Below are positions 1 to 64,000 of a DNA stretch of 64,000 bases, in pieces (position 1 is the first letter of the stretch; every line of letters starts with the position of its first letter). The stretch is from positions 1-64,000 of the IMG/VR virus record IMGVR_UViG_3300042554_001257. The stretch is one strand, 5' to 3'. Under the pieces are notes generated by a model. The model was given only the letters and a program-made list of their open reading frames with translations, was not told the origin of the DNA and made no database searches. Both the position numbers and the translations under genes were made by a program. This DNA comes from a virus.

Positions 1-790
1 TTGCAGCGAATCCTACAACTCTAAATGCACTGTTAGAAGGTGCGGTTCCGTCATACGAAACAATGAAGGTCAGAAGATCCAGAGCACCAGCAGTGCCTGT
101 CAGAATGATTGAAGATCCAGCACCAACCTTAATATGAGTGGTGTAACCCACATTACCTGGATGTATTCTAACCGTTGCAAGTTGAGTTCCAATACCAGTT
201 GCCGCTGTCGTATTGGTTGGAGATGCACCTTGTGTTACGAGAACTGAGAATGTCTGAGTTCCTGCCGTATCTGTTCGAATACCAGTAAAGGAAACGATAC
301 CAATCTGTGCAGTCGTCGTATGAGTAAATACGGTTCCGTTTGCAGCATCAAGATTCAGAATGTTTGATGTCGTTGTTGCAGAAGTCTGAGATTCTACAAA
401 TCCTTTTGTCTTAAATGTCGTTCCAGCACTGACAAGACCTGTTGTTCCGTTGAGTGTTGTGAGCGTCGCAACTCCAACCGTAAGACCACCAGCAGAAAGA
501 CTGTTTGTGCTTCCAGTAATATCAAACTCAACAGCAGTTGATAATCCAGTATTATTAACACCCGAAACTGTAATACTAGGAGAACCAGAAAGACCCGTTG
601 CGTTTCCAGTTACATTACCAGTGATATTACCAGTGATATTACCAGTTACATTACCCGTTACTGGTCCAACAAAACTCGAAGCAGTTACAACACCAGTAAC
701 TGTCGCATCAGTTGTGACTGTGAGTGCTTGTAAAGTGGGACCACCCGTTCCCGCTTTATTTTTTATGACATCAACATTTAACTGCGACAT
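1..790 (-). CDS. Fibre-like structural protein, cut off by the window start
   Basis: The reading frame opens at ATG 788-790 and stays open through 263 codons to base 1, so the C-terminus lies outside the window. The N-terminus (about VDVIKNKAGTG) resembles two other proteins here (10533-11270, 15699-16280). It is followed by short GNVTGNITGN-type repeats and a 'SGSPSITVSGVNNTG' segment, the low-complexity beta-repeat style of cyanomyovirus tail-fibre proteins. A late-type promoter lies 19 nt upstream. The role in the virion or host recognition is inferred from repeats and neighbours. No catalytic motif is visible. Confidence 0.7.
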   Translation of the reverse strand, partial: MSQLNVDVIKNKAGTGGPTLQALTVTTDATVTGVVTASSFVGPVTGNVTGNITGNITGNVTGNATGLSGSPSITVSGVNNTGLSTAVEFDITGSTNSLSAGGLTVGVATLTTLNGTTGLVSAGTTFKTKGFVESQTSATTTSNILNLDAANGTVFTHTTTAQIGIVSFTGIRTDTAGTQTFSVLVTQGASPTNTTAATGIGTQLATVRIHPGNVGYTTHIKVGAGSSIILTGTAGALDLLTFIVSYDGTAPSNSAFRVVGFAA

Positions 791-809
791 TTTTATACTT
801 CTTTTTAGT

Positions 810-816
810 TATTTAT
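810..816 (-). promoter_or_regulatory. Late-type promoter element ATAAATA
   Basis: ATAAATA on the minus strand, 19 nt before ATG 790. It resembles the T4 late promoter TATAAATA. Confidence 0.5.
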
Positions 817-1014
817 TCAAGATACATTATAAACATCAGGGATTAAAGTCTTACCCTGATCAATCGTTAACAACACTCCTGTGTCAACAACAAGAATCGA
901 TTCTTCCACAATCACATTCGAATCAATCGGATCCGCATTGGTTGTATTTAATGTCATTGTTTCAGTCACGTGAGCAACCGAAACGGAATAAGGAGTGCTT
1001 GTGATCCTATCCAT
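817..1014 (-). CDS. Small beta-module protein (65 aa)
   Basis: The ATG overlaps the stop of the upstream gene (TAATG), so the two are probably translationally coupled. The whole protein is a copy of the last ~65 residues of that neighbour (1014-2267): both have 'SxAHVTxxxTLxxT', then 'ESILVVDTG' or 'ESILVIDTG', and end near 'PDVYNV' or 'PDLYNV'. Similar terminal modules occur at 16308-16508 and 16505-16906. It is a probable stand-alone fibre tip or attachment module; exact function unknown. Confidence 0.65.
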   Translation of the reverse strand: MDRITSTPYSVSVAHVTETMTLNTTNADPIDSNVIVEESILVVDTGVLLTIDQGKTLIPDVYNVS

Positions 1015-2267
1015 TATTCAAACACATTATAGAGATCAGGAACAACAGTATTGTTATCACCAATCGTGACTCCAATACCAGTATCAATGACAAGAATCGA
1101 TTCACCAATCACAATGTTCGCAGGTATGGTTTCACCTGTTGTTGAAGAATCAAGTGTGATTGATTGAGTGACGTGTGCAAGTGAGAGAATGAATGGTGAT
1201 TGTCCACCACCAGGATAGTTGATTCTTGTGCCAGCAGAAGATCCACCACCACCAGAAATGCTGACATCAACACGATCACCAACAACGGCAAAAGTATTTC
1301 CAACACCAATAAAGTTGATCTGAGTGACACCAGTACCAATCGTAACTCCACCAGACTGAATACCGACACCAACTAATGGATCACCAGGTCTCAGTCCAAC
1401 ATTACCAGTTCTTCCATTGAATCCAGTGACTGCACTTGTGACTGCACCAGCAAAACCAATGTGTCTTGCCTGAATGACCGCACCATTCGCAGGAGCCTCT
1501 GAGAATGTCAGAACACTATCATAGATTGTATATGCTCTTGTGATTGTATTATCACTTGGATATTGGGTGACACCATCAATCGTGACTAACAGACTCTCAT
1601 TGTTTGGAACTGTTCGGGACAGTGTGAACTCTGTCTGAGATCCATTTCCAGTAAAGTTGTCAACCTTATTATCAGTGATATCATAAGTTGGGAAGTTATT
1701 GGCAATGATGTTTCCCCAGAAAACATCATCACTTCCAGGAGCAACTGAGAAAACAATAACACCAGGATGTTCTAGACCATAACCATCAGTAGGTGTTGCA
1801 GTTTCAAATGGTTGTTGTAGAACACCATTGATCGAAATGGTCAGTTGAGAAGCATTTGTGATTCTTGCTCCTGTTCCATTATTATAAGTCGCTCTGAATC
1901 TTGTGTTAATCCCATCAAAAGCAAGATTCAGTGTATGAGAACTACCAGATCCAACAGAAGTCAGATTGATTGTATTGCTTAATAAAGCATCTGCATATGT
2001 TGCAGCAAGTTTGATTGTGTCTGCACCATTGTTAACAATATAATAAGCACTTCCAGAAGTCAGACCACCGATTGCACTTCCACCGCCGTGCGTATAGGTG
2101 ACTCTCTGTCCTGTAACGAACCTATGCTCAATCTCAGTGATTGTGTCGTTTGTGAGAGATACTTTAACTGATGGATCAAACGTCAGAGTGTATGACGAAA
2201 GATTATCAAGTTTCTTAAAGTTTCCTGTCGTATCTCCTACGACATAAGGATTGCCGATAAGGGGCAT
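1014..2267 (-). CDS. Modular tail-fibre-like protein (417 aa)
   Basis: Several beta-rich modules are visible. There are two 'GxxTxFxLS...LLVTIDGVxQ' blocks (about residues 120-265), a module also seen in 8187-8585. Near residues 285-300 is 'FNGRTGNVGLRPGD', a motif common in T4-like tail fibres. An 'SGGVTIGTGVTQINFIGVGNTF' type segment follows, and a C-terminal 65-residue module is repeated as the next gene. Role in host binding or virion structure is inferred. Confidence 0.7.
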   Translation of the reverse strand: MPLIGNPYVVGDTTGNFKKLDNLSSYTLTFDPSVKVSLTNDTITEIEHRFVTGQRVTYTHGGGSAIGGLTSGSAYYIVNNGADTIKLAATYADALLSNTINLTSVGSGSSHTLNLAFDGINTRFRATYNNGTGARITNASQLTISINGVLQQPFETATPTDGYGLEHPGVIVFSVAPGSDDVFWGNIIANNFPTYDITDNKVDNFTGNGSQTEFTLSRTVPNNESLLVTIDGVTQYPSDNTITRAYTIYDSVLTFSEAPANGAVIQARHIGFAGAVTSAVTGFNGRTGNVGLRPGDPLVGVGIQSGGVTIGTGVTQINFIGVGNTFAVVGDRVDVSISGGGGSSAGTRINYPGGGQSPFILSLAHVTQSITLDSSTTGETIPANIVIGESILVIDTGIGVTIGDNNTVVPDLYNVFE

Positions 2268-2304
2268 TGATTTATAGACGATCTGCGTTGCTATTATTTA
2301 GTAT

Positions 2305-2331
2305 AAAAAAGAGGGGTGGTGTTCCCCTCTG
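2305..2331 (-). terminator. Rho-independent terminator after the 140-aa gene
   Basis: On the minus strand AGAGGGG and CCCCTCT form a 7-bp stem around a 7-nt loop, followed by six T. Confidence 0.8.
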
Positions 2332-2335
2332 AGTA

Positions 2336-2758
2336 TCATTCGGCAGGTGTTTCTTCTGCTGGTGGTTCGGGAGTAAATAGTTCCCAAGCACCTGCTTCTT
2401 CGTCCCAACGATAGAATGAACGTGCTTCAATCTCTGCTTCGGTCAGTGCAGGAGCAGGACCGACTGGTGATTCCCAGTCGGCAGTTTCTGTGTTGAGAAC
2501 CCAAGACTCAAAGGGCTTTGGTGCAATGAAAGCATCAAGTTCTTCATTAAAACTGTAACCAATCCCTGCGTAGCGTACTCGGAAGTTATTGTTGTATGAG
2601 GTCTGCTTCCAGTTGGTATCAGCACCCAGAAGTTTCTTGCAGAATGCTACACCGATTTCTTCTACTTCGTTTCCATTTACGTCCGAAGTATCTTCGTTAG
2701 CGACTACAATAACTTGAGTCACTACTTTGTTATCATCTAATTGTGCAAAATGAGCCAT
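2336..2758 (-). CDS. Conserved 'MAHFAQLD' family protein, copy 1 (140 aa)
   Basis: One of three paralogues in the window (others 2796-3194 and 19842-20285). All share MA(H/Y)FA(Q/E)LD at the start, a 'VVTQVIVVAN' strand, an 'IGVAFCKKLLG' segment, 'WKQTSYNNNFR', an 'IGYSFNEELDAFI' segment, a 'PFESWVLN' segment and a C-terminal 'YRWDEEAGAWELF' motif. Such proteins sit among fibre genes in cyanophages, but I know no proven function. A probable virion accessory or fibre chaperone is only a guess. It ends in a strong terminator. Confidence 0.75.
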   Translation of the reverse strand: MAHFAQLDDNKVVTQVIVVANEDTSDVNGNEVEEIGVAFCKKLLGADTNWKQTSYNNNFRVRYAGIGYSFNEELDAFIAPKPFESWVLNTETADWESPVGPAPALTEAEIEARSFYRWDEEAGAWELFTPEPPAEETPAE

Positions 2759-2789
2759 TGTTGTTATTAATAGTACTAATTGTTTTGAT

Positions 2790-2796
2790 TATTTAT
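2790..2796 (-). promoter_or_regulatory. Late-type promoter element ATAAATA
   Basis: ATAAATA 31 nt upstream of ATG 2758, touching the stop codon of the upstream gene. Confidence 0.45.
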
Positions 2797-3194
2797 TACG
2801 ATGAAGAATCAGATTCAAATAATTTCCATTCTTTAGTTTCCTCATTCCAACGATAATTCATTTTTTTTAGTTTTTCTTCTTCTGTTAGTTCTGGTTCTGG
2901 AATTGGAGGATCCCATTTTTTAGATTCTCTATTTAAAGACCATGATGGAAATGGTTGAGGTAAAACAAATATTCCCAACTGTTCATCATAGATGCTACCA
3001 ACTCCACCTATATCAGTGGTTCTGGGATTGTGATATATTCTTTTCCATTTTGAAATAGAATTGAAATGTTTTTTACAATACCCAATACCAATATCCTCAT
3101 CTTCTTTTCCAAATATATCTTTAAGATGTTTATCTTCAATAATGATTATTCTAGTAATAACATTATTTGAATCTAATTCTGCAAAGTATGCCAT
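2796..3194 (-). CDS. 'MAYFAELD' family protein, copy 2 (132 aa)
   Basis: Clear paralogue of 2336-2758: MAYFAELDSNNVITRIIII start, 'IGIGYCKKHFN', 'IYDEQLGIFVLPQPFPSWSLN' region and C-terminal 'MNYRWNEETKEWKLFE'. It is more diverged and more lysine-rich and AT-rich than copy 1, suggesting an older duplication or separate acquisition. Function unknown. Confidence 0.7.
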   Translation of the reverse strand: MAYFAELDSNNVITRIIIIEDKHLKDIFGKEDEDIGIGYCKKHFNSISKWKRIYHNPRTTDIGGVGSIYDEQLGIFVLPQPFPSWSLNRESKKWDPPIPEPELTEEEKLKKMNYRWNEETKEWKLFESDSSS

Positions 3195-3209
3195 TTAATT
3201 TTACCACAC

Positions 3210-5063
3210 TTAAATTGGGTATGCAATAAAGACGATGCCAGAACCACCAGCACCACTGGTTACGGAATTAGTGTCTCCTGCCGAAGATCCACCACCTCCA
3301 CCACCAGTATTTGTTGTTCCCGATGTTGTTGGATTTCTTGGATAAGGTCCACCAGCACCACCTCCACCAGCACCACCAGATCCAGCAGTCTGAGATTCAA
3401 AAGTTCCACCAGCACCGCCGCCACCAGCAAAGTAGAAACCACCAGGATTAGGTCCAGGAGTTCCATATGGATTTGATGGATCAATAAATGTTGCTGGTGC
3501 TTGTTTTCCTATACCACCAGGTGCAGATGGAGGATTTCCCGGACCTCTTGCATTTGTGCCCGCACCACCGGCACCACCACCGCCGCCAGCATTGTTATTT
3601 GGTGATGAGTTTGCATCTCCTCCTGGATATCCTTGCTGCAATAGTCCTGGATAGTTTGTTGCAGATCCACCACCACCATTAGATCCAGTAGGAGCGCCAC
3701 CACCACCAGAACCACCAGGATTTCCGGGAGCAGTTGAAGGATTTTCAGCAGAACCACCAGCACCACCACCAGTTACACTGATAGGTGATGTAAAGTTAAC
3801 ACTTGATAAACTTCCATTATTACCTCTCGCACCACCTGTTTGAGCAGCACCTCCACCACCAACCGTAACTGTGTATGATCCTGGTACAATTTCCAGAGAA
3901 CTACTAAACCATCCACCAGCACCACCACCAGCAGTTTGTCCGGTGGTATTGTTTTGTCCAGCACCACCAGAACCTCCGCCAGCAACTATAAGGTATTCAA
4001 GTGTTCCGTTACCAGAAGTGATAGAGAAAGGACCAGTTGAAGTAAAGACATGTATTTTTTTATTATTGTAAATATATGTTGTACCTCCTGTGGCAGAAAT
4101 TGGTGTTGGTGTAGCAATGTAGCGAACAATTACTACTCCATCGCCACCTTTTCCAGAATTTCCTCCTGAGTTTTTTCCTCCTCCTCCACCACCACCAGTA
4201 TTATCCACACCTGCAGTTCCATTTATACTGGATGGGCTAGCTCCTGCGCCCCCACCACCAGGTCCACCAGATGGAGTTGGGGTACTGTCATAATCACTTC
4301 CTCCTCCACCACCAAAAAGTCCTGTTGGTCCAACTGCGGATACCCAAGGAGCAGGCATTATCGGATTAAAAACAGGTCCAGGAAATACTGGGAATGGTTG
4401 TCCAGATCCACCAGGTCCAGTACTTCCTTGTCCACCAGCCCCTCCACCACCACCGCCAGAAGTGGTATTATTTCCACTACCACCACGATTTCCATATCCA
4501 GTATATGTTCCTGATGGGCTTTGTGTTGAATTTCCATATCCCGATGTAGGAGCTGCTGTTGCTCCCCCACCAGACCCTCCAGGAGAAGCAGTGCCACACG
4601 GATTATGTCCGGCACCGCCACCACCACCATTGGCAATTGCAGGTCCAAAAGAAGATGGACTGCCAGGATTACCACCAGGAGATTGTGGTGCATTTAATGT
4701 ATATGGAACTGCTGCACCACCAGAACCAACAGACACTGGATATGTTCCAGGTGTTAAAGGTATACTAGAGGAATAAAGAACACCGCCAGCACCACCTCCA
4801 CCATTAGCGCCAGCACCACATCCAGTTCCAGTGCCACCAGAAGCACCACCACCAACAATTAAAACATTTGCCGAAGATACAGATCCAGATTCAACAACAA
4901 GACTTCCAGATGCTGTAAAGAGATGATAAGTATAATCACCAGAAACTACTTTTGATCCACCAGTAGCACTAAACGATGGTGAACTTTGTGAAGAAGCATC
5001 TGTTCCACTTGCTGAAAATAAATCAGAATAGTCTGATATTTTATTATTGCTTCGGATTCCCAT
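3210..5063 (-). CDS. Glycine-rich adhesin-like protein, two-domain (617 aa)
   Basis: Two tandem copies of a glycine-rich domain. Each begins with an 'hHVFTSTGPFSITSG' or 'YHLFTASGSLVVESG' strand, followed by a 'VLIVGGGASGG' or 'LEYLIVAGGGSGG' core, many GGGGAGG loops, a 'GTYPVSVGSGGA' strand and a terminal 'GGDGVVIVRYI' or 'GGSGIVFIAYPI' strand. This is the architecture of phage glycine-rich tail-tip adhesins (compare T-even Gp38-type polyglycine loops). The N-terminal ~30 residues (MGIRSNNKISDYSDLFSASG) match those of the next two genes and may be the virion anchor. Confidence 0.7.
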   Translation of the reverse strand: MGIRSNNKISDYSDLFSASGTDASSQSSPSFSATGGSKVVSGDYTYHLFTASGSLVVESGSVSSANVLIVGGGASGGTGTGCGAGANGGGGAGGVLYSSSIPLTPGTYPVSVGSGGAAVPYTLNAPQSPGGNPGSPSSFGPAIANGGGGGAGHNPCGTASPGGSGGGATAAPTSGYGNSTQSPSGTYTGYGNRGGSGNNTTSGGGGGGAGGQGSTGPGGSGQPFPVFPGPVFNPIMPAPWVSAVGPTGLFGGGGGSDYDSTPTPSGGPGGGGAGASPSSINGTAGVDNTGGGGGGGKNSGGNSGKGGDGVVIVRYIATPTPISATGGTTYIYNNKKIHVFTSTGPFSITSGNGTLEYLIVAGGGSGGAGQNNTTGQTAGGGAGGWFSSSLEIVPGSYTVTVGGGGAAQTGGARGNNGSLSSVNFTSPISVTGGGAGGSAENPSTAPGNPGGSGGGGAPTGSNGGGGSATNYPGLLQQGYPGGDANSSPNNNAGGGGGAGGAGTNARGPGNPPSAPGGIGKQAPATFIDPSNPYGTPGPNPGGFYFAGGGGAGGTFESQTAGSGGAGGGGAGGPYPRNPTTSGTTNTGGGGGGSSAGDTNSVTSGAGGSGIVFIAYPI

Positions 5064-5081
5064 TGTATATTGTTTTTTGAG

Positions 5082-5088
5082 TATTTAT
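5082..5088 (-). promoter_or_regulatory. Late-type promoter element ATAAATA
   Basis: ATAAATA 18 nt before ATG 5063. Confidence 0.5.
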
Positions 5089-6095
5089 CCTACTCGATAC
5101 CTAATAATCACTATTCCAGATCCACCTTGTCCGGAACTATTTGGATTGCCATCATTTGCACCAGAACCGCCACCACCGCTACCAGTATTTGTAGATCCCG
5201 ATGTTCCATTAGAAAGTGGATTACCAACATTACGATTTCCACCCTTACCTCCACCGCCAGGTCCACCAGGAGCGCCAGTTGGTTGTTGATCATTTCCACC
5301 AGCACCACCACCACCTGCAAGTGTTAATGGAGATGAAGTAATAGAAATAGAAATTCCAGATCCACCAGATGCATGAGCAGGAGCGGCACTGGCGCCAGAT
5401 TGTCCCGCGCCCCCTGCGCCACCTCCCCCACCACCTCTATAAGTACTTGAACCACCGTAGTGAGCTCCACCAGCGTTTCCTTGTGTTGGATCTGATGGGG
5501 AAACTGGTCCAAGAGATGATCCAGTTTGCTGACCTCTTCCACCAGAAGATCCTCCTTGTCCAGCATCATCAAAATTTCCACCACCACCATATCCGCCACC
5601 AAGTGATGTTATTGCAGAAACTCCATTACCTCCACCAGGATTAAAAACACTAGATGATCCATTACTACCTGGACTAGATGACGTTGAAGATGCTCCCCCA
5701 CCACCAACTTCAACAGTATAAGTATATGGATTAGAAGGAATAGTTACTGTGGTTCCATATGGTGCATATGGGTGTCCAGAGATATTAGTTTTAAATCCAC
5801 CTGCTCCCCCTCCACCAGAACAACCTGTTGTATTGTCTTTTGCACCACCACCAGATCCACCCCCACCAATGACCAAATACTCTACAGTATTGGGAGAACC
5901 AACAGATGTAACCTCAAAAGATCCAAGTGAAGTGAAGGTATGGGTTTTATAAGTTATTCCTCCCGATGAAAATGTATCAATTGTTCCGCCCGTGGCAATC
6001 CACGGGCGAGGAGCAGCAGCAGAAGCATCAGTTCCAGTTTTAGAAAAATTATCTTTAAATCTTGCTTGTGGATTATTAACAGATCTTAATCCCAT
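5085..6095 (-). CDS. Glycine-rich adhesin-like protein, single domain (336 aa)
   Basis: One copy of the glycine-rich domain: 'YKTHTFTSLGSFEVTS', 'VEYLVIGGGGSGGG', 'YTYTVEVGGGGA' and a final 'GGSGIVIIRYRVG'. The anchor-like start MGLRSVNNPQARFKDNFSKT parallels those of 3210-5063 and 6133-7023. Host-receptor adhesin is inferred from the family pattern. Confidence 0.7.
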   Translation of the reverse strand: MGLRSVNNPQARFKDNFSKTGTDASAAAPRPWIATGGTIDTFSSGGITYKTHTFTSLGSFEVTSVGSPNTVEYLVIGGGGSGGGAKDNTTGCSGGGGAGGFKTNISGHPYAPYGTTVTIPSNPYTYTVEVGGGGASSTSSSPGSNGSSSVFNPGGGNGVSAITSLGGGYGGGGNFDDAGQGGSSGGRGQQTGSSLGPVSPSDPTQGNAGGAHYGGSSTYRGGGGGGAGGAGQSGASAAPAHASGGSGISISITSSPLTLAGGGGAGGNDQQPTGAPGGPGGGGKGGNRNVGNPLSNGTSGSTNTGSGGGGSGANDGNPNSSGQGGSGIVIIRYRVG

Positions 6096-6118
6096 TATGC
6101 ATATTAACTAATTATTGA

Positions 6119-6125
6119 TATTTAT
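6119..6125 (-). promoter_or_regulatory. Late-type promoter element ATAAATA
   Basis: ATAAATA 23 nt before ATG 6095. Confidence 0.45.
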
Positions 6126-6132
6126 TCCGTTA

Positions 6133-7023
6133 TTATAAAACTTCAATGGTCACTGATCCATTAGCATTATTAGTTGAGTTAGTATATGAAAAACTACTAA
6201 TCCTGGCAGAATCATAGTAAGAAGATCCGCCACCGCCAGATGAACCACCTTGCCCACAATGTGCGTTACCACCGCCGCCTCCATAATAACCACCTCCACC
6301 AGATCCTCCAGATCCACTGCCATCTGGACAAGTTCCAGATCTACCACCTGTATACCCAGATCCACTTTCGGCACCTTGTGCAGATCCAACATTATTTAAT
6401 CCACCAGTACCGGCAGCGGATTGAGTTCCTCCTGTTGGTCTTACCATTGGGGTATCATTTCTTTCCCCATCAGATCCTGTTGGATATCCACCACCACTAT
6501 TATAACTAGAAGTTTTTGTAACTGTATCATTACTTCTTCCACCACCACCAGCACCAATCAAAAGATAGTTGGAACGATTTGCAGCATCTAATGGATTATT
6601 ATTTGTTCCTCTCCACCATCCACTAAATCCACCACCAGGAGCTCCATTTTGCTGAGAATCTCCACCACCTGGATATCCACCAGTAGTTCCACTATTTGGA
6701 CCTGCTTGTCCAACAACAAAATAATATGTACCAGCTGGCGTAGATGTATAAGTACCAGTTACTGATCCACCAAAACCTGCTTCATAATATCTGTTTGAAC
6801 CTCTTGCACCAACGCAAGTAACTCTAAGTGTAGGAGATCCTAAAACAGTAGTTTCAAAAACTGCACCTGCTGTGGAAAATGATAAAGTTTGTCCACTAGT
6901 ATAGACAGTTCCATTATAAGAAATTCCAGATACAGAAGATGGAAGTCTAGAGGCTTTTGTTCCAGTGTTTGCAAAAATATTTCTATATGATGCTATCTTA
7001 TTATTAATAGATTTAATAGTCAT
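6133..7023 (-). CDS. Glycine-rich adhesin-like protein, ALK-type glycine-rich fold (296 aa)
   Basis: It shares the anchor-like N-terminus (MTIKSINNKIASYRNIFANTG) with the two neighbouring adhesins. Its glycine-rich part differs: 'GTYYFVVGQAGPNSG', 'YLLIGAGGGGRSND' and 'GGGGGNAHCGQGGSSGGGG' read more like the glycine-rich domain of ALK/LTK-type proteins. That suggests domain swapping on a constant anchor. Host-recognition role inferred. Confidence 0.65.
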   Translation of the reverse strand: MTIKSINNKIASYRNIFANTGTKASRLPSSVSGISYNGTVYTSGQTLSFSTAGAVFETTVLGSPTLRVTCVGARGSNRYYEAGFGGSVTGTYTSTPAGTYYFVVGQAGPNSGTTGGYPGGGDSQQNGAPGGGFSGWWRGTNNNPLDAANRSNYLLIGAGGGGRSNDTVTKTSSYNSGGGYPTGSDGERNDTPMVRPTGGTQSAAGTGGLNNVGSAQGAESGSGYTGGRSGTCPDGSGSGGSGGGGYYGGGGGNAHCGQGGSSGGGGSSYYDSARISSFSYTNSTNNANGSVTIEVL

Positions 7024-7035
7024 CTTTTTGCGTTG

Positions 7036-7431
7036 TTAGATATCAGTATCACCATTAATCATAAAGTTAATAGCAGACCCGACACCAACACCACCAGTAT
7101 CAGGTGCAGTAATATCTACTGCTAGTTTATCGCCAGTTGACAATACAATGGGATAGTTAGTTTCAAAGAAAGTTGTTTCATTTGCTGCAAGATCAATTCT
7201 CAGAATTCTATTCGCTGTTACACCAACACCAGTTACAGTCTGACCACTTGGATAAACATAAAGTGATGTTCTTGCAGTTCCAAGACCAGTATTATGCATA
7301 ATAACACTTCGGATATAAGTTGTCCCAGCAACACCAGCAGGAGTCGAAGTGGTTCCAGCAGTAAAGATACCAACCGTAGCAATACCAGTTACCGCCTGAA
7401 TATTCAAAAGTTTTGTTCTTTGAAGTGTCAT
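7036..7431 (-). CDS. Small beta-rich structural-type protein (131 aa)
   Basis: Pattern: 'GIFTAGTTSTPAGVAGTTYIRSVIMHNTG', an R/Y-rich middle, then 'LAANETTFFETNYPIVLSTGDKLAVDI'. Proteins 17297-17623, 26230-26571 and 15346-15657 share this layout: a strand with (V/T)YTAPAG-like text, a loop, then 'SGDxLxV'. All sit between fibre genes. Probably a small decoration or connector protein; function not established. Confidence 0.6.
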   Translation of the reverse strand: MTLQRTKLLNIQAVTGIATVGIFTAGTTSTPAGVAGTTYIRSVIMHNTGLGTARTSLYVYPSGQTVTGVGVTANRILRIDLAANETTFFETNYPIVLSTGDKLAVDITAPDTGGVGVGSAINFMINGDTDI

Positions 7432-7447
7432 CGTATTACTTTTTAGT

Positions 7448-7454
7448 TATTTAT
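7448..7454 (-). promoter_or_regulatory. Late-type promoter element ATAAATA
   Basis: ATAAATA 16 nt before ATG 7431, in the context CATAAATAACTAAAAAG, which recurs before other fibre genes. Confidence 0.5.
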
Positions 7455-8161
7455 GAGAACAGATATGCATCAAGTACACTAAAACTTGATGGTAGATTTG
7501 TAAGTTGAGAAGCATCACCTTTAAATGCAGATGCTGTCACAATACCAGTTGCTACAACACCACCAGTTAATGTTAATCCAGAAGTGCTCAGTGTTGCAGC
7601 AGTTCCGACATTTATATTTCCAGAAGAACTTACAGAAGTTGCATATAAAGTTCCAGTGACCGTAGCACCAGCACTGACTGTTTCAAACTTCTTACTATTG
7701 TCATAATAAAGTTCAGAGGCACCATTGCCAGTGAACTTTGCCATCGTTTCACCAGTAGTATGATGCTGAATGATGACATCAGTTGATCCAGAAAGATATA
7801 AGTTTCCAGTTCCAGTATCTTCTACGTAACTGTTTGTTCCGTCGTGATAGATTCTAAGATCATCACCATCACCAAAGTTTGCCTTAACATTATCACGAAG
7901 ATTTATGTTCTGGGTGAAGGTGCTTATGCCAGATGCATAAAACCCAGTTACAACAATACTTGGAGATCCAGTTAATCCTGATGCAAGTGTTGAAGTACCA
8001 CTAAAAGTTCCACTGAAAGAAGTTGCAGTGATAATACCAGTTGAGTTAATATTTCCTACACTACTAATCCCCGAACCACCTAAGTCAAGATTATCTCCCG
8101 ATTGGAGTTCTTGAAGTTGATTCGCATTGGGATTATAAATCAGCGGATATCTATTCGCCAT
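7451..8161 (-). CDS. Tail-fibre-like protein (236 aa)
   Basis: It has the 'GIITATSFSG' repeat, then the 'GDGDDLRIYHDGTNSYVEDTGTGNLYLSG' block, a 'MAKFTGNGASELYYDNSKKFETV' block and a C-terminal 'TASAFKGDASQLTNLPSS' motif. The same blocks occur in 21159-22379 and 22412-26221, so these genes share interchangeable fibre modules. Structural role inferred. Confidence 0.7.
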   Translation of the reverse strand: MANRYPLIYNPNANQLQELQSGDNLDLGGSGISSVGNINSTGIITATSFSGTFSGTSTLASGLTGSPSIVVTGFYASGISTFTQNINLRDNVKANFGDGDDLRIYHDGTNSYVEDTGTGNLYLSGSTDVIIQHHTTGETMAKFTGNGASELYYDNSKKFETVSAGATVTGTLYATSVSSSGNINVGTAATLSTSGLTLTGGVVATGIVTASAFKGDASQLTNLPSSFSVLDAYLFS

Positions 8162-8183
8162 TATATCTGAATAGTCTTTTGAT

Positions 8184-8190
8184 TATTTAT
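8184..8190 (-). promoter_or_regulatory. Late-type promoter element ATAAATA
   Basis: ATAAATA 22 nt before ATG 8161. Confidence 0.45.
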
Positions 8191-8585
8191 GCCACATTAA
8201 AAGCGATGAATCCTTTGGTGCCATCTCTTTTCAGAACACCAAGTTGTTCGCCATTTAATGCTAGTGTTGCAGCAGTTGTTCTTGTTCCGATTGTCAAACT
8301 TGTCATAGCAGTGGTGTTCAGAGTGGTTCCAAACACAATACAGTAAAATCTACCAGATGAAGATGGGGCAGCAGCAAAGGTGATTTGATTCTCACTGATG
8401 ATATAAGAAACGATTGGTTCCTGAATGACACCATCAAGTGACAAAAGTAATGTATAAGGGTTTGATGTGAAGTATGGTTGACCACCAAGTGTCAGATTAA
8501 AAGTGGTTTTAGTTCCGTCAAACTGATCTGAAATATCATCAAGTTTGATGTATGGACCAGTTTGTTGGGGTCTTCCGATATACAT
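8187..8585 (-). CDS. Small fibre-module protein (132 aa)
   Basis: It contains 'DDISDQFDGTKTTFNLTLGG', 'YTLLLSLDGVIQEP' and 'QITFAAAPSSSGRFYCIVFG', the module also present twice in 1014-2267. The C-terminus ends 'KRDGTKGFIAFNVA'. Probably a stand-alone fibre or baseplate-wedge accessory. Confidence 0.6.
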   Translation of the reverse strand: MYIGRPQQTGPYIKLDDISDQFDGTKTTFNLTLGGQPYFTSNPYTLLLSLDGVIQEPIVSYIISENQITFAAAPSSSGRFYCIVFGTTLNTTAMTSLTIGTRTTAATLALNGEQLGVLKRDGTKGFIAFNVA

Positions 8586-8599
8586 TGGAGGTTTTTAGG

Positions 8600-8606
8600 T
8601 ATTTAT
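8600..8606 (-). promoter_or_regulatory. Late-type promoter element ATAAATA
   Basis: ATAAATA 14 nt before ATG 8585, with GGAGG-like sequence between. Confidence 0.5.
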
Positions 8607-10531
8607 GTTGGGTAGGCGATGAGGACGATACCGGAACCACCCGTACCACCATATGAAGCTTGATCTCCACCACCTCCTCCACCAGATCCAGTAGAAACTA
8701 CTCCATTACCACCAGGTTGATTAGTGCTGGAAGCTCCGCTGCCGCCTCCACCAGTTCCACCATTAGATCCAGAACCCCTAACAGCTCCGCCGCCACCAGC
8801 AGCAATCCACCAATAAGTGCTTCCTGGTCCAGGTGCTCCCAAACCACCTCCAGTAGTTGAAGTTGATTGTGATAATGGATTTCTAAATGTCGTTGGAAGT
8901 TGTGTGCCGGCACCACCATTAGCACCAGGAGCTGAACTTCCGGCACCTCCACCTCCACCGGGAGTTGATGCTCCATTATTACCTTGTGTTGGTGCAGGAG
9001 TTGATGTTCCCGTTACTCTATTTCCAGTTCCTCCTGGACCAGATCCATTAGCACCTCCACCACCACCACCAGATCCACCTGGACCACCAGCAAATACGTT
9101 TTCAATACCGCCAAATCCACCACCCTGAGAAGTTATAGTTGAAAATATCGATGGAGATCCTGCAACAGAAGGTGTTATTTGTTCTCCATAGGCGCCAGCA
9201 CCACCAGCACCAACAGTAACTGGATTTGGTCCAGGATTAACAGCAAAATCAAAAGCACCATTATATCGGTATCCACCAGCTCCGCCGCCGCCGCCGTCAC
9301 CAGAACCACCACCACCTCCGCCAGCAATCACAACATATTCAACAGAAAGTGGTCCAGTAGTTACATTAAAATCACCAGAAGAAGTAAATGTATGAATTGT
9401 CTTACCACCAAAGAAACTAATAGCACCACCAGTAGCTCTTGCTGTTCCAGTGGATGCTGGAAGTGCATATCGGACAACTACGATTCCTGAACCACCAGCG
9501 CCAGAAATAAAGTTATATGGAGTTGGTCCACCACCAGCACCACCGCCTCCACCCCCAGTAGCATAAGTTCCAGGAGTTCCATGATCACTAGGAGAATATC
9601 CGCCAGCACCTCCTCCACCTACTCCAGCAGCACCTTGAGTTGGAAGTCCACCGGCACCACCGCCGCCACCACCACCAGCAAACCATTGATATTGTCCTGG
9701 TCCAGGATTTAATACTCCTACACCTGTTGTTGTAGATGCTGGTCCGGCAATGGCAACTTGAACACCAGATCCGCCAGGTCCGCCATTAGTGGTACTGATT
9801 ACCCCAGTCCCAGCAGATCCTGCTCCACCACCACCGCCACCAGCTGATCCAGTTCCTGGACCACCACCAGAATATCCTTGTGATGGTGAGTAAGGAGTTG
9901 GACTATTCCCCGATCCACCTGGCTGATTTCTTCCACCACCTCCACCAGATCCGCCAGGATTTCCTACGTTTCCATTAGCACCAGAAATTTCAACGCCTCC
10001 ACCACCGCCGCCGTCTGCACGAATATAAGATGGTGATGGAAAACTTGCAGGAGTAGGATAAAAGTTTGATACATTTCCATTTCCACCATTAGTATTATTT
10101 CCGGTTTGTGGTGATCCACCTCCACCAATAGTTACAGTATAAGGTCCAGGAGAAACTGAATATGAAGGTCCTGTTAATGGGTTTGTAGATGCATCTACAA
10201 CTCCTGGCAGATTAGTTCTTAATCCACCAGCACCACCGCCACCAGAACCAGCATTTCCCAGAGGTCCTCCGGCACCTCCACCTCCACCACCAGCAACCAC
10301 AAGGTACTGAACAGAAGTAATCGCAGGATCAGTAACCGCAAAGGTTCCCGATGAAGTGAAGATATGTGCTCTATATCTGATTCCTGGTCCTGGATCCAGA
10401 TAGTCACTAATCACACCCCCACTTGCACCAGTATAAGTAATGCCTCCACCACCAGAAGGTGCAGCAGAAGTAACAGCAGCAAGACCAAACTGATTGATTA
10501 ATGTTGCAAGAGAAGTAACAATGGGTGCCAT
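8603..10531 (-). CDS. Glycine-rich adhesin-like protein, two-domain (642 aa)
   Basis: Two tandem glycine-rich domains: (1) 'YRAHIFTSSGTFAVTD', 'VQYLVVAGGGGGG', 'YTVTIGGGGSPQ', 'GGSGIVVVRYALP'; (2) 'KTIHTFTSSGDFNVTTG', 'VEYVVIAGGGGGG', 'NPVTVGAGGAG', 'GGSGIVLIAYPT'. It has a different N-terminus (MAPIVTSLATLINQFGLAAV) from the adhesins at 3-7 kb, so the anchor differs. Codons for glycine are mostly GGA/GGT. Host-binding role inferred. Confidence 0.7.
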   Translation of the reverse strand: MAPIVTSLATLINQFGLAAVTSAAPSGGGGITYTGASGGVISDYLDPGPGIRYRAHIFTSSGTFAVTDPAITSVQYLVVAGGGGGGAGGPLGNAGSGGGGAGGLRTNLPGVVDASTNPLTGPSYSVSPGPYTVTIGGGGSPQTGNNTNGGNGNVSNFYPTPASFPSPSYIRADGGGGGGVEISGANGNVGNPGGSGGGGGRNQPGGSGNSPTPYSPSQGYSGGGPGTGSAGGGGGGAGSAGTGVISTTNGGPGGSGVQVAIAGPASTTTGVGVLNPGPGQYQWFAGGGGGGGAGGLPTQGAAGVGGGGAGGYSPSDHGTPGTYATGGGGGGAGGGPTPYNFISGAGGSGIVVVRYALPASTGTARATGGAISFFGGKTIHTFTSSGDFNVTTGPLSVEYVVIAGGGGGGSGDGGGGGAGGYRYNGAFDFAVNPGPNPVTVGAGGAGAYGEQITPSVAGSPSIFSTITSQGGGFGGIENVFAGGPGGSGGGGGGANGSGPGGTGNRVTGTSTPAPTQGNNGASTPGGGGGAGSSAPGANGGAGTQLPTTFRNPLSQSTSTTGGGLGAPGPGSTYWWIAAGGGGAVRGSGSNGGTGGGGSGASSTNQPGGNGVVSTGSGGGGGGDQASYGGTGGSGIVLIAYPT

Positions 10532-10532
10532 A

Positions 10533-11270
10533 TCAGTAGAACCTAAAATCGCCGTTCTTGATTGAAATGAAGTTATAGTTCGTCATCGTTGATGCAGAAC
10601 CAGTGGTATTAATACCAATGAAGTTAAAGATGTCGTAGCAAGAAGTACTGCCAGCAGCAACAGTTCCTGATGGATATGAGATACGAGTCGAAACTCCAAC
10701 CGCTGCTGTGGAGTTAAATGTGACCCCATTTAGAACAAGACTTGAACAAGCATATCCAGTTGCACCTTGACGAACAATCACCGCAAAGTTGATTGAACGA
10801 TTATCAAAGTCTGATGTAGTAGGGATACCAGTCACACTCAAAGTGATTGGTCCAGTTGCATTATAAACAACAGCAATATTACCACCACCAGTATTGTATG
10901 CAAGTGATGGTGAGTTATTGGTTGCAACAGTGACCTTATCAGCAACCGATGCCAGACGAAGATCGGTTAATGTTGAAATACCTGTATTATTTACACCTGA
11001 TACCGAAATGCTTGGGTTTCCAGTTAAGTTTTGTGCGACAGTTGAAATACCAGCAGTCGTCGCATAACCTGCGGTAGTAGCATTTGTGGCAATACCAGCG
11101 ATGACTGCATAAGTTGCTGTCGTAGAGATTCCAGCAGTCGTCGCATAACCTGCGGTAGTGGCAGTCGTCGCAGTACCAGTTAATGTACCAACAACTGTTG
11201 CTCCATTTGGAAACGTCGGAGCACCAGTTCCTGCCTCATTTTTAATATTATTAACTCTTATTTCAGACAT
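10533..11270 (-). CDS. Fibre-like structural protein (245 aa)
   Basis: N-terminus MSEIRVNNIKNEAGTGAPTF matches the anchor-like start of the genes at 1-790 and 15699-16280. It then has alanine/threonine repeats ('TAGYATTAGIST' twice) and 'NPSISVSGVNNTGISTLTDLRLAS'. The C-terminal half ('INFAVIVRQGATGY', 'YDIFNFIGINT') is a beta-rich domain also hinted at in 1-790. It follows the two-domain adhesin by one base, so they are co-transcribed. Confidence 0.65.
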   Translation of the reverse strand: MSEIRVNNIKNEAGTGAPTFPNGATVVGTLTGTATTATTAGYATTAGISTTATYAVIAGIATNATTAGYATTAGISTVAQNLTGNPSISVSGVNNTGISTLTDLRLASVADKVTVATNNSPSLAYNTGGGNIAVVYNATGPITLSVTGIPTTSDFDNRSINFAVIVRQGATGYACSSLVLNGVTFNSTAAVGVSTRISYPSGTVAAGSTSCYDIFNFIGINTTGSASTMTNYNFISIKNGDFRFY

Positions 11271-11290
11271 TTTGAGTTATACTTTTCAGT

Positions 11291-11297
11291 TATTTAT
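11291..11297 (-). promoter_or_regulatory. Late-type promoter element ATAAATA
   Basis: ATAAATA 20 nt before ATG 11270, overlapping the stop of the 57-aa gene. Confidence 0.5.
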
Positions 11298-11467
11298 TCA
11301 GTTACAACAGTACCTCCGAAATCATAGATCTCAGAGGTTGCTACTGACTTATTTGTATATCTCTTACGGTCATCATAGTTTGTTGACCACTTATAATCAC
11401 CCTGAAAATAAATGGTCTTATCAGTCCCTTGAATGTTCTGAGTCTTAGCAATATGATAGTTTGCCAT
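11294..11467 (-). CDS. Small 'MANYHIAKTQ' protein (57 aa)
   Basis: The frame runs from ATG 11465-11467 to TAA 11294-11296. The product begins MANYHIAKTQNIQGTDKTIY and ends IYDFGGTVVTE. It is a paralogue of the next gene (11491-11748): both have YHI, 'FQGD' or 'YQGD', 'W(S/T)T', 'R(K)xY(T/N)(N/K)K' and 'YDFGGTV'. The shared pattern and its own late promoter support it as real. Function unknown. Confidence 0.7.
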   Translation of the reverse strand: MANYHIAKTQNIQGTDKTIYFQGDYKWSTNYDDRKRYTNKSVATSEIYDFGGTVVTE

Positions 11468-11487
11468 CTTACAAATAGATTTTCAAC

Positions 11488-11494
11488 TATTTAT
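11488..11494 (-). promoter_or_regulatory. Late-type promoter element ATAAATA
   Basis: ATAAATA 20 nt before ATG 11467. Confidence 0.5.
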
Positions 11495-11748
11495 TCTACC
11501 GATCTCTCAAACTCAGTTCCTTCCTGCACAATTCCATCACCGTCACCATCAACTGCATTAGGATCATAAGTCACATCTTTAATCACAGTGCCGCCAAAAT
11601 CATAAAGTTCTTTGGTGGCATCTGCTTTCTTATTATAGATCTTTCGGTGCTCGTGAACAGTTGTCCAGCGATTATCACCCTGATAAAAGACGGTTACAGT
11701 TCCACCCATACCAAAATCTTGTGTATGTTGAATATGATACTTTGCCAT
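11491..11748 (-). CDS. Small 'MAKYHIQHTQ' protein (85 aa)
   Basis: I chose ATG 11746-11748 (MAKYHIQHTQ) over an in-frame TTG nine bases upstream, because the 57-aa paralogue starts the same way. It has an acidic C-terminal extension ('VDGDGDGIVQEGTEFE') missing from the paralogue; DGDGDG resembles a calcium-binding loop, but one alone is weak evidence. Function unknown. Confidence 0.7.
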   Translation of the reverse strand: MAKYHIQHTQDFGMGGTVTVFYQGDNRWTTVHEHRKIYNKKADATKELYDFGGTVIKDVTYDPNAVDGDGDGIVQEGTEFERSVE

Positions 11749-11753
11749 TTTTT

Positions 11754-12308
11754 TCAAGTATTTATTGCTTGATGGTCTGGAAGTTTAGGAAGTAAATCAA
11801 AAGATATAATGGTTCTTTGCTTTCTTGATTGATTGGGATGAACAAAGTGTAATGTATAAGAAGGTACAATGACTAATGTTCCCTCTTTGACATCTTGTGG
11901 ATATGCCAGAGTTGTCGTATCACTTCTAGGGTCTTGCCAAGGAGCAACAAAACAAGTAGGAGTATGATGCTTTGAATCAAACTCCACATAAAGAACACCA
12001 GAAAATCCCCAACTGCGATGATTGTGAATCGTCTGGTGGTCTCCTTGTTTATACCTAACAGACCAACAATCAGTCATACTGCACGTTACTTGTGCTTCCT
12101 GGCAAAACTCAAACAGTTGAGGTTTGATAAGGTCTTGAAAGTAGTGTAGATATGACTTCTTGTTTGTTTGTCTGTCAGTTTCAAAAGTTTGCAATGTGGT
12201 TCTTACAAACTTTTGAGAGTTGATGCGATTGAGAAGTCCCTTCTTTTTAAAATCCCAATCATCAATCTGGTATTGATAAGAAGGGTATTCAAAAAGTGGT
12301 GTCTTCAT
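11754..12308 (-). CDS. Putative 2OG-Fe(II) oxygenase (184 aa)
   Basis: The pattern fits the phage/cyanobacterial family with a double-stranded beta-helix fold: 'HQTIHNHRSWGFSGVLYVE' (first metal His near residue 95), then 'GTLVIVPSYTLHFVHPNQS' with the distal His near residue 155 and 'RTIISFDL' with the likely 2OG-binding Arg. Enzymes of this class hydroxylate proteins or small molecules using 2-oxoglutarate, O2 and Fe(II). Substrate unknown. Its start overlaps the stop of the next oxygenase (ATGA), giving a run of three. Confidence 0.65.
   Translation of the reverse strand: MKTPLFEYPSYQYQIDDWDFKKKGLLNRINSQKFVRTTLQTFETDRQTNKKSYLHYFQDLIKPQLFEFCQEAQVTCSMTDCWSVRYKQGDHQTIHNHRSWGFSGVLYVEFDSKHHTPTCFVAPWQDPRSDTTTLAYPQDVKEGTLVIVPSYTLHFVHPNQSRKQRTIISFDLLPKLPDHQAINT
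11759..11765 (-). promoter_or_regulatory. Late-type promoter element ATAAATA
   Basis: ATAAATA 10 nt before ATG 11748, inside the end of the upstream oxygenase gene. Confidence 0.4.
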
Positions 12309-13027
12309 CGTGCTCTATCCCAAGCACAGTGAGCACGTTGACCGTCTTGCAAAACATAGTGAAAAAAGATCTGATGAAAATAAAGTTCACCACTCTTACC
12401 AAACAATTTCTTACTCTTCTTTACACCAGGCATTGCATCACGCCAGTGCGGGCGCTCACATCCTTTATAAACCATCCCGTCACCTGCTTGAAGAACCACA
12501 GAACGATTCTCACCAGGAACTAATACTTGTGTCTTCTTTTTGTCGGCATAAGTATCGGGAGTTTTAATCCAGATAGGCCAATCAGCATCCTTTCCTTCCA
12601 GATTGGTGCTGATATGAACTGTCACAGAAATCTCACAGGCATCACGGTCTGCGTGACGAGTCAGTTCCTGACCAGGAAAATAATAACGGTCATAATAATA
12701 AGTATTATAAAGTTTCCGTCCCAGTGCTTCTTCAAGTTTGAGACGAATACCAGTATGAATCTGACGATACTGTGGGTGCCAGTAACGAGCCAGAGAACCT
12801 TCAACCTGTTGCTCTACTGGTGTGTGATTAAACTGATCTACCTGTTTGCCCCAGTAGTTAATCTGCCCACGTTCTTGTGGAAGTGGATGGTAAAGTTCTT
12901 CTGCATCCCATAGATTCTTGATGACCAAGTATCCATTCTTCTCAAAGGATTCATTACGAGTCCAAGCAGTTCCAGTGTTTTGACGTTCTTGGAACATCAA
13001 CTGCATTTCTGTCATTTGTTCTGCCAT
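12305..13027 (-). CDS. 2OG-Fe(II) oxygenase (240 aa)
   Basis: The HxD motif is visible as 'LTRHADRDACEISVTVHIST' (about residue 128), with the distal His in 'GCERPHWRDAMPG' (about residue 195). The N-terminal part ('SFEKNGYLVIKNLW') is typical of phytanoyl/prolyl-hydroxylase-like enzymes. It is the second of three oxygenase genes read from the promoter at 13680-13708. Substrate unknown; virion-protein hydroxylation is one possibility given the fibre genes on both sides. Confidence 0.75.
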   Translation of the reverse strand: MAEQMTEMQLMFQERQNTGTAWTRNESFEKNGYLVIKNLWDAEELYHPLPQERGQINYWGKQVDQFNHTPVEQQVEGSLARYWHPQYRQIHTGIRLKLEEALGRKLYNTYYYDRYYFPGQELTRHADRDACEISVTVHISTNLEGKDADWPIWIKTPDTYADKKKTQVLVPGENRSVVLQAGDGMVYKGCERPHWRDAMPGVKKSKKLFGKSGELYFHQIFFHYVLQDGQRAHCAWDRAR

Positions 13028-13035
13028 GATTTACC

Positions 13036-13656
13036 TCACTTCCAACGCTTACCGACCGTCCAACCTACCAAACTCTTACGGGTTCCTTTTGTAACTTTAA
13101 GAACACGGTGCATCGTGCGAGAATCAAACAGAATCACAGTGCCACGCTTACGAGGAGCAATATAACTATTCCCTGCCTCATCAAGAAGTTGAAGGTTGCC
13201 GCCTTCATAATCATCGGGGTCACTCAGTTGAACCACAAATGAAAGTTTTCTTACAAGTTCAATGTTCTCATTTACGAAGTCTTGTGCTAGACCATCTTGA
13301 CGATTACCGACACTTACAGGTTTGTATTGAGTTGCAAGTCCTGCGTCATTGTGCCAACCATAGAACTGCCCTTCACTATATTTCGTGAACTGCATTGATT
13401 CTCCATCAATACAATGCAAGTCATACAGGAAGTTCTCACGGTTTGCCCGTTCAATGTAGTGCCACACAAATCCACCAACCCAATGTGTGGTGGGAATCCA
13501 GGCATTCTGTGAGTTTCGTTTATCTTTGTTTAGGGCATCTCCGTGAAGTCGGGAGTCTGCCATTTGATCTTCGAACTTTTCTGAGAGGTCTCGTTCAATG
13601 ATATCTACCACATCTTCTGGTAGATCACTGAAATACCAAATGCTTTGAAATGCCAT
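13036..13656 (-). CDS. 2OG-Fe(II) oxygenase, prolyl-4-hydroxylase-like (206 aa)
   Basis: All the expected residues are visible: 'GQFYGWHNDAG' (HxD), 'YEGGNLQLL' strand, 'GTVILFDSRTMHRVLKVTKGTRKSLVGW' with the distal His and the Arg that binds 2-oxoglutarate. PiuC/P4H-like proteins of this type are common in cyanophages. First gene of the oxygenase trio, 24 nt downstream of a consensus -10 box. Confidence 0.85.
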   Translation of the reverse strand: MAFQSIWYFSDLPEDVVDIIERDLSEKFEDQMADSRLHGDALNKDKRNSQNAWIPTTHWVGGFVWHYIERANRENFLYDLHCIDGESMQFTKYSEGQFYGWHNDAGLATQYKPVSVGNRQDGLAQDFVNENIELVRKLSFVVQLSDPDDYEGGNLQLLDEAGNSYIAPRKRGTVILFDSRTMHRVLKVTKGTRKSLVGWTVGKRWK

Positions 13657-13679
13657 ACGTTAATAATGTATTCAGGTTT

Positions 13680-13708
13680 ATTATATAGGATGTTGTGGGG
13701 AATGTCAA
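13680..13708 (-). promoter_or_regulatory. Sigma-70-type promoter of the oxygenase operon
   Basis: Minus strand: -35 TTGACA (13703-13708), exactly 17 nt, -10 TATAAT (13680-13685). Perfect consensus. Confidence 0.85.
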
Positions 13709-13712
13709 ATAA

Positions 13713-14237
13713 TTAATATAAGAACTCGTAAATACTCATAATTGATCCATATTGCTGGTTTCTTCCATCATCAGAGCTATTTGAATTCCAAATTTGAAAA
13801 GGTTTATCACCACTACTACCACTCCTAGTCTTCCATCCAACAGTCCAGGTTCTACTACCAGATGCTAATTCTGCGGCAGCATCAGTATTATCAATAATAC
13901 GATGAACATATAGTGTAAATCTAGACCATATCTCACTTTGATCAACTCCGGCATACCATACTCCTTTATGCCTATCAGAATCATTGCTAGTGCTCATACC
14001 ATCCAAACCAGCATAAATTCCACATTGATCAGAATATGCCACACCACCAGGTAACATCCCCTCCATTAAAATCCATGATGTATTTGCATCATATTGTTTT
14101 GTAAAACTACCTGTCCAAATAATACCATTAGAAGAATCACTTAATCCTGTTCTAGTGTTATTTCTAAAACGTGTTACGTTTACTAATTTGTCACCAGTAG
14201 TGGTAGTTGAAGTTGAGTTTAATAAATTTCTTGCCAT
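13713..14237 (-). CDS. Tandem paralogue A, unknown structural type (174 aa)
   Basis: One of three consecutive paralogues. Shared features: an M(A/S/G)R(N/S)(L/I)LN start, a T-rich segment, an 'F(T)KQ' or 'FTKLR' or 'YSKQR' motif followed by '(N/S)ES', a C-rich or G-rich middle, 'SGSRTWTVGWKTRSG'-like strand, and a C-terminal '(I)YE(F/I)(L/A)(Y/R)'. The fold looks like a beta-sandwich carbohydrate-binding or collagen-like head, but I do not recognise the family. Confidence 0.65.
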   Translation of the reverse strand: MARNLLNSTSTTTTGDKLVNVTRFRNNTRTGLSDSSNGIIWTGSFTKQYDANTSWILMEGMLPGGVAYSDQCGIYAGLDGMSTSNDSDRHKGVWYAGVDQSEIWSRFTLYVHRIIDNTDAAAELASGSRTWTVGWKTRSGSSGDKPFQIWNSNSSDDGRNQQYGSIMSIYEFLY

Positions 14238-14239
14238 TT

Positions 14240-14764
14240 TTATCTCGCAATTTCGTAAATTAAAATATGAGTTCCAGACTGATGGTGCCTATCATTATCC
14301 GCATTATTCGGATTCAATACTTCACAACACCTTACAGATTCATTTGAATACCAACCTATTTTTAAACTATGAGATCCAGCAGCAATATTCCATTCTTTGA
14401 ATGATTTATGTACTATTCCCAGTGTATTTTCAGCAGATCGATCGGGTCCACAGTAATAAAATCCTCCACCACCTGCACCATTTCTCGGTCCACTACTATC
14501 ATTATAAGCCAAATATAAATCATCAATTGTGCATGAACATCCTATCTGTGGATAGTTAGGCATACCCTGCATTGGAATAATTCCAGCAACTTGAATAAAA
14601 GACTCTGAATTTGATCTCAACTTTGTAAAAGTAGTATTAACTAATGCACTTCTCCCATCAGATACTGCCGAAATGCCAGATCTACTATAATTTTTGTACC
14701 TAGTAATATTAATAATACCAGTAAGTGTGGTGGTTGTAGATACATTTAAAATATTTCTAGACAT
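14240..14764 (-). CDS. Tandem paralogue B (174 aa)
   Basis: Start chosen at ATG 14762-14764 (MSRNILNVSTTTT), which overlaps the upstream stop (TAATG) and gives the same length as paralogue A. Shares 'TRYKNYSRSGIS' with A's 'TRFRNNTRTGLS', and ends 'HILIYEIAR'. Function unknown; position suggests a virion component. Confidence 0.65.
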   Translation of the reverse strand: MSRNILNVSTTTTLTGIINITRYKNYSRSGISAVSDGRSALVNTTFTKLRSNSESFIQVAGIIPMQGMPNYPQIGCSCTIDDLYLAYNDSSGPRNGAGGGGFYYCGPDRSAENTLGIVHKSFKEWNIAAGSHSLKIGWYSNESVRCCEVLNPNNADNDRHHQSGTHILIYEIAR

Positions 14765-15315
14765 TAGTATAAAATCTCCCAAACTCTAAGGTAACCATAC
14801 CAATTTGTTTGACCTCTGTTATCTACTGAAGAATAAGATCCACCTTTGTTCGGACAGAAATTCCATCCAGGTCTGTTTCCGCCTCCACCTGCGGTTTCCC
14901 ATCTTATAATTATTGGAACAGTTCCAACTCCAAAATTTCCTGATGAAATATTTGCACTCAGACCATTTAATGTTTGTGCATGTGCAAAGTTTTGGCAGGA
15001 GTGTATGTTAAATTCACGCTCATTACCTCCTGTCATCCCCCAAAAATATTGTGATCCATTATATAAATCTGAAGTTTGATTACTACACCTAATACAAGGT
15101 GCTGGTGCATATGAATATGCTTCTAATGAATTAAACTGTGCAGACATGTACAAATAACTTTCTGATGCAGATCTTTGCTTTGAATAGTTATAAGTCCAAA
15201 TGGTATAGTTTGCCTGATCTCCCATACCACTTACTTCTGTCATAACATACTCACCTGTCGCAACTAATTTAGTTGCTGCTGCTGTTGTTGTTGCGTTTAG
15301 TATGGATCTACCCAT
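14764..15315 (-). CDS. Tandem paralogue C (183 aa)
   Basis: Starts MGRSILNATTTAAATKLVAT and ends 'GYLRVWEILY'. It has four Cys residues in 'CIRCSNQTSD', 'SCQNFAH' and 'FCPNKGG', which could form disulphides or bind a metal. It is the most diverged of the triplet. Function unknown. Confidence 0.65.
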   Translation of the reverse strand: MGRSILNATTTAAATKLVATGEYVMTEVSGMGDQANYTIWTYNYSKQRSASESYLYMSAQFNSLEAYSYAPAPCIRCSNQTSDLYNGSQYFWGMTGGNEREFNIHSCQNFAHAQTLNGLSANISSGNFGVGTVPIIIRWETAGGGGNRPGWNFCPNKGGSYSSVDNRGQTNWYGYLRVWEILY

Positions 15316-15345
15316 TTGAATTTCCTTAACTATTTTGTTGATTTG

Positions 15346-15657
15346 TTAAGATATTTCTACGCCCCAAATATTAAAAGATACGTTTCCATTTAAAGAGTTA
15401 ACTGCAACTGCGTCACCCGTTCCTAAAACAATTCCAGTTCTCTCTATAACTGCTGCTGCCGTTAGACCGGCGAGAGTTTCTATCTCATGACGATCACCTC
15501 TAGTTGCACCAGAATTAACAAGAGCAACTGAAACTGATGTTGCTGCACCAGCTCTGTTAGTTGCAGAAATATTCACAACTATTGGAGTTGTTGCAGTAAA
15601 TGCAGTTGTCCAAGTATTTGCCGAAGATATTAGTGATGTTTGTAATCCAGATGCCAT
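15346..15657 (-). CDS. Small beta-rich structural-type protein (103 aa)
   Basis: Layout 'NTWTTAFTATTPIVVNISATNRAGAATSVSVALVNSG...GIVLGTGDAVAVNSLNGNVSFNIWG' matches 7036-7431, 17297-17623 and 26230-26571. Function unknown; probable virion decoration. The product would be secreted-like in composition but has no signal peptide. Confidence 0.6.
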   Translation of the reverse strand: MASGLQTSLISSANTWTTAFTATTPIVVNISATNRAGAATSVSVALVNSGATRGDRHEIETLAGLTAAAVIERTGIVLGTGDAVAVNSLNGNVSFNIWGVEIS

Positions 15658-15681
15658 TTAATGTAGTCTCCTTTTCTGTAA

Positions 15682-15689
15682 TATTTATA
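15682..15689 (-). promoter_or_regulatory. Late promoter, perfect TATAAATA
   Basis: Exact T4 late consensus TATAAATA, 24 nt before ATG 15657, with AGGAGACTAC between (strong ribosome binding site). Confidence 0.65.
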
Positions 15690-15698
15690 TTCTATAAC

Positions 15699-16280
15699 TT
15701 AGAAAGATCCGCAGAAATATGAAAAAGCAATTCCACCACTTCCCATATTTTTATAAGTGGTGCCATTTTCCGAAAATTCCCACTTACCAGTACTATGATT
15801 ATATCTTATTTCCCTAGAAGAAGTTACATTACCAGAACCATCAGTAGTTTGAATAACTCTAATACCACCAGTACCAGCAGTAATACTATTTCCAGATCTA
15901 AGATCAATAGTATTATCCTTTATAGAAAGGTTAACAGTATCAATGGTTGTTGTGGTTCCATTGACCGTTAAGTTTCCACCAATAACGGCATTACCAGTTA
16001 CGGTCATTGCACCACCGACCTGAACATCGGTCAGTGTTAATGTATTCGTTACATTAAGATTAGAAGCAGTAATAACCCCAGCAGTGGCATTTAGATTGCC
16101 AGTAACTGTCAGATTACCACTGTTCGTAAGATTGCCACTGTTCGTAAAGTTACCAGCGTTAGTAATACTACCAGTGCTTGTTACAGAAACAATACCCGTC
16201 ACAGCAAGAGTATTGGTTTCAGGAACAGTAACAACTGTCCCAGTTCTTGATTTAATATTGTCTACTCTTAATGTTGACAT
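15699..16280 (-). CDS. Fibre-like protein with heptad-type TNSGNL repeats (193 aa)
   Basis: Starts MSTLRVDNIKSRTGTVVTV, like 1-790 and 10533-11270. It has 'TNAGNFTNSGNLTNSGNLTVTGNL' repeats, then 'VGGAMTVTGNAVIGGNLTVNGTTTTIDTVNLSIKDNTIDL' as in cyanomyovirus fibres, and a C-terminal 'EIRYNHSTGKWEFSENGTTYK' motif. Structural role inferred. Confidence 0.7.
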   Translation of the reverse strand: MSTLRVDNIKSRTGTVVTVPETNTLAVTGIVSVTSTGSITNAGNFTNSGNLTNSGNLTVTGNLNATAGVITASNLNVTNTLTLTDVQVGGAMTVTGNAVIGGNLTVNGTTTTIDTVNLSIKDNTIDLRSGNSITAGTGGIRVIQTTDGSGNVTSSREIRYNHSTGKWEFSENGTTYKNMGSGGIAFSYFCGSF

Positions 16281-16307
16281 CTTGAACTTACTTTTTAGTT
16301 ATTTAGA

Positions 16308-16508
16308 TTAGTTTTCTTCTATAATCAAAATACAACCATCACCAACACTCAGTTGAAATCCAGGTTCAACATCAACAGTTACATCCTCATCGTGAAGTAT
16401 AAAGGATGTTTTATAAGGTGGTTCAATATCAATATTAGATTCTATCACATTCTTTTGAGTATCACGAAAAGTATTATCAACAAAACCTAACTGAACTGGG
16501 ATTGTCAT
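16308..16508 (-). CDS. Small terminal-module protein (66 aa)
   Basis: Homologous to the C-terminal ~65 residues of the upstream gene (16505-16906): 'KNVIESNIDIEPPYKTSF' against 'KNVIDSNIDLDLPQKTAV', then 'DEDVTVDVEPGFQLSVGDG' against 'DPDVTVDIESGSTLSVGDG'. Starts with an ATGA overlap. The same arrangement occurs at 817-1014. Probable fibre tip module. Confidence 0.65.
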   Translation of the reverse strand: MTIPVQLGFVDNTFRDTQKNVIESNIDIEPPYKTSFILHDEDVTVDVEPGFQLSVGDGCILIIEEN

Positions 16509-16906
16509 ATATCTACAATGCTAAAAAATACTCCATCACCAACACTCAATGTTGACCCAGATTCAATATCAACAGTTACATCTGGATCAGCATAAATCAC
16601 AGCAGTTTTTTGTGGTAGATCAAGATCAATATTAGAATCAATCACATTCTTATAAGCAAATACTGTGGCATCATAAACGACTGATGCTCCACCACCACCA
16701 GAAATACTAATATCTACTCGATTATTATGAACTGCAAAAGTATTACCAGTGCCAACAAAGTTCAATGCGGTAATGATACCACTATGAATAGCAATACCAC
16801 CAGAATGAATACCAATTCCCCTAATACCATCGGTAGCAGTAAGAACTCCTACTTGAATATTAGTGGTATCCTTAATAATTCCACCTTGTATCTTAGTAAG
16901 TGCCAT
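16505..16906 (-). CDS. Fibre-like protein (133 aa)
   Basis: 'IHSGGIAIHSGIITALNFVGTGNTFAV' resembles the 'IQSGGVTIGTGVTQINFIGVGNTF' segment of 1014-2267, followed by 'DISISGGGGAS' and the terminal 'DVTVDIESGSTLSVGDG' module. The C-terminal module is repeated as the next gene. Structural role inferred. Confidence 0.65.
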   Translation of the reverse strand: MALTKIQGGIIKDTTNIQVGVLTATDGIRGIGIHSGGIAIHSGIITALNFVGTGNTFAVHNNRVDISISGGGGASVVYDATVFAYKNVIDSNIDLDLPQKTAVIYADPDVTVDIESGSTLSVGDGVFFSIVDI

Positions 16907-16914
16907 AGTTCTAC

Positions 16915-17295
16915 CTAGAAGAGACCAAGAACATTGGTTTGTAAAGTAGTTCCCGATGCTATTCTAAAAGTCGCACCAGAAGCAACTACAATATCTGATG
17001 CTCTTGTGAATGCTACACTACCTTCATCAGATCCAACTTCAACACTTATAGAAGTTCCAGCAGCAATCCTAAGTTCCTTTGGAGTCTTAAAGACCTGAAA
17101 GAGTGGTGATGATTGACTTGGTGAAAGTGCTGTTGCAAATCCACTCACACCACTAAGTTGAGATCCATCACCAACAAATGAAGTAGCAGTTACAACACCA
17201 GCAAAAGTTGCACCAGAACCAACAATACCACCCGTAAAATTCAACGGGTCTTCAAGTGAGTTACCACCTACTTTTGTGATTCTTGAAAGTGCCAT
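16915..17295 (-). CDS. Fibre-like protein (126 aa)
   Basis: Contains 'VVTATSFVGDGSQLSGVSG', the commonest cyanophage fibre repeat, and a terminal 'SDIVVASGATFRIASGTTLQTNVLGLF'. In an operon with 17297-17623 (1-nt gap). Confidence 0.65.
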   Translation of the reverse strand: MALSRITKVGGNSLEDPLNFTGGIVGSGATFAGVVTATSFVGDGSQLSGVSGFATALSPSQSSPLFQVFKTPKELRIAAGTSISVEVGSDEGSVAFTRASDIVVASGATFRIASGTTLQTNVLGLF

Positions 17296-17296
17296 A

Positions 17297-17623
17297 TCAG
17301 GTCATCTCCAAGATAGTCAGAGCAACATCAATACTATTATTTGTGTCACTCTGAACCGTAAGAGTATCTGTTGCTTCTAATACAATCTTATTTCCCTGCA
17401 TAAACTCCAAAGTTGATCCCTGTGGAATGGGAACATTTTTGAGAAGTTTAATACTATCCGAACTTACTCTACTTACACCTACACCAACATTAATACCAGA
17501 ACCAGAAGTATTCGCAAGTGTGATTCCAATTACCGTTGTTGTAGTTGCTGCTGGAACAGTATAAACCGAAACCGTAGTCACTCCTACGTTTGCCTTCGTT
17601 TTGAGTTTGAATACGTTCGCCAT
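17297..17623 (-). CDS. Small beta-rich structural-type protein (108 aa)
   Basis: 'TTVSVYTVPAATTTTVIGITLANTSG' then 'PIPQGSTLEFMQGNKIVLEATDTLTVQSD' and 'ALTILEMT'. Closest in layout to 26230-26571 ('VGIYTAPVGYSGIILLAQAAN', 'LPIPANDSTNLLFGKLILETGDSIQI'). In T4-like cyanophages such proteins sit between fibre genes; function unknown. Confidence 0.65.
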   Translation of the reverse strand: MANVFKLKTKANVGVTTVSVYTVPAATTTTVIGITLANTSGSGINVGVGVSRVSSDSIKLLKNVPIPQGSTLEFMQGNKIVLEATDTLTVQSDTNNSIDVALTILEMT

Positions 17624-17628
17624 TTATA

Positions 17629-18399
17629 CTATCCGAATACAATGGAATAAATCAAAGCGTCATCAAGAACGCTACGACCATTAACTCTATAAGTTCCTGA
17701 GATATTTATATCCCCTCCAACATCCAGTTTATACGCTGGTTGGACGCTATTAATACCAACACTGCCAGTTGAAGGAATAAAAACAAATCCAGTTGATGCA
17801 ATACCAACCGAACTTACACCAGTATTATTCGCAAATGTTGGATATACAGGAGATGCCGTTAAATCCTGAGGAATAACATTAAAAGCATTAACCCCTATAA
17901 GGTTAGAACCATCACCATAGAATGCAACAGCACTGACAATGCCGGTAGGACCGTACATCGTAATTGCAGATCCAACTTGCAATGTTGATTGCGGATTGGT
18001 TGTCCCAATACCCAAGTTTCCGGGATTCGGAACAAATACAATCTTATTAGTTGAAATACCAACCGAAGTTACACCAGTATTATTCGCAAAGGTTGGATAT
18101 ACTGGTGAAGATGTTAGATCTTGGTTAATGACATTGAATGCATTAACCCCTATAAGATTAGAACCATCACCATAATAGACAACAGTTGTGATTCCAGGTT
18201 GAGAAGAAGTTACAATACCTGAGGATGTAACTTTAACCTGATCAAGTATTACATCACCAACAACGTGAAGTTTTGCCTGTGGATTTGTGGTCCCGATGCC
18301 GACATAGGGAGTCGCTGTCGTAGCAATACCAATATTTCTATTGGAGTCGTCTACTATTATAAAACCAGCAACCTGTGACAGCTCCCTATTATTTGCCAT
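17629..18399 (-). CDS. Fibre-like repeat protein (256 aa)
   Basis: Two copies of a ~65-residue unit with 'VGIGTTNPQAKLHVVGDV', 'YYGDGSNLIGVNAFNV', 'PVYPTFANNTGVTSVGI'. The same unit, nearly identical at DNA level, occurs in the 1269-aa protein at 22412-26221, so the two genes can recombine. C-terminus: 'YRVNGRSVLDDALIYSIVFG'. Structural role inferred. Confidence 0.7.
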   Translation of the reverse strand: MANNRELSQVAGFIIVDDSNRNIGIATTATPYVGIGTTNPQAKLHVVGDVILDQVKVTSSGIVTSSQPGITTVVYYGDGSNLIGVNAFNVINQDLTSSPVYPTFANNTGVTSVGISTNKIVFVPNPGNLGIGTTNPQSTLQVGSAITMYGPTGIVSAVAFYGDGSNLIGVNAFNVIPQDLTASPVYPTFANNTGVSSVGIASTGFVFIPSTGSVGINSVQPAYKLDVGGDINISGTYRVNGRSVLDDALIYSIVFG

Positions 18400-18419
18400 T
18401 AGAAAGTTATCTTTCTAGT

Positions 18420-18426
18420 TATTTAT
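18420..18426 (-). promoter_or_regulatory. Late-type promoter element ATAAATA
   Basis: ATAAATA 20 nt before ATG 18399. Confidence 0.5.
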
Positions 18427-18444
18427 TGAACTTCTTTACCCGTA

Positions 18445-19164
18445 TCATTCCAAAATATGATGAGGTACAAATGGCATTTCTGATTTAACACCAGAGATCA
18501 AATCCTTAATATCATCATACTGATTGCACAGATCATCTTCAACAATTCCATAAGATGGATATAAGGTTTTTACTTCTCCTAAATTTGCAATTTCAGTTTC
18601 ATTAATTGAAGTTTTTTTTCCAAGAAGTCCGAATGATTTCACATAGAAATTAGAAAGATCAAAGTTTTTTACCCTATCAATTTCAAAGTAATCACAAACA
18701 ATATCAATAGTTTCTTTCTTGTTGCCCAAAAAAGAATTTGTCTCTATCCATAATATTTCAGGAGTATCACTTATCCATTGAATAATATTCAACCATATAA
18801 AAACAATTTTTTCCAAATCACTATCAAACTGATATTCTTTCAATGACGGATGACAATGATTTAGATGATACTCATACTTCGTAGATACTATATTATCAAT
18901 ATAATTTGATGTCTTAATCTTATATAAGTGATGCTTTAATTTCCTATACAGGAATACTTTTTTTCCAGTAAGATGTCCAGAATAGTGACATAAAGAACTT
19001 TGAAACTTTATGACAGTATTATCGGTTAATTCTTCAATCAGTTTATCATTCTGTATGAGATTATGAATCCAAGACGGTTCAGCATATACAACTGTAGAAT
19101 TTGCAAGCAACGTTGCCATTAAAGTAGAACCACAATGAGACGTATGATATATTTGATTAATCAT
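18445..19164 (-). CDS. Sulfotransferase-like P-loop protein (239 aa)
   Basis: The N-terminus 'IYHTSHCGSTLMATLLANS' matches the 5'-phosphosulfate-binding loop of sulfotransferase-family proteins (T-S-x-x-G-S-T-L), followed by 'VYAEP' and an 'NTVIKFQSS' strand. It overlaps the start of the 2OG oxygenase gene by 8 nt; in bacteria similar sulfotransferase-like and oxygenase genes are often neighbours. Sulfation or another group transfer cannot be proven from sequence. Confidence 0.5.
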   Translation of the reverse strand: MINQIYHTSHCGSTLMATLLANSTVVYAEPSWIHNLIQNDKLIEELTDNTVIKFQSSLCHYSGHLTGKKVFLYRKLKHHLYKIKTSNYIDNIVSTKYEYHLNHCHPSLKEYQFDSDLEKIVFIWLNIIQWISDTPEILWIETNSFLGNKKETIDIVCDYFEIDRVKNFDLSNFYVKSFGLLGKKTSINETEIANLGEVKTLYPSYGIVEDDLCNQYDDIKDLISGVKSEMPFVPHHILE

Positions 19165-19804
19165 TTGCTTCTATGCCATCCACATGTATTCCAAAAAAAT
19201 GAGATACGCAATATCTACCATACCCTGAATAGTAATCAGAATCTTCTATTGATACATTCTTAACTCCGTGCTCAATATATGATGGTAATAGAATCAAACT
19301 ATTGTTCATACATTGAAACTCATAATCATCATACTCTGGAAAATAAAGTTCTCCACCAGAAAACTTTCTTGGTTCTTTATGAAAGTAACTAAACGCTAAA
19401 AAGTCGTGTCTGATATCTGTGTGTGGTTCATAATAATCGCCATCATGATAATATCTTACCTTTGTTCTACAATAATTAATATGATTTATTCTTTTATGTT
19501 GTGGAAATTTATCATAGAAAATATTCAAAAATCCGTGATTGAATAATTTTTGAGTTACGGTTATAATATTAGAAAGATTTTTATCGGCATAGACAGTATC
19601 CAGACATAAAGATCTGGATTTTGTCATAAATTCTTGTGTCTCAAAATTCCACGCCCCATGATGCTGACCAGGATCATAAAGTTTTCCAGGTTTTGTGAGG
19701 AACTTTAATTCTTCCCAAATCAATTCTAGTTCTTCGTCAGTGTAAAAATTTTCAATAATCAAATGTGGAAATGGATCTTTTAAAATATTAATTCTTCTTT
19801 CCAT
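19157..19804 (-). CDS. 2OG-Fe(II) oxygenase (215 aa)
   Basis: Start taken at ATG 19802-19804 (MERRINILKDPFPHLIIENF), which has the usual 'FPHLIIENFYTDEE' opening of P4H-type enzymes. Metal-site motif 'GDYYEPHTDIRHDFLAFSYF' (HxD), 'FSGGELYFPEYD', distal His in 'LLPSYIEHGVKNV' and the 2OG Arg in 'YGRYCVSHFFG'. Substrate unknown. Separate from the oxygenase trio at 11.7-13.7 kb. Confidence 0.8.
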   Translation of the reverse strand: MERRINILKDPFPHLIIENFYTDEELELIWEELKFLTKPGKLYDPGQHHGAWNFETQEFMTKSRSLCLDTVYADKNLSNIITVTQKLFNHGFLNIFYDKFPQHKRINHINYCRTKVRYYHDGDYYEPHTDIRHDFLAFSYFHKEPRKFSGGELYFPEYDDYEFQCMNNSLILLPSYIEHGVKNVSIEDSDYYSGYGRYCVSHFFGIHVDGIEAND

Positions 19805-19841
19805 AATATACCATCTATTCAAATCATTATATCATACTAAA

Positions 19842-20285
19842 TCAACTTTCTGCGTTCCAGGGTCTCCATCCTTCTGAACCTTCAACAAGATCCCAAGTTA
19901 AAGTTTCTTCATTCCACAAATATCTAAAAGTATCTACTGGTTTTTGAACAGGAGCGACAAATCTATTTCTTTCTGTGCTCCAAACCCAAGAAGGAAATTT
20001 TGGCGGCAATGCATAAGTATCATATTCTTCAAGGTAAACATACCCTGGCGAAACAAAAGCATCTCTTTCTGGATCGTAAGTATCTCCTATTGCAGCATAC
20101 TTATATCTAAATTTGTTATTATAAGATGTCTGTATCCAGTTTCTATCTTGACCATACAAATTTTTACAAAACTGAATTCCTACTTGTTCAGATTCATTTC
20201 CATTCTCATCAAGAATATCATCATTTGAAATGACAACTACTTGTGTTACTACGTTATTTTGATCTAATTCTGCGAAATGTGCCAT
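19842..20285 (-). CDS. 'MAHFAELD' family protein, copy 3 (147 aa)
   Basis: Third paralogue of the family at 2336-2758 and 2796-3194: MAHFAELDQNNVVTQVVVIS, 'VGIQFCKNLYG', 'WIQTSYNNKFRYKYAAIG', 'KFPSWVWSTERN', 'RYLWNEETLTWDLVEG'. It has an extra ~10-residue insertion ('YVYLEEYDTYALPP'). Function unknown. Confidence 0.75.
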   Translation of the reverse strand: MAHFAELDQNNVVTQVVVISNDDILDENGNESEQVGIQFCKNLYGQDRNWIQTSYNNKFRYKYAAIGDTYDPERDAFVSPGYVYLEEYDTYALPPKFPSWVWSTERNRFVAPVQKPVDTFRYLWNEETLTWDLVEGSEGWRPWNAES

Positions 20286-20293
20286 TGTTATTA

Positions 20294-21157
20294 TTAATTT
20301 ACAGTAAAAGTTCCACCAGCAGTGAAGTCGTGAATCACATAATCCGTTCCAGAAACATTTGCGGTGGTAATTGTTCCACCAGTTGCTTTTGTAGTTGTTC
20401 CAGTATATCTCACAATGACTCTTCCAGATCCTCCTGATGCGGAAGTTGTATAGGAATTAGAATTTCTTGCACCACCACCAGTATTGGCAGCAGGTGAAGA
20501 AGTTGTAGTTCCATCACCATTATTTCCAATAGAAGAACTAGAAAGAGTGCCACCAGCGCCACCACCACCAAATGCAACTGTCAACGAACTACCACCTCTA
20601 AAAGTTGCCAAATCATATCCAGATCCACCAGCGGCGCCATTATTAGGTCCAGCAGTTACACCAGCACTCCCCTTTCCTCCACCACCTCCACAACCAACAG
20701 ATGACCTACTTACAAAACTACCACCGCCACCAGCATTTCCCTGCCCTGATGTTCCAGCACCACCAGAAGTAGCATGTCCACCAGATCCAGATCCACCAGG
20801 TTGACCCACTACTCCCACAGTATAGGGGGGATTGAATCCACGTGCTGTTCCATATCCACCACCGATAGCATTACTGGCACCAGTAAATGAAGTCACAGAC
20901 CCATTGTTTTTTCCGCTTCCTCCACCACCTATTGTGACTGTACTGCTACTTCCAGGATTTAAAGTTGCTGAGTAAATATACAATCCACCAGCACCTCCTC
21001 CACCTCCACCATAAACAGCGAAATCATCATCTGAAGTCGTAAACGTAGTAGATAAAGCAGCATAATCACTGTAAGTTCCACCTCCACCTGCCATCATAAG
21101 AACTTCTATATCTAATGACGTTGTTGTAGTTACAAAAAAGGTTTGAAGTATAGACAT
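20294..21157 (-). CDS. Glycine-rich adhesin-like protein (287 aa)
   Basis: 'SLDIEVLMMAGGGGTYSDYA', 'FAVYGGGGGGAGGLYIYS', 'SSTVTIGGGGSGKNNG' and 'ASGGSGRVIVRYTG' show one glycine-rich domain. It ends 'GGTITTANVSGTDYVIHDFTAGGTFTVN', the opening strand of a second domain that is missing, so it looks like a truncated two-domain adhesin. Host recognition inferred. Confidence 0.65.
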   Translation of the reverse strand: MSILQTFFVTTTTSLDIEVLMMAGGGGTYSDYAALSTTFTTSDDDFAVYGGGGGGAGGLYIYSATLNPGSSSTVTIGGGGSGKNNGSVTSFTGASNAIGGGYGTARGFNPPYTVGVVGQPGGSGSGGHATSGGAGTSGQGNAGGGGSFVSRSSVGCGGGGGKGSAGVTAGPNNGAAGGSGYDLATFRGGSSLTVAFGGGGAGGTLSSSSIGNNGDGTTTSSPAANTGGGARNSNSYTTSASGGSGRVIVRYTGTTTKATGGTITTANVSGTDYVIHDFTAGGTFTVN

Positions 21158-21158
21158 A

Positions 21159-22379
21159 TTAGGTTAATCCTCCTCCCATAATTACAAATGTATTTGAGGC
21201 AACACAAAGAATAGTAGCAACTCCTCTTTGTGCCAGAGTTCTATTTCCAGTCGTTGCTGTTCCAACAAGATACATCGTTACAGAAGTTCCTTGAGTAATT
21301 GTTTGATTACTTGAGGAATTATTGTATATAGATACCGTATCACCTACACTGAATATACCAGAGTTAACTGTAACTCCGCCAGTGGTAATAGATATATGCT
21401 TTCCAACATCTGATGCGGCAAGAATGTATGCAGAGGTTTGAGCGTTTTGTGGAACTGCACGAACATTTCCAATAGAATCATTTACAGTAGTTGCAGTAAC
21501 TACTCCAACTGAAATTCCATTAGATGTGCTGTTTCCTCTATTTGTAACTGAGTTTAAAGTATCAGTTTCAGTGTAAGAGGTTATATAAGTTGAAGAATCA
21601 ACAGATCCATCTGCTTTTAGGAATTGACTTGAAGTCCCACCAGATTTGACAAATGAAGTTGCAGTTGCAACTCCAACTGAAATTCCATTAGATGTACTAT
21701 TACCTCTTGAAGTTACATTCGCAAGTGTACTTGTTTCCGTATAAGAAGTTAAGTATGTTGAAGAATCAACAGATCCATCTGCTTTTAGGAATTGACTTGA
21801 AGTTCCACCAGATTTAATAAACGATGATGCAGTAGAAACACCAGAAACACTTAACTGATTTGTAAAAGTTGTTCCAGTAACAGTAACACCAGTTCCAATG
21901 GTTTCAAATTTTTTATTATCATTATAATAAAGTTCTACTGCACCTCCACTTACGAATTTTGCAAAGTTTTTATTTGTTGAATGTTGTTGAATATTAATAT
22001 CAGATCCTGATATGTAAAGAGATCCTGATCCAGTTTCCTCAATTCTACTATCAGTTCCATCATTATAGATTCTCAGATCATTATTATCACCAATATTTAA
22101 GTTATATCCATTTCTAACACTAATTGCACCTTCAAATGTTGAGACACCAGTTACTGTCAGACTAGTTGCAGAAACTGCTCCACCAACCACTGAGGACGAT
22201 ACTCCACTGATATTAGCATAATTTATAGTTCCTGATAGAACCACCCCAGTCAATTGACTTCCATTACCAACAAAGGAAGTTGCACTTATAATACCTGCGG
22301 TAATATTCCCACCAGAACTTATTGTGGCACCAGTTCCTACCTCAAGTCCGTTTTTGACCCTAAAATTCTGATTAGGCAA
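21159..22379 (-). CDS. Tail-fibre-like protein with tandem repeat (406 aa)
   Basis: Has 'IISATSFVGNGSQLTGVVLSG', the 'IGDNNDLRIYNDGTDSRIEETG' block and 'AVELYYNDNKKFETI'. A ~57-residue unit ('SGGTSSQFLKADGSVDSSTY', 'NRGNSTSNGISVGV') is present twice in tandem near residues 185-300. C-terminal 'NTFVIMGGGLT'. Structural role inferred. Confidence 0.7.
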   Translation of the reverse strand: MPNQNFRVKNGLEVGTGATISSGGNITAGIISATSFVGNGSQLTGVVLSGTINYANISGVSSSVVGGAVSATSLTVTGVSTFEGAISVRNGYNLNIGDNNDLRIYNDGTDSRIEETGSGSLYISGSDINIQQHSTNKNFAKFVSGGAVELYYNDNKKFETIGTGVTVTGTTFTNQLSVSGVSTASSFIKSGGTSSQFLKADGSVDSSTYLTSYTETSTLANVTSRGNSTSNGISVGVATATSFVKSGGTSSQFLKADGSVDSSTYITSYTETDTLNSVTNRGNSTSNGISVGVVTATTVNDSIGNVRAVPQNAQTSAYILAASDVGKHISITTGGVTVNSGIFSVGDTVSIYNNSSSNQTITQGTSVTMYLVGTATTGNRTLAQRGVATILCVASNTFVIMGGGLT

Positions 22380-22405
22380 GGTTCAATATCCCCTTACTTT
22401 TTAGG

Positions 22406-22412
22406 TATTTAT
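22406..22412 (-). promoter_or_regulatory. Late-type promoter element ATAAATA
   Basis: ATAAATA 26 nt before ATG 22379. Confidence 0.45.
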
Positions 22413-25400
22413 CAGACCTTAATCGCAGTAAACTTAATCTTATAACTTGTAGAAGAAGAACTTGTAGGAGTAACGAGCAGTCTCATATTACCACCAGAAA
22501 TATCTACATCAAATGAACCCAAAGAACCATTTGTATAGATGGTTCCATATTCAGTAGGATATGCCAGAGTTCCATTATGGATCGCAAGAACTTTTGTGAC
22601 GTGATAGTTACTTCCTTGCGTTGCTTGAATCATATACTCAACTGAACGATAAGAACTTGCACTCAATGTATGAATAGCAGTTTGGGATGTTGTTGAGGTT
22701 GATGCTGTTACTGTATAATCATTGACCCAATAAGATCCATCATAAGTTAGATTTTCACCTGCTGCTGGTGGAAGAGACAGATTAACATCTGAAAGATCAT
22801 CAAGAAGTGTTGCTCCACTTCCGCCACCACCTCCTCCTCCACCAGTGCTGGTTGTGTTATAAGAAACAAACTCAACAATATCATTAGCAAATGCGGGGGA
22901 GTTTAATGTAACTGATGTACCGTTAGTTGCAACATATTCACTTGCCGTCAACTTAACACCATTTACAAATACATCTAAGAAGTTTACATTATAACTGAAA
23001 CTAAATGATGATTGACCAGAAGTAGCAGTATTAATACCAGTTGTTCTAAGAGTTGGGAATGTTGCCCAAGTTACTCCAACTCCTGTCGATTGCAGATATT
23101 GTCCTGTTGTTCCTGTGGTTGATCCTGTGCTTACATAACTGTTTAGAACAATTCCATCTTTAAATGTTGATACACCAACAACAGATAGACCAGCACCAAC
23201 AATTGCACCACCATTAAATGTAGATACACCGACAACATATAGACCACCACCAACACTAACATCACTTCTTGCAGTGATGACTCCAATAGAATCAACATTG
23301 GTTACGTCTTCATAAGTTAATGTTCCCGCAATAGAAACATTACCAGTAAATGATGCAGATGTAGCACTTATGTGCCCTAAGGTAGAAATGCCAGGAGAAA
23401 CTGTAAGATTTAAGAATGTTGGTGTATCAGAAACTCTGACCGTAGCAACACCATTAGGTTGAGGATCAGCAGAAGCAATGATGTTATTGCCTCTGAAATC
23501 AAGAGTCGTAATGCTTCCAGAAGTACCTACAACAAGTCCTTCATCATATACATTAAATCCGTTCAGGATATTATTAACAGAGAAAATACCAGGAATAGAT
23601 GCCCATTCCCAAGTGCCAGTACCAGTTGCTCTTAAGATATATTGAGCACCACCAAAATCAATTCCATCTGGTGAAATCTGATTTACATCAAGTTTGTTGA
23701 TGGTTGCGATACCAGCGTTTACATCACCAACAAACTGTCTTGCAGTGGCAACACCAGAAATTAAAGTATCACCAACAACTTGTAATTTTGCTGTCGGATT
23801 TGTTGAACCAATACCAAGATTTCCAAATTCAGGAACATAACCAATTTGAGTTGGTGCAATACCAATCGAAGTAACGCCTGTGCTATTTGCAAAGGTTGGA
23901 AATACTGGTGATGATGTAATATCCTGCTGAATAACATTAAATGCATTAACACCAATCAGGTTAGAACCATCACCATAATACTTAACTGTGGTTACTCCTG
24001 GTTGTGATGATGTGACAATACCAGAAGCGATTGTAACACCATCAATAGTACCGATTCCAGATACAAATAGATTTGTAGCACTAATGATTGATGCTGGACC
24101 TGTTGCTTCAATGTCACCAACAAACTTTTGTGCTGTTATGATTCCAGTAAAGATTGCATTACCAACAACATTTAACTTAGCAATTGGATTTGTTGAACCA
24201 ATACCAAGATTTCCTGATGTGGGAACGAATCCCATCTCAGTATCGGCAATACCAATTGAAGTAACACCAATGTTATTAGCAAAGGTTGGATATACAGGAG
24301 ATGCTGATAAAACTTGATTGACAACATTAAATGCATTAACACCAATCAGGTTCGAACCGTCACCATAATACTTAACAGTTGTTACTCCTGGTTGAGAAGA
24401 AGTTACAATACCACTTGAAATTGTAACACCATCAATGGTGCCAATACCAGTATAATTGAGATTAGTGCCACTAAGATTAGTGATATTAGCATTGGTGATA
24501 GTAGCAACACCAGCATTAATATCACCAACAAATTGGCGAGCAGTGACTACACCATTGAAAATGCCATTATCAATGAATGTTACTGTTGGTTTAGTGTCAG
24601 AGGATAAATTAATTGCCTGATATCCTTGACCACTATTAATTTGACCAACACCAATAGTGCCTTGAAATGCTACATTACCAGTTCCGTCATAAACATAGAA
24701 TGCATTGGTTCCATTTGCCGACTGATAATATCCAGTGCTTGGACGGAAAGAGGAACCTGTTACAATTCCAGTCGCATTCAGTTGAGTTGTATTGAGTGTC
24801 CCATAAACGGTTGCACCAATACCAGAAGTTTCAAATGTTTTTACATTATCATAATAAAGTGCTACTGAACCATTTGAAGTAAAAACAGCAAGATTTTCTG
24901 ATGAACTGGAATTTTGAATAAAGTGTGTGCCAGCTCTGTAATAAGTGTTAGATGCATCAATGAAAAGATTTCCAGTTCCAACATCCTGAATAAAACTATC
25001 AAAACTATTATGGAATATTCTTAGGTCATTTCCATCACCAAGATATAGATTTGCATTATCGGCAAGTCTTACATTACTTCTGAATGTCGATACACCAGAA
25101 ACACTTAATTGCTTGGAGAATAAAGTATCTCCAGTAACAGTTGTAATTCCAGCAAATGTGGATACACCAGAAACATTTAAATTCCCAGTGAGAACTGCAT
25201 TACGAGCATTAAACTCATCAAAGAAAATATCATCCTTTACATAAAGATCTCCACCCACATAGAGATCGCCACCAGTTGTAGTAATACCACCATTTGAAGC
25301 GAGAGTGGTAATACCAGTTACATTTAAATTATTGGAAAGATTCAGATTAGGGGCACTGATTGTATCATCAGTAAATTGAATTCCCTTAACTGCAAAACGA

Positions 25401-26221
25401 ACTCCGTTTGGAACCAGAGTTGATCCAATACCAACTGCATAGTTAAACATCCAGGCATCGGTTGTCCCAATACCATAAGAGTTTGCACCAACCCACATTA
25501 ACTGCTTGTAGGTTGCTGGTAAACTACTAAATCCAGTAAGAGCAAGATTAACTAATGGGGAACCTTCGGTAGAAGCGATTGCAATACCGCCGTGATTAGC
25601 AGTAATATCATTTGAGACATCATTCCCAAAAGCATCAGTCGTGATACCAAGAGTAATTTCTTTGTCAAAGATTCTTAAATCCTGAGCACTAATAACTGTT
25701 GTGGTTCCACCAATACTCAGATTTCCTGCAACATAAAGATTGTTATGGAATACTGCCTGAGTATCATAAACATCAAAACCAGTCTGAACATTCAGGTTTT
25801 GAATTGTTGCAATACCAGTTACATTTAGATTATCTAATGTAGTCCCATTGACAACATCAAGACCAGCATTTGCATCAATAGATCCATTGAATGTAGAAAT
25901 ACCAGATGCTAAAAGATTTCGTGTGGTAATGTCTTCACCAATTGAAGCACCACCAGTAACATTTACACCACCAACATAAAGTTGATTCTGAACATATAAA
26001 CTATCTCTAAATGTTCCGACACCGACAAATGTAGATGCCCCACCTACATTGATATCACCAGCAATATTTGTTGACCCAACAACAAACAAAGAGTGGTTTT
26101 GTGCGTTTGTTGTTCCAATCCCAACCTTACCGATAGTCTGTAAGACTGTGCGATTCTCGGTAACTGAGGTAATACCAAGATTAAGATTCTGTTGTCTACC
26201 GCTCTTATATGGTTGGGACAT
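22412..26221 (-). CDS. Long tail-fibre-like protein (1269 aa)
   Basis: Largest gene here. It starts MSQPYKSGRQQNLNLGITSV and contains an 'IGTTNAQNHSLFVVGSTNIAGDINVGGASTF' region and several 'VSGVSTF' repeats. A 'GDGNDLRIFHNSFDSFIQDVGTGNLFIDA' block comes next, then about three near-identical units with 'TSSQPGVTTVKYYGDGSNLIG' and 'PVYPTFANNIGVTSIGI'. Near the C-terminus are 'FLDVFVNGVKLTASEYVATNG' and a Gly8 stretch before 'ATLLDDLSDVNLS'. Such long, repeat-rich proteins are virion fibre or whisker-type proteins of cyanomyoviruses. Confidence 0.75.
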   Translation of the reverse strand: MSQPYKSGRQQNLNLGITSVTENRTVLQTIGKVGIGTTNAQNHSLFVVGSTNIAGDINVGGASTFVGVGTFRDSLYVQNQLYVGGVNVTGGASIGEDITTRNLLASGISTFNGSIDANAGLDVVNGTTLDNLNVTGIATIQNLNVQTGFDVYDTQAVFHNNLYVAGNLSIGGTTTVISAQDLRIFDKEITLGITTDAFGNDVSNDITANHGGIAIASTEGSPLVNLALTGFSSLPATYKQLMWVGANSYGIGTTDAWMFNYAVGIGSTLVPNGVRFAVKGIQFTDDTISAPNLNLSNNLNVTGITTLASNGGITTTGGDLYVGGDLYVKDDIFFDEFNARNAVLTGNLNVSGVSTFAGITTVTGDTLFSKQLSVSGVSTFRSNVRLADNANLYLGDGNDLRIFHNSFDSFIQDVGTGNLFIDASNTYYRAGTHFIQNSSSSENLAVFTSNGSVALYYDNVKTFETSGIGATVYGTLNTTQLNATGIVTGSSFRPSTGYYQSANGTNAFYVYDGTGNVAFQGTIGVGQINSGQGYQAINLSSDTKPTVTFIDNGIFNGVVTARQFVGDINAGVATITNANITNLSGTNLNYTGIGTIDGVTISSGIVTSSQPGVTTVKYYGDGSNLIGVNAFNVVNQVLSASPVYPTFANNIGVTSIGIADTEMGFVPTSGNLGIGSTNPIAKLNVVGNAIFTGIITAQKFVGDIEATGPASIISATNLFVSGIGTIDGVTIASGIVTSSQPGVTTVKYYGDGSNLIGVNAFNVIQQDITSSPVFPTFANSTGVTSIGIAPTQIGYVPEFGNLGIGSTNPTAKLQVVGDTLISGVATARQFVGDVNAGIATINKLDVNQISPDGIDFGGAQYILRATGTGTWEWASIPGIFSVNNILNGFNVYDEGLVVGTSGSITTLDFRGNNIIASADPQPNGVATVRVSDTPTFLNLTVSPGISTLGHISATSASFTGNVSIAGTLTYEDVTNVDSIGVITARSDVSVGGGLYVVGVSTFNGGAIVGAGLSVVGVSTFKDGIVLNSYVSTGSTTGTTGQYLQSTGVGVTWATFPTLRTTGINTATSGQSSFSFSYNVNFLDVFVNGVKLTASEYVATNGTSVTLNSPAFANDIVEFVSYNTTSTGGGGGGGGSGATLLDDLSDVNLSLPPAAGENLTYDGSYWVNDYTVTASTSTTSQTAIHTLSASSYRSVEYMIQATQGSNYHVTKVLAIHNGTLAYPTEYGTIYTNGSLGSFDVDISGGNMRLLVTPTSSSSTSYKIKFTAIKV

Positions 26222-26229
26222 TTCTGATA

Positions 26230-26571
26230 TTAGTTAAGTGTTTCTAAGATGCTTCCAATAAATTTAACATTAGTGGCACTATCAGAACTAATCTGGATAG
26301 AGTCACCTGTTTCAAGAATTAATTTACCAAATAAAAGATTTGTAGAATCATTTGCAGGTATTGGCAAATCTTTCACAATTTCAGTAGTCACTGCAATACC
26401 AGCAACTGATCTCTTATGTGAGAATGAAACAGTATGGGTCTGACTACCAATGTTCGCCGCCTGCGCCAGTAGAATAATTCCACTATATCCTACTGGTGCA
26501 GTATAAATTCCGACCGTATTGGTATTAACAACTCTTGTAACAGTCTGATATACGTTTAATGGTAATGGCAT
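26230..26571 (-). CDS. Small beta-rich structural-type protein (113 aa)
   Basis: 'NTVGIYTAPVGYSGIILLAQAANIGSQTHTVSFSHKR', 'VKDLPIPANDSTNLLFGKLILETGDSIQI' and 'FIGSILETLN'. Related in layout to 17297-17623. Lies 3 nt from the beta-helix fibre gene and is co-transcribed with it. Confidence 0.65.
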   Translation of the reverse strand: MPLPLNVYQTVTRVVNTNTVGIYTAPVGYSGIILLAQAANIGSQTHTVSFSHKRSVAGIAVTTEIVKDLPIPANDSTNLLFGKLILETGDSIQISSDSATNVKFIGSILETLN

Positions 26572-26574
26572 TTT

Positions 26575-28446
26575 TTATTCTCCTCCTAGTGCTAGAATAA
26601 ATGGAGTCATTGTGGCAAACAAACTCTTGGAATAGAATGTACCAGAAATAGTTCCTGTAACTTGGTTAATTTGGACACCATCACCGATTCGGAAGTTACC
26701 TGCCTGATCTGTGCTTGTATAAACAACGAGTCCTCCATTTCTAGCGTCTGTCTCATTTTCTTGAATCGGAACTCCACCTTGTGCAGGAAGAGCAGCGTTA
26801 ATATTAGTTCCAGAACCAATGTATTCAAATGAATGACCAGAAGCAAGAACACGACTTTGCTTAAAGAATGGAACTGTTGTACCAACACCAACAGCATAAG
26901 GAACGTTTTCATTCAATACAATGGTACAAATTCCAGCCGATATTGGTGTTGAACGAGTGATTGAATAATAAGTTGGAATTAGTTCTGCTGTCCCTGTTGC
27001 TATATTTATTCCCACATCTGGGGCGGAGAATGTGACTGTTGGAGTTGAAGTATATCCTCTACCATTGGATACCATCTCAACATTCGTTACTGAATTTCCA
27101 GTTAATTCTACAACTCCTGTTGCAGCAACTCCCCATTCATTTACAGTACTTGGATCAGCAATCGTAACTGTTGGTGGAGTGTTGTATCCACTTCCAGGAT
27201 TAGTAATATTAATTTCTTTGACTGTATAATATAAGTCTTCAAAATAAACAACCTGCCCATCAAATGGTCTTATTGTATTAATCTTAACTGTTCCACTTCC
27301 TTGATATGTGTGGGGAAGAGTTGATGCCCCAACATAAGCAGAAAAACTATTTGCGGCACCTACCGAATCCACACTAAAAACATATCCATAGTTGCCACTT
27401 GGATAAGTCACAATACCTGGACCAGAAGGGCAAGTAAATTGAAGTCCAGAAATTGTAACTCCCATCCCAACACTTAGGTTATGATTTGTGTTAGTCGTAA
27501 CTGTCAAGATACCAGTTACATTATCATAGGATGCGGTTTGAATTCCAAGCGTTGGTACGTTCAGATCAAGAACAAATGTATCAGAATTTTCTGCGGAAGC
27601 AGTACTCACAATTCCAGTATATTGAAGTGCGCTTACACCATCAGCAACAAGAGCATAGTTACCAAATGAAGCGTTTGAGTTTGTTAAGTCACAAGCACCA
27701 CCAGATCCACAGTAAACGGCAATGTCATCACAGATTGTAAATAGTGAAACCAACTGTGCATATCCACTGTTGGTGATTGAAACTCCAATACCACCCTGAT
27801 TATATTGGGTGAAGGAGTCGGTCACCATTGACTTGGTTGGACCAATAACATTTTTGCCATCAATTTTCATTCCAATACTATTTGGAATGAAGTTAGTGCA
27901 GTTACGAATATAGGGTGACTGATCAGAATATCTAATAGTATCTGGGTCAAACGCAAAAACTGCCTTACCAGGATTCAGTGTTCCTGTATAAGACATTTCA
28001 GTCACGTAATTACCTGGTGCTACGTGAAATAGATCTTGATTCGCATTCTGAGGAACAATAGAAACCTCTCTTAAACTATCCCCAACAACACTGACTTGGG
28101 GTCCAAGTTTAATTGGATTATCTTCTACGTAAGTTCCAGAAGCAACTTTAACAACTGCTCCTGGAATGGTTGATGCAATCGCTACTGCTGCCTTAATAGT
28201 GAGTTTTGCATCACCAAGTTTTAATCCAGTATTAGTATCCTTTCCGTCTTTTGTAACATAAAAGATATTAGTAACGCTTACACCCGAACCGACTCTGACG
28301 ACATCTGTTCCGATACCAGGACGAGATCTTATCGTAAAAAGATCTGCATCAAATGTGTTAAGAGCTAATTCGCCTAGTTGAAGATCTGTTACGGCAGGAA
28401 CCTTTCCTGGTACAGCAGATCGTTTAATTCTAAATGGAGTCGCCAT
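26575..28446 (-). CDS. Fibre protein with parallel beta-helix segment (623 aa)
   Basis: The opening 'ATPFRIKRSAVPGKVP' and 'LQLGELALNTFDADLF' is common to cyanophage fibre proteins. Residues ~85-130 show the pectate-lyase-like start 'VTKDGKDTNTGLKLGDAKLTIKAAV' and 'VKVASGTYVEDNPIKLGPQVSVVGD', followed by beta-helix-like turns. The middle has 'ITNPGSGYNTPPTVTIADPS' and a second 'MVSNGRGYTSTPTVTFSAPD' repeat. The C-terminus 'NFRIGDGVQINQVTGTISG' and 'SLFATMTPFILALGG' is also typical. It is likely a receptor-binding or tail-fibre component. Confidence 0.75.
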   Translation of the reverse strand: MATPFRIKRSAVPGKVPAVTDLQLGELALNTFDADLFTIRSRPGIGTDVVRVGSGVSVTNIFYVTKDGKDTNTGLKLGDAKLTIKAAVAIASTIPGAVVKVASGTYVEDNPIKLGPQVSVVGDSLREVSIVPQNANQDLFHVAPGNYVTEMSYTGTLNPGKAVFAFDPDTIRYSDQSPYIRNCTNFIPNSIGMKIDGKNVIGPTKSMVTDSFTQYNQGGIGVSITNSGYAQLVSLFTICDDIAVYCGSGGACDLTNSNASFGNYALVADGVSALQYTGIVSTASAENSDTFVLDLNVPTLGIQTASYDNVTGILTVTTNTNHNLSVGMGVTISGLQFTCPSGPGIVTYPSGNYGYVFSVDSVGAANSFSAYVGASTLPHTYQGSGTVKINTIRPFDGQVVYFEDLYYTVKEINITNPGSGYNTPPTVTIADPSTVNEWGVAATGVVELTGNSVTNVEMVSNGRGYTSTPTVTFSAPDVGINIATGTAELIPTYYSITRSTPISAGICTIVLNENVPYAVGVGTTVPFFKQSRVLASGHSFEYIGSGTNINAALPAQGGVPIQENETDARNGGLVVYTSTDQAGNFRIGDGVQINQVTGTISGTFYSKSLFATMTPFILALGGE

Positions 28447-28498
28447 CTATTCGCATTCGGTATTTACCAGAAGAAGCAGTATATACTGCCTTTTCATA

Positions 28499-28505
28499 TA
28501 TTTAT
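28499..28505 (-). promoter_or_regulatory. Late-type promoter element ATAAATA
   Basis: ATAAATA (context ATAAATATATG) 52 nt before ATG 28446. Confidence 0.4.
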
Positions 28506-28877
28506 TCAAGATGCGTTATTCCTTCTTGGACGATAAGCAAACAGGTTTGTCGGAGGATCTGGTTTCATCCATTCTTCTATTTTGTTAAATCTTTCTTCAC
28601 TATAAAAATATTGCTGAACATACCACAACTTCCAATGCTCATGCCCCTTTGACTGGTTACAATCATGGCAGCAGCAAACTACGTTTTTTGTAACGTCTGC
28701 CCCACCTTTTGATTGGGGAACAATGTGATCAATTGTGAGTCTCTCCTCTGACCCACAATAAGCACATTGATGTCCCCATTCTTCTTTTATGTTTTGCCTC
28801 CACATTCGTTTCGCCTCCCCAGAACTTGTTACGTGTAAGTTAAACAAGTATTCTTTTGGAGAATGTAGAGGTCCCAT
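28506..28877 (-). CDS. HNH endonuclease (123 aa)
   Basis: Classic HNH with zinc ribbon: 'CAYCGSEERLTIDHIVPQSKGG' region (CxxC, then DH at the catalytic site near residue 52) and 'NVVCCCHDCNQSKG' (N, CxxC, N). Probable nicking or homing-type nuclease. Sits between the fibre block and psbD, where such nucleases often mark mobile junctions. Confidence 0.85.
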   Translation of the reverse strand: MGPLHSPKEYLFNLHVTSSGEAKRMWRQNIKEEWGHQCAYCGSEERLTIDHIVPQSKGGADVTKNVVCCCHDCNQSKGHEHWKLWYVQQYFYSEERFNKIEEWMKPDPPTNLFAYRPRRNNAS

Positions 28878-28896
28878 AAGTTACTGCGACTTATGA

Positions 28897-29088
28897 TTAT
28901 TTATTTTGCTTCTTCTTACAAACACTCCTTGCCCAAGCACGACTTAAACTATTCACATAAGAACAAGATTTTCCAGATTCCCCACAGTATGGACATTTCT
29001 CATCTGGGGGATCTTTAAGATAACCCTCAGGTGTGTACATCTTTTTCTTTTTAAGATTCTCAGTTTGTTTATGCTTTCTGTGATTCAT
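28897..29088 (-). CDS. Small zinc-finger-like protein (63 aa)
   Basis: Lys-rich start, 'YTPEGYLKDPPDEKCPYCGESGKSCSYVNSLSRAW' with CxxCG and two further Cys (48 and 58 region), so a single zinc site is likely. Starts in an ATGA-type overlap with the upstream gene. Function unknown. Confidence 0.6.
   Translation of the reverse strand: MNHRKHKQTENLKKKKMYTPEGYLKDPPDEKCPYCGESGKSCSYVNSLSRAWARSVCKKKQNK
28898..28904 (-). promoter_or_regulatory. Late-type promoter element ATAAATA
   Basis: ATAAATA 20 nt before the HNH ATG at 28877, in the end of the zinc-finger gene. Confidence 0.45.
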
Positions 29089-29390
29089 ACAACCACAGGT
29101 TCTCCTTGACCTTGTGGAAGTTGAATTAGACCGACATCTTCTAGTTGTTCACGACGAGGAGCACAGCCATTTTCTTTTACATTTGAAGCAACAACATTTG
29201 AAGTTGGAAGTGCTTTTGGAATCTCAATGTCTACAACAGGACCCATTAGAAACTTATTTCTTGTAATCGTTCTATTCTGTGGATCAAAAGCAACCATTGC
29301 CAGTGCATCAATTTCGTCACCACAATCAACAATCTTCCTTCCAGTCTTGGTCTCAATGACTGAAAAATATTCTTCGTTATACTTTTTCAT
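29085..29390 (-). CDS. Conserved small protein, unknown (101 aa)
   Basis: I chose ATG 29388-29390 (MKKYNEEYFSVIETKTGRKI); ATG 29411 is also in frame (adds 7 Lys/Arg-rich residues). Middle 'EIDALAMVAFDPQNRTITRN', C-terminus ends in 'GEPVVV'. No recognised motif. Overlaps the 40-aa upstream ORF by 14 nt. Confidence 0.6.
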   Translation of the reverse strand: MKKYNEEYFSVIETKTGRKIVDCGDEIDALAMVAFDPQNRTITRNKFLMGPVVDIEIPKALPTSNVVASNVKENGCAPRREQLEDVGLIQLPQGQGEPVVV

Positions 29391-29499
29391 TTTCTGATTT
29401 CTTTTTTTCATTATAAGACGGTTCTGGTTTTCTGTAAAGACCTGGCCAAGTATCACGAATGATCTCTGCAAGTTTGTATGGAGTTTCAGAAGTAATCAT
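29377..29499 (-). CDS. Small ORF (40 aa)
   Basis: Starts at ATG 29497-29499, overlapping the stop of the 26-aa peptide (ATGA). Product 'MITSETPYKLAEIIRDTWPG' then a basic, Glu/Lys-rich tail. A longer in-frame extension would run back through the psbD terminator, so I reject it. Function unknown. Confidence 0.55.
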   Translation of the reverse strand: MITSETPYKLAEIIRDTWPGLYRKPEPSYNEKKKSENEKV

Positions 29500-29576
29500 A
29501 AATCTTGTGCAATAGACAATATAAACATAAGGATTCCGAACAGTTGGAATACAAGGAGGATGTAAAGAAAGTCCAT
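29496..29576 (-). CDS. Single-span membrane mini-protein (26 aa) downstream of psbD
   Basis: ATG 29574-29576 to TGA 29496-29498. The peptide starts MDFLYILLVFQL and ends FILSIAQDL: one continuous ~22-residue hydrophobic helix with short polar ends, the size of small photosystem or cytochrome b6f subunits. It lies directly after the psbD terminator, and its stop overlaps the next start. A strong GGAGG ribosome site is not visible. The sequence does not clearly match any known Psb/Pet subunit. Confidence 0.5.
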   Translation of the reverse strand: MDFLYILLVFQLFGILMFILSIAQDL

Positions 29577-29602
29577 AAAAAAGGAGTTCTTGTGGAACTC
29601 CC
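29577..29602 (-). terminator. Terminator of psbD
   Basis: Minus strand GGAGTTC-CACAA-GAACTCC followed by six T: perfect 7-bp stem, 9 nt after the psbD stop. Confidence 0.85.
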
Positions 29603-29603
29603 T

Positions 29604-29610
29604 TATTTAT
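29604..29610 (-). promoter_or_regulatory. Late-type promoter element ATAAATA
   Basis: ATAAATA 27 nt before ATG 29576; the psbD terminator lies between motif and start, so its use is uncertain. Confidence 0.3.
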
Positions 29611-29611
29611 T

Positions 29612-30673
29612 TTAGAGTGCGTTGCCCCTAGGGAGAACTTCCTCTGGAAATACAAATTGTTCATGAGGTTGATCTACTGGAGCCATCCAAGCACGAAGAC
29701 CTTCATTCAGAAGAATGTTCTTTGTATAGAAGGTTTCAAACTCAGGATCCTCAGCGGCACGAATCTCCTGACTTACAAAGTCGTAAGCACGAAGATTAAG
29801 GGCAAGACCAATGATACCAATGCTGGAAGTCCAAAGACCCATGACAGGAACAAATAGCATGAAGAAATGCAACCAACGCTTGTTACTAAAAGCAATACCA
29901 AATATCTGTGACCAGAATCGGTTTGCAGTAACCATTGAATACGTTTCTTCTTCCTGTGTAGGTTCAAATGCTTTAAAAGTGTTCGCTTGTTCACTATCTT
30001 CAAATAGAGTGTTTTCTACTGTTGCACCGTGAATCGCACAGAGCAGTGCTCCTCCCAGTATACCAGCAACTCCCATCATATGAAAGGGGTTAAGAGTCCA
30101 GTTGTGGAAACCTTGTAGGAACAGCAGGAAGCGGAAGATAGCAGCAACTCCAAATGAAGGTGCAAAGAACCAACTGGATTGTCCCAGTGGATACATTAGG
30201 AACACAGAAACGAATACTGCGATAGGACCAGAAAATGCGATTGCATTATAAGGACGGATGCCGACCAGACGAGCAATCTCAAACTGGCGAAGCATAAATC
30301 CAATCAAAGCGAAAGATCCATGGAGCGCCACAAAAGGCCAGAGTCCCCCAAGTTGGCACCACCTGACGAAATCTCCCTGAGACTCAGGACCCCAAAGTAG
30401 AAGAAGAGAATGACCCATAGCATCTGCAGGCGTCGAAACAGCTGCTGTGAGAAAATTAGCCCCTTCAAGGTAACTAGACGCCAACCCGTGAGTGTACCAG
30501 CTTGTAACAAACGTTGTACCAGTAAGCCAGCCACCAAGGGCCAAATAAGCAGTGGGAAAAAGAAGTAATCCAGACCAACCCACAAATACAAAGCGATCTC
30601 GTTTAAGCCAGTCATCCAAGACATCAAACCATCCTCGTTGGTTAATTGGTTGTGAAAGTGTTGAAGAAGTCAT
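29612..30673 (-). CDS. psbD: Photosystem II D2 protein
   Basis: Full-length D2 (353 aa, the usual size). Recognisable regions are '[21 protein letters not shown]', '[21 protein letters not shown]', the '[24 protein letters not shown]' helix with the chlorophyll/iron His residues, and '[16 protein letters not shown]'. D2 pairs with D1 to form the PSII reaction centre in the host thylakoid. Phage copies help maintain electron flow during infection. Good ribosome site AGGAGG just before ATG; own promoter at 30699-30727. Confidence 0.98.
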
Positions 30674-30698
30674 AACCTCCTATGTATTTCTCATATTT

Positions 30699-30727
30699 AG
30701 TTTACAATACTTTACAATCGAAGTCAA
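30699..30727 (-). promoter_or_regulatory. Sigma-70-type promoter of psbD
   Basis: Minus strand -35 TTGACT (30722-30727), 17-nt spacer, -10 TAAACT (30699-30704), 25 nt before ATG 30673. The -10 is followed by CTAAATA, a possible late-type variant. Confidence 0.65.
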
Positions 30728-30736
30728 TGAGTGATT

Positions 30737-31525
30737 CTACTTAAAGAAATTATCAAGTGGCGCAAAAGAAGAAATTCTATTTTCTGCCATATCAATATAC
30801 TCTTGATGTATTTCAATTCCAAGATATTGACGTTTGAGATCTACACAAGAAATAGCAGTTGTTCCACTTCCCATGAAAGGATCCAAAACTACATCACCAA
30901 CATAAGAATAATACTTGATAATCTTATCACTTAGTTCTTTTGGATATGGTGCAAGATGTTTCGATGCAGTCTCTGGATTTATTTTCCACACATTTGATCG
31001 TTCATATTCTTCTTTAACTAAGGACTGTTCCAAAATATCTCCCTCATAAGATCTCACAACTTTATCAATCAAAAAGTTTGCTGGTTTCTGAAAGATAAAG
31101 ATAGTTTCACTTACAATATTTGGTTTGTAAGCAACTGGTTTACGATGTTGATAGAAACCACCATTACGATTAATAGCAGCGCCTTCGGGTTTTACCCAAA
31201 CAATATCATCAATGTACTTCCATCCCATATTCTCCATTAAAGAAAAGAAATGAAATGGAATAGCGAGTCTTTTACTCTCATGTGCTCTCGATTCTCTTGC
31301 TTCAATAACAGGAGAAAGATTTACCGCACACATTCTTCCTGGTTTGGTAACTCTTAGAACCTCAACAAATACATTATCAAGAAATTGCAAATACTCTTCA
31401 TAAGTTGGCCAAATAGAATATTCACGAGCATTATAATAAGGAGGAGAAGTGCAGGTTAAATGCACACTCTCACTCTCAATATCTTTTAAAACCTCAGAAC
31501 AATCTCCTAGAAAAATTTTATTCAT
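30737..31525 (-). CDS. DNA methyltransferase, beta-class amino-methyltransferase (262 aa)
   Basis: Motif IV 'LTCTSPPYYNAREYS' lies at about residue 30. The SAM-binding 'VVLDPFMGSGTTAISCVDL' is near residue 215, followed by 'RQYLGIEIHQEYIDMAENR'. The order (catalytic motif first, FxGxG last) and the SPPY form suggest N4-cytosine or N6-adenine methylation of the beta class. It may protect phage DNA or regulate late genes. Start overlaps the HNH stop (ATGA). Confidence 0.9.
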   Translation of the reverse strand: MNKIFLGDCSEVLKDIESESVHLTCTSPPYYNAREYSIWPTYEEYLQFLDNVFVEVLRVTKPGRMCAVNLSPVIEARESRAHESKRLAIPFHFFSLMENMGWKYIDDIVWVKPEGAAINRNGGFYQHRKPVAYKPNIVSETIFIFQKPANFLIDKVVRSYEGDILEQSLVKEEYERSNVWKINPETASKHLAPYPKELSDKIIKYYSYVGDVVLDPFMGSGTTAISCVDLKRQYLGIEIHQEYIDMAENRISSFAPLDNFFK

Positions 31526-31953
31526 CCGATATTACGAGCAGAAGATTTATTAGAGTTGCAGTCACCATTTTCAATTGACTTTTTACCATGACATAACTTA
31601 CAAAAAGTCTTCACGTTACCTGGAATATTATTATAATGGTTTCCATCAAGATGGTCAAGGTCAAGAGAATTTTGAAATCCAATCCATCCGTCACGGGGAA
31701 CTGGACACTTGAACCCAAGTTGACTATCAAAATTTTCACAAAAAGTTTTTTTGTGAATGGTTACACCAGGAATTGTTTTTCCTTTCTTACGAGCATTTGT
31801 GCATCGTGAACATTCTGATTTAAAGGACCAATATTTCCACTCACGAACTAAAACTTTTTTATCACACCCATCATTTACACAAATTGGATGTTGATTTCCC
31901 TCAGAAAGAAACTTTGCTTCCATTTGTTTAGAAAGTTCAGAGCGGGGTGCCAT
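31522..31953 (-). CDS. HNH endonuclease downstream of psbA (143 aa)
   Basis: Start set at ATG 31951-31953 (MAPRSELSKQMEAKF), because the longer frame runs into the psbA terminator. Cys pairs 'CVNDGC' and 'CSRC' precede 'SLDLDHLDGNHYNNIPGNVKTFCKLCHGKK', an HNH core with DH and CxxC. Free-standing HNH nucleases next to psbA are known in cyanophages (F-CphI of S-PM2 is the studied case), so a homing role is plausible. psbA here is uninterrupted. Confidence 0.8.
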   Translation of the reverse strand: MAPRSELSKQMEAKFLSEGNQHPICVNDGCDKKVLVREWKYWSFKSECSRCTNARKKGKTIPGVTIHKKTFCENFDSQLGFKCPVPRDGWIGFQNSLDLDHLDGNHYNNIPGNVKTFCKLCHGKKSIENGDCNSNKSSARNIG

Positions 31954-31984
31954 TTGATTTGTTTGAACTGAAGTTATTATAATA

Positions 31985-32010
31985 CAAAAAAAGACCCCTT
32001 GCGGGGTCCT
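31985..32010 (-). terminator. Terminator of psbA
   Basis: Minus strand GGACCCC-GCAA-GGGGTCT plus seven T, beginning 24 nt after the psbA stop. Confidence 0.9.
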
Positions 32011-32033
32011 TGTGACAGTTATTAAATTGTCTA

Positions 32034-33116
32034 TCAACCGATGGTTGGAGCAGTCAAGGCAATAGGTGTATTCTCAACAGCAGCCAAATCCAGAGGGAAG
32101 TTGTGTGCGTTCCTCTCGTGCATTACTTCCATCCCAAGACCAGCACGGTTCAGAACATCTGCCCAAGTATTGAGCACACGACCCTGAGAGTCAATGATGG
32201 ACTGGTTGAAATTGAATCCGTTGAGGTTGAATGCCATCGTGGAAACACCAAGAGCGGTGAACCAGATGCCTACGACAGGCCAAGCAGCGAGGAAGAAGTG
32301 CAGCGAACGGGAGTTATTGAAGGAAGCATATTGGAAGATAAGGCGACCAAAATAACCGTGGGCAGCAACGATGTTATAAGTCTCTTCTTCTTGACCGAAC
32401 TTGTAACCATAGTTCTGTGACTCTTGCTCAGTGGTTTCACGAACCAGTGAGGAAGTAACCAGAGAACCGTGCATAGCACTGAACAGAGAACCACCGAAGA
32501 CACCAGCAACTCCAAGCATATGGAAGGGGTGCATCAGGATGTTGTGCTCAGCCTGGAACACCAGCATGTAGTTGAAAGTACCAGAAATACCAAGAGGCAT
32601 TGCATCAGAGAAAGAACCTTGACCGAAAGGATAGACCAGGAATACTGCGGATGCAGCAGCAACAGGTGCAGAGTATGCAACACAGATCCAAGGACGCATA
32701 CCAAGACGGTAAGAAAGTTCCCACTCACGACCCATATAGGCGTAGATACCAATCAGGAAGTGGAACACAACCAGTTGGAAAGGTCCACCGTTGTAAAGCC
32801 ACTCATCTAGGGAAGCAGCTTCCCAGATAGGATAAAAGTGCAGTCCAATAGCATTGGACGAAGGAATCACAGCACCAGAGATGATGTTGTTTCCGTACAT
32901 GAGTGAACCAGCAACGGGTTCACGGATACCGTCGATGTCCACTGGGGGAGCACCGATAAATGCGATGATGAAACACGTTGTTGCGGCAAGCAAGCAAGGG
33001 ATCATCAGGACTCCAAACCAACCGACATAAAGACGATTATCGGTTGAAGTAACCCAGTTGCAGAACTGTTCCCAAGTATTCGATTGTTGTTGACGTGAAG
33101 CAATTGAAGCAGTCAT
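32034..33116 (-). CDS. psbA: Photosystem II D1 protein
   Basis: Complete D1 of 360 aa with no intron. Visible landmarks: '[18 protein letters not shown]' (a Glu at the position numbered 130 in host D1), '[20 protein letters not shown]' (the TyrZ/P680 helix region), '[20 protein letters not shown]', the DE-loop '[20 protein letters not shown]', and '[10 protein letters not shown]' followed by a ~15-residue C-terminal extension that is normally cleaved. Glu130 is characteristic of the high-light form (D1:2). Replaces photodamaged host D1 during infection. Confidence 0.99.
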
Positions 33117-33166
33117 TTTTTTAAAAGAGTAGTAAGACCATCAGGGAAATGGTGGTGATACTATTC

Positions 33167-33187
33167 CCCAGTCACCCTCAGACTGGG
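33167..33187 (-). promoter_or_regulatory. Hairpin in the psbA 5' leader
   Basis: CCCAGTC-TGAGGGT-GACTGGG, a perfect 7-bp stem in the ~160-nt leader, 50 nt before the start codon. No clear Shine-Dalgarno sequence precedes psbA, so leader structure may control translation. A second pairing (CACCC/GGGTG) lies around 33206-33231. Confidence 0.45.
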
Positions 33188-33278
33188 TATGAGAGACGTA
33201 ATTTATACACCCATAGGTCTCGGTTAACGGGTGTTCGCAATGTTAAGAATTGTTAGAGATCCGTAACATTTGTTTACC

Positions 33279-33312
33279 TATTTATCATAGCACCGTCTGC
33301 TTCTGGTGTCAA
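33279..33312 (-). promoter_or_regulatory. psbA promoter: sigma-70 with overlapping late element
   Basis: Minus strand -35 TTGACA (33307-33312), 17 nt, -10 TATGAT (33284-33289). The -10 runs straight into ATAAATA (33279-33285), reading TATGATAAATA. The stop codon of the upstream gene lies within the -35 box. Confidence 0.8.
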
Positions 33313-33737
33313 GGGTTCATTCCAGTTTTTTTTAACTCTTTATTAAGTTGATTTAATTTTTCATCAATAAGTGATTTTTTTCTCTCTGGTTTTTTAAACA
33401 ACTTTTTCACTAGATTTTTTCTTTTCGCATACTTCTTCTTTTCTATTTCAGCATTTTCATTTACAAAATCTTTTGATACTAGTTGTTTATAACTCAACAC
33501 ACCTGCTGGACTCTTAAAAGTTTTTGGATCAGTAAGTTCAATATTCTTTTTAATTGATTTTTGAAGACGTTTAAACAGTTTTATATTCTCCGGAAAATGA
33601 GTGTCAATATATTCTTTTGATAATTCTAATCGATGGTTAAGTAATACATTTCTATCAAATTCAAATAGTTCCTCTATATCTTCTAATGTTATATTTTCTA
33701 ATGTAATTACTTTACCCCTATGAATTATTTTCTCCAT
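33309..33737 (-). CDS. Unknown protein, lysine-rich (142 aa)
   Basis: Starts on a TAATG overlap with the gene upstream. N-terminal 'GKVITLENITLEDIEELFEF', then charged helices; the C-terminal third ('AKRKNLVKKLFKKPERKKS') is strongly basic, compatible with nucleic-acid or scaffold binding. It is AT-rich compared with psbA. I do not recognise the family. Confidence 0.6.
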   Translation of the reverse strand: MEKIIHRGKVITLENITLEDIEELFEFDRNVLLNHRLELSKEYIDTHFPENIKLFKRLQKSIKKNIELTDPKTFKSPAGVLSYKQLVSKDFVNENAEIEKKKYAKRKNLVKKLFKKPERKKSLIDEKLNQLNKELKKTGMNP

Positions 33738-34744
33738 TATACTCCTCCCAATAAACTTGGTATAAGATTATTCAATATTTTCTGATTTTTTTCTCCGGGT
33801 AAACCTTGATACAATTGCTTTATTGCATTATCTCTGGTAGATCCAGGTGGACTTTTTCTAACAATATCTATGAGTGCTTCAGTTTGAAGTGGAGTTAAAC
33901 CAGCAATATATCCGTAAGGTTGTGCTGGTCCTGGATAATAATTTGGATCACCAAGATTATACCTATCTAAAACAATCGGTTTAGGAGGTATGGCAGGAAC
34001 CTCCGGAACTTCAGGAGATCCTGGATCAGTCATAAAACGATTTGGTAAAGCAACACCACTTGCATCTGTTGGAATGTATAATGTATATGAGTACAAAGCA
34101 TAGTCTGCTTTCGGAGTTGTAAAAGCAGTCAAATTAGAAGGATAATATTGTGATGCTCCCTTACAATCACCAAAAAGACAATCTAATGAACCCCAAAGAT
34201 AAATTACTTTTTGCGTGTAATGTTCAAAGATAGTTCCTGGTTTACCAAGATCATAATAAGCTTGTTGATAAGCACGTCCTAAATCAGTTGAAGCATTTGC
34301 ATAAACACCAACAGAAGCAACAGAAGTAAATCCACCAGAACTCAAATATCCCACATAATATGTGGATAACCACCCATCACGCACTCCAAATGCAAGTGGT
34401 GTTACTCCATTAGGATATGTCCCATCTATTTGTCTTATTGCTGCTACTTGTTCTCCATTATAAGTAGTGTATAAGTTGGAAGGTATATTGACTGGAGCAT
34501 TTGGATTACTTCCATCTCCCTGATTTCCCCATACAAAATCATTTGTATTAGAAAGTCCTCCAGTTACATTTTCATAAGTTGGCGGAACTGCAGGAATTCC
34601 TGGAACTGCTGGAACACCACTGTCAAGACCAGTTGTAAAATAAAAACCAGAAGAAGTCATTCTCTCATTCAGAAGACTAATCTTGTGATCTATTTCTTCC
34701 GATTTGAGATGATTTAATATTTTGGTATATTTATTTTTTCCCAC
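33737..34744 (-). CDS. Unknown structural-type protein (335 aa)
   Basis: N-terminal coiled-coil-like 'LKSEEIDHKISLLNERM', then 'GVPAVPGIPAVPPTYENV', a beta-rich central part with 'YYVGYLSSGGFTSVASVGVYANAS', two Cys in 'LDCLFGDCKG', another proline repeat 'GSPEVPEVPAIPPKPI' and a helical end ('QKILNNLIPSLLGGV'). Such proteins with an N-terminal helix and Pro-linked beta domain are typical virion components; function unknown. Confidence 0.6.
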   Translation of the reverse strand: MGKNKYTKILNHLKSEEIDHKISLLNERMTSSGFYFTTGLDSGVPAVPGIPAVPPTYENVTGGLSNTNDFVWGNQGDGSNPNAPVNIPSNLYTTYNGEQVAAIRQIDGTYPNGVTPLAFGVRDGWLSTYYVGYLSSGGFTSVASVGVYANASTDLGRAYQQAYYDLGKPGTIFEHYTQKVIYLWGSLDCLFGDCKGASQYYPSNLTAFTTPKADYALYSYTLYIPTDASGVALPNRFMTDPGSPEVPEVPAIPPKPIVLDRYNLGDPNYYPGPAQPYGYIAGLTPLQTEALIDIVRKSPPGSTRDNAIKQLYQGLPGEKNQKILNNLIPSLLGGV

Positions 34745-34765
34745 TACAAAAATTCAGGTTTAAAA

Positions 34766-34772
34766 TATTTAT
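34766..34772 (-). promoter_or_regulatory. Late-type promoter element ATAAATA
   Basis: ATAAATA 21 nt before ATG 34744, at the stop of the 54-aa gene. Confidence 0.5.
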
Positions 34773-34936
34773 TATACCCTATATTCTTCTATCTTATCCA
34801 ATACCTTATTCAGATAATGATGTGCCAACCACTTTGGGTCATATCCAGACTTATTCATCCACTCTTTATCCAAGTCTGCTTTTAATTTAATAACTTCACA
34901 CTTGATAATATCCTTAGTCAATTGTCCTCTTGGCAT
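34772..34936 (-). CDS. Small conserved-type protein (54 aa)
   Basis: Frame from ATG 34934-34936 to TAA 34772-34774. Starts MPRGQLTKDIIKCEVIKLKA and contains 'NKSGYDPKWLAHHYLNKVLDKIEEY'. Highly helical and charged; resembles small hypothetical proteins that recur near auxiliary genes in cyanomyoviruses. Function unknown. Confidence 0.65.
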   Translation of the reverse strand: MPRGQLTKDIIKCEVIKLKADLDKEWMNKSGYDPKWLAHHYLNKVLDKIEEYRV

Positions 34937-34940
34937 ATAC

Positions 34941-34975
34941 AAAAAAACTCTGCTGCCTATTTAGCAACAGAGTTG
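34941..34975 (-). terminator. Terminator of the redox operon
   Basis: Minus strand AACTCTGTTGC pairs with GCAGCAGAGTT (one mismatch) across a short loop, then seven T. 20 nt after the peroxiredoxin stop. Confidence 0.85.
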
Positions 34976-34994
34976 AATAGTATTAAGTGTTATA

Positions 34995-35522
34995 TCAGGC
35001 AGTAGCACCAACCTTCACATTTGCCGAAACATACTCTAGTACATTTTCTGGTGTCGATACTTCATATGGATCAGTGTCCGCATTGTCACGCTTACCGTTT
35101 TCCACGAATAGTTTCTCGATGACTCCGTTATCCACGACCGCAGCATAACGCCAAGAGCGATCCCCGAAACCTAGGTTAGACTTGTTGACAAGCATTCCCA
35201 TAGAACGTGTGAAGTAAGCATTGCCATCTGGAATGAGTTTGACTTTCTCAATGTTCTGGTCTTGTGCCCAAGCATTCATCACAAACCCATCATTAACAGA
35301 GATGCAGTAAATATCGTCGATGCCAAGACCAATAAAGTCGTCGTATTTCTCTTCGAATCCAGGAAGCTGATAGGCACTGCAAGTAGGAGTGAAAGCACCA
35401 GGCAGGCTAAAAATGACCACACGCTTTCCATTGAAGAGTTCAGAAGATGTACGAGTTACAAATTCGCCAGATTCACGAAATTGGAATTGAACTTCGGGAA
35501 TAACATAACCTTCAGTACGCAT
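34995..35522 (-). CDS. Peroxiredoxin, Prx5-like (175 aa)
   Basis: Start at ATG 35520-35522, preceded by GGAGGTTAAT. 'LFNGKRVVIFSLPGAFTPTC' carries the peroxidatic Cys in the PxxxTxxC motif of the Prx5 class; 'CISVNDGFVMNAWAQDQ' and 'DRSWRYAAVVDNGVIEKLFVE' are also diagnostic. Reduces peroxides with thiol reductants such as glutaredoxin. Last gene of the hli-ferredoxin operon, suggesting protection against photo-oxidative stress. Confidence 0.9.
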   Translation of the reverse strand: MRTEGYVIPEVQFQFRESGEFVTRTSSELFNGKRVVIFSLPGAFTPTCSAYQLPGFEEKYDDFIGLGIDDIYCISVNDGFVMNAWAQDQNIEKVKLIPDGNAYFTRSMGMLVNKSNLGFGDRSWRYAAVVDNGVIEKLFVENGKRDNADTDPYEVSTPENVLEYVSANVKVGATA

Positions 35523-35533
35523 ATTAACCTCCA

Positions 35534-35653
35534 TCAGAATACACCAGGAATAATTTGTCCAGTGACAAGATAAGAACCAGCGGCGGCAACGAATCCAATC
35601 ATTGCAGCCCAACCATTAATACGTTCTGCCTTTTCAGTAAAAATTTTGTTCAT
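35534..35653 (-). CDS. hli: High-light-inducible protein (39 aa)
   Basis: ATG 35651-35653 with AAAGGAG 7 nt upstream. 'EKAERINGWAAMIGFVAAAG' is the chlorophyll-binding helix motif of Hli/ELIP proteins (ExxNGxxAMxGF), followed by a 'TGQIIPGVF' end. Minimal-length single-span Hli that binds chlorophyll near PSII and dissipates excess energy. Overlaps the stop of the 92-aa gene (ATGA). Confidence 0.92.
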   Translation of the reverse strand: MNKIFTEKAERINGWAAMIGFVAAAGSYLVTGQIIPGVF

Positions 35654-35928
35654 TGTTTTTCTCCTTTATAAGGGTGTTGTTGTTTAAGTTCTGGATTGGG
35701 TTGGGAGAAAACCATAGGACTTCTTGTTTTATTTTTGATTACGATAAAAGCATCGTTCTGATAGGATACGGTTCCAAATGGTTTTGCCCACTTTACATTT
35801 GCATCTGGGTGAGTTGCAGTTCCAGTTACTGCTACACCACCAATTTCAACCACAATTTCATCTTCTCCAGTCCATTTAAGTTCTTGAAGGGCAATAGAAA
35901 GTTGTCCCAACCAGTCAGAACTTCTCAC
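35650..35928 (-). CDS. Small operon protein, unknown (92 aa)
   Basis: Start placed at GTG 35926-35928, which overlaps the ferredoxin stop as GTGA and follows an AGGAAG ribosome site. Product '[20 protein letters not shown]', then beta-rich '[20 protein letters not shown]' and '[12 protein letters not shown]'. No family recognised. Position between ferredoxin and hli points to a redox or photosynthesis-linked role. Confidence 0.65.
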
Positions 35929-36215
35929 AGGTTTTCTTCCTGTTCGGTCAGAATCACACAATCAGACTTGGGATAAGCAACACAGAGAAGTGCAAACCCT
36001 TCTGCCATCTGGTCATCATCAAGGAAAGATTGTTCTTCATTATCAATCTCACCAGAGACAACTTTACCAGCACAGGAGGAACAAGCACCTGCCTTACAAG
36101 AATAAGGAAGGTCAATACCTGCCTCTTCTGCTGCTTCAAGAATATATTGATCTTCGGCACACTGGATAGTGGTTTCGGTGCCGTCAGGGGTTTGAAGTGT
36201 AACGTTGAATGTCAT
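35925..36215 (-). CDS. petF: 2Fe-2S ferredoxin, plant type (96 aa)
   Basis: ATG 36213-36215 ([12 protein letters not shown]). Cluster ligands CxxxxCxxC in '[21 protein letters not shown]' and the fourth Cys ~30 residues on in 'FALLCVAYP'. PetF-type one-electron carrier at the PSI acceptor side; a phage copy can feed phage reductases. The TGA of the 28-aa ORF lies 1 nt upstream. Confidence 0.95.
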
Positions 36216-36216
36216 T

Positions 36217-36303
36217 TCAATAAGTTTCCGCAACTTTCTCTACAGCATAGCACAGGAGCACAAAAAAGGCAACTGATGTGACAGTGAAAATTGTTTCAGT
36301 CAT
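36217..36303 (-). CDS. Single-span membrane mini-protein (28 aa) between hli and ferredoxin
   Basis: ATG 36301-36303 overlaps the hli stop (TGATG) and the TGA (36217-36219) sits 1 nt before the ferredoxin ATG, a perfect operon fit. Sequence begins [20 protein letters not shown] and ends with a charged 'VEKVAETY'. One membrane helix. Size and context recall small thylakoid subunits, but I find no clear match. Confidence 0.55.
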
Positions 36304-36497
36304 CAGAAGATACCGAAGAAGAAGTTGCCAGTGCTAACATAAGAAATGATGCCAGCAACAAAACCGACCATTGCCCAGCGTCCATTGGTTCGCTCCTTTA
36401 CTTGATTAGGTGTGAGCATACCATAGTTCTCATAATACATGGTGGGCTCTTTGGCAAACATATTCTGTTGCCCATACTCATTAGTTGTTACGGTCAT
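36303..36497 (-). CDS. hli: High-light-inducible protein (64 aa)
   Basis: ATG 36495-36497 (MTVTTNEYGQQN). The helix motif 'VKERTNGRWAMVGFVAGIIS' is a canonical Hli chlorophyll a/b-binding motif, ending 'STGNFFFGIF'. Longer N-terminal tail than the second hli at 35534. First gene of the redox operon, with a consensus promoter just upstream. Confidence 0.93.
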   Translation of the reverse strand: MTVTTNEYGQQNMFAKEPTMYYENYGMLTPNQVKERTNGRWAMVGFVAGIISYVSTGNFFFGIF

Positions 36498-36524
36498 TGT
36501 AAATTCGTTAAGAATTGTTACACA

Positions 36525-36553
36525 ATTATATAGCAAAAATAAAGGGAGGTCAA
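36525..36553 (-). promoter_or_regulatory. Sigma-70 promoter of the hli-ferredoxin-peroxiredoxin operon
   Basis: Minus strand -35 TTGACC (36548-36553), 17 nt, -10 TATAAT (36525-36530). The -35 lies in the loop of the terminator at 36533-36561. Confidence 0.85.
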
Positions 36554-36561
36554 GCCTCCCT
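36533..36561 (-). terminator. Terminator of the glycan operon, with embedded -35 box
   Basis: Minus strand GGGAGG, loop CTTGA, CCTCCC, then a T-rich stretch. It ends the last glycosyltransferase gene. Confidence 0.75.
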
Positions 36562-36597
36562 GTTACGGTTTTCACATATTATAAGTATAAATGCTTA

Positions 36598-37395
36598 CTA
36601 TTTTCCTTCCCAACCAGGAGGTAGTCTACCCAGATATGGATCATAATCAAAAAATGGATTCCAATCGGATACATCAGCAGATTGATTTCTCCAAAACTGC
36701 CATAATCCATCATGACTACTGCGATGAAATACATCAACATGAATATCATGAATATCAGATCCTAAATCAATCTTATACAAGAATAAAGGAATCGCAAAAG
36801 TATTCCCAGAGTTATAAATCAAATCATCAGCAACTGCTCTTGGTTTAACACCCTGATCAAGTTTATACTTATCACCACGACAATGAAGATTGATAAGTTT
36901 CTGTGCGTGATGGCGAGTGATCATATAGCAGGCAGTTGAAAAGTCATTCACAAAACGACGATGCAACTGGACGTGAACCTGTGCAGGATTAATGATTGCA
37001 AGTTGTATCACATCATAATCATAAGGAACTTTTGCATAGAAATCTTTCCAAGAAAATCCCCAATGAATGACAGTGCTTATGTCACAATCATCTTCCATCA
37101 TTAAAGCACAAGGGGAATCAGAAGTCTCCAACCAATGCTTCATTGCTTTGAGATGTGAAGTTACACATCCAACTTCACCAGAAGACATCATATCAGGATA
37201 ACGACCTTTGAGAATATCTCCAAGATCTTTATCTCCCCGACCATCATATGCAGAGATACGAGTATAGTTTTCAACTTCCCAGTATTTAAACTGATCTTCC
37301 ATAAACTGTGCTCTCTCTGGTTTTTCATCCAGATTGATATAGTAAATGGGAGGAAGACCTTTGAGTTTATATGCTGATTTATTTTTATCCATCAT
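36598..37395 (-). CDS. Glycosyltransferase family 25-like (265 aa)
   Basis: 'LPPIYYINLDEKPERAQFMEDQF', 'GEVGCVTSHLKAMKHWLETSD' and 'CALMMEDDCDIS' are GT25 hallmarks (INLxxxxxR, GCxxSH, EDD). GT25 enzymes add galactose or glucose to LPS. Last gene of the long glycan operon; overlaps its predecessor by 4 nt. Confidence 0.85.
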   Translation of the reverse strand: MMDKNKSAYKLKGLPPIYYINLDEKPERAQFMEDQFKYWEVENYTRISAYDGRGDKDLGDILKGRYPDMMSSGEVGCVTSHLKAMKHWLETSDSPCALMMEDDCDISTVIHWGFSWKDFYAKVPYDYDVIQLAIINPAQVHVQLHRRFVNDFSTACYMITRHHAQKLINLHCRGDKYKLDQGVKPRAVADDLIYNSGNTFAIPLFLYKIDLGSDIHDIHVDVFHRSSHDGLWQFWRNQSADVSDWNPFFDYDPYLGRLPPGWEGK

Positions 37396-38144
37396 TCGGA
37401 AAGAATACTTTCAATAATTTGATTGAACACTTTTGTCTTATTGGCAAGAGGATCTTCAGACCCTCTCCAATTAGAATGCCAATTAGTAGCAGCACGATAA
37501 TGAAGAAATTTACCATCCAGATGTAACTCAAAATTATATCCTCTGGTTACCTCTTCATTTTGCAAATCAATGTCATTGAAATGCGTTGGATATTGAACAT
37601 CAGTTTCCTTCATCCAAAAATTGTTTCGCTTAAAATAATAATAAGTATTTCCACCAACATCAGTGAGTTCACCATTTACTACGCCATCAGAAAAATCAAT
37701 ATTATAATCTTTTATCTTTGGCATATTGAAAAACATAATACCATTCCACATATAAGTGATAGATCCTCTGTATTGTGGCAAACCCGCAATAATAGCATCT
37801 TCCATATACTCGGATATGCTGAAATCATCAATTAAGAATAAATCAGAATCACAAAAGAATACAACGTCATTTTGATGATCAACTTTAATGATATTATCAT
37901 AAGTCCACTGAACAGTATCAGCACAAGCTTGTGCAGGATTTAATGCTACTGTCCTTTCTGGTTTTTTATAATAAGAGAACCCATTATCAAAACAGATTGA
38001 TTTAAATTGCTCCGAAATCGACGATTCGATAGAGTCATCGACAATATGGAATTGATATTGATCTTTTAAAAATTTTTTAAAGAGTTTATCTTGCAATTCA
38101 ATAAACTCTGGGCGATTAACGACCGAAGTAAAAATATGAATCAT
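37392..38144 (-). CDS. Probable glycosyltransferase, GT-A-like (250 aa)
   Basis: 'MIHIFTSVVNRPEFIELQDK' start, a DxD-type motif in 'DVVFFCDSDLFLIDDF', 'SITYMWNGIMFFNMPKI' and 'ELHLDGKFLHYRAATNWHSNW'. The layout suits a retaining GT-A transferase, but I cannot assign a family. ATGA overlap with the epimerase gene. Confidence 0.65.
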   Translation of the reverse strand: MIHIFTSVVNRPEFIELQDKLFKKFLKDQYQFHIVDDSIESSISEQFKSICFDNGFSYYKKPERTVALNPAQACADTVQWTYDNIIKVDHQNDVVFFCDSDLFLIDDFSISEYMEDAIIAGLPQYRGSITYMWNGIMFFNMPKIKDYNIDFSDGVVNGELTDVGGNTYYYFKRNNFWMKETDVQYPTHFNDIDLQNEEVTRGYNFELHLDGKFLHYRAATNWHSNWRGSEDPLANKTKVFNQIIESILSE

Positions 38145-39043
38145 AGTTTAGATTGAATCCAGTCTTCCAGTTTAACTTTTGGTTGCCAACTAAAAACACC
38201 ATGCATTCGATCAGTATTGGCAAGAGTAACTCTTGATTCTCCAACACGTGGAGGAATATTTACAGTGTTGTCTGAGATCATAGCAGCAAGTTCATTCACA
38301 GAGTAATTTACTCCAGATCCAATATTAAAAACTTCACCATAAATCTCTGGATCGGGATTTGAAATTGCTACCTTAATATTTGCATCTACAACATCGCCAA
38401 CATAAGTAAAGTCTCTACGTTGTTCACCATCACCAACGATTGTCAATGGTTCACCAGCGGCAAGTTGACGAAGAAAAATACCAACAACAGGAGCATACTG
38501 TCCACGAAGAGGTTGACGTTCACCATAGACATTAAAGTATCTGAAAATAACAGTTTTCAGTCCAAATAGTTGAGTGTACATTGTACACAGTTTCTCGCCA
38601 TTGACTTTTGAAACTGAATATGGATTCAGACAATTATCAGGTTGAGTTTCTACGTTAGGAGGTTGATTAATCATTCCATAAGCAGAAGAAGTAGATGAGT
38701 AAATTACTTTCTGCACACCTGCTTCTCTTGCACATTGTAGAACTGTACAGGTTCCGACAGAGTTAATACTCACCGCCTCAATTGGATTAACAATTGCTGG
38801 TTGAATACGTGCCTCTGCCGCAAGATGAAACACATAATCCACACCATCGTAAAGAGGACGAGTGTTTTCATAGTCACGAATATCATACTTATAATTTCGT
38901 GCATTATCGTTCCAGTAAAATTGATCGTGAGCATCAGAATACTCATTATCAATTACAACAACCTCATGACCCATTTCAAGAAGACGGTCTACAAGGTTTG
39001 AACCAATAAATCCAGCACCACCAGTAACTAGTGATTTAGTCAT
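38141..39043 (-). CDS. NAD-dependent epimerase/dehydratase (300 aa)
   Basis: Rossmann 'TGGAGFIGSNLVDRLLEMGH' (TGxxGxxG), catalytic 'SSTSSAYG' and 'YSVSKVNGE' (YxxxK), and 'FNIGSGVNYSVNELA'. Extended SDR of the GalE/WbpP type, acting on a nucleotide sugar. Likely UDP-glucose/UDP-GlcNAc 4-epimerase-like; exact sugar unknown. Confidence 0.88.
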   Translation of the reverse strand: MTKSLVTGGAGFIGSNLVDRLLEMGHEVVVIDNEYSDAHDQFYWNDNARNYKYDIRDYENTRPLYDGVDYVFHLAAEARIQPAIVNPIEAVSINSVGTCTVLQCAREAGVQKVIYSSTSSAYGMINQPPNVETQPDNCLNPYSVSKVNGEKLCTMYTQLFGLKTVIFRYFNVYGERQPLRGQYAPVVGIFLRQLAAGEPLTIVGDGEQRRDFTYVGDVVDANIKVAISNPDPEIYGEVFNIGSGVNYSVNELAAMISDNTVNIPPRVGESRVTLANTDRMHGVFSWQPKVKLEDWIQSKL

Positions 39044-39690
39044 ACAATTCTCTCAGGTAGGAAATAAGTTTTATTAAAGTTAAAGCATTCCTCAGTAGGG
39101 TAGCTAGTCAGTGGATTCACAGTTCCATGATATCCACTTGTTTGGAAGAAAAATGGATCATCAAAAGTATAAACATTAAACCAACGCTGAATCTCAGCAA
39201 ATCCAATATCTTGATAATCTTCAATTACATAACCAGCATGATAGGTTATCCTTTGACACATTCTAACATATTCATCAGTAAGATACAATACTGAATGACC
39301 ACCAAGCATATTATACACACGATAAAGATCATCCTTAACGTGTTCATACTGAACATAAGGTCCAGAATGTCCGTTCATTCTTCCCCAAGATGAAATACCA
39401 AGATAAACTGCATCGGCATCATCGGGAACTTCAATCTCTGGACGAAAGTTCTTGATTACACAGTCATCCTCAAATAAAATAAAGGGAGGATCTATCTCAG
39501 ATAGACCCTTGTGATGAGCAGAAGAACATCCAGCAACTGGATTATCTGGACGAGCAACTCCTTCTACACGAATGATATGTTTAAATCCACATTCTTTTAA
39601 AAGAGTTTGCATACTCTCATTCTTTTCGGTATGCTGCTCCAAATTCATGTAAAGAGCAGGTATTTCTCTAAGGTCTATTTTCATATTCAT
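39040..39690 (-). CDS. GT25-like glycosyltransferase (216 aa)
   Basis: Start at ATG 39688-39690 (MNMKIDLREIPALYMNLEQH), overlapping the upstream stop as ATGA. 'ALYMNLEQHTEKNESM', 'CSSAHHKGLSEID' and 'PFILFEDDCVIKNF' parallel the GT25 INLxxR, GCxxSH and EDD motifs in diverged form. Sugar unknown. Confidence 0.7.
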   Translation of the reverse strand: MNMKIDLREIPALYMNLEQHTEKNESMQTLLKECGFKHIIRVEGVARPDNPVAGCSSAHHKGLSEIDPPFILFEDDCVIKNFRPEIEVPDDADAVYLGISSWGRMNGHSGPYVQYEHVKDDLYRVYNMLGGHSVLYLTDEYVRMCQRITYHAGYVIEDYQDIGFAEIQRWFNVYTFDDPFFFQTSGYHGTVNPLTSYPTEECFNFNKTYFLPERIV

Positions 39691-40400
39691 TTTTGAACTA
39701 AAATCCAAGTTTGCGACTGACAATGATCTACATTTTCGATTATTCCATCAGTCATAACATCAAAAGTATTAGGCCACCCAAAATGAGTAAAAATGTGATT
39801 TATATAAGAAAGATTTCCCCAGTATCCACATTCAAGTATATTAAAACCAACACTTGCACATAAAGTACATAACCCAGTTGGCGTCATACCCCAAAAATGA
39901 AATGGAACTTGATGTGGAATGTTAATAGTCGGAACAGTAGTGTATAGATAACCACCAGGTTTTAAATGATCATACAAATTTTTTATACTAATAAAAGGAT
40001 TGTATAGATGCTCCAAAGTTTGATTGAAAATAATCATATCATAATCTTTATCATCCAAGTCTATCTTATGAAGATCATATTTTTTATCTTGAAGATAATC
40101 GCATACAGTAATACTATCGTAACTAATGTATTCTAATTCACAATCTCCTGAGCAAGTCGATAGAAGTTTTTCAACGTGATTTAAATCATATTTTCCAACC
40201 CAATCTTTAAAATCAAATAAAGATGCTAATCTAGGAAAATCACAGTTAAACCATTTTTGTTTTTCTGAGTCAGAAAGTTTTTGATATTCATCATGCGCTT
40301 TTCTATAATATTCCTCAGGTTTTTCAACATGTTTGTTGTAAATATCGATTATTTCTTCTTCGGTTAATAAATTAATTTCTAAATTTACTTTTGTACTCAT
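39687..40400 (-). CDS. SAM-dependent methyltransferase (237 aa)
   Basis: 'DYDMIIFNQTLEHLYNPFISIKNLYDHLKPGGYLYTTVP' is the class I methyltransferase post-motif pattern (E-H-x-x-x-P ... LKPGG). The glycine-rich motif I is poorly preserved ('CSGDCELEYISYD'). Probably methylates a sugar or lipid intermediate of the glycan pathway. Confidence 0.75.
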   Translation of the reverse strand: MSTKVNLEINLLTEEEIIDIYNKHVEKPEEYYRKAHDEYQKLSDSEKQKWFNCDFPRLASLFDFKDWVGKYDLNHVEKLLSTCSGDCELEYISYDSITVCDYLQDKKYDLHKIDLDDKDYDMIIFNQTLEHLYNPFISIKNLYDHLKPGGYLYTTVPTINIPHQVPFHFWGMTPTGLCTLCASVGFNILECGYWGNLSYINHIFTHFGWPNTFDVMTDGIIENVDHCQSQTWILVQK

Positions 40401-41092
40401 GATCTCAACTCACTATGATTTTTCTTTAAAGCAATAATTTTGGGAGAAAATGGATAGTCTGGATTTTCCATTTGTTCTTCTGCAAAACAATATGAAGGAG
40501 TAAGACTTAAAGTTGGTGGATTATCAATCAGATAGCGATTCATCTGCGACTCATCGTGCCATAAAGCAATCACACCATTTTCAAGGTCCTTGGTCACACG
40601 ATCTGCAAGAACCTCTGCCATTTCTAGAAATCTTTTTGTAGATCCACCATTAAATCCGCCAGCATAATAGTGCTCTCCTTCCTCACCCACAGGAACGTAT
40701 GCCAGCGACTGTGGATTTCTATCATACGACCTCTGCTCCTTAGGATAGAAGGACTGGTAGGGGTGCTGAGTGGCAACCAGGTCGCTTAGAACCTCATCAC
40801 CAACATTATCCACCAGACCCATATCCACATCAAAGTAAAAACAATAATCAAACTGAGAGATAAACTCTTTTTCTTTTACAAAGTAATTGTATCTCTTTAA
40901 AGTAGGCATTGGCCAAAGTTCATGGTCAATCTGACAAACTCTTACATTATCGGATGCTTCTACTTCATGATCTGTAAATAGCAAGCATTCAATTTCATGT
41001 CCGTTCAGAAAGTTCTCTTCAATGTTATCAAGAAGTCTCTCAACAAACTGAATATATTTGTTTGTCGCAATAGTAAGAATGCAGATTTTCAT
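40397..41092 (-). CDS. Glycosyltransferase family 6 (231 aa)
   Basis: Start at ATG 41090-41092 (ATGA overlap). 'CFYFDVDMGLVDNVG' (DxD), 'YAGGFNGGSTKRFLEMAEVL' and 'IALWHDESQMNRYLIDN' are signature motifs of GT6, the family of mammalian ABO and alpha-1,3-galactosyl/GalNAc transferases. GT6 homologues are known in some bacteria and cyanophages. Predicted to add Gal or GalNAc in alpha-1,3 linkage, perhaps next to fucose. Confidence 0.85.
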   Translation of the reverse strand: MKICILTIATNKYIQFVERLLDNIEENFLNGHEIECLLFTDHEVEASDNVRVCQIDHELWPMPTLKRYNYFVKEKEFISQFDYCFYFDVDMGLVDNVGDEVLSDLVATQHPYQSFYPKEQRSYDRNPQSLAYVPVGEEGEHYYAGGFNGGSTKRFLEMAEVLADRVTKDLENGVIALWHDESQMNRYLIDNPPTLSLTPSYCFAEEQMENPDYPFSPKIIALKKNHSELRS

Positions 41093-41682
41093 ACTTGAAT
41101 ATACCAAACATGAACTGGTCCAGGTACTCCTTGAACCTCATCACCATAATGTTCCAAAACCGCTTTCTGAACACCAGGAAATCCACTATGTTCCCAATCA
41201 TGACCCATTACATATCCACCTTTACGAACACGATTATGCCAATAATTAATGTCATTATAGCAATTCTCATAATCATGAATGGCATCGATGAAAACAAAAT
41301 CAAGAGATTCATCCTCAAAATCTGGTGCCGCTTCGGTAGATTTTTTACGTACTAGTTCCACACGATCACCATATTGACTTAACATTTCACTGACTTCTCT
41401 AAACAATCCATCAAATCCACCATAGTCATCATCTACACTAAAAAATTGATGCATGTCCCAACTATCAGAAATAAATGGGTCAACACCGTAGATTTTTTCA
41501 ATTTTAGTGTTATCTAAAAGTGCTTTAATATGTTGCCCACCAGCAATGCCAATTTCAGCACCAACTTTTAAATCAGTATGTTTATTAAAAAAGTCTACTG
41601 TCCAGTCATAAGTATTTTCCCAGATAAGACGGGTTTTCCCTCTTGTCGGATCAGCAATTAAATTCTCTTTAAGTTTACCCAT
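41089..41682 (-). CDS. SAM-dependent methyltransferase, class I (197 aa)
   Basis: 'KVGAEIGIAGGQHIKALLDN' (motif I, ExGxxxGxxxxxL), 'IYGVDPFI' and 'LDFVFIDAIHDYENCYNDI', 'GGYVMGHDW' fit the methyltransferase 24 type. Likely sugar O-methylation; substrate unknown. Confidence 0.8.
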   Translation of the reverse strand: MGKLKENLIADPTRGKTRLIWENTYDWTVDFFNKHTDLKVGAEIGIAGGQHIKALLDNTKIEKIYGVDPFISDSWDMHQFFSVDDDYGGFDGLFREVSEMLSQYGDRVELVRKKSTEAAPDFEDESLDFVFIDAIHDYENCYNDINYWHNRVRKGGYVMGHDWEHSGFPGVQKAVLEHYGDEVQGVPGPVHVWYIQV

Positions 41683-42308
41683 TAGTTTTTCTCCGTTTTA
41701 ATATAGAGGGCATCTCCCCATTTATACCAAGTCTCTGGCCAATGAGTTTCAACTCTCTCAAATCCATAATCACCAAGAAATGTATCTAGTTCTTCAACCA
41801 TAGGATTTCCCTCATACATCTCACCACGATTCACTTCACAATATATGTAATCAATGTGATTTAAAGTTTTTTTACCACCTTTAAATACTTCTAATTCATA
41901 CCCCTGAACATCAACATTAATAAAATTTGCATCACCAATATCATAACTGTCAAGGGTATCAACTTCAACTTCTTCAGTCCCATCAAAAGAAACATCTGGA
42001 TGATGTTCCAAATGTTCTTTTGGTTTTAAAATAGAACTACTTTGAGCCTCATTGCTACTAAGATACATCGTAGCACTTCCCTTTTTACTACCAAGAGCAA
42101 CTTGATGCCCACTAATGTCGGCATTTACGTCTTTTAAACGTTCAAATAAAATATCAAAATTCTTTGAAAGGGGTTCAAAAACGGTAATTTTTTGAATACC
42201 ATTATCAACATACTCTTGAATTTCTTCACCGTAGTGAGCACCAATATGGACTATACCCTTGATGTCCATATTATATTTGGTTTGAAGATTTGTGAAACTT
42301 ATTAACAT
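41682..42308 (-). CDS. FkbM-family methyltransferase (208 aa)
   Basis: Start at ATG 42306-42308 (MLISFTNLQTKY). 'GIVHIGAHYGEEIQEYVDNG', 'VFEPLSKNFDIL', 'VEVDTLDSYDIGDANFINVDVQGYELEVFKGG' are FkbM signatures. Sugar or polyketide O-methyltransferases of this family are common in glycan loci. Confidence 0.85.
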   Translation of the reverse strand: MLISFTNLQTKYNMDIKGIVHIGAHYGEEIQEYVDNGIQKITVFEPLSKNFDILFERLKDVNADISGHQVALGSKKGSATMYLSSNEAQSSSILKPKEHLEHHPDVSFDGTEEVEVDTLDSYDIGDANFINVDVQGYELEVFKGGKKTLNHIDYIYCEVNRGEMYEGNPMVEELDTFLGDYGFERVETHWPETWYKWGDALYIKTEKN

Positions 42309-42310
42309 TT

Positions 42311-43192
42311 TTATTTTGAAATTATTTTTGCAATTTGATTTAAGGTTCCATCCCAAGTCAAATACTTATCATAAACCATTCTACCATACTCTAGATATTT
42401 TTCATACTCACCAGTTTCCAAAAGGTTATCAACGATTCTTGGAATATTATCTATACTATTTTCATCGATAAGTATTGCTGCCTTATCCCACTCAATTTCA
42501 TCTTCAAAAGGTAACCAAAAAATATCACTAATGTAGATAGGAATTGCATCCATTTGCATGGTTTCATATAATCTAAAAGAAGTTGGACCATATCCTCTTG
42601 GAGCCAACCCAAATACAGAATCGTAGATAATATTTCTAAATGCTCCCGACAATCCGTCAGAAAGATTAACGGCAAATTCATATCCATCAATTCCCATTAA
42701 CTTATCACACATTACTTTACGAATTGGATGAGTATCATTTCGCCCAGCAAATCCAACTTTATTCATTCGATTCTCTTTCGGAAAACCAGGATGGGGATCA
42801 GAAAGCAAAGGAATAGGTATGTATTCTGTCGTTTCAGATTTAGGAGACTTTGGAGAATTTGAAGAGGCAAATATTTTACAGTTATCAATAGAAACTAATG
42901 TACCATCATCATATTGAACAATAGTAAAAAATTTTTCTCCTGGATATTTTGAAGAAAGTTCATTCACCCAATTTTGAATTTCACCAATTTTTTCCTTATC
43001 ATTTCCCCAGTTATTACTACAATGATATTGAGTCCATTGAATAGGAATGTAAATGTAACTACTATCAACATCAACAGTAGTAAAATAAGAAAAAGCCCTC
43101 TCTTCAATCAATGGATTTAATCCTTGATGAGGGGGATAACTAAATGTATTTTTTGGTAACCACTTTTGTGGAGTATCTACAATTCTAATCAT
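42311..43192 (-). CDS. Exostosin-like glycosyltransferase, GT47 (293 aa)
   Basis: 'KVGFAGRNDTHPIRKVMCDK' and 'SVFGLAPRGYGPTSFRLYETMQMDAIPIYISD' match the exostosin/GT47 nucleotide-sugar site (PRGxGxxSFRLxExMxxGxIPV). GT47 enzymes transfer various sugars; specificity unknown. Confidence 0.85.
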   Translation of the reverse strand: MIRIVDTPQKWLPKNTFSYPPHQGLNPLIEERAFSYFTTVDVDSSYIYIPIQWTQYHCSNNWGNDKEKIGEIQNWVNELSSKYPGEKFFTIVQYDDGTLVSIDNCKIFASSNSPKSPKSETTEYIPIPLLSDPHPGFPKENRMNKVGFAGRNDTHPIRKVMCDKLMGIDGYEFAVNLSDGLSGAFRNIIYDSVFGLAPRGYGPTSFRLYETMQMDAIPIYISDIFWLPFEDEIEWDKAAILIDENSIDNIPRIVDNLLETGEYEKYLEYGRMVYDKYLTWDGTLNQIAKIISK

Positions 43193-43932
43193 AAGTTTAC
43201 TATTTGCTCTTTATAATATTCAACCGACTGTGCAGAATAAGATCCACAAGCATTCCAATTACTCTGGGGACGAAGACGATGATTGTGTCTTAGATCATTT
43301 ACAACCACGAATTCACCACCATTCTTTAACCAAAAATAATATGCAGCCGCAGTGTCTGCATGAAGTAGTGGTGTACTATCATTTTCATATGGATGTGCAA
43401 GGGAATCCAAATACATTTGACGATTTACTACATAATTACCACTATTCAAAAACCAATCAAACCACTTTGTTTTCTTAAAAATAGCGTCTTTGCTTTCTTC
43501 AATACCAATTATATCATATTTGAAAGTATAATCAGAAATATGTTCATAGTCTATTTTATCGTCATTCTTACAAAACAGTTGTCTTGGTGAATAACAAATA
43601 TTAGAATGATCATCAGGTATATTTCTAATAATCTGATATGTTTCCTCAAAGGGATGGTTATCACTATCTAACAAATATACCCACTCATTGGTACAGTTTT
43701 TAACTGTGAGATATTTGTTTCGAAAAGCTCCAAGATTTCTTTGATTACGAAATACCTTTATCTTACTAATTTCATTAGATAAAGAAACAATATTTTCATA
43801 CTCTTGTTGGGAAGAAAAATCATCATTCACAACAATTTCAGAAACAAATTCATCTTCAACTGCATACTTAATACAATCCAAAAAATATTCAGAAGTATTA
43901 TAAAAAGGTATGGCTAAACTAATAGTTTTCAT
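43189..43932 (-). CDS. Glycosyltransferase family 2 (247 aa)
   Basis: 'SLAIPFYNTSEYFLDCIKYA', 'EIVVNDDFSS', 'NQRNLGAFRNKYLTVKNC', 'WVYLLDSDNHPFEE' (DSD) give a standard GT2 inverting fold. Overlaps its neighbours by 4 nt at both ends. Confidence 0.88.
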   Translation of the reverse strand: MKTISLAIPFYNTSEYFLDCIKYAVEDEFVSEIVVNDDFSSQQEYENIVSLSNEISKIKVFRNQRNLGAFRNKYLTVKNCTNEWVYLLDSDNHPFEETYQIIRNIPDDHSNICYSPRQLFCKNDDKIDYEHISDYTFKYDIIGIEESKDAIFKKTKWFDWFLNSGNYVVNRQMYLDSLAHPYENDSTPLLHADTAAAYYFWLKNGGEFVVVNDLRHNHRLRPQSNWNACGSYSAQSVEYYKEQIVNL

Positions 43933-44684
43933 TTTTTTAGAATAAACTCGGCAAGTTTTGTAGAGTCAACGACCATATTATCATACTGATCAATTTTAGC
44001 AACATCAATAAATCTTCTAAAAGAAATATTAAGAGCACGACATACATCGATATATTGATCACAATATTGATGTGGATTTGGTGGATAGATCTCAACCACA
44101 TCAGCATTCTTATTAGCAAAAATAGTAAATGTCAACCCACCACTTTGAGGTGCGACAATTTGAGTTGCTTTTCTTACAATTTGAATTTTTTGCCTCATCG
44201 TATAGTCTTCAAAGAAAATTGGTCTAATACCAATTTTTTCTAAAGATTCAACAACTTCATTTTCATTTATAATCTGCCTACGCCTAGCATTTCCATCCTG
44301 AACATTTCCTAGAAGAAGATGTGCTCTGCCGCGACAGATATAAATTTTTTCAAATCCAGTAGTATCAAAATCATCTTCTACCCTAGAATTAAAAAGTTCT
44401 CTCAAAAAATAATAAGTACTATGATCAATAAGAGGAAGACCACTATTATTAGTAAAATCAAGAGGTTTTACTGATGGTATTAATTGCACATCATCAGTTT
44501 TAGGAACAACATTCAAAACATCAGACAAAATTTCGAATGATTCTTTTTGATATGAGAGATAATCTTCCATATCAAAACATATGTCAATTTTATTAGACAA
44601 ATCGACATCTTTTAATGCACCAAGCATAAGAGCAATCCAATGAAATATCCATTGAGCTCCCGCTTCTTCTATTTTATAAATCAT
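43929..44684 (-). CDS. GT61-like glycosyltransferase (251 aa)
   Basis: 'FEKIYICRGRAHLLLGN', 'ARRRQIINENEVVESLEKIG' and 'IVAPQSGGLTFTIFANKNADVVEIYPPN' match the DUF563/GT61 pattern (VSR..., NE.E, GAxGGGLxN). A second GT61 protein is at 46090-47193. Sugar unknown. Confidence 0.78.
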   Translation of the reverse strand: MIYKIEEAGAQWIFHWIALMLGALKDVDLSNKIDICFDMEDYLSYQKESFEILSDVLNVVPKTDDVQLIPSVKPLDFTNNSGLPLIDHSTYYFLRELFNSRVEDDFDTTGFEKIYICRGRAHLLLGNVQDGNARRRQIINENEVVESLEKIGIRPIFFEDYTMRQKIQIVRKATQIVAPQSGGLTFTIFANKNADVVEIYPPNPHQYCDQYIDVCRALNISFRRFIDVAKIDQYDNMVVDSTKLAEFILKK

Positions 44685-45121
44685 AAAATTGCAGTGTAAT
44701 CAGTACATATGCCATATGGAGTTTCGCCATATGGTACAAAACATTCAACATCATCTTTATCAATTAATGGAATAATTGTATTTTCATCAATTTTCATAGA
44801 AAGATCGTGTAACCATATTTTTCCAGTTGATGTATATGTAAATGGATCTCCCGTATGGCAAAAAGAATGATATGCCCAACATTCCTTTGCTGCTTCAAGA
44901 TTTTTACAATGCAACCATAGATAATGTCTACGTTTATCTAACCAGTTATGGTCAACTTTATATTGAGGAAAATCATGACCCAACCACAACTCTCCATCTA
45001 TTGAACGAATATCAATTTCTACATGATATCCATTTCCAATTGCACAGTCAATATAACTTGGACGATTTTCTTTATCAGGAACTGGTCCCCGAATATTACC
45101 ACGATGAGAAATAATAATCAC
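44681..45121 (-). CDS. GDPD-like phosphodiesterase (146 aa)
   Basis: 'IIISHRGNIRGPVPDKENRP', 'GYHVEIDIRSIDGELWLGHDFPQYKV' carries the HRG, E-x-D and GHD residues of the glycerophosphodiester phosphodiesterase family. It is short and lacks the C-terminal half of the barrel. Probably acts on a phosphodiester in glycan or lipid; substrate uncertain. Confidence 0.75.
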   Translation of the reverse strand: MIIISHRGNIRGPVPDKENRPSYIDCAIGNGYHVEIDIRSIDGELWLGHDFPQYKVDHNWLDKRRHYLWLHCKNLEAAKECWAYHSFCHTGDPFTYTSTGKIWLHDLSMKIDENTIIPLIDKDDVECFVPYGETPYGICTDYTAIL

Positions 45122-45429
45122 AGTTCTTCAATCCTTAACGACTTATCTTCAATGAACAAGTCATAGAATGGTTTATCTACTCTTAGTTCATGATATTTTG
45201 CTCCCCATGCCGCAAGTTGTCTTGCAGTAAGTTCCGTCCAGTCAATTTGCTTTCTCGATCCACGAGCAGTCCAATAAACTATTGTATGACCTTCATCATA
45301 AAGTTTATTAATTTTATCTATATTTTCTTGAACGGGTTTTGCCTTTGAATAATCGTGAGTGGTCCCAAAGTCAACAGAAGTTTCGCGCTGACAAATAGTT
45401 TCATCAATATCAACATAAATGATTTTCAT
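45118..45429 (-). CDS. HAD-superfamily phosphatase (103 aa)
   Basis: 'IYVDIDETICQRE' is the DxDxT nucleophile motif, then 'HTIVYWTARGSRKQIDW' (T at motif II) and 'KPFYDLFIEDKSLRIEEL' (K and D). Small HADs like this occur in capsule and sugar-nucleotide loci, dephosphorylating sugar phosphates. Confidence 0.85.
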   Translation of the reverse strand: MKIIYVDIDETICQRETSVDFGTTHDYSKAKPVQENIDKINKLYDEGHTIVYWTARGSRKQIDWTELTARQLAAWGAKYHELRVDKPFYDLFIEDKSLRIEEL

Positions 45430-46097
45430 TGATACATATTTCTCCTATAATTTTCATTTGGGCAAGTATCAACATCAGCGACTTCTTGTTCGGTCAAAAA
45501 CTTAACCCCACCCAAAAGTTTTGCTCCAATAAAAATATCGGCAGACTTTTCGCACATTAAAGTGGAAGCTGCACAATCTTTCTTAGATGCAGATGCTGAA
45601 ATTATACCATGATTTTGTAGGAGAATCAACTTAGGAAAATATCCCTCATCATCCACAAACTTTGAGACATGTTTATCAACTAACTTTAAAATTGCTTCGC
45701 CAGGAGGAGCATAAGGAACCACACAAGACTTGATTCCATTCCTCACAATCTGATCGGGAAACCAACGGTGTTCTGCAAAATCATAGAGAACAGTTGGTTC
45801 AGAACAAAGAATCTTTGTTGTATGTGGTGGATGTGTATGTGCAATAAAATTAATATCAGGAAATGTCTTCATAATCCAAGCATGGAATGAAGTTTCAATA
45901 CTTGGTTTTTTATGGAGAAGTTCTATCTGAGATCCATTTGTATTGCACAAGGTCAAGTCTTCTTCTGACAATGTATGAAGACTTGTTCCACTTGCTTTGA
46001 TTAGGAATGTATTTTCATCTACTCTTACCGATACATTACCTTCACCACAGATGGTGTATTCACTAATTTCTCTTGCTAATTCTAGTATTTCAGACAT
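45426..46097 (-). CDS. Class II aldolase/adducin-family protein (223 aa)
   Basis: 'EYTICGEGNVSVRVDENTFL' (GxGN), 'KPSIETSFHAWIMKTF', 'IAHTHPPHTTKILC' (HxH zinc ligands) and 'ILLQNHGIISASASKKDC' (third His) fit L-fuculose-phosphate/rhamnulose aldolases and dehydratases. Zinc-dependent. Probably makes or opens a sugar precursor in the glycan pathway. Confidence 0.85.
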   Translation of the reverse strand: MSEILELAREISEYTICGEGNVSVRVDENTFLIKASGTSLHTLSEEDLTLCNTNGSQIELLHKKPSIETSFHAWIMKTFPDINFIAHTHPPHTTKILCSEPTVLYDFAEHRWFPDQIVRNGIKSCVVPYAPPGEAILKLVDKHVSKFVDDEGYFPKLILLQNHGIISASASKKDCAASTLMCEKSADIFIGAKLLGGVKFLTEQEVADVDTCPNENYRRNMYQ

Positions 46098-47193
46098 CTT
46101 TAAGGAATAATGCTAGTTTATTTAGATTTACCTTCCAAGGAGAGTTTAGACCGCCAGAGATAGAAAGAGCACCATCACTTTCTACACTTTCTTCTACTTT
46201 TTCTACAAACTCCGTATCATTAAAGTGATGAAGTTGAGTATGTGACATTGAATATTCGAATCGTGTATTAACATCAAAGAACAAAGGACTATTAATAGAA
46301 ATAACTTTTGTTTCTGGTGGTGAGAAGATTACATTACACATACCACCACCAATTGGTCCAGCAACATACTTAGCAGAGTTAAATAAACCAATCTTCTCTT
46401 TCATCGTCATATTTTCACAGAAGACTTCTTCATATCCATGAGACTTGAAAAGTTCTGCTACTTCATCCTCATTCACACAACGACGACGCTCAGTATAGTT
46501 GGTTCCAATATTATCGAAATTATTATGCAACCAAGTGCGCCGTGAAATATAAATCTTTTCTGGTCCCTGACATTCTCCCTTCATACGATTGATAATATCA
46601 AATACACCAGAATGTGGTGGAGTATTTGAAAGACCGTTATGAGTCAATGAAGAAGACACTACAACAGTATTATAAAGAGTCTCTGAGTTCAGAAATACAA
46701 CATCTTTTCTTCTAATGCCAAGAAGTTCCAAACATTCCCATACAAATGGGTATAAATCATCTTTACCTTCTGGTGAACTTACAAGGAGTTTAAGATCTGG
46801 ATGAATCTCTTTCTCATTGAAGTAAGAGTAGAGATAAGGCAACGTATCGTAGATAAAATGATAGTAGTTCGCCATATTATATACAAAGTAAAATACAGGA
46901 ACTGAGCAGAAGTTCTTAAAATGAAAAGGAAGTTCTACTTCATACTCCATTGTTTCTTCATAAACTGTTCCTCTTCCAAGAGACATAAACATTTCTTTGG
47001 TTGGAAGAGTCAGTCGATGAGTTTGATGTGAATAGATCAGTGGTTGTGGGTAATGTTTAGATAGACCTACAAATTGGCAAGAAAAGAAATACGCTACTTC
47101 TATATCTCTACCATTTTCATCCTTTTCTTTTATAAGTCTTGTTCTTCCAGAATTCCAGTATTCAATTGGTAAAATAGTCTTTTGAGTATTCAT
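46090..47193 (-). CDS. GT61-like glycosyltransferase (367 aa)
   Basis: Start at ATG 47191-47193 (MNTQKTILPIEY), 32 nt inside the upstream gene's end. 'PEKIYISRRTWLHNNFDNIG', 'ERRRCVNEDEVAELFKSHGY' and 'AKYVAGPIGGGMCNVIFSPP' match GT61. Longer than 43929-44684 by an N-terminal domain. Confidence 0.8.
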   Translation of the reverse strand: MNTQKTILPIEYWNSGRTRLIKEKDENGRDIEVAYFFSCQFVGLSKHYPQPLIYSHQTHRLTLPTKEMFMSLGRGTVYEETMEYEVELPFHFKNFCSVPVFYFVYNMANYYHFIYDTLPYLYSYFNEKEIHPDLKLLVSSPEGKDDLYPFVWECLELLGIRRKDVVFLNSETLYNTVVVSSSLTHNGLSNTPPHSGVFDIINRMKGECQGPEKIYISRRTWLHNNFDNIGTNYTERRRCVNEDEVAELFKSHGYEEVFCENMTMKEKIGLFNSAKYVAGPIGGGMCNVIFSPPETKVISINSPLFFDVNTRFEYSMSHTQLHHFNDTEFVEKVEESVESDGALSISGGLNSPWKVNLNKLALFLKDV

Positions 47194-48715
47194 AAGGATG
47201 CCATTCAACTTTATTAAAAAATCTTTGCCAATATTGATATGTTTTTAAATCGTTAGGTGTACCCCAACAAATGTAGTTATCAATCTCAAAATTCTTTACT
47301 TTGTATCCCAACTCTATTGCCTCGTTGAGCATACTATCTACATAAAACTCACCATTAGTTCTGCTATCATTATCATATAGAGATTTTAAAGAACGGAAAA
47401 AGATTTCCCTTGAACGGAAAAACATAGTTCCAGTGATAGCAAACTCGTTTACAGGATCAGTTCCAGTAAACTTTTTAACATCGACACGACTTACATTTCC
47501 ATCTTCATCACATTTAACCCAAGAATATGCTTCTGGTTGCAAATGACTAGTATAGTTATTTCTATAAGTCCATACTATTATATCATTTTCTTCATCATTT
47601 ACCAAATCTAAAAACTTATCAGCATCGTAAAATACTCCATTATCACAAGCAGAAATCAAAATAGAAGAATCTGGATCAATCACATTGACGATTCTTTCAG
47701 TAGTACATGCTTGTCCTTCAAGAACATCATCAATCCAAATAGTATTTTGACCAGGAGACTGATGACCTTTTAAGCAAGCATAAATGACATCATCAGTTTT
47801 TGGTAGGCAGCGAACTGCCTGATCTACCATATTTTTACCATTGACTTGAATGAATGGTTTGGGTGCATCATAACCTTCTTTTGAGAAACGACTTCCAGCA
47901 CCTGCCATTGGAAGAGCAAGAATACAGTTTTCAAGTCTAACTTCTTTCTGACCTTCTAATGCTTTACGATAATAGTTTGACCAACTATTATAAACATCAA
48001 GATCAAATGGAGTTCCCCATTGAAGCATATAAGGAACTTCATAAACTTGGTTATTCAAACCATCACGAATGAGAAGGTTATATACAAGACTTACATAATA
48101 CTCACCATTGATGTTAATATCTTCATCAATCAACTGTTTAAAGTATTTTTTAACGTAACTTCCTTTTCTAAAATAATAATTTCCAGCAGAAGCAAACTCA
48201 GACATTTTATCGTCTGTAAATGGTTGCTTCTCACGAACTTCTAGGATTCTATTACTCTCATCAGTTTTGCAGAAAGCATAGTTATCACTTCCCAACATAT
48301 GTGGATGAAAACCAGTATAGCATATTACGCATCCATCACACTCCGTCGCATCAACAAAACCCTTAAAATGACGATAATCCCAATAGATTGAAAAATCACA
48401 ATAGTTGATAATGACTTCTTCATCATCATCGATTAAATTTTCAAACTCAGAAACAGAAAATACTGGACCCCTTTTATGTCTAGGGATAGTGACTATTTCT
48501 TTTTGCTCTACAAGTTTATCTAATACATCTACAATATTGGTTTCTTCCTTATGCTTATCATTGATAATAAAAACAAATTTACTATCTTCCGGATAAAGAT
48601 TGACGATATGTTCTATAACCTTTCTTCCATCAACTTCAATAAGATATTTTGGAATATCATATCCAGCAGCAACAAATCTGCTGCTCATGCCAGACATCGG
48701 AATAACAACTTTCAT
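47162..48715 (-). CDS. Tandem-domain sugar nucleotidyltransferase (517 aa)
   Basis: Two consecutive NTP-transferase domains. Domain 1 (~1-250): 'VVIPMSGMSSRFVAAGYDIPKYLIEVDGRKVI' and an 'EYYVSLVYNLLIRDG' end. Domain 2 (~255-500): 'CILALPMAGAGSRFSKEGYDAPKPFIQVNGKNMV', 'DSSILISACDNGVFYDAD' and 'FYVDSMLNEAIELG'. Both keep the G-x-G-x-R-F and K-P nucleotide motif. They likely activate sugar-1-phosphates, perhaps two different ones. First gene of the long glycan operon. Confidence 0.88.
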   Translation of the reverse strand: MKVVIPMSGMSSRFVAAGYDIPKYLIEVDGRKVIEHIVNLYPEDSKFVFIINDKHKEETNIVDVLDKLVEQKEIVTIPRHKRGPVFSVSEFENLIDDDEEVIINYCDFSIYWDYRHFKGFVDATECDGCVICYTGFHPHMLGSDNYAFCKTDESNRILEVREKQPFTDDKMSEFASAGNYYFRKGSYVKKYFKQLIDEDININGEYYVSLVYNLLIRDGLNNQVYEVPYMLQWGTPFDLDVYNSWSNYYRKALEGQKEVRLENCILALPMAGAGSRFSKEGYDAPKPFIQVNGKNMVDQAVRCLPKTDDVIYACLKGHQSPGQNTIWIDDVLEGQACTTERIVNVIDPDSSILISACDNGVFYDADKFLDLVNDEENDIIVWTYRNNYTSHLQPEAYSWVKCDEDGNVSRVDVKKFTGTDPVNEFAITGTMFFRSREIFFRSLKSLYDNDSRTNGEFYVDSMLNEAIELGYKVKNFEIDNYICWGTPNDLKTYQYWQRFFNKVEWHPYEYSKDYFTN

Positions 48716-48733
48716 AAGAAAAAACTTTTAAAA

Positions 48734-48740
48734 TATTTAT
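48734..48740 (-). promoter_or_regulatory. Late-type promoter element ATAAATA of the glycan operon
   Basis: ATAAATA 18 nt before ATG 48715; overlaps the stop of the upstream gene. Confidence 0.5.
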
Positions 48741-49438
48741 TGATGCCTGGAAGAATCTAGTATATAAGGTTGCTGAAAGTAGTTAATGGTTAATTGTTTA
48801 TCATAAGCATTTTGAGTTACAGATGGTTCAAAACTACATTGATATCTTCCATCAAATAATTCTACCATTTCCATACAAAAATTATGAGTATCCGTATATG
48901 CCCTCATTGATTCTCGGTTTCCATACACAGTTGCATCAGAAACCCATGAAACTAATTCACCATATCCCAATGGATTTCGGGTTAGAACTGGTACAGTATA
49001 ATTACACCAAGGAACAACAGAAAATATTTCATATTCTTCACTTTTTTTAACATTAGGTAAACTTGAAGTTATAATATCAGATCTATATTTAAGATAAGCA
49101 TCATATTCAAACATATTTTCATCAGCATATTCAGTAGCCATATCAAATGCTTTCCTATCATTGAAAAACATAGACATAGGATTGTAAGGTTTTGGTTCTG
49201 GACTATTTGTATTCATGTTAATAAAAATTTCCATAAACCTTTGTGGAAATGAATATGGAGAAACATATAATCCCTTTAACCAGGGAGATAGATTTTTTCT
49301 AACACTATCATAGTATTCACATTCAACATCATTAATTGATGCAAAAAGATCGACATTATATTTCGCATTTTGCAGCAAAGGTAAGAGACACGACTCATAG
49401 CACTTAATGCGCCCAGAAATTAAAAGTGCAATTCTCAT
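48737..49438 (-). CDS. Putative glycosyltransferase-like protein (233 aa)
   Basis: Start at ATG 49436-49438 (MRIALLISGRIKCYESCLLP), overlapping the fucosyltransferase stop (ATGA). 'VDLFASINDVECEYYDS', 'FEYDAYLKYRSDIITSS' and 'SDATVYGNRESMRAY' resemble LPS-type transferases of unassigned family. Part of the gmd-fcl unit. Confidence 0.6.
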   Translation of the reverse strand: MRIALLISGRIKCYESCLLPLLQNAKYNVDLFASINDVECEYYDSVRKNLSPWLKGLYVSPYSFPQRFMEIFINMNTNSPEPKPYNPMSMFFNDRKAFDMATEYADENMFEYDAYLKYRSDIITSSLPNVKKSEEYEIFSVVPWCNYTVPVLTRNPLGYGELVSWVSDATVYGNRESMRAYTDTHNFCMEMVELFDGRYQCSFEPSVTQNAYDKQLTINYFQQPYILDSSRHQ

Positions 49439-50235
49439 ATTACAATCCATCCTGGAATATATAGATCGCTAATATCTTTGGAAGCATCTGGTCCAGCAAA
49501 CCAAATACTAGGAGCAACTGTTTTTTTACTTTTTGCTAACCAAGCGCCCCACCAAGAGAATGAGGAGTTTGCAATGATATGATAAGTACAAAGAGATTGA
49601 AGACAAAGATCAACGCCAGTACTATTTCCTTCTGCAAAAATAAAACGATCTCCCTGAAAAACTTCTTGTTCTTTACACCACTCAATCCCATCAGAAAAAA
49701 TCATAACTGGAATGTCTTCTGGCATATGGGACAATCCCTGAGCATAATACTCTAACGTTTGTACTGGGTGATGTGGATATTGCAGATAATCTCCCCTACG
49801 AAGATGAATTGCAATTACTTCTTCATTACCAAAATTTGATTTAAATGCTTCTTCTGTTGGTTCACGAATTTCATCGGCAAAAGTAAATGCCTCACGAATT
49901 TGCTTTTCAATATGTTTGAAATACTTCTCAGTCTGAAAATATCCATAGAGACTGATATTATCAGGACATCTTTCCCAGAGATTTTGATCTAATCCAAAAT
50001 TTGCTTCCATTACTTTTGGAAAATTAGTCACATATTTTGGTGCTTCGGGAATCTTAAAGCACTCAAACATTGTAATATCCGAGTTTACACAATTAATATC
50101 TCTTGTCGCAACAACTGCTCTTGGTGGCAAGCAATACTCATATCCATGTCTTTGAGCAAGACCACGAAGAGCAGTATATTGAAACATCTGGTTACCAAGT
50201 CTTCCCAGATTTCCTAGATCATCATTTGCAAGCAT
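49435..50235 (-). CDS. Alpha-1,2-fucosyltransferase-like, GT11 (266 aa)
   Basis: 'GRLGNQMFQYTALRGLAQRHG', 'EVIAIHLRRGDYLQYPHHPV' (HxRRxDY GDP-fucose motif) and 'IIANSSFSWWGAWLAKS' are GT11 signatures. Needs GDP-L-fucose, which the two upstream genes would make. Confidence 0.93.
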   Translation of the reverse strand: MLANDDLGNLGRLGNQMFQYTALRGLAQRHGYEYCLPPRAVVATRDINCVNSDITMFECFKIPEAPKYVTNFPKVMEANFGLDQNLWERCPDNISLYGYFQTEKYFKHIEKQIREAFTFADEIREPTEEAFKSNFGNEEVIAIHLRRGDYLQYPHHPVQTLEYYAQGLSHMPEDIPVMIFSDGIEWCKEQEVFQGDRFIFAEGNSTGVDLCLQSLCTYHIIANSSFSWWGAWLAKSKKTVAPSIWFAGPDASKDISDLYIPGWIVI

Positions 50236-51157
50236 AATCTTTGTACCATTCGTAAGTTGATTTAATACCTTCTTTTAATGAAATTTTTGGTTCCCAACCA
50301 AGTGCCTTGATTTTATCTACATTCAAAACTTTGCGCGGAGTACCATTTGGTTTTGTAGTATCCCAATTAATATAACGATCATAACCAACAACATCAGCGA
50401 TAGTTTCAGCAAGTTCTTTGATCGTTACATCTTCACCAGTACCAACATTAATGTGTTCAGATTCATTATAGTCTCTCATGCAAATAAAACACGCTTCTGC
50501 AAGATCATCAACGTGCAGAAATTCTCTCATTGCAGAACCATCACCCCAGAGTTTCACTTCCCAATGTCTACTATGATTGAGAGCAGTATGAAACTTAGCA
50601 ATCATTGCAGGAAGAACGTGTGATGTTTCCAAATCAAAATTATCATTAGGACCATAAAGATTTGTGGGCATCAAAGAGATAGCATTAAATCCATACTGCT
50701 TTCGATATGCCTGACACATCTTAATGCCAGCAATTTTAGCAATCGCATAAGCATCATTTGTTGGTTCAAGAGCACCAGTCATCAATTGGTCTTCTGTGAT
50801 TGGTTGAGTTGCAAACTTAGGATAGATACAGGATGAACCAAGAAACAAAAGTTTCTTTACACCAAACTTTCTAGCAGCATCGATGATGTTTGTTTGAATC
50901 ATCAAGTTATCATAGATGAAGTGTGCTGGATAGTCATTGTTTGCACCAATACCACCAACTTTTGCTGCTGCAAGATAGACATACTCTGGTTCATTTACTC
51001 TAAAAAATCTCTCAACATCTTCTTGCCTTCTCAAATCCCAATGAGAAGATGGTGTTGAAATAATATTCGTATATCCCTTCATATGAAGCATACGAACAAT
51101 TGCAGAACCGACTAATCCTGTATTTCCAGCAACATAAACACGACTTTCACTGTCCAT
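50222..51157 (-). CDS. fcl: GDP-L-fucose synthase
   Basis: Start at ATG 51155-51157 ([14 protein letters not shown]), overlapping gmd by 11 nt. '[18 protein letters not shown]' (Rossmann), '[21 protein letters not shown]', 'GSSCIYPK' and '[10 protein letters not shown]' (YxxxK) are family signatures. Converts GDP-4-keto-6-deoxymannose to GDP-L-fucose. Confidence 0.95.
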
Positions 51158-52148
51158 AAATGCACATATCCTCAACAAGTTGTTTAAAAGAAATTTTAGG
51201 TTCCCAACCTAGATTTTCCTTTGCCTTAGTGGCATCACCTAATAAAGTCTCTACTTCAGCAGGTCGAAAATATTTAGGATTAACCTTAATGACCGTTCTA
51301 CCAGTAGTCTTATCAATACCTACTTCATCAAGTCCTTCACCTTCCCAAACAATATTCATACCAAAATAAGGTGCCGATTCTTCTACAAACTCCTTTACAG
51401 AATACTGAACACCAGTAGCAATCACATAATCTTCTGGTTCATCTTGTTGGAGCATCAACCACATTGCCTCCACAAAGTCCTTTGCGTGTCCCCAGTCACG
51501 TTTTGCATTTAGATTACCAAGTTCAAGAACATCTTGAAGACCAGAAGAAATTTTAGAAAGTCCACGAGTAATCTTACGAGTCACGAAAGTTTCACCACGC
51601 CTAGGAGATTCGTGATTGAACAGAATGCCAGTACAAGCATACATTCCATATGCCTCACGATAGTTCTTTGTAATCCAGTACCCATAAAGCTTCGCCACAC
51701 CATAGGGAGAACGGGGGTAGAAGGGTGTGGTCTCCTTCTGTGGGGTTTCCTGAACTAGTCCGTAGAGTTCGCTAGTAGATGCCTGATAGATCCGCACACG
51801 GTCTTCCATGCCCAGAAGACGCACTGCTTCAAGGATACGTAGAGTTCCCACACCATCGACATCAGCAGTGTATTCAGGCATCTCAAAGGATACTTTGACA
51901 TGGCTCTGAGCACCAAGATTGTAAATTTCATCTGGTTGGACTTTTTGTATGACTCTTACTATATTAGTAGAATCTGTTAAGTCTCCGTAATGTAACTTAA
52001 CATTTTGATACAAATGATCAATTCGATGGGTATTGATTAGAGAAGACCTTCTTACAATACCATGAACTTGATAACCCTTTTCCAAAAGAAGTTCGGCAAG
52101 ATAAGATCCATCTTGTCCTGTAATACCAGTAATTAAAGCAACTTTCAT
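51147..52148 (-). CDS. gmd: GDP-mannose 4,6-dehydratase
   Basis: '[33 protein letters not shown]' with the GxxGxxG motif, '[20 protein letters not shown]', '[11 protein letters not shown]' (YxxxK), '[20 protein letters not shown]'. First step from GDP-mannose to GDP-fucose or GDP-rhamnose/perosamine. 333 aa, full length. Promoter and terminator overlap upstream. Confidence 0.96.
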
Positions 52149-52168
52149 ATAATAAAGTCTTTCGTATC

Positions 52169-52197
52169 ATTATACTAAAAAAGGAGAGTTTATGCAA
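52169..52197 (-). promoter_or_regulatory. Sigma-70 promoter of gmd, -35 inside a terminator
   Basis: Minus strand -35 TTGCAT (52192-52197), 17 nt, -10 TATAAT (52169-52174), 20 nt before the gmd ATG. Confidence 0.75.
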
Positions 52198-52204
52198 CTC
52201 TCCC
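52175..52204 (-). terminator. Terminator upstream of gmd
   Basis: Minus strand GGGAGAGTT, loop GCAT, AAACTCTCC, six T. Its loop holds the stop codon of the 28-codon ORF and most of the gmd -35 box. Confidence 0.8.
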
Positions 52205-52276
52205 ATTAGGTCTTTCATGCACGCCACCAATTCTTTGACTGGAAATTGGAAACCAGGCGGGAGTTATAAACCCCAT
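52190..52276 (-). CDS. Small ORF (28 aa), possible -1 frame of a frameshifted gene
   Basis: ATG 52274-52276 to TAA 52190-52192. Begins MGFITPAWFPISSQRI and ends with a basic tail. Its start overlaps the last codons of the 13-codon ORF at 52264-52305. At the junction the sequence reads G GGT TTA TAA in the frame of that ORF, a canonical X-XXY-YYZ slippery heptamer followed by a stop, so the two may form one ~38-aa product by -1 frameshifting. Evidence is sequence pattern only. Confidence 0.35.
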   Translation of the reverse strand: MGFITPAWFPISSQRIGGVHERPNGRVA

Positions 52277-52305
52277 CCGCACCAGTCGGCATATTTAACG
52301 TCCAT
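52264..52305 (-). CDS. Mini-ORF (13 aa) ending at a slippery site
   Basis: ATG 52303-52305, product MDVKYADWCGWGL. The Trp/Cys-rich sequence is unusual and does not look random. See the 28-aa ORF entry for the proposed -1 frameshift. Confidence 0.3.
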   Translation of the reverse strand: MDVKYADWCGWGL

Positions 52306-52324
52306 CCGACGAGGACAATTAAAT

Positions 52325-52837
52325 TTAAATTTTATCTGGAGGCATACTCGAAAAAAATGTAAGTGTCATCCTACTATTTTCTTTTGTATTTCCAAATAAA
52401 TCTGTTGGTCCATGCATATTTCTTGCATTGTAGAAAATCATCCTATTAAAAACATTTTCAACAGAAAACAAAAAATTGCGGGCATCATCATAAAAGGAAG
52501 TTCCAGAATTAGAAGTAGGATTTGGTGTTAGGTATACTAAACCAGCATACTCACAAAAGTCAGGATGAACTTTCCATTCATGAAAATCATATGGACACGT
52601 CCATTTATTTTTTTCTAGTGAATATCTAAAAACAAAATAAAATTTTTCTATTTCCCTAGACTCAGTAACATGATTATGAATCATGCTAGTAAACTCTCTT
52701 GAAAGATTTTCATCAGTTATATGATGAGTATATCCAAGAAATGGATCTTCAAAATATTCAGATTCAAGAGATATGTCCCTTATATTATTTGGACATTCAA
52801 AAAAATTTTCTACTATTTTAACGTTCATATGGGTCAT
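52325..52837 (-). CDS. Putative 2OG-Fe(II) oxygenase, DUF6445-like (170 aa)
   Basis: Start at ATG 52835-52837, 4 nt after GGAG. 'WKVHPDFCEYAGLVYLTPNP' (HxD then beta strand), 'SNSGTSFY', 'NRMIFYNARNMHGPTDLFGN' (distal His) and 'RMTLTFF' (Arg) fit the DUF6445 oxygenase-like fold. Fifth such protein in the window. Substrate unknown. Confidence 0.6.
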   Translation of the reverse strand: MTHMNVKIVENFFECPNNIRDISLESEYFEDPFLGYTHHITDENLSREFTSMIHNHVTESREIEKFYFVFRYSLEKNKWTCPYDFHEWKVHPDFCEYAGLVYLTPNPTSNSGTSFYDDARNFLFSVENVFNRMIFYNARNMHGPTDLFGNTKENSRMTLTFFSSMPPDKI

Positions 52838-52855
52838 TGACTCCACCACTTGGTT

Positions 52856-53083
52856 TTAAGAAACCAAGAAAAGTTGGGTTAACTTTGATATTTCGGTAAT
52901 ACCAAAGAATGCTATCAGAAACAGCACATCCCAAAGTTTAAGTTTGATTGCAAAAGGAATACCAAGTAGTCCTCCGATAAACTTAATGATTAAACCGTTT
53001 TTAAAATCTCCCCATAACATGATTTGATAACCAAGTAAGAGGAGAAAGTTCCCAAGATACCTTAGGATACTTATTTTAGACAT
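52856..53083 (-). CDS. Small membrane protein (75 aa)
   Basis: 'LRYLGNFLLLLGYQIMLWGDFKNGLIIKFIGGLLGIPFAIKLKLWDVLFLIAFFGITEISK' gives two to three hydrophobic helices. No family recognised. In an operon with 52325-52837. Confidence 0.55.
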   Translation of the reverse strand: MSKISILRYLGNFLLLLGYQIMLWGDFKNGLIIKFIGGLLGIPFAIKLKLWDVLFLIAFFGITEISKLTQLFLVS

Positions 53084-53109
53084 AAGGGGTTTGCTCCCGA
53101 CCAGTGCTT

Positions 53110-53361
53110 TTAAAGACTCTCCGTGTCTTCATCATCTCTAACATAACAAGGAACTCTGTCTGGATCTAACCATTTCGCATACTCAATATCCTCCATTGCA
53201 GTAGAACATTGTAGAACATTATCAAAAAGATAAATGTCATTCCAGCGTTTGGTATAATAATTTTGCTTTTGCAAACGATAATCGGGTTTACCGTTTATCT
53301 CAAGAATACCCGCTTCAATAAAGCGGTATCCTTCACGTTCCAGAAGAACTTTGGTTTTCAT
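53110..53361 (-). CDS. Small acidic protein, unknown (83 aa)
   Basis: 'LEREGYRFIEAGILEINGKPDYRLQKQN', 'WNDIYLFDNVLQCSTAMEDIEY'. ATGA-type coupling to the 43-aa gene upstream. Function unknown. Confidence 0.55.
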   Translation of the reverse strand: MKTKVLLEREGYRFIEAGILEINGKPDYRLQKQNYYTKRWNDIYLFDNVLQCSTAMEDIEYAKWLDPDRVPCYVRDDEDTESL

Positions 53362-53362
53362 A

Positions 53363-53494
53363 TCAATTCAAGTAGATATAATCTGGATGTTGCACTTTAA
53401 ATGAATTAACTTGCTCTTCATTTTTAAAAAACTTACGAAGAACAGTATTTTGATGTTCTTTGAACAGATACTTTACTTCAATTAGTTTTTCCAT
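53363..53494 (-). CDS. Small protein (43 aa)
   Basis: ATG 53492-53494 overlaps the stop of the 71-aa gene (TGATG); TGA at 53363-53365 abuts the next ATG. Begins MEKLIEVKYLFKEHQNTVLR and ends 'HPDYIYLN'. Function unknown. Confidence 0.55.
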   Translation of the reverse strand: MEKLIEVKYLFKEHQNTVLRKFFKNEEQVNSFKVQHPDYIYLN

Positions 53495-53709
53495 CACGCA
53501 ACCTCAATAGATTCAAGATCTTGATCGATGTACTCCATAAGCATTTCGTAATCATCAAGGGGGTCACCAGAAAATACGACGCCTTCGTTTTCATAAAAGC
53601 GACGAACCTTTTTATAAAGTTTCGGATTCTTTACATCAAGGTAGATTTCCCCGTTAGCAGCAAGACGAAGAGTGCTAACATCTTTCTTGAATTTTTGGAT
53701 CAGAGACAT
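53494..53709 (-). CDS. Small conserved-type protein (71 aa)
   Basis: Start at ATG 53707-53709 (MSLIQKFKKDVSTLRLAANG); longer frames run into the tRNA and are rejected. 'EIYLDVKNPKLYKKVRRFYENEGVVFSGDPLDDYEMLMEYIDQDLE' alternates helices. A consensus promoter is just upstream. Function unknown. Confidence 0.65.
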   Translation of the reverse strand: MSLIQKFKKDVSTLRLAANGEIYLDVKNPKLYKKVRRFYENEGVVFSGDPLDDYEMLMEYIDQDLESIEVA

Positions 53710-53731
53710 TGTTTTGTTTGTTGACCTAGTT

Positions 53732-53760
53732 ATTATAAGGTGTTTAGACTTGTGTGTCAA
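53732..53760 (-). promoter_or_regulatory. Sigma-70 promoter of the 71-aa gene operon
   Basis: Minus strand -35 TTGACA (53755-53760), 17 nt, -10 TATAAT (53732-53737). Confidence 0.88.
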
Positions 53761-53785
53761 GTGTGCCAGTGAAGTAACTGGCGAG

Positions 53786-53860
53786 TCGGGGTGACAGAAT
53801 TCGAATCTGCGACTTCCGCTTCCCAAAAGCGGCGCTCTATCCAAGCTGAGCTACACCCCG
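53786..53860 (-). tRNA. tRNA-Pro (UGG)
   Basis: Acceptor CGGGGTG/CACCCCG, D-arm with GCTC, anticodon loop TTTGGGA (TGG), T-loop TTCGAAT. CCA not encoded. It stands alone, away from the main array, with its own promoter; a second tRNA-Pro(UGG) is at 62940. Confidence 0.93.
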
Positions 53861-53894
53861 TTGCGTTGAGTAGTCTTGCTTCTCAACAGAACTA

Positions 53895-53923
53895 ATTATA
53901 CTACTTCTTGTACCCTTTGTCAA
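53895..53923 (-). promoter_or_regulatory. Sigma-70 promoter of the isolated tRNA-Pro
   Basis: Minus strand -35 TTGACA (53918-53923), 17 nt, -10 TATAAT (53895-53900), overlapping the end of the 50-aa gene. Confidence 0.85.
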
Positions 53924-54053
53924 ATGGTGCCCAGTGCTGCCAGTTGTATTTATGAATTGCCCAGATACCCATAATAGGAAGCACAATCAAAATATATCCA
54001 AGAAATCCAAGAGTATAGGGGTTTTCAAGAACCCATCGTGCAAAGTGTCCCAT
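53901..54053 (-). CDS. Single-span membrane mini-protein (50 aa)
   Basis: ATG 54051-54053 overlaps the upstream stop (TGATG); TAG 53901-53903. Begins MGHFARWVLENPYTLGFLGY, continues with 'ILIVLPIMGIWAIHKYNW' and ends 'WAPFDKGYKK'. One membrane helix. The last codons contain the tRNA-Pro promoter. Confidence 0.6.
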   Translation of the reverse strand: MGHFARWVLENPYTLGFLGYILIVLPIMGIWAIHKYNWQHWAPFDKGYKK

Positions 54054-54274
54054 CAATATCCCCTCCAAGTTTTAAATTCATAATAAAAATATTGATCCAG
54101 TATCCTATCATCCAATGGGGCATTTTCAGTTCTATGAGCCCATACCTCACAGAATTCTAAGATACGACGATCGTGTAATGAACTATGCCCCCACATTCTT
54201 ACAAATGCCGATACTGCAAAGTGATACCGCTGTCTAATGTGCGGTTCCGTTTCCTTTATACTTTTCGGTATCAT
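54053..54274 (-). CDS. Small protein, unknown (73 aa)
   Basis: 'EPHIRQRYHFAVSAFVRMWG', 'RILEFCEVWAHRTENAPLDDRILDQYFYYEFKTW'. Overlaps the 41-aa ORF upstream. Function unknown. Confidence 0.55.
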   Translation of the reverse strand: MIPKSIKETEPHIRQRYHFAVSAFVRMWGHSSLHDRRILEFCEVWAHRTENAPLDDRILDQYFYYEFKTWRGY

Positions 54275-54359
54275 AATACCCTCCTTTTGTTCCGAAATAA
54301 AGAGTTGTTAATACGAAAGGAATTGAAACAAATAAAAGTGCTTTTGCTAATAACATCAT
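54234..54359 (-). CDS. Membrane mini-protein (41 aa) next to PTOX
   Basis: ATG 54357-54359 overlaps the PTOX stop (ATGA). Starts MMLLAKALLFVSIPFVLTTL (one helix), ends with a hydrophilic 'YYDTEKYKGNGTAH'. Overlaps the next gene by 41 nt in another frame, which lowers confidence. Confidence 0.45.
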   Translation of the reverse strand: MMLLAKALLFVSIPFVLTTLYFGTKGGYYDTEKYKGNGTAH

Positions 54360-54856
54360 ACCATCTCCATTGCTCTTGAAAGTTCAATATAGTGATTGAT
54401 TTCATCCACTGCGATTTCACCTATTCTGGCGTCTTCTGGATGATCCCAGAAGTAGTTTAGATAGGTTTCTGTGGCGTGATACTCAATACCTGCATTCAGG
54501 TGATAAGCAGAGACAGGAGCAATAAAATAATAACCCACCAAAATCCAATAATAGACGAGAACCAAGTGATAAGCAATAAAACGGTCATGCCAACGGTCGG
54601 CACCACCACGCCTTTCCATTTCGATGAGATGTTCGGTTTCATTGAGTGTCTGTGCAAAGTGTTCTTTCATTAAGTAGTAGTGTGATAAATCTCTGAGTCC
54701 TAATGATTCTTTAAGATGCAGCACACTCACGAAAGCAAAGTATGGTGCTCTGGCAATTGTTTCCAAAACCCAGAATCTTTGTATGGGTAAGTCACGATAC
54801 AGAAAGTCAATGATTGATATCGTGACTAGCAGGATTGTATCGTTGAACTTTTTCAT
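54356..54856 (-). CDS. ptox: Plastoquinol terminal oxidase (PTOX/AOX family, 166 aa)
   Basis: Diiron-site motifs in order: 'RFWVLETIARAPYFAFVSVL' (LET, first Glu), 'LNETEHLIEMERRG' (second Glu and His), 'NAGIEYHATETYLNYF' (third Glu) and 'IAVDEINHYIELSRA' (fourth Glu and His). Hydrophobic helices 'HLVLVYYWILVGYYFIAPVSAY'. PTOX oxidises plastoquinol with O2 and gives an electron safety valve when carbon fixation is down. Known auxiliary gene of some cyanomyoviruses. Confidence 0.9.
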   Translation of the reverse strand: MKKFNDTILLVTISIIDFLYRDLPIQRFWVLETIARAPYFAFVSVLHLKESLGLRDLSHYYLMKEHFAQTLNETEHLIEMERRGGADRWHDRFIAYHLVLVYYWILVGYYFIAPVSAYHLNAGIEYHATETYLNYFWDHPEDARIGEIAVDEINHYIELSRAMEMV

Positions 54857-55020
54857 AAAAATACGCCTGGTTTGTAATCTACTAACTTTCGAATCTCATC
54901 CAGAAGTGCTCCATACTCTTTAAATTTTCTGTCACCAGCGATAAAATGTCTTTGCCTTGTCCAGACTGCATCTGCTAAAAGTTTCAGTTCGTATTCTGAT
55001 AATCCGTTAAATCTTTCCAT
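54853..55020 (-). CDS. Small helical protein (55 aa)
   Basis: ATG 55018-55020 with AAGGAG upstream; TGA 54853-54855 overlaps the PTOX start (ATGA). Begins MERFNGLSEYELKLLADAVW and continues 'RHFIAGDRKFKEYGALLDEIRKL'. Function unknown; coupled to PTOX. Confidence 0.65.
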   Translation of the reverse strand: MERFNGLSEYELKLLADAVWTRQRHFIAGDRKFKEYGALLDEIRKLVDYKPGVFL

Positions 55021-55031
55021 TTAATAACTCC

Positions 55032-56075
55032 TTATCTTACGTGATGACCACCGAACATATAACGCATTCCATTTAAGATTTTTGCTCCGAAGGATCCGAG
55101 ATTGCGTGAGTTAAATCTTTCAAATAGTGCAGTAGTAATGACAGGAGCGGGAACCCCCAGATCCACAGCGGCAGAAACAGTCCAACGACCCTCACCACTG
55201 TCGGATACGCCGCCAGAGAACTGTTTAAGCTCACCATCCCTGCGTAACACATCAGCAGTAAGATCGAGTAACCAAGACCCAACCACGCTACCACGACGCC
55301 ATAACTCAGCCACCTCAGCAACATCAATATCATAACAATAACTTTCGGGGTCTGCCATTGGGGCAACCTCTGCATCTCCTTCTCTGACATACTTGGCACC
55401 TGCATTGGCGTTTTTAATAATGTTAAATCCTTCTGCATATGCCTGCATTATTCCATACTCAATTCCATTATGAACCATTTTAACAAAGTGCCCTGCGCCT
55501 GGACCACCACAATGCAACCAACCAAACTCAGCAGAAGTTACGTCTGAGTTAAATTGAGTCCTGGTGGCAGCACCGATTCCTGGTGCGAGGGCATCAAAAA
55601 TGCTTGCACAAGTGGCGACTGCAGTATTTCCACCTCCAACCATAAGACAGTATCCACGATCCAAGCCATAAACACCACCGCTAGTGCCGCAATCAATATA
55701 TTGGATACCCAACTTTGCAAGACGCTCTGCTCTTTTCCGACTGTCTTTAAAATTGCTATTGCCATGATCAATAATAATATCTCCTTCGTCACAATATCGT
55801 AGTAACTCATTAATCGTCTCCTCTACTGTTTCTGCTGGTACAACCATCATAAAGATGCCTGGTCCATATTTGTCTGATACTCCACTCTGAGTATGTTTTA
55901 CTACTTGAGCAAGGCTTTGTATAGAAGTTGTAATACCATTAACATATCCGTTTTCGTATGCTTCGTTTGCTTTTTCATAATTTCTTCGATACCCCCAAAC
56001 TTCTATTCCTGCTTTCATCATACGGCGAGACATGCCCTCACCCATTCTTCCCAAACCAATTAATCCTACTTTCAT
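55032..56075 (-). CDS. gnd: 6-phosphogluconate dehydrogenase (347 aa)
   Basis: Start at ATG 56073-56075 (MKVGLIGLGRMGEG) with AGGAG upstream. Motifs: NADP site 'GLIGLGRMGEGMSRRMMKAG', 'IIIDHGNSNFKDSRKRAERL', 'YIDCGTSGGVYGLDRGYCLMVGG' and 'GAGHFVKMVHNGIEYGIMQAYAEG' (catalytic K-H-N-x-x-E). Single-length form of ~350 aa, like the GntZ/YqeC type. Produces NADPH and ribulose-5-phosphate to feed nucleotide synthesis. Confidence 0.95.
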   Translation of the reverse strand: MKVGLIGLGRMGEGMSRRMMKAGIEVWGYRRNYEKANEAYENGYVNGITTSIQSLAQVVKHTQSGVSDKYGPGIFMMVVPAETVEETINELLRYCDEGDIIIDHGNSNFKDSRKRAERLAKLGIQYIDCGTSGGVYGLDRGYCLMVGGGNTAVATCASIFDALAPGIGAATRTQFNSDVTSAEFGWLHCGGPGAGHFVKMVHNGIEYGIMQAYAEGFNIIKNANAGAKYVREGDAEVAPMADPESYCYDIDVAEVAELWRRGSVVGSWLLDLTADVLRRDGELKQFSGGVSDSGEGRWTVSAAVDLGVPAPVITTALFERFNSRNLGSFGAKILNGMRYMFGGHHVR

Positions 56076-56167
56076 ACAACTCCTGGATATGCGTGTGTAA
56101 GTCCCCAATAAATGAATAGTATAATAGAACCAAAAAGTAAAAATGAAGATATAAAAAGATTACTCAT
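56072..56167 (-). CDS. Single-span membrane mini-protein (31 aa) upstream of gnd
   Basis: ATG 56165-56167; TGA 56072-56074 overlaps the gnd start (ATGA). Begins MSNLFISSFLLFGSIILFIY and ends 'HAYPGVV'. One membrane helix of ~20 residues. No known match. Confidence 0.55.
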   Translation of the reverse strand: MSNLFISSFLLFGSIILFIYWGLTHAYPGVV

Positions 56168-56273
56168 CGTCCTCATCCTCATAAGTTGAAGGTTCTTCAA
56201 ATAGTTCGTCTATTTTCTGTTGTAAAACTCTCCTTTGGAGTTCTTGCAAATCTTTTTCTGTAATTATCCCCAT
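56160..56273 (-). CDS. Small acidic protein (37 aa)
   Basis: ATG 56271-56273 to TAA 56160-56162. Begins MGIITEKDLQELQRRVLQQK and ends in an acidic tail (YEDEDDE). Coupled at both ends by overlaps. Function unknown. Confidence 0.55.
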   Translation of the reverse strand: MGIITEKDLQELQRRVLQQKIDELFEEPSTYEDEDDE

Positions 56274-56479
56274 TAGTTTAAAGTAATTTTAAGAAATGGA
56301 AGTAACGGGGGAATAACCCCAATCAACCTTAAAAGTCCCTCAGCAAATAAAGCAAGAACCACCCAACCGACGCACATACTAATGATAGAAGCATTACGGT
56401 TGTGTCGTCGTATTGCAGCATCGATCATCTCCTGCACTTCTGTGCGAGTTACATAATCATCGTCAAATGGTTCCATCAT
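56273..56479 (-). CDS. Small membrane protein (68 aa)
   Basis: N-terminal helical 'RTEVQEMIDAAIRRHNRN', then one or two hydrophobic helices ('IISMCVGWVVLALFAEGLLRL', 'GVIPPLLPFL'). Overlaps the 49-aa gene upstream by 4 nt. Function unknown. Confidence 0.6.
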   Translation of the reverse strand: MMEPFDDDYVTRTEVQEMIDAAIRRHNRNASIISMCVGWVVLALFAEGLLRLIGVIPPLLPFLKITLN

Positions 56480-56625
56480 TTCTCATCTCCAAGAAACTTT
56501 GCCAGAGGATCTCTTCTGGTTTTAACGATTTCTACTGCTCTCTTATAGAACATATTATCGGTGTTCCCAGAAGATTCAAAAGTCTCCTTGATCTTCACCC
56601 AATTGTCATAGGTGTGCTGATCCAT
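56476..56625 (-). CDS. Small protein (49 aa)
   Basis: ATG 56623-56625 to TGA 56476-56478. Begins MDQHTYDNWVKIKETFESSG and contains 'NMFYKRAVEIVKTRRDPLAKFLG'. First gene of the unit leading to gnd, PTOX. Function unknown. Confidence 0.6.
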   Translation of the reverse strand: MDQHTYDNWVKIKETFESSGNTDNMFYKRAVEIVKTRRDPLAKFLGDEK

Positions 56626-56652
56626 AGGGTTTTAGGTTGAATACTACTAGTT

Positions 56653-56680
56653 ATTCTAGTAAGTACTTTTACTATGTCAA
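56653..56680 (-). promoter_or_regulatory. Sigma-70-type promoter of the gnd-PTOX unit
   Basis: Minus strand -35 TTGACA (56675-56680), 16 nt, -10 TAGAAT (56653-56658), 27 nt before ATG 56625. Confidence 0.65.
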
Positions 56681-56737
56681 GTTTGTGTTGATACAAAAAT
56701 ATAGATTAAGAAAATCTAAAATTTGTAATATTTGTAA

Positions 56738-56821
56738 CGGAAGCGGTTGGATTCGAACCAACGGTGCTATTAACACGCTTGTTTTCAAGACAAGTTCCTT
56801 AAACCACTCGGACACGCTTCC
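56738..56821 (-). tRNA. tRNA-Ser (UGA)
   Basis: Class II tRNA with acceptor GGAAGCG/CGCTTCC, anticodon loop CTTGAAA (TGA), long variable arm (about GTGTTAATAGCAC), T-loop TTCGAAT. CCA not encoded. Confidence 0.93.
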
Positions 56822-56832
56822 AATAAAAGTCC

Positions 56833-57090
56833 TTAACGGACTTCAAAATCTAAACGTCTTACTTTACGTTGTCTCCTTGCCTCCTGAAAGGCAAGATCTT
56901 CATTAGTCAGAACACCAGGTTTTGATTTGTGTCCATAAGAGTTTAACATAACAACAGCAGATAAGTCAACTGCCGAAATCTTATCACCACGAATGGATGC
57001 CATATTAGGGCAACCACAAGACACAGTTTTCGTAGGATGCCCTTCTAACTCCCTACCACAGGAGCGGCATCTAATTCTTAAATTTTCCAT
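56833..57090 (-). CDS. Small zinc-ribbon-type protein (85 aa)
   Basis: 'RIRCRSCGRELEGHPTKTVSCGCPN' gives four Cys in CxxC...CxC arrangement, so one zinc. C-terminal 'VVMLNSYGHKSKPGVLTNEDLAFQEARRQRKVRRLDFEVR'. Same type of small Cys-rich protein is found in other cyanomyoviruses; function unknown. Confidence 0.7.
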   Translation of the reverse strand: MENLRIRCRSCGRELEGHPTKTVSCGCPNMASIRGDKISAVDLSAVVMLNSYGHKSKPGVLTNEDLAFQEARRQRKVRRLDFEVR

Positions 57091-57106
57091 CTCTATAATA
57101 AGTTAA

Positions 57107-57544
57107 TTATTTTTCAGTAAATGAGCGAAGCATCCAAACGAACTTACCGTGTGCTTCATTTAAATCATCAAGAAGATTGATCGTTCCTCTTGACTTCTGT
57201 TCCTCTGCTTCAGTAGCAGCATTGGAAAGCATAGTAATTATTTTTTGATGACCATCCATCAAATCACGAATCATTTCCATTTCGGAAATATTAGATTTTG
57301 CTTCACCAACACCAGAAACCTCTATTACCCTTGACAATGAACTAACTGGTTTTGCACCAAGATACCTCATATGCTCAGAAACACGATCAACTTCCTCTTG
57401 AATAGCAAGATATTGCTCACCAAATAAGTCGTGAATCTGCTTAAAGTCAGGCCCAACAATGTGCCAATGATAAACCCAAGTTTTCTGAAATAAGACAAAA
57501 AGACTTGCCTGAGTGTCAGAAAGTAACTTATATAATTTTTCCAT
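57107..57544 (-). CDS. dps: Dps-like ferritin family protein (145 aa)
   Basis: 'FQKTWVYHWHIVGPDFKQIHDLFGEQYLAIQEEVDRVSEHMRYLG' carries the Dps ferroxidase residues: H (HWHIVGPDF), D/H and E in 'EEVDRVSEHM'. Four-helix bundle with 'LLDDLNEAHGKFVWMLRSF' at the end. Would oxidise and store iron or protect DNA against peroxide. No basic N-terminal tail for DNA binding. Confidence 0.85.
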   Translation of the reverse strand: MEKLYKLLSDTQASLFVLFQKTWVYHWHIVGPDFKQIHDLFGEQYLAIQEEVDRVSEHMRYLGAKPVSSLSRVIEVSGVGEAKSNISEMEMIRDLMDGHQKIITMLSNAATEAEEQKSRGTINLLDDLNEAHGKFVWMLRSFTEK

Positions 57545-57561
57545 TATACCAGTTTTTTAGG

Positions 57562-57569
57562 TATTTATA
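57562..57569 (-). promoter_or_regulatory. Late promoter, perfect TATAAATA, of dps
   Basis: TATAAATA 17 nt before ATG 57544, near the 3' end of the Val tRNA. Confidence 0.6.
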
Positions 57570-57571
57570 AG

Positions 57572-57643
57572 TGGGCAATATCGGATTCGAACCAATGACC
57601 GTCTGCGTGTAAAGCAGCTGCGCTACCGCTGCGCCAATCGCCC
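57572..57643 (-). tRNA. tRNA-Val (UAC)
   Basis: Acceptor GGGCGAT/ATTGCCC, D-arm GCGC, anticodon loop TTTACAC (TAC), T-loop TTCGAAT. CCA not encoded. Confidence 0.9.
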
Positions 57644-57651
57644 ATAAAAAG

Positions 57652-57816
57652 TCAATACTGACTCATAAGATATTCTACTGTATTTGCTACATCATTCATA
57701 GCATCTCGTAGATCTGTTTGCTGCCCTGACTCTTGCTTAATAATCGGACGATGATCATCAGTTAGAGTCCAACGCCATTGATCCATATCCTTACAGAACC
57801 AGAGATTAATTTTCAT
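57652..57816 (-). CDS. Small protein (54 aa)
   Basis: ATG 57814-57816 to TGA 57652-57654. Begins MKINLWFCKDMDQWRWTLTD and ends 'NTVEYLMSQY'. Overlaps its neighbour by 11 nt. Function unknown. Confidence 0.6.
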   Translation of the reverse strand: MKINLWFCKDMDQWRWTLTDDHRPIIKQESGQQTDLRDAMNDVANTVEYLMSQY

Positions 57817-57964
57817 TCTTAAAATACTCCAATTCTATCCAGCGAAGAAGTGTGTTATAGGCATAGATTGATGCTTCTGTACAGTTGTCTTCTTTAAGTC
57901 TCTGGATATAATACTCAAGTGCCTCAATAACCATTTGACGGTCCATCTGGGAAATAAGAGACAT
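57806..57964 (-). CDS. Small helical protein (52 aa)
   Basis: ATG 57962-57964 preceded by AGGAGGG (strong site). Begins MSLISQMDRQMVIEALEYYI and continues 'EASIYAYNTLLRWIELEYF', two helices. Has its own consensus promoter. Function unknown. Confidence 0.68.
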   Translation of the reverse strand: MSLISQMDRQMVIEALEYYIQRLKEDNCTEASIYAYNTLLRWIELEYFKNEN

Positions 57965-57985
57965 AACCCTCCTAACTCGTTATCT

Positions 57986-58014
57986 ATAATACACTAAAAA
58001 GGGGGTTTTGTCAA
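57986..58014 (-). promoter_or_regulatory. Sigma-70 promoter embedded in a terminator
   Basis: Minus strand -35 TTGACA (58009-58014), 17 nt, -10 TATTAT (57986-57991). The -35 is in the loop of the upstream gene's terminator. Confidence 0.85.
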
Positions 58015-58021
58015 CTCCCCC
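57991..58021 (-). terminator. Terminator of the pstS unit
   Basis: Minus strand GGGGG, loop with AGTTGACAAAA, CCCCC, then five T; the stem contains the last codons of 57994-58383. Confidence 0.7.
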
Positions 58022-58383
58022 TCTTCTTGTTTGTTTTTGTTGACTTGTTTAGCACTCCAAACAATGATAGATATGAGCGCAAAGTAAAACAGATAGTCGT
58101 CAATCATAACCAAAAAGAAAATAACTGAACCACCTATTCTCAAATAATCTGGCATTGGAATCTTGTTACAGACCCAACGAACTTGTTTTTCAAAGATAAA
58201 GTATAGTGGTATGAGTGCAGTGACTACAAACTCACTATACGGAATCACAAAATATAGAGAGAGCAATATAAAGATTGGGAAGTATTGCCTCTCTGGTATC
58301 CTCTTTAGATATGAAACATATAGATCAATCCATCCCTGACGGGTTTTTGGTCTTTTTTTCCAACGCTTGATCAATTGCTTCAT
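57994..58383 (-). CDS. Membrane protein (129 aa)
   Basis: Basic N-terminus ('MKQLIKRWKKRPKTRQ') and three or four hydrophobic stretches ('YFPIFILLSLYFVIPYSEF', 'VTALIPLYFIFEK', 'GSVIFFLVMIDDYLFYFALISIIVW'). Follows pstS at 24 nt, so phosphate-linked or host-membrane role is possible; family unknown. Confidence 0.6.
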   Translation of the reverse strand: MKQLIKRWKKRPKTRQGWIDLYVSYLKRIPERQYFPIFILLSLYFVIPYSEFVVTALIPLYFIFEKQVRWVCNKIPMPDYLRIGGSVIFFLVMIDDYLFYFALISIIVWSAKQVNKNKQEEGELTKPPF

Positions 58384-58407
58384 ATTTAAAAATTAATACT
58401 ATCTATA

Positions 58408-59385
58408 TCACTTCTCACCCATACCGATTTGTTGAACCTTGATACGGGATTTATTCAAAATAGAACCAGCAAGAGGAACATAACCAAGATCATCAGCAAG
58501 TGATTGTGCCTTAGAACTTAGAGCATAGTTGATAGCATCACGAACTGCGGTTGCCTTACCAGGAGCATAACCACTCTTATAGGCAATAATCCAGGTCAGA
58601 GTGGAGATAGGATATGCCTGAGCACCTGCGGGGTTAGGATCTTCACCAGCAAGGGTCACGGGGTCCAATTTGATGCCATTCAGAGCAGCGGCACCAGTTA
58701 CAGCAGAAGGTCCAACGAACTTACCTGCCTTGTTTTGGAGAACTGCTGCTTGAAGTTTGTTGGGACGAACAAATCCAGTGTTCACATAACCAATGGCACC
58801 AGGAGTGTTCTTGATCGTGCCAGAGACACCTTCATTACCCTTAGCACCAACACCAGTAGGCCAGTTTACGGACTTACCCACACCAGGAGCCCAACCACCA
58901 AAAGCATCCAGAGAGTTGGTGAACGCATAAGTAGTTCCAGAACCATCAGAACGATGAACAACCATCATCTTACCAGCAGTACAACCGACTTGTTTCCAGT
59001 CCTTAATACGACCAGAAAAAATATCAACGGTTTGTTTCTGAGTTAGTTTCAGTTTGCAACCAGGTTTGTTATAGGCAATAGCAATCGTTCCACCCACCAT
59101 AGGAATCTGAACGACACCACGCTTTACTTTCTTTGCTTCAGATGACTTAATGGGTTCATCAGAGGCACCGAAATCTACGGTTCCAGCAACAAATTGACGA
59201 ATACCAGCACCAGAACCAACGGACTGATAGTTCACACGGTTACCAGAAGATGTGGAGTAATCCTGGAACCAACGTTGATAGATGGGTGCGGGGAACGTAG
59301 CACCAGCACCATTAATAGCAGGTCCAGCAAGTGCAGAAGTAGGTGCAAGAGCAAGACCAATTGTAGCAATGTGTTTGAGTTTCAT
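58408..59385 (-). CDS. pstS: Phosphate-binding protein PstS
   Basis: Signal peptide MKLKHIATIGLALAPTSALA then 'GPAINGAGATFPAPIYQRWFQDYSTSSGNRVNYQSVGSGAGIRQF' (phosphate site T-F-P-x-P, SxGSGxG), 'DFGASDEPI', 'VHRSDGSGTTYAFTNSL', 'GAIGYVNTGF'. 325 aa, normal length. Periplasmic subunit of the high-affinity Pst transporter; the phage copy increases phosphate uptake in starved hosts. Confidence 0.96.
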   Translation of the reverse strand: MKLKHIATIGLALAPTSALAGPAINGAGATFPAPIYQRWFQDYSTSSGNRVNYQSVGSGAGIRQFVAGTVDFGASDEPIKSSEAKKVKRGVVQIPMVGGTIAIAYNKPGCKLKLTQKQTVDIFSGRIKDWKQVGCTAGKMMVVHRSDGSGTTYAFTNSLDAFGGWAPGVGKSVNWPTGVGAKGNEGVSGTIKNTPGAIGYVNTGFVRPNKLQAAVLQNKAGKFVGPSAVTGAAALNGIKLDPVTLAGEDPNPAGAQAYPISTLTWIIAYKSGYAPGKATAVRDAINYALSSKAQSLADDLGYVPLAGSILNKSRIKVQQIGMGEK

Positions 59386-59421
59386 AAAAATTAAAAACTT
59401 CTTTGTAATTGTACTTGATTG

Positions 59422-59440
59422 AGTTTAAGAGAAAGTTAAA
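59422..59440 (-). promoter_or_regulatory. Candidate Pho box upstream of pstS
   Basis: Minus strand TTTAACTT, 3 nt, CTTAAACT. The cyanobacterial Pho box is repeats of PyTTAAPyPy(T/A) at 11-nt intervals; the first repeat fits perfectly, the second with one mismatch. No -10 match is clear. Confidence 0.45.
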
Positions 59441-59454
59441 TGTCACCAAACACC

Positions 59455-59480
59455 AAAAAACCTCCCCGAAAGGAGGTTTA
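59455..59480 (-). terminator. Terminator of the porin gene
   Basis: Minus strand AAACCTCC, loop TTTC, GGGGAGGTTTT, and a T run, 18 nt after the porin stop. Confidence 0.88.
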
Positions 59481-59497
59481 GAGGTATCAGGATTCTA

Positions 59498-60976
59498 TCA
59501 GAAACGGAAGGTCGTCTGAATCACACCACCATAGTTAGAAGATGCGTTCTTAAATGCCTGATTATTAGAAACATAGAAGATTGCAGGAGTCACGCTGATG
59601 TTATCGCTAACCTTGTAACGATAGAAGGCTTCCCACATCAGAGCGTCTTTGGTCAGCGTAGGTGCGTTGCCAGGTTGACCGATGGCAAAACCAGAGGCAT
59701 TACCCTTAGCAAACACATCACTCCACTGAACACCAGCCATCCAAGTTTGGGAGTTGGTAGCAGCATTAGGAGTTGCAGGACCACTCACATAGTTCCAACC
59801 ATAAGCGGCAGAGACCGAAGGAATGATGCCAGACTTCTTAGGTTGCCAGTAAGCATTCAGAGCATAACCGTTAGAGGTTTGGTTAGCGGCAAGAGTACCA
59901 CCATTACCAGCAACACCATTGAAGGTACGAACACGAGTGCCTTCCGTACCATTACGATAACCGAAAGCAATACCGTATTGAGGAGCACGATAACCAACTT
60001 GTGCCAGAGTATTCAGAGCACCAGAGGCATCAAATTCACCTTTGGTAGAATCAGAACCGTTCTGAGCAACATAGTTCAAGTTAGCAACGAAACCTTTCTT
60101 ACCCGCTTGTGCCCACTGAGCACCGAAACCAGAACCAGTTGCCTTGTTATAGACACCAGGAGCACCAGCAACAGCAAAGAAGTCAAGAACATCCGACTTG
60201 TATGCAGTAGGAATCCATGCCATCTCAGTGTTACGAACCAGAGCACCAGCAGTCAGGGTTACGCCCTTAGCAAGTGCGGGGAAGCTGTAGTACAGACGGT
60301 CAAGATTGACTTGGTTTGCATAAGATTCTGCCTTATCCAGTTTGAACAGAGAAGAGGAAGAACCGAAAGGTTGCGAAGAGAAGTTACCAGAACGCAGACG
60401 AGTGCGAAGCAGATCCTTACCAGTGAAGGAAGTATCAAAGTTCAGACGAAGATCGTAGTTGAATGCGGTGTTACCAACGTTGGTTCCGTTAGCAAGACGA
60501 GCACCTTCTACACCACCAAGAACGAAGGTTGCTTCACCTTTCAGTTTGGTAGTAGTAGAAAACTGAGTTGCTTGAAGTTGACCAACTTGTGCTTCCAGTT
60601 TATCAACACGACCACGAATAACAGCAAGTTCTTCACGGAACTCAGTAGCAAGACGTTGAAGTTCATCAGTAACTTCGGTTACACGATCAAGGCAAGCATT
60701 CAGAAGTGCAGCTGCCTCATAACGAGTCATTGCCTTACCACCACCATAGGTGCCGTTAGGATAACCAGCAACACAACCATAACGCTCAACAAGATTATTG
60801 AGTGCCTGATATGCCCAATCAGTAGGTTGAACATCAGACAGTTGAGTGATACTTGAAACCTGTTCCGAAGTGGAATATTGGTTGACTGCTACCATATTCA
60901 GATCTGCGGCATTCGCAGTAACAGGAGCAACCATTCCCAGAGCAACAGGTGCAAGCATCAGTTGTTTGAGTTTCAT
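59498..60976 (-). CDS. som: Cyanobacterial-type outer-membrane porin (492 aa)
   Basis: Signal peptide 'MKLKQLMLAPVALGMVAPVTANAA'. SLH domain at ~48-105 ('SDVQPTDWAYQALNNLVERYGCVAGYPNGTYGGGKAMTRYEAAALLNACLD'), coiled coil ('TDELQRLATEFREELAVIRGRVDKLEAQVGQLQ'), then a 16-strand-type barrel ending in Phe ('GGVIQTTFRF'), the signal for outer-membrane assembly. This is the SomA/SomB (iron-uptake porin) family that dominates the cyanobacterial outer membrane. Lies just before pstS. Confidence 0.94.
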   Translation of the reverse strand: MKLKQLMLAPVALGMVAPVTANAADLNMVAVNQYSTSEQVSSITQLSDVQPTDWAYQALNNLVERYGCVAGYPNGTYGGGKAMTRYEAAALLNACLDRVTEVTDELQRLATEFREELAVIRGRVDKLEAQVGQLQATQFSTTTKLKGEATFVLGGVEGARLANGTNVGNTAFNYDLRLNFDTSFTGKDLLRTRLRSGNFSSQPFGSSSSLFKLDKAESYANQVNLDRLYYSFPALAKGVTLTAGALVRNTEMAWIPTAYKSDVLDFFAVAGAPGVYNKATGSGFGAQWAQAGKKGFVANLNYVAQNGSDSTKGEFDASGALNTLAQVGYRAPQYGIAFGYRNGTEGTRVRTFNGVAGNGGTLAANQTSNGYALNAYWQPKKSGIIPSVSAAYGWNYVSGPATPNAATNSQTWMAGVQWSDVFAKGNASGFAIGQPGNAPTLTKDALMWEAFYRYKVSDNISVTPAIFYVSNNQAFKNASSNYGGVIQTTFRF

Positions 60977-61046
60977 AAAAATTTGTTTTTAGTACTAAAC
61001 GACATAGTGAAAATCGTGCAAGTAGTTGCGGCACGATTGATCACGG

Positions 61047-61080
61047 TATTTATCTTAACATTTTCTTTGGGATCAGTCAA
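61047..61080 (-). promoter_or_regulatory. Porin promoter: sigma-70 with overlapping late element
   Basis: Minus strand -35 TTGACT (61075-61080), 17 nt, -10 TAAGAT (61052-61057), running into ATAAATA (61047-61053). Confidence 0.75.
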
Positions 61081-61097
61081 GTTTTTTGGTTTTCATA

Positions 61098-61169
61098 AGC
61101 GGAAGACGAGATTCGAACTCGCAACAACCTGCTTGGAAGGCAGGGACTCTACCGTTGAGTTACTTCCGC
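61098..61169 (-). tRNA. tRNA-Gly (UCC)
   Basis: Acceptor GCGGAAG/CTTCCGC, anticodon loop CTTCCAA (TCC), T-loop TTCGAAT. Last tRNA of the array. Confidence 0.92.
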
Positions 61170-61173
61170 AATG

Positions 61174-61225
61174 GTGGGGATTTACCCAGCCTCAGAGTTT
61201 CCTCTTCACAGGCACGGAACCCCAC
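61174..61225 (-). ncRNA. Structured spacer RNA a (candidate)
   Basis: Minus strand: GTGGGG/CCCCAC closing stem, inner GCCT/AGGC, and AGAG-GAAA-CTCT, three nested helices with a GAAA tetraloop. Not a tRNA (no T-loop). Confidence 0.35.
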
Positions 61226-61251
61226 GCACTTCACTTCACACGGACTTGTAA

Positions 61252-61280
61252 AGTATATGACATAATGATCATTATGTCAA
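61252..61280 (-). promoter_or_regulatory. Promoter of tRNA-Gly with a 22-bp palindrome in the spacer
   Basis: -35 TTGACA (61275-61280), 17 nt, -10 TATACT (61252-61257). Positions 61258-61279 are a perfect 22-bp palindrome (half-site TGACATAATGA) covering the spacer and most of the -35 box. Confidence 0.75.
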
Positions 61281-61281
61281 G

Positions 61282-61354
61282 AGCCCCCGACAAGACTTGA
61301 ACTTGCGACAACCGCTTTACAAAAGCGGTGCTCTACCAGCTGAGCTACAAGGGC
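61282..61354 (-). tRNA. tRNA-Thr (UGU)
   Basis: Acceptor GCCCTTG/CGGGGGC, anticodon loop TTTGTAA (TGT), T-loop TTCAAGT. Two G-U pairs in the acceptor stem. Confidence 0.9.
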
Positions 61355-61380
61355 GAATGGGTATCGAGTGCCCGACACCC

Positions 61381-61483
61381 GCAGAAGACACTTTCTGCGA
61401 TTTTCACTGCATTAGAGGGCAGTGATAAAAGAAAACACCAAACCTTATTTTTCCTGTTCTCAGGAAGGCACCCAAATGGGGTG
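61381..61483 (-). ncRNA. String of hairpins in tRNA spacer b (candidate)
   Basis: Four consecutive perfect hairpins: GCAGAA/TTCTGC, CACTGC/GCAGTG, TTCCTG/CAGGAA and CACCC/GGGTG. An open frame (61404-61550, start MSDSFKLKTLDKLW) overlaps it; I favour RNA structure. Confidence 0.35.
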
Positions 61484-61565
61484 GGAGACCTTGCAAGGGT
61501 TTATACCTCCAAAGTTTGTCCAGCGTTTTCAATTTGAAAGAATCGGACATTTCCAATCCTTTCAA

Positions 61566-61638
61566 CTGGGGCGGCAGGGATCGAACCTGCGACCTAGATG
61601 TTAACAGCATCCCGCTACTACCGCTGAGCTACACCCCA
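61566..61638 (-). tRNA. tRNA-Asn (GUU)
   Basis: Acceptor TGGGGTG/CGCCCCA, anticodon loop CTGTTAA (GTT), T-loop TTCGATC. Confidence 0.92.
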
Positions 61639-61658
61639 ATATTTGTTTTTATGTGTAA

Positions 61659-61701
61659 GGGAAAGGAGAGCTCTTGGACGGAACCGCAGGATCACTTTCC
61701 C
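61659..61701 (-). ncRNA. Structured spacer RNA c (candidate)
   Basis: 43 nt enclosed by GGGAAAG/CTTTCCC. Confidence 0.25.
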
Positions 61702-61703
61702 AG

Positions 61704-61774
61704 TGGAGAATAGCAGAATCGAACTGCTAATAAGTGCTTGCAAAGCACCCGTTATACCGTTTAACTAATTCCCC
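61704..61774 (-). tRNA. tRNA-Ala (UGC)
   Basis: Acceptor GGGGAAT/ATTCTCC, anticodon loop TTTGCAA (TGC), T-loop TTCGATT. Confidence 0.92.
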
Positions 61775-61781
61775 AAATTGG

Positions 61782-61853
61782 AGGCGGGGGGTGGAGTTGA
61801 ACCACCTACCTGAAGCTTATGAGACTTCTGTGCAACCGTTACACTTCCCCACG
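61782..61853 (-). tRNA. tRNA-Met (CAU)
   Basis: Anticodon loop CTCATAA (CAT), T-loop TTCAACT. Positions 1 and 72 are C and C, unpaired, an initiator-like feature, but the three G-C pairs of initiators are missing from the anticodon stem. The 5' end may differ by a base. A second CAU tRNA is at 62404. Confidence 0.85.
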
Positions 61854-61861
61854 ATGATGGA

Positions 61862-61902
61862 TTGAGTGTGATACATCTCATAAGGATGTAACAGGGACTC
61901 AA
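61862..61902 (-). ncRNA. Structured spacer RNA d (candidate)
   Basis: TTGAGT/ACTCAA closing stem with inner TACATC/GATGTA hairpin. Confidence 0.3.
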
Positions 61903-61917
61903 CCTCCAACAATTTAT

Positions 61918-61946
61918 ATAGTAACAAACTTTTGCAAGTTTGTCAA
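61918..61946 (-). promoter_or_regulatory. Promoter of tRNA-Met with inverted repeat in the spacer
   Basis: -35 TTGACA (61941-61946), 17 nt, -10 TACTAT (61918-61923). The spacer holds the 8-bp inverted repeat ACAAACTT-GCAA-AAGTTTGT (61924-61943). Confidence 0.75.
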
Positions 61947-61947
61947 G

Positions 61948-62021
61948 CGTCCTTTGAGAGATTCGAACTCCCGACACATAGGTTCGTAGCCTACTGCTCT
62001 ATTCCACTGAGCTAAAAGGAC
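61948..62021 (-). tRNA. tRNA-Arg (ACG)
   Basis: Acceptor GTCCTTT/AAAGGAC, anticodon loop CTACGAA (ACG), T-loop TTCGAAT. A34 would need deamination to inosine by the host. Confidence 0.9.
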
Positions 62022-62024
62022 AGG

Positions 62025-62096
62025 CGAAGGGTGAGGGATTTGAACCCCCATCGCAAGGTTTTGGAGACCTGCATCTTACCATTAGACCAACCCAAC
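62025..62096 (-). tRNA. tRNA-Trp (CCA), acceptor stem partly unpaired
   Basis: Anticodon loop CTCCAAA (CCA), T-loop TTCAAAT. The acceptor GTTGGGT/ACCCTTC has T-T mismatches at 2:71 and 3:70. Confidence 0.75.
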
Positions 62097-62100
62097 AAGG

Positions 62101-62173
62101 TGTCCGTGAGAGGATTCGAACCTCCAACAAATAGATCCTTAGTCTATTGCCTCTTCCATTGGGCTACACGGAC
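62101..62173 (-). tRNA. tRNA with AAG anticodon (Leu-type anticodon in a class I body)
   Basis: Acceptor GTCCGTG/CACGGAC, anticodon stem ATAGA/TCTAT with loop CTAAGGA (AAG), variable loop TTGTT (5 nt), T-loop TTCGAAT. Leu tRNAs normally have a long variable arm; none here. It may be a tRNA with altered identity. Confidence 0.7.
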
Positions 62174-62176
62174 TGG

Positions 62177-62247
62177 TTGAGAAACTAGGACTCGAACCTA
62201 GATAAACTCCTTCAAAGGGAGGTGTCCTGCCATTAGACGATTTCTCA
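62177..62247 (-). tRNA. tRNA-Gln (UUG), CCA encoded
   Basis: Acceptor TGAGAAA/TTTCTCA, anticodon loop CTTTGAA (TTG), discriminator A followed by CCA at 62174-62176. Confidence 0.92.
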
Positions 62248-62252
62248 ATAGG

Positions 62253-62328
62253 AGTTCAGGGTGGGATTTGAACCCACGGTGAAAGAAGTTTTGCAGACTT
62301 CTGCATTCGACCACTCTGCCACCTGAAC
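62253..62328 (-). tRNA. tRNA-Cys (GCA)
   Basis: Acceptor GTTCAGG/CCTGAAC, anticodon loop CTGCAAA (GCA), variable loop 6-7 nt, T-loop TTCAAAT. Confidence 0.9.
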
Positions 62329-62330
62329 GG

Positions 62331-62402
62331 GGTGACGTATGGGAATCGAACCCATCTACCCAGATTCACAATCTGGTTCCTTATCCGCTAGGATAACGTC
62401 AC
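62331..62402 (-). tRNA. tRNA-His (GUG)
   Basis: Acceptor GTGACGT/ACGTCAC, anticodon loop TTGTGAA (GTG), discriminator C. The base before position 1 is T, so the usual His G-1 is not encoded. Confidence 0.88.
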
Positions 62403-62403
62403 A

Positions 62404-62477
62404 TAGCAGTAGGTGGATTTGAACCACCGTCCATAGGAATATGAGTCCCGTACTCTACCAGACTGAGCTATACTGCT
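62404..62477 (-). tRNA. tRNA-Met or tRNA-Ile2 (CAU)
   Basis: Acceptor AGCAGTA/TACTGCT, anticodon loop CTCATAT (CAT), T-loop TTCAAAT. CAU could be lysidine-modified and read AUA; the sequence cannot tell. Confidence 0.85.
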
Positions 62478-62481
62478 GAGG

Positions 62482-62564
62482 CGGAAGATGTTGGATTCGA
62501 ACCAACGGAGGTTTTACCCTCACGGTTTAGCAAACCGCTGCATTAACCACTCTGCCAATCTTCC
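62482..62564 (-). tRNA. tRNA-Ser (GCU)
   Basis: Class II: acceptor GGAAGAT/ATCTTCC, anticodon loop TTGCTAA (GCT), long variable arm GAGGGTAAAACCTC, T-loop TTCGAAT. Confidence 0.92.
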
Positions 62565-62572
62565 ATAAAGAA

Positions 62573-62639
62573 GGATAGTCAGTCCTCCTACCTTTATTCT
62601 CCTTGTCGAAATACTTGTCTCTACGGATTGACTAGATCC
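62573..62639 (-). ncRNA. Structured spacer RNA e (candidate)
   Basis: Enclosed by AGTCA/TGACT and GGAT/ATCC with a 2-nt bulge. Confidence 0.25.
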
Positions 62640-62678
62640 TAAAACTTTCTTCCTCAGATGGATTAAGGTTCACCAGAG

Positions 62679-62750
62679 TGGAACCGACAAGATTTGAACT
62701 TGTGACCGCTCGGTTATCAGCCGAGTGCTCTACCACTGAGCTACGGTTCC
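62679..62750 (-). tRNA. tRNA-Ile (GAU)
   Basis: Acceptor GGAACCG/CGGTTCC, anticodon loop CTGATAA (GAT), T-loop TTCAAAT. Confidence 0.93.
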
Positions 62751-62753
62751 AAA

Positions 62754-62839
62754 ACTGGGTGAAAGGTCATTTGCTCTTTGCCCTTTCCATTCCACATTCA
62801 GAAGATTGCGTTTGCAACCACTTTCTTCCTATACCCAGT
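62754..62839 (-). ncRNA. Structured spacer RNA f, branched (candidate)
   Basis: 7-bp closing stem ACTGGGT/ACCCAGT with inner arms GAAGA/TCTTC (capped by TTGC/GCAA) and GGAAAGG/CCTTTC. 86 nt, tRNA-like overall size but no T-loop or anticodon arm. Confidence 0.38.
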
Positions 62840-62862
62840 AAGTTTGAGAGTAAAACTCTCAA

Positions 62863-62936
62863 TGGGAACAATCGGATTTGAACCGATAACACCTTGATCT
62901 TCAATCAAGTGCTCTACCAATTGGAGCTATGTTCCC
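62863..62936 (-). tRNA. tRNA-Phe (GAA)
   Basis: Acceptor GGGAACA/TGTTCCC, anticodon loop TTGAAGA (GAA), T-loop TTCAAAT. A TTGAGAG/CTCTCAA hairpin (62844-62862) follows directly. Confidence 0.93.
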
Positions 62937-62939
62937 AAG

Positions 62940-63011
62940 TCCAGAAGGTTGGATTTGAACCAACGTCCTCACCGCCCCAAACGGTGCCGTCTACCGCTGA
63001 CTTACTCCTGG
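62940..63011 (-). tRNA. tRNA-Pro (UGG), second copy
   Basis: Acceptor CCAGGAG/CTTCTGG, anticodon loop TTTGGGG (TGG), T-loop TTCAAAT. Differs at many positions from the tRNA-Pro at 53786. Confidence 0.88.
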
Positions 63012-63015
63012 ATGG

Positions 63016-63087
63016 TAGTCTCGAAGGGATTTGAACCCTCGTTTTTGCTGTGAAAGAGCAACGTCCTAACCATTAGACGACGAGACC
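63016..63087 (-). tRNA. tRNA-Glu (UUC), CCA encoded
   Basis: Acceptor GGTCTCG/CGAGACT, anticodon loop CTTTCAC (TTC), T-loop TTCAAAT, CCA at 63013-63015. Confidence 0.92.
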
Positions 63088-63091
63088 AGAT

Positions 63092-63183
63092 GGGAGGGGT
63101 ATCCCACACGAAGTTACTTACGGATTACGCTTCGTAGCCTTATGAATCCTGCCATCATCCGATGGTGGTTAGAAATCCCTCCC
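63092..63183 (-). ncRNA. Structured spacer RNA g (candidate)
   Basis: Closed by GGGAGGG/CCCTCCC, with inner hairpins CCATC/GATGG and TACG/CGTA. 92 nt. Confidence 0.33.
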
Positions 63184-63200
63184 CAATTCCAGTTCTTGCT

Positions 63201-63282
63201 ACGTCATTCCTTACCTAACTGGCAACATTCAGGATGACGTGCTACAACCGCCAAGGAGGGACACTCCATCGGCAGCGTAGCA
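63201..63282 (-). ncRNA. Structured spacer RNA h, two adjoining stems (candidate)
   Basis: ACGTCAT/ATGACGT (63201-63240) and TGCTAC/GTAGCA (63240-63282), the latter enclosing GGAG/CTCC. Confidence 0.3.
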
Positions 63283-63283
63283 A

Positions 63284-63356
63284 CGACCCTAACGGGATTC
63301 GAACCCGTGATACCACCGTGACAGGGTAGCGTGATAGACCACTTCACTATAGGGTC
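63284..63356 (-). tRNA. tRNA-Asp (GUC)
   Basis: Acceptor GACCCTA/TAGGGTC, anticodon loop CTGTCAC (GTC), T-loop TTCGAAT, discriminator G. Confidence 0.93.
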
Positions 63357-63360
63357 AAGG

Positions 63361-63451
63361 TGGGAGAGGAGGGAATTGAACCCCCGATGGTTCCGATGTA
63401 ACGGTTTTACAGACCGCAGCCACACATATTGCCAACAGTAGCCACTCTCCC
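63361..63451 (-). tRNA. tRNA-Tyr (GUA)
   Basis: Class II: acceptor GGGAGAG/CTCTCCC, anticodon loop CTGTAAA (GTA), long variable arm, T-loop TTCAATT. The D-loop is about 8 nt longer than usual. Confidence 0.88.
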
Positions 63452-63454
63452 AAA

Positions 63455-63527
63455 TGGGTCTGGTCGGACTCGAACCGACGACTTACAGGTTAAAAGCCCG
63501 CTACTCTACCAACTGAGTTACAGACCC
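63455..63527 (-). tRNA. tRNA-Lys (UUU)
   Basis: Acceptor GGGTCTG/CAGACCC, anticodon loop CTTTTAA (TTT), T-loop TTCGAGT. Confidence 0.93.
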
Positions 63528-63658
63528 ACATAATATAGGATAAATATTCAGTTGTCTAGGTTCTCGGTGAGGGGTGATCCCTCAACCACTTGATTAGAAT
63601 ACCACCGTTTGGTCTCTGGGGGGAGATTGGTGGACGCTTAGGAAACTGTCACAGGCAA

Positions 63659-63696
63659 CAAAAAAGGGGAGGAAACTTTTGGTTTCTCTCCCCTGT
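63659..63696 (-). terminator. Strong terminator after the 33-aa ORF
   Basis: Minus strand GGGGAGAGAAAC, loop CAAAA, GTTTCCTCCCC, then six T. One bulge in an 11-bp stem. Confidence 0.88.
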
Positions 63697-63720
63697 CTTT
63701 TTGCTTTTATGGATTACATC

Positions 63721-63822
63721 TTACATATGTCTATCCATATCCGCAAACAGGGGAGCACCCTCAATATGCCAATAGCGGCAATCGAGATTACTAAACTGTT
63801 TTGTGGGCATCGGGAAAGACAT
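63721..63822 (-). CDS. Small protein within the tRNA array (33 aa)
   Basis: ATG 63820-63822 to TAA 63721-63723, begins MSFPMPTKQFSNLDCRYWHI and ends 'GAPLFADMDRHM'. It has its own dual promoter upstream and a strong terminator downstream, so it is a complete mini transcription unit. Function unknown. The remaining 63528-63658 holds a GAGGG/CCCTC hairpin and no gene. Confidence 0.55.
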   Translation of the reverse strand: MSFPMPTKQFSNLDCRYWHIEGAPLFADMDRHM

Positions 63823-63843
63823 TGTTTTCGACCTAAGTATGTT

Positions 63844-63874
63844 TATTTATAAGACTTTTATTTTAAAAAGTCAA
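63844..63874 (-). promoter_or_regulatory. Dual promoter of the 33-aa ORF: sigma-70 and perfect late
   Basis: -35 TTGACT (63869-63874), 17 nt, -10 TATAAA (63846-63851), which is also part of TATAAATA (63844-63851), the exact T4 late consensus. Confidence 0.75.
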
Positions 63875-63948
63875 CGGGTTAGGTAGGATTCGAACCTACG
63901 ACTCACGCTTTAGAAGAGCGTTACTCTATTCCACTGAGTTACTAACCC
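63875..63948 (-). tRNA. tRNA-Arg (UCU)
   Basis: Acceptor GGGTTAG/CTAACCC, anticodon loop CTTCTAA (TCT), T-loop TTCGAAT, discriminator G. Most upstream tRNA of the array in the window. Confidence 0.93.
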
Positions 63949-63956
63949 CTGTGAAC

Positions 63957-63991
63957 CCTCATATTATAAGGTATGAGGAGAACCTTGTCAA
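63957..63991 (-). promoter_or_regulatory. Promoter of the tRNA array with inverted repeat over the -10
   Basis: -35 TTGACA (63986-63991), 17 nt, -10 TATAAT (63963-63968). A 7-bp inverted repeat CCTCATA/TATGAGG spans 63957-63978. Confidence 0.82.
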
Positions 63992-64000
63992 CCCTCAACC

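Follow-up and report, generated by a model that had tools for sequence, protein, structure and literature searches.

Most of the long spacers in the tRNA array of this freshwater T4-like cyanophage fold better than shuffled controls, and comparison with relatives shows selection on the RNA. The array lies within a 64,000-nucleotide stretch of viral DNA (the window), with its tRNAs on the minus strand, which is the coding strand; all array elements given here with coordinates lie on that strand. In the best explanation, which we consider fairly probable, most long spacers are independent non-coding RNA genes that share a transcript with the tRNAs and would be set free when the tRNAs are processed. 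Four observations support small RNA genes in a tRNA operon: paired bases that change together between relatives, a bias to one strand, few copies per genome, and module ends that abut tRNAs.

Folding of the array spacers

Folding was compared across relatives using 243 non-redundant array spacers of 40-250 nt. These had a mean folding z of -3.21, with 75% below -2, versus a mean of -0.68, with 14% below -2, in control DNA (non-array DNA from the same contigs, n=486). The sense (tRNA) strand exceeded the antisense strand in folding (Wilcoxon p 2e-18, 243 spacers). Spacers without any T-loop motif stay equally structured, the mean z being -3.44 once those with a T-loop-like motif, and hence possible missed tRNAs, were taken out. 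An earlier note on this DNA had described each spacer longer than about 40 nt as structured. The folding data uphold this for spacers in general, but "each" is too strong, as long-spacer sequence is also in part promoter, unannotated tRNA or micro-ORF. A 33-aa micro-ORF is tucked into one array spacer. Another apparent spacer contains a tRNA with a CAT anticodon (tRNA-Met, 61782-61853; Rfam RF00005, 46.4 bits) that ARAGORN missed and that is the sole Rfam match among the spacers.

The eight intervals singled out in the earlier note were each folded on the minus strand against 200 dinucleotide shuffles. Five of them reached z of -2 or lower: 61174-61225 (-2.9), 61381-61483 (-2.4), 61862-61902 (-3.8), 62754-62839 (-2.0) and 63201-63282 (-5.4). 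The other three, 61659-61701 (-0.9), 62573-62639 (-1.0) and 63092-63183 (-1.0), miss on thermodynamics alone. The first and last of these three correspond to modules D and A2, which are supported by covariation. The claim of structure finds no support at 62573-62639: the full Ile-Ser spacer (62565-62677) is conserved in sequence, has a z of +1.3, and showed no compensated helix when six relatives were searched by eye.

Families of structured RNA

Comparative analysis resolved the structured spacers into modules that are unrelated small RNA families: M1, D, C, B, B2, A1 and A2. Compensatory changes in cyanophage relatives, which the earlier note had named as one check on its proposal, were found; they are clear in M1, D, B2, C and A2, few in B and absent from A1. 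For M1 and D they exceed both chance and phylogeny, with 6 of 15 and 4 of 10 pairs, respectively, significant against a tree-aware null in our own re-implementation of the test, which is not R-scape. A scan of all column pairs without a given structure was underpowered, and the relatives all come from one viral lineage, the cyanophages, with limited diversity.

Module M1 (61856-61912), an RNA of about 57 nt, consists of two stacked helices and a conserved internal loop, and its 3' end lies 2 nt upstream of tRNA-Met(CAT); the previously drawn interval 61862-61902 is the inside of this module. In a 66-sequence alignment, 99.5% of cells are paired and two-sided changes occur at 9 of 15 pairs. The 75 cells with such changes were equalled in 0 of 500 shuffles, and the signal was lost when partners were slid by 1-3 columns. 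Most pairs have G-U states alongside Watson-Crick states, as expected of an RNA rather than a DNA operator. M1 is present within the tRNA arrays of more than 100 contig stretches and in the isolates S-CREM1, S-SRM01, S-RIM8, S-SZBM1 and S-RIM32. Its model gave 36 matches in 32 of 45 records (whole contigs plus isolates), one or two in each. Every match that was re-checked has a same-strand tRNA beside it, in some cases a solitary tRNA-Ala gene 1 nt downstream. In S-CREM1, which infects Synechococcus CB0101, M1 stands ahead of the lone tRNA-Ala at 155,716-155,774, and A2 separates tRNA-Asp from tRNA-Glu.

Module D (61659-61701; 43 nt) has a covarying closing stem round an invariant asymmetric internal loop (AAGUGAUCCUGCG ... 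CAAGAGCxCUCCUU). Two-sided changes affect 6 of its 10 pairs (41 cells among 33 distinct sequences), and 26 of the 43 columns are invariant. The low z of D despite this covariation is attributable to its small size and to the conserved internal loop, which nested folding scores poorly. Coding potential was ruled out for M1, A2 and D, whose indels are not multiples of three; in M1 and D, loop indels of 1-2 nt together with length changes make coding unlikely.

Module A2 (63089-63240), an RNA of about 150 nt, combines a stem P1, a candidate H-type pseudoknot in which the loop segment CCAGU is complementary to ACUGG downstream, and a long-range stem P3 of the GGGGAGGGA/UCCCCUCCC type that encloses a variable domain. 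Relatives carry seven different P1 stems, and the entire P3 is replaced in several lineages. RNAalifold and the tree-aware test miss P1, the arms of which are misaligned in the MAFFT alignment, and stems were therefore extracted singly. Two-sided changes were seen at 8 of 17 modelled pairs, mainly in P3; in the tree-aware test, run on the MAFFT alignment with its misaligned P1, 0 pairs were individually significant. The pseudoknot strands are invariant, so the candidate pseudoknot lies outside the reach of covariation. The weak z of this region is explained by nested folding, which scores A2 poorly as it appears to be pseudoknotted. A scan of 84,980 prokaryote species with the A2 pattern returned 15 matches, about the estimated chance number and all 15 at loci without a tRNA, and so gave no sign of A2 in cellular genomes. 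Its neighbor A1 (63241-63281) is a 41-nt hairpin flush with the tRNA-Asp 3' end and occurs alone in three relatives (L013, L109, L120). In 13 distinct relatives 194 of 195 A1 cells are paired, and a search for two-sided changes in the same set found none. The interval 63201-63282, formerly taken as one element, is actually A1 plus the 5' part of A2, and its z is that of the two together.

Module B (61431-61530; about 100 nt) is closed by GAAAAY/GUUUUC with hairpins inside; 457 of 460 cells are paired, two-sided change occurs at 2 pairs (20 relatives), and the pattern is found in 42 contig stretches. Module B2 (61359-61398), with its 3' end 4 nt upstream of tRNA-Thr, consists of two adjacent hairpins with complementary loops, AGUGUC and GRCACU, a candidate kissing pair whose complementarity is imperfect in several relatives; its two-sided changes fall at 9 of 15 pairs (30 relatives). 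The interval 61381-61483 of the earlier note cuts through both B and B2. Between them lies a short hairpin, TCACTGCCCTCTAATGCAGTGA (61404-61425), which is compensated (CACTGT/ACAGTG) in two relatives (L013, L028) and has inverted orientation in a third (L039). Module C (61174-61225) is a 52-nt three-tier stem, 4 nt upstream of tRNA-Gly, in which the fold confirmed the GAAA tetraloop noted before. It has two-sided changes at 5 of 16 pairs (9 relatives), is present or absent as a whole unit (spacers of about 109 versus about 76 nt), and also occurs between Ile and Met tRNAs elsewhere. Two further elements were observed: a hairpin at 61535-61564, flush with the tRNA-Asn 3' end, that is supported by its fold and by arms that differ compensatorily among relatives, and a closed element of about 86 nt at 62754-62839, between tRNA-Phe and tRNA-Ile, whose closing stem is kept by a G-C to A-U change in one divergent relative (L224).

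That the modules are decayed tRNA genes, or functionless selfish inserts with residual foldback, is highly improbable. In relatives, a few spacers do contain tRNA-like stretches or degenerate tRNAs, and modules come and go as shuffled units, as this origin would allow; however, 94-99.5% of pairs are kept by compensatory changes, the loops are invariant, and no module matched RF00005, the tRNA cloverleaf with its T-arm. Nor did Rfam 15, at gathering score and at E up to 5 and with self-cleaving ribozymes included, provide a family for the modules.

Transcription, placement and excision

Sense promoters with at least 10 of 12 matches number four in the array, versus 0.1 expected from shuffled sequence. 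A consensus promoter, TTGACA-17-TATAAT (63963-63991; 12/12 match), lies ahead of the array's first tRNA, and TAGACA-17-TATTAT (63530-63558) lies upstream of tRNA-Lys. The other two have palindromic spacers and directly follow tRNA-Thr (TTGACA-17-TATACT, 61252-61280) and tRNA-Arg(acg) (TTGACA-17-TACTAT, 61918-61946). The hairpins at these two sites are those palindromes. We lean towards reading them, and only them, as DNA elements: putative sigma-70-type promoters with operator-like palindromic spacers, serving internal transcription. The boxes and their fixed spacing argue for this, as do palindrome arms that covary over 37 distinct variants at the Thr site, almost purely by Watson-Crick pairs (258 versus 4 G-U), and over 30 at the Arg site. 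Against it, three relatives (L105, L109, L066) lack a -35 box yet keep a hairpin in that position, and M1, A2, B, B2, C and D are left unexplained. The promoter reading coexists with that of small RNA genes and does not replace it. No intrinsic terminator, sought as a GC-rich hairpin plus T run, was found on the minus strand at any module.

Modules are found on the tRNA strand, with opposite-strand copies in 0 of 7 families (234 distinct sequences). The next tRNA mostly begins 1-6 nt past the module, or past a further module. Each family is present once or twice per genome, usually once, and modules are reshuffled among different tRNA pairs, their type not being tied to tRNA identity. We propose that several sigma-70-type promoters drive transcription of the array, on the minus strand. 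Host tRNA-maturation enzymes would free each module as a distinct RNA some 45-190 nt long: RNase P would cut where the next tRNA begins, and RNase Z or another 3' nuclease where the previous tRNA ends. The closed stem of the module would protect it. Each module type forms a family of its own, with a conserved core in its loop, and would act in trans by binding a host protein or RNA; the loop core, the low copy number and the shuffled positions fit this better than a cis element.

A purely cis role, in which modules insulate tRNAs or assist the precursor in folding and in being cut (by RNase P, RNase Z or RNase E) and have no role after excision, seems unlikely to us. It would also account for modules that abut the upstream side of tRNAs, solitary tRNA-Ala genes included, and hairpins do directly follow many tRNA 3' ends. 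Yet at least 1073 junctions within these arrays measure 5 nt or less and contain no module, and the independence from tRNA identity, the one or two copies per genome and internal-loop cores invariant beyond the needs of an insulating stem also speak against it. The junction count and the low copy number likewise make the general processing-guide role raised in the earlier note less likely.

Cyanophage tRNA arrays might serve quite generally to express a shuffling set of trans-acting small RNAs, a view that we offer tentatively. Any module placed between two tRNAs would be cut out by host tRNA-maturation enzymes, so that no RNA would need a separate promoter, terminator or processing site. Different phages would then assemble different sets, possibly directed against host RNases, ribosomes or defence systems.

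Comparison with known phage RNAs

The stable RNAs of the T4 tRNA cluster and the GOLLD and ROOL RNAs have long been known, and we know of no established function for any of them. The modules give the old T4 curiosity a form that can be tested, as RNA families several of which are compact, covarying and clearly bounded. The isolates named above are cultivable cyanophages that carry M1, which makes biogenesis and function testable. Annotation of phage tRNA arrays would change as well, with many long "spacers" becoming genes.

Literature searches returned no description of these modules, and the paper on S-CREM1, whose title points to numerous non-coding RNA genes, names only tRNAs and four Rfam families (PMC9964418). 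GOLLD and ROOL are structured phage and prophage RNAs without known function, often near tRNA islands (PMC12286853). They are hundreds of nucleotides long and form nanocages, whereas the modules are far shorter and set between individual tRNAs; the Rfam models of GOLLD and ROOL had no match in the window, where only tRNA, PhotoRC-II (33153-33245) and wcaG (52213-52318) pass and nothing relevant appears at E up to 5. The latter two motifs, outside the tRNA array, resemble the modules as covarying structured RNAs of cyanophages but are classed as cis-regulatory.

A close parallel is with T4 rnaC and rnaD, which are made in infection and have no known function (PMC9697503, PMC3014915). Like the modules, they are RNAs other than tRNAs, encoded within the tRNA cluster of a T4-like phage, on the strand of the tRNAs, and start 1-6 nt from a neighboring tRNA or RNA. 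T4 has two such RNAs, of 139 and 119 nt, and rnaC carries a tRNA T-arm-like sequence; the array described here has about seven families, each about 40-150 nt long, between many tRNAs and without such a sequence. Covariance models of M1 and D had no match in T4 (NC_000866), nor did nhmmer profiles of M1, D, A2, B, B2 and C over the T4 locus (L408). Of the earlier suggestion that the spacers are an expanded version of T4 species 1 and 2, the layout of small RNA genes in a tRNA operon stands and homology does not; the modules appear to be analogous to, rather than homologous with, rnaC and rnaD.

Folding and make-up of the tRNA-array spacers

The virus record (69.5 kb) carries PhotoRC-II and wcaG motifs, and the nearest named relatives of the contig are T4-like Synechococcus phages. 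Its tRNA array lies on the minus strand, with transcription order running 63948-61098. Spacer contexts were set by ARAGORN tRNA calls, which some tRNAs escape; one with a CAT anticodon (61782-61853, minus strand) was missed by ARAGORN and is matched in Rfam. When the eight intervals that the earlier note had described as structured were folded on the minus strand against dinucleotide shuffles, five reached z <= -2 and three lay above that. Structure at 62573-62639 was unsupported by this comparison. The intervals 61659-61701 and 63092-63183 had z above -2, yet they are conserved elements or element parts, their weak scores arising because nested folding scores such elements badly. Across 243 non-redundant array spacers of relatives (40-250 nt), the mean z was -3.21, against -0.68 for random pieces from the same contigs, and folding was stronger on the tRNA strand than on the complement. 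Excluding spacers with a T-loop-like motif, as a guard against missed tRNAs, gave a mean z of -3.44.

Related loci were gathered via the downstream porin-type gene and short spacer-derived patterns; the IMG/VR loci are partly redundant, identical sequences having been dropped and close ones kept. Aligned spacers are mosaics of separate modules, each there or missing as a whole unit, and several occur between differing tRNA pairs. The transcript order in the window (minus strand) is A1 (63241-63281) and A2 (63089-63240) in the Asp-Glu spacer, a closed element between Phe and Ile, a conserved but unstructured stretch between Ile and Ser, M1 (61856-61912) after Arg-acg, D (61659-61701) between Ala and Asn, then B (61431-61530), a short hairpin and B2 (61359-61398) between Asn and Thr, and lastly C (61174-61225) between Thr and Gly.

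At the start of the Asn-Thr spacer of one related locus, L039, a hairpin matching window positions 61404-61425 has the reverse orientation with its flanks unchanged, which points to an inversion at short inverted repeats. A further module, GAAGGUAAGGAAAG ... GAUACCGCACCUGCCUUC, is absent from the window and present in the Asp-Glu spacers of L035, L095, L100 and L117, and also in L029 and L030; in L099 its closing stem is altered with pairing kept. Spacers of L030, L031 and L038 hold a tRNA-like element, CCCAUCG ... CGAUGGG, in which the loop CUGUUAA resembles that of an anticodon arm and a canonical T-loop is missing; it is possibly a derived tRNA-like RNA.

Compensatory changes in the modules

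Compensatory changes occur in the stems of M1, D, A2, B2 and C. In M1, 99.5% of cells are paired across 66 distinct sequences, with two-sided changes at 9 of 15 pairs; covariation as high occurred in 0 of 500 shuffles, and the signal was lost when partners were slid. In a tree-aware covariation test whose null replays substitutions on the tree (our own implementation, not R-scape), 6 of the 15 M1 pairs were significant, as were 4 of 10 in D, a module with two-sided changes at 6 of its 10 pairs and 26 invariant columns of 43. At least seven different sequences rebuild stem P1 of A2 across lineages (GTCATCC/GGAATGAC, CATTCTTC/GAAGAATG, CATCATC/GATGATG and TCCTTCAC/GTGAAGGA, for example), and the two-sided changes that RNAalifold gives for A2 fall mainly in stem P3. 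Because the CCAGU/ACUGG strands of A2 are invariant, the H-type pseudoknot they could form is a plausible candidate. Two-sided changes occur at 9 of 15 pairs in B2 and 5 of 16 in C; they are few in B (2 of 23), and no A1 pair has one. G-U pairs are common in M1 and interchange with Watson-Crick pairs, which is not what a DNA palindrome would favour, and loop indels of 1-2 nt in the modules argue against coding.

Promoter-like palindromes and a short reading frame

Some inverted repeats in the spacers are something other than module RNAs. Putative sigma-70-type promoters lie on the minus strand directly after tRNA-Thr (61252-61280) and tRNA-Arg(acg) (61918-61946), with hexamers exactly 17 nt apart and a palindromic spacer that uses GACA of the -35 box. 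The arms covary in relatives, and G-U pairs are almost absent after tRNA-Thr. Sense sites of this type that match at 10 or more of 12 positions numbered 4, against 0.1 expected. The Arg(tct)-Lys spacer has a conserved reading frame of 32-34 aa (MSFPMPTKQFSNLDCRYWHIEGAPLFADMDRHM; 63720-63822, minus strand), found in S-PM2 as well, which would encode an unannotated cyanophage microprotein in the tRNA array. A TTGACT-17-TATAAA promoter-like site (63846-63874), whose 17-nt palindromic spacer includes part of the -35 box, precedes the frame. Beyond the frame lies a strong hairpin with a T run at its end (63666-63693). At all three sites the palindrome is possibly an operator for a phage regulator, or a tRNA trailer hairpin; where transcription reads through such promoters, the RNA might also fold into trailer hairpins there.

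Module position, expression and known phage RNAs

None of 234 distinct module sequences lay on the strand opposite the neighbouring tRNAs, and the following tRNA mostly starts 1-6 nt past the module or past one more module. Run over whole contigs, the M1 model had matches in 32 of 45 viral records, at 1-2 copies each, and no match in T4 or S-PM2; the M1 matches re-examined adjoin tRNAs, including lone tRNA-Ala genes beginning 1 nt after the module. The D model gave at most one copy per record, and in isolate DSL-LC02 that copy adjoins no annotated tRNA. The scan of cellular genomes covered the A2 pattern alone.

Processing of tRNAs by RNase P and 3' nucleases is established. Since the modules directly abut tRNA ends on either side, tRNA maturation alone would be enough to excise each one. 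We favour the interpretation that the modules are small RNA genes for which the tRNA operon would supply expression and processing. Very many tRNA junctions have no module and each family occurs once or twice per genome, which makes purely cis action less likely. The small RNA gene interpretation is also favoured by T4 rnaD and rnaC, which share this layout; both are late transcripts that were checked by Northern blotting, and neither has a known function (PMC9697503; PMC3014915).

The proposal that the spacers hold an expanded version of these T4 RNAs (species 1 and 2) agrees in layout and finds no homology in the searches run; nor do the modules match any Rfam family. GOLLD and ROOL are far larger than the window modules (PMC12286853). 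As far as our searches show, the literature has no description of several compact families that are shuffled as a set and alternate with individual tRNAs; structured RNAs within phage tRNA islands are, as such, a known kind.
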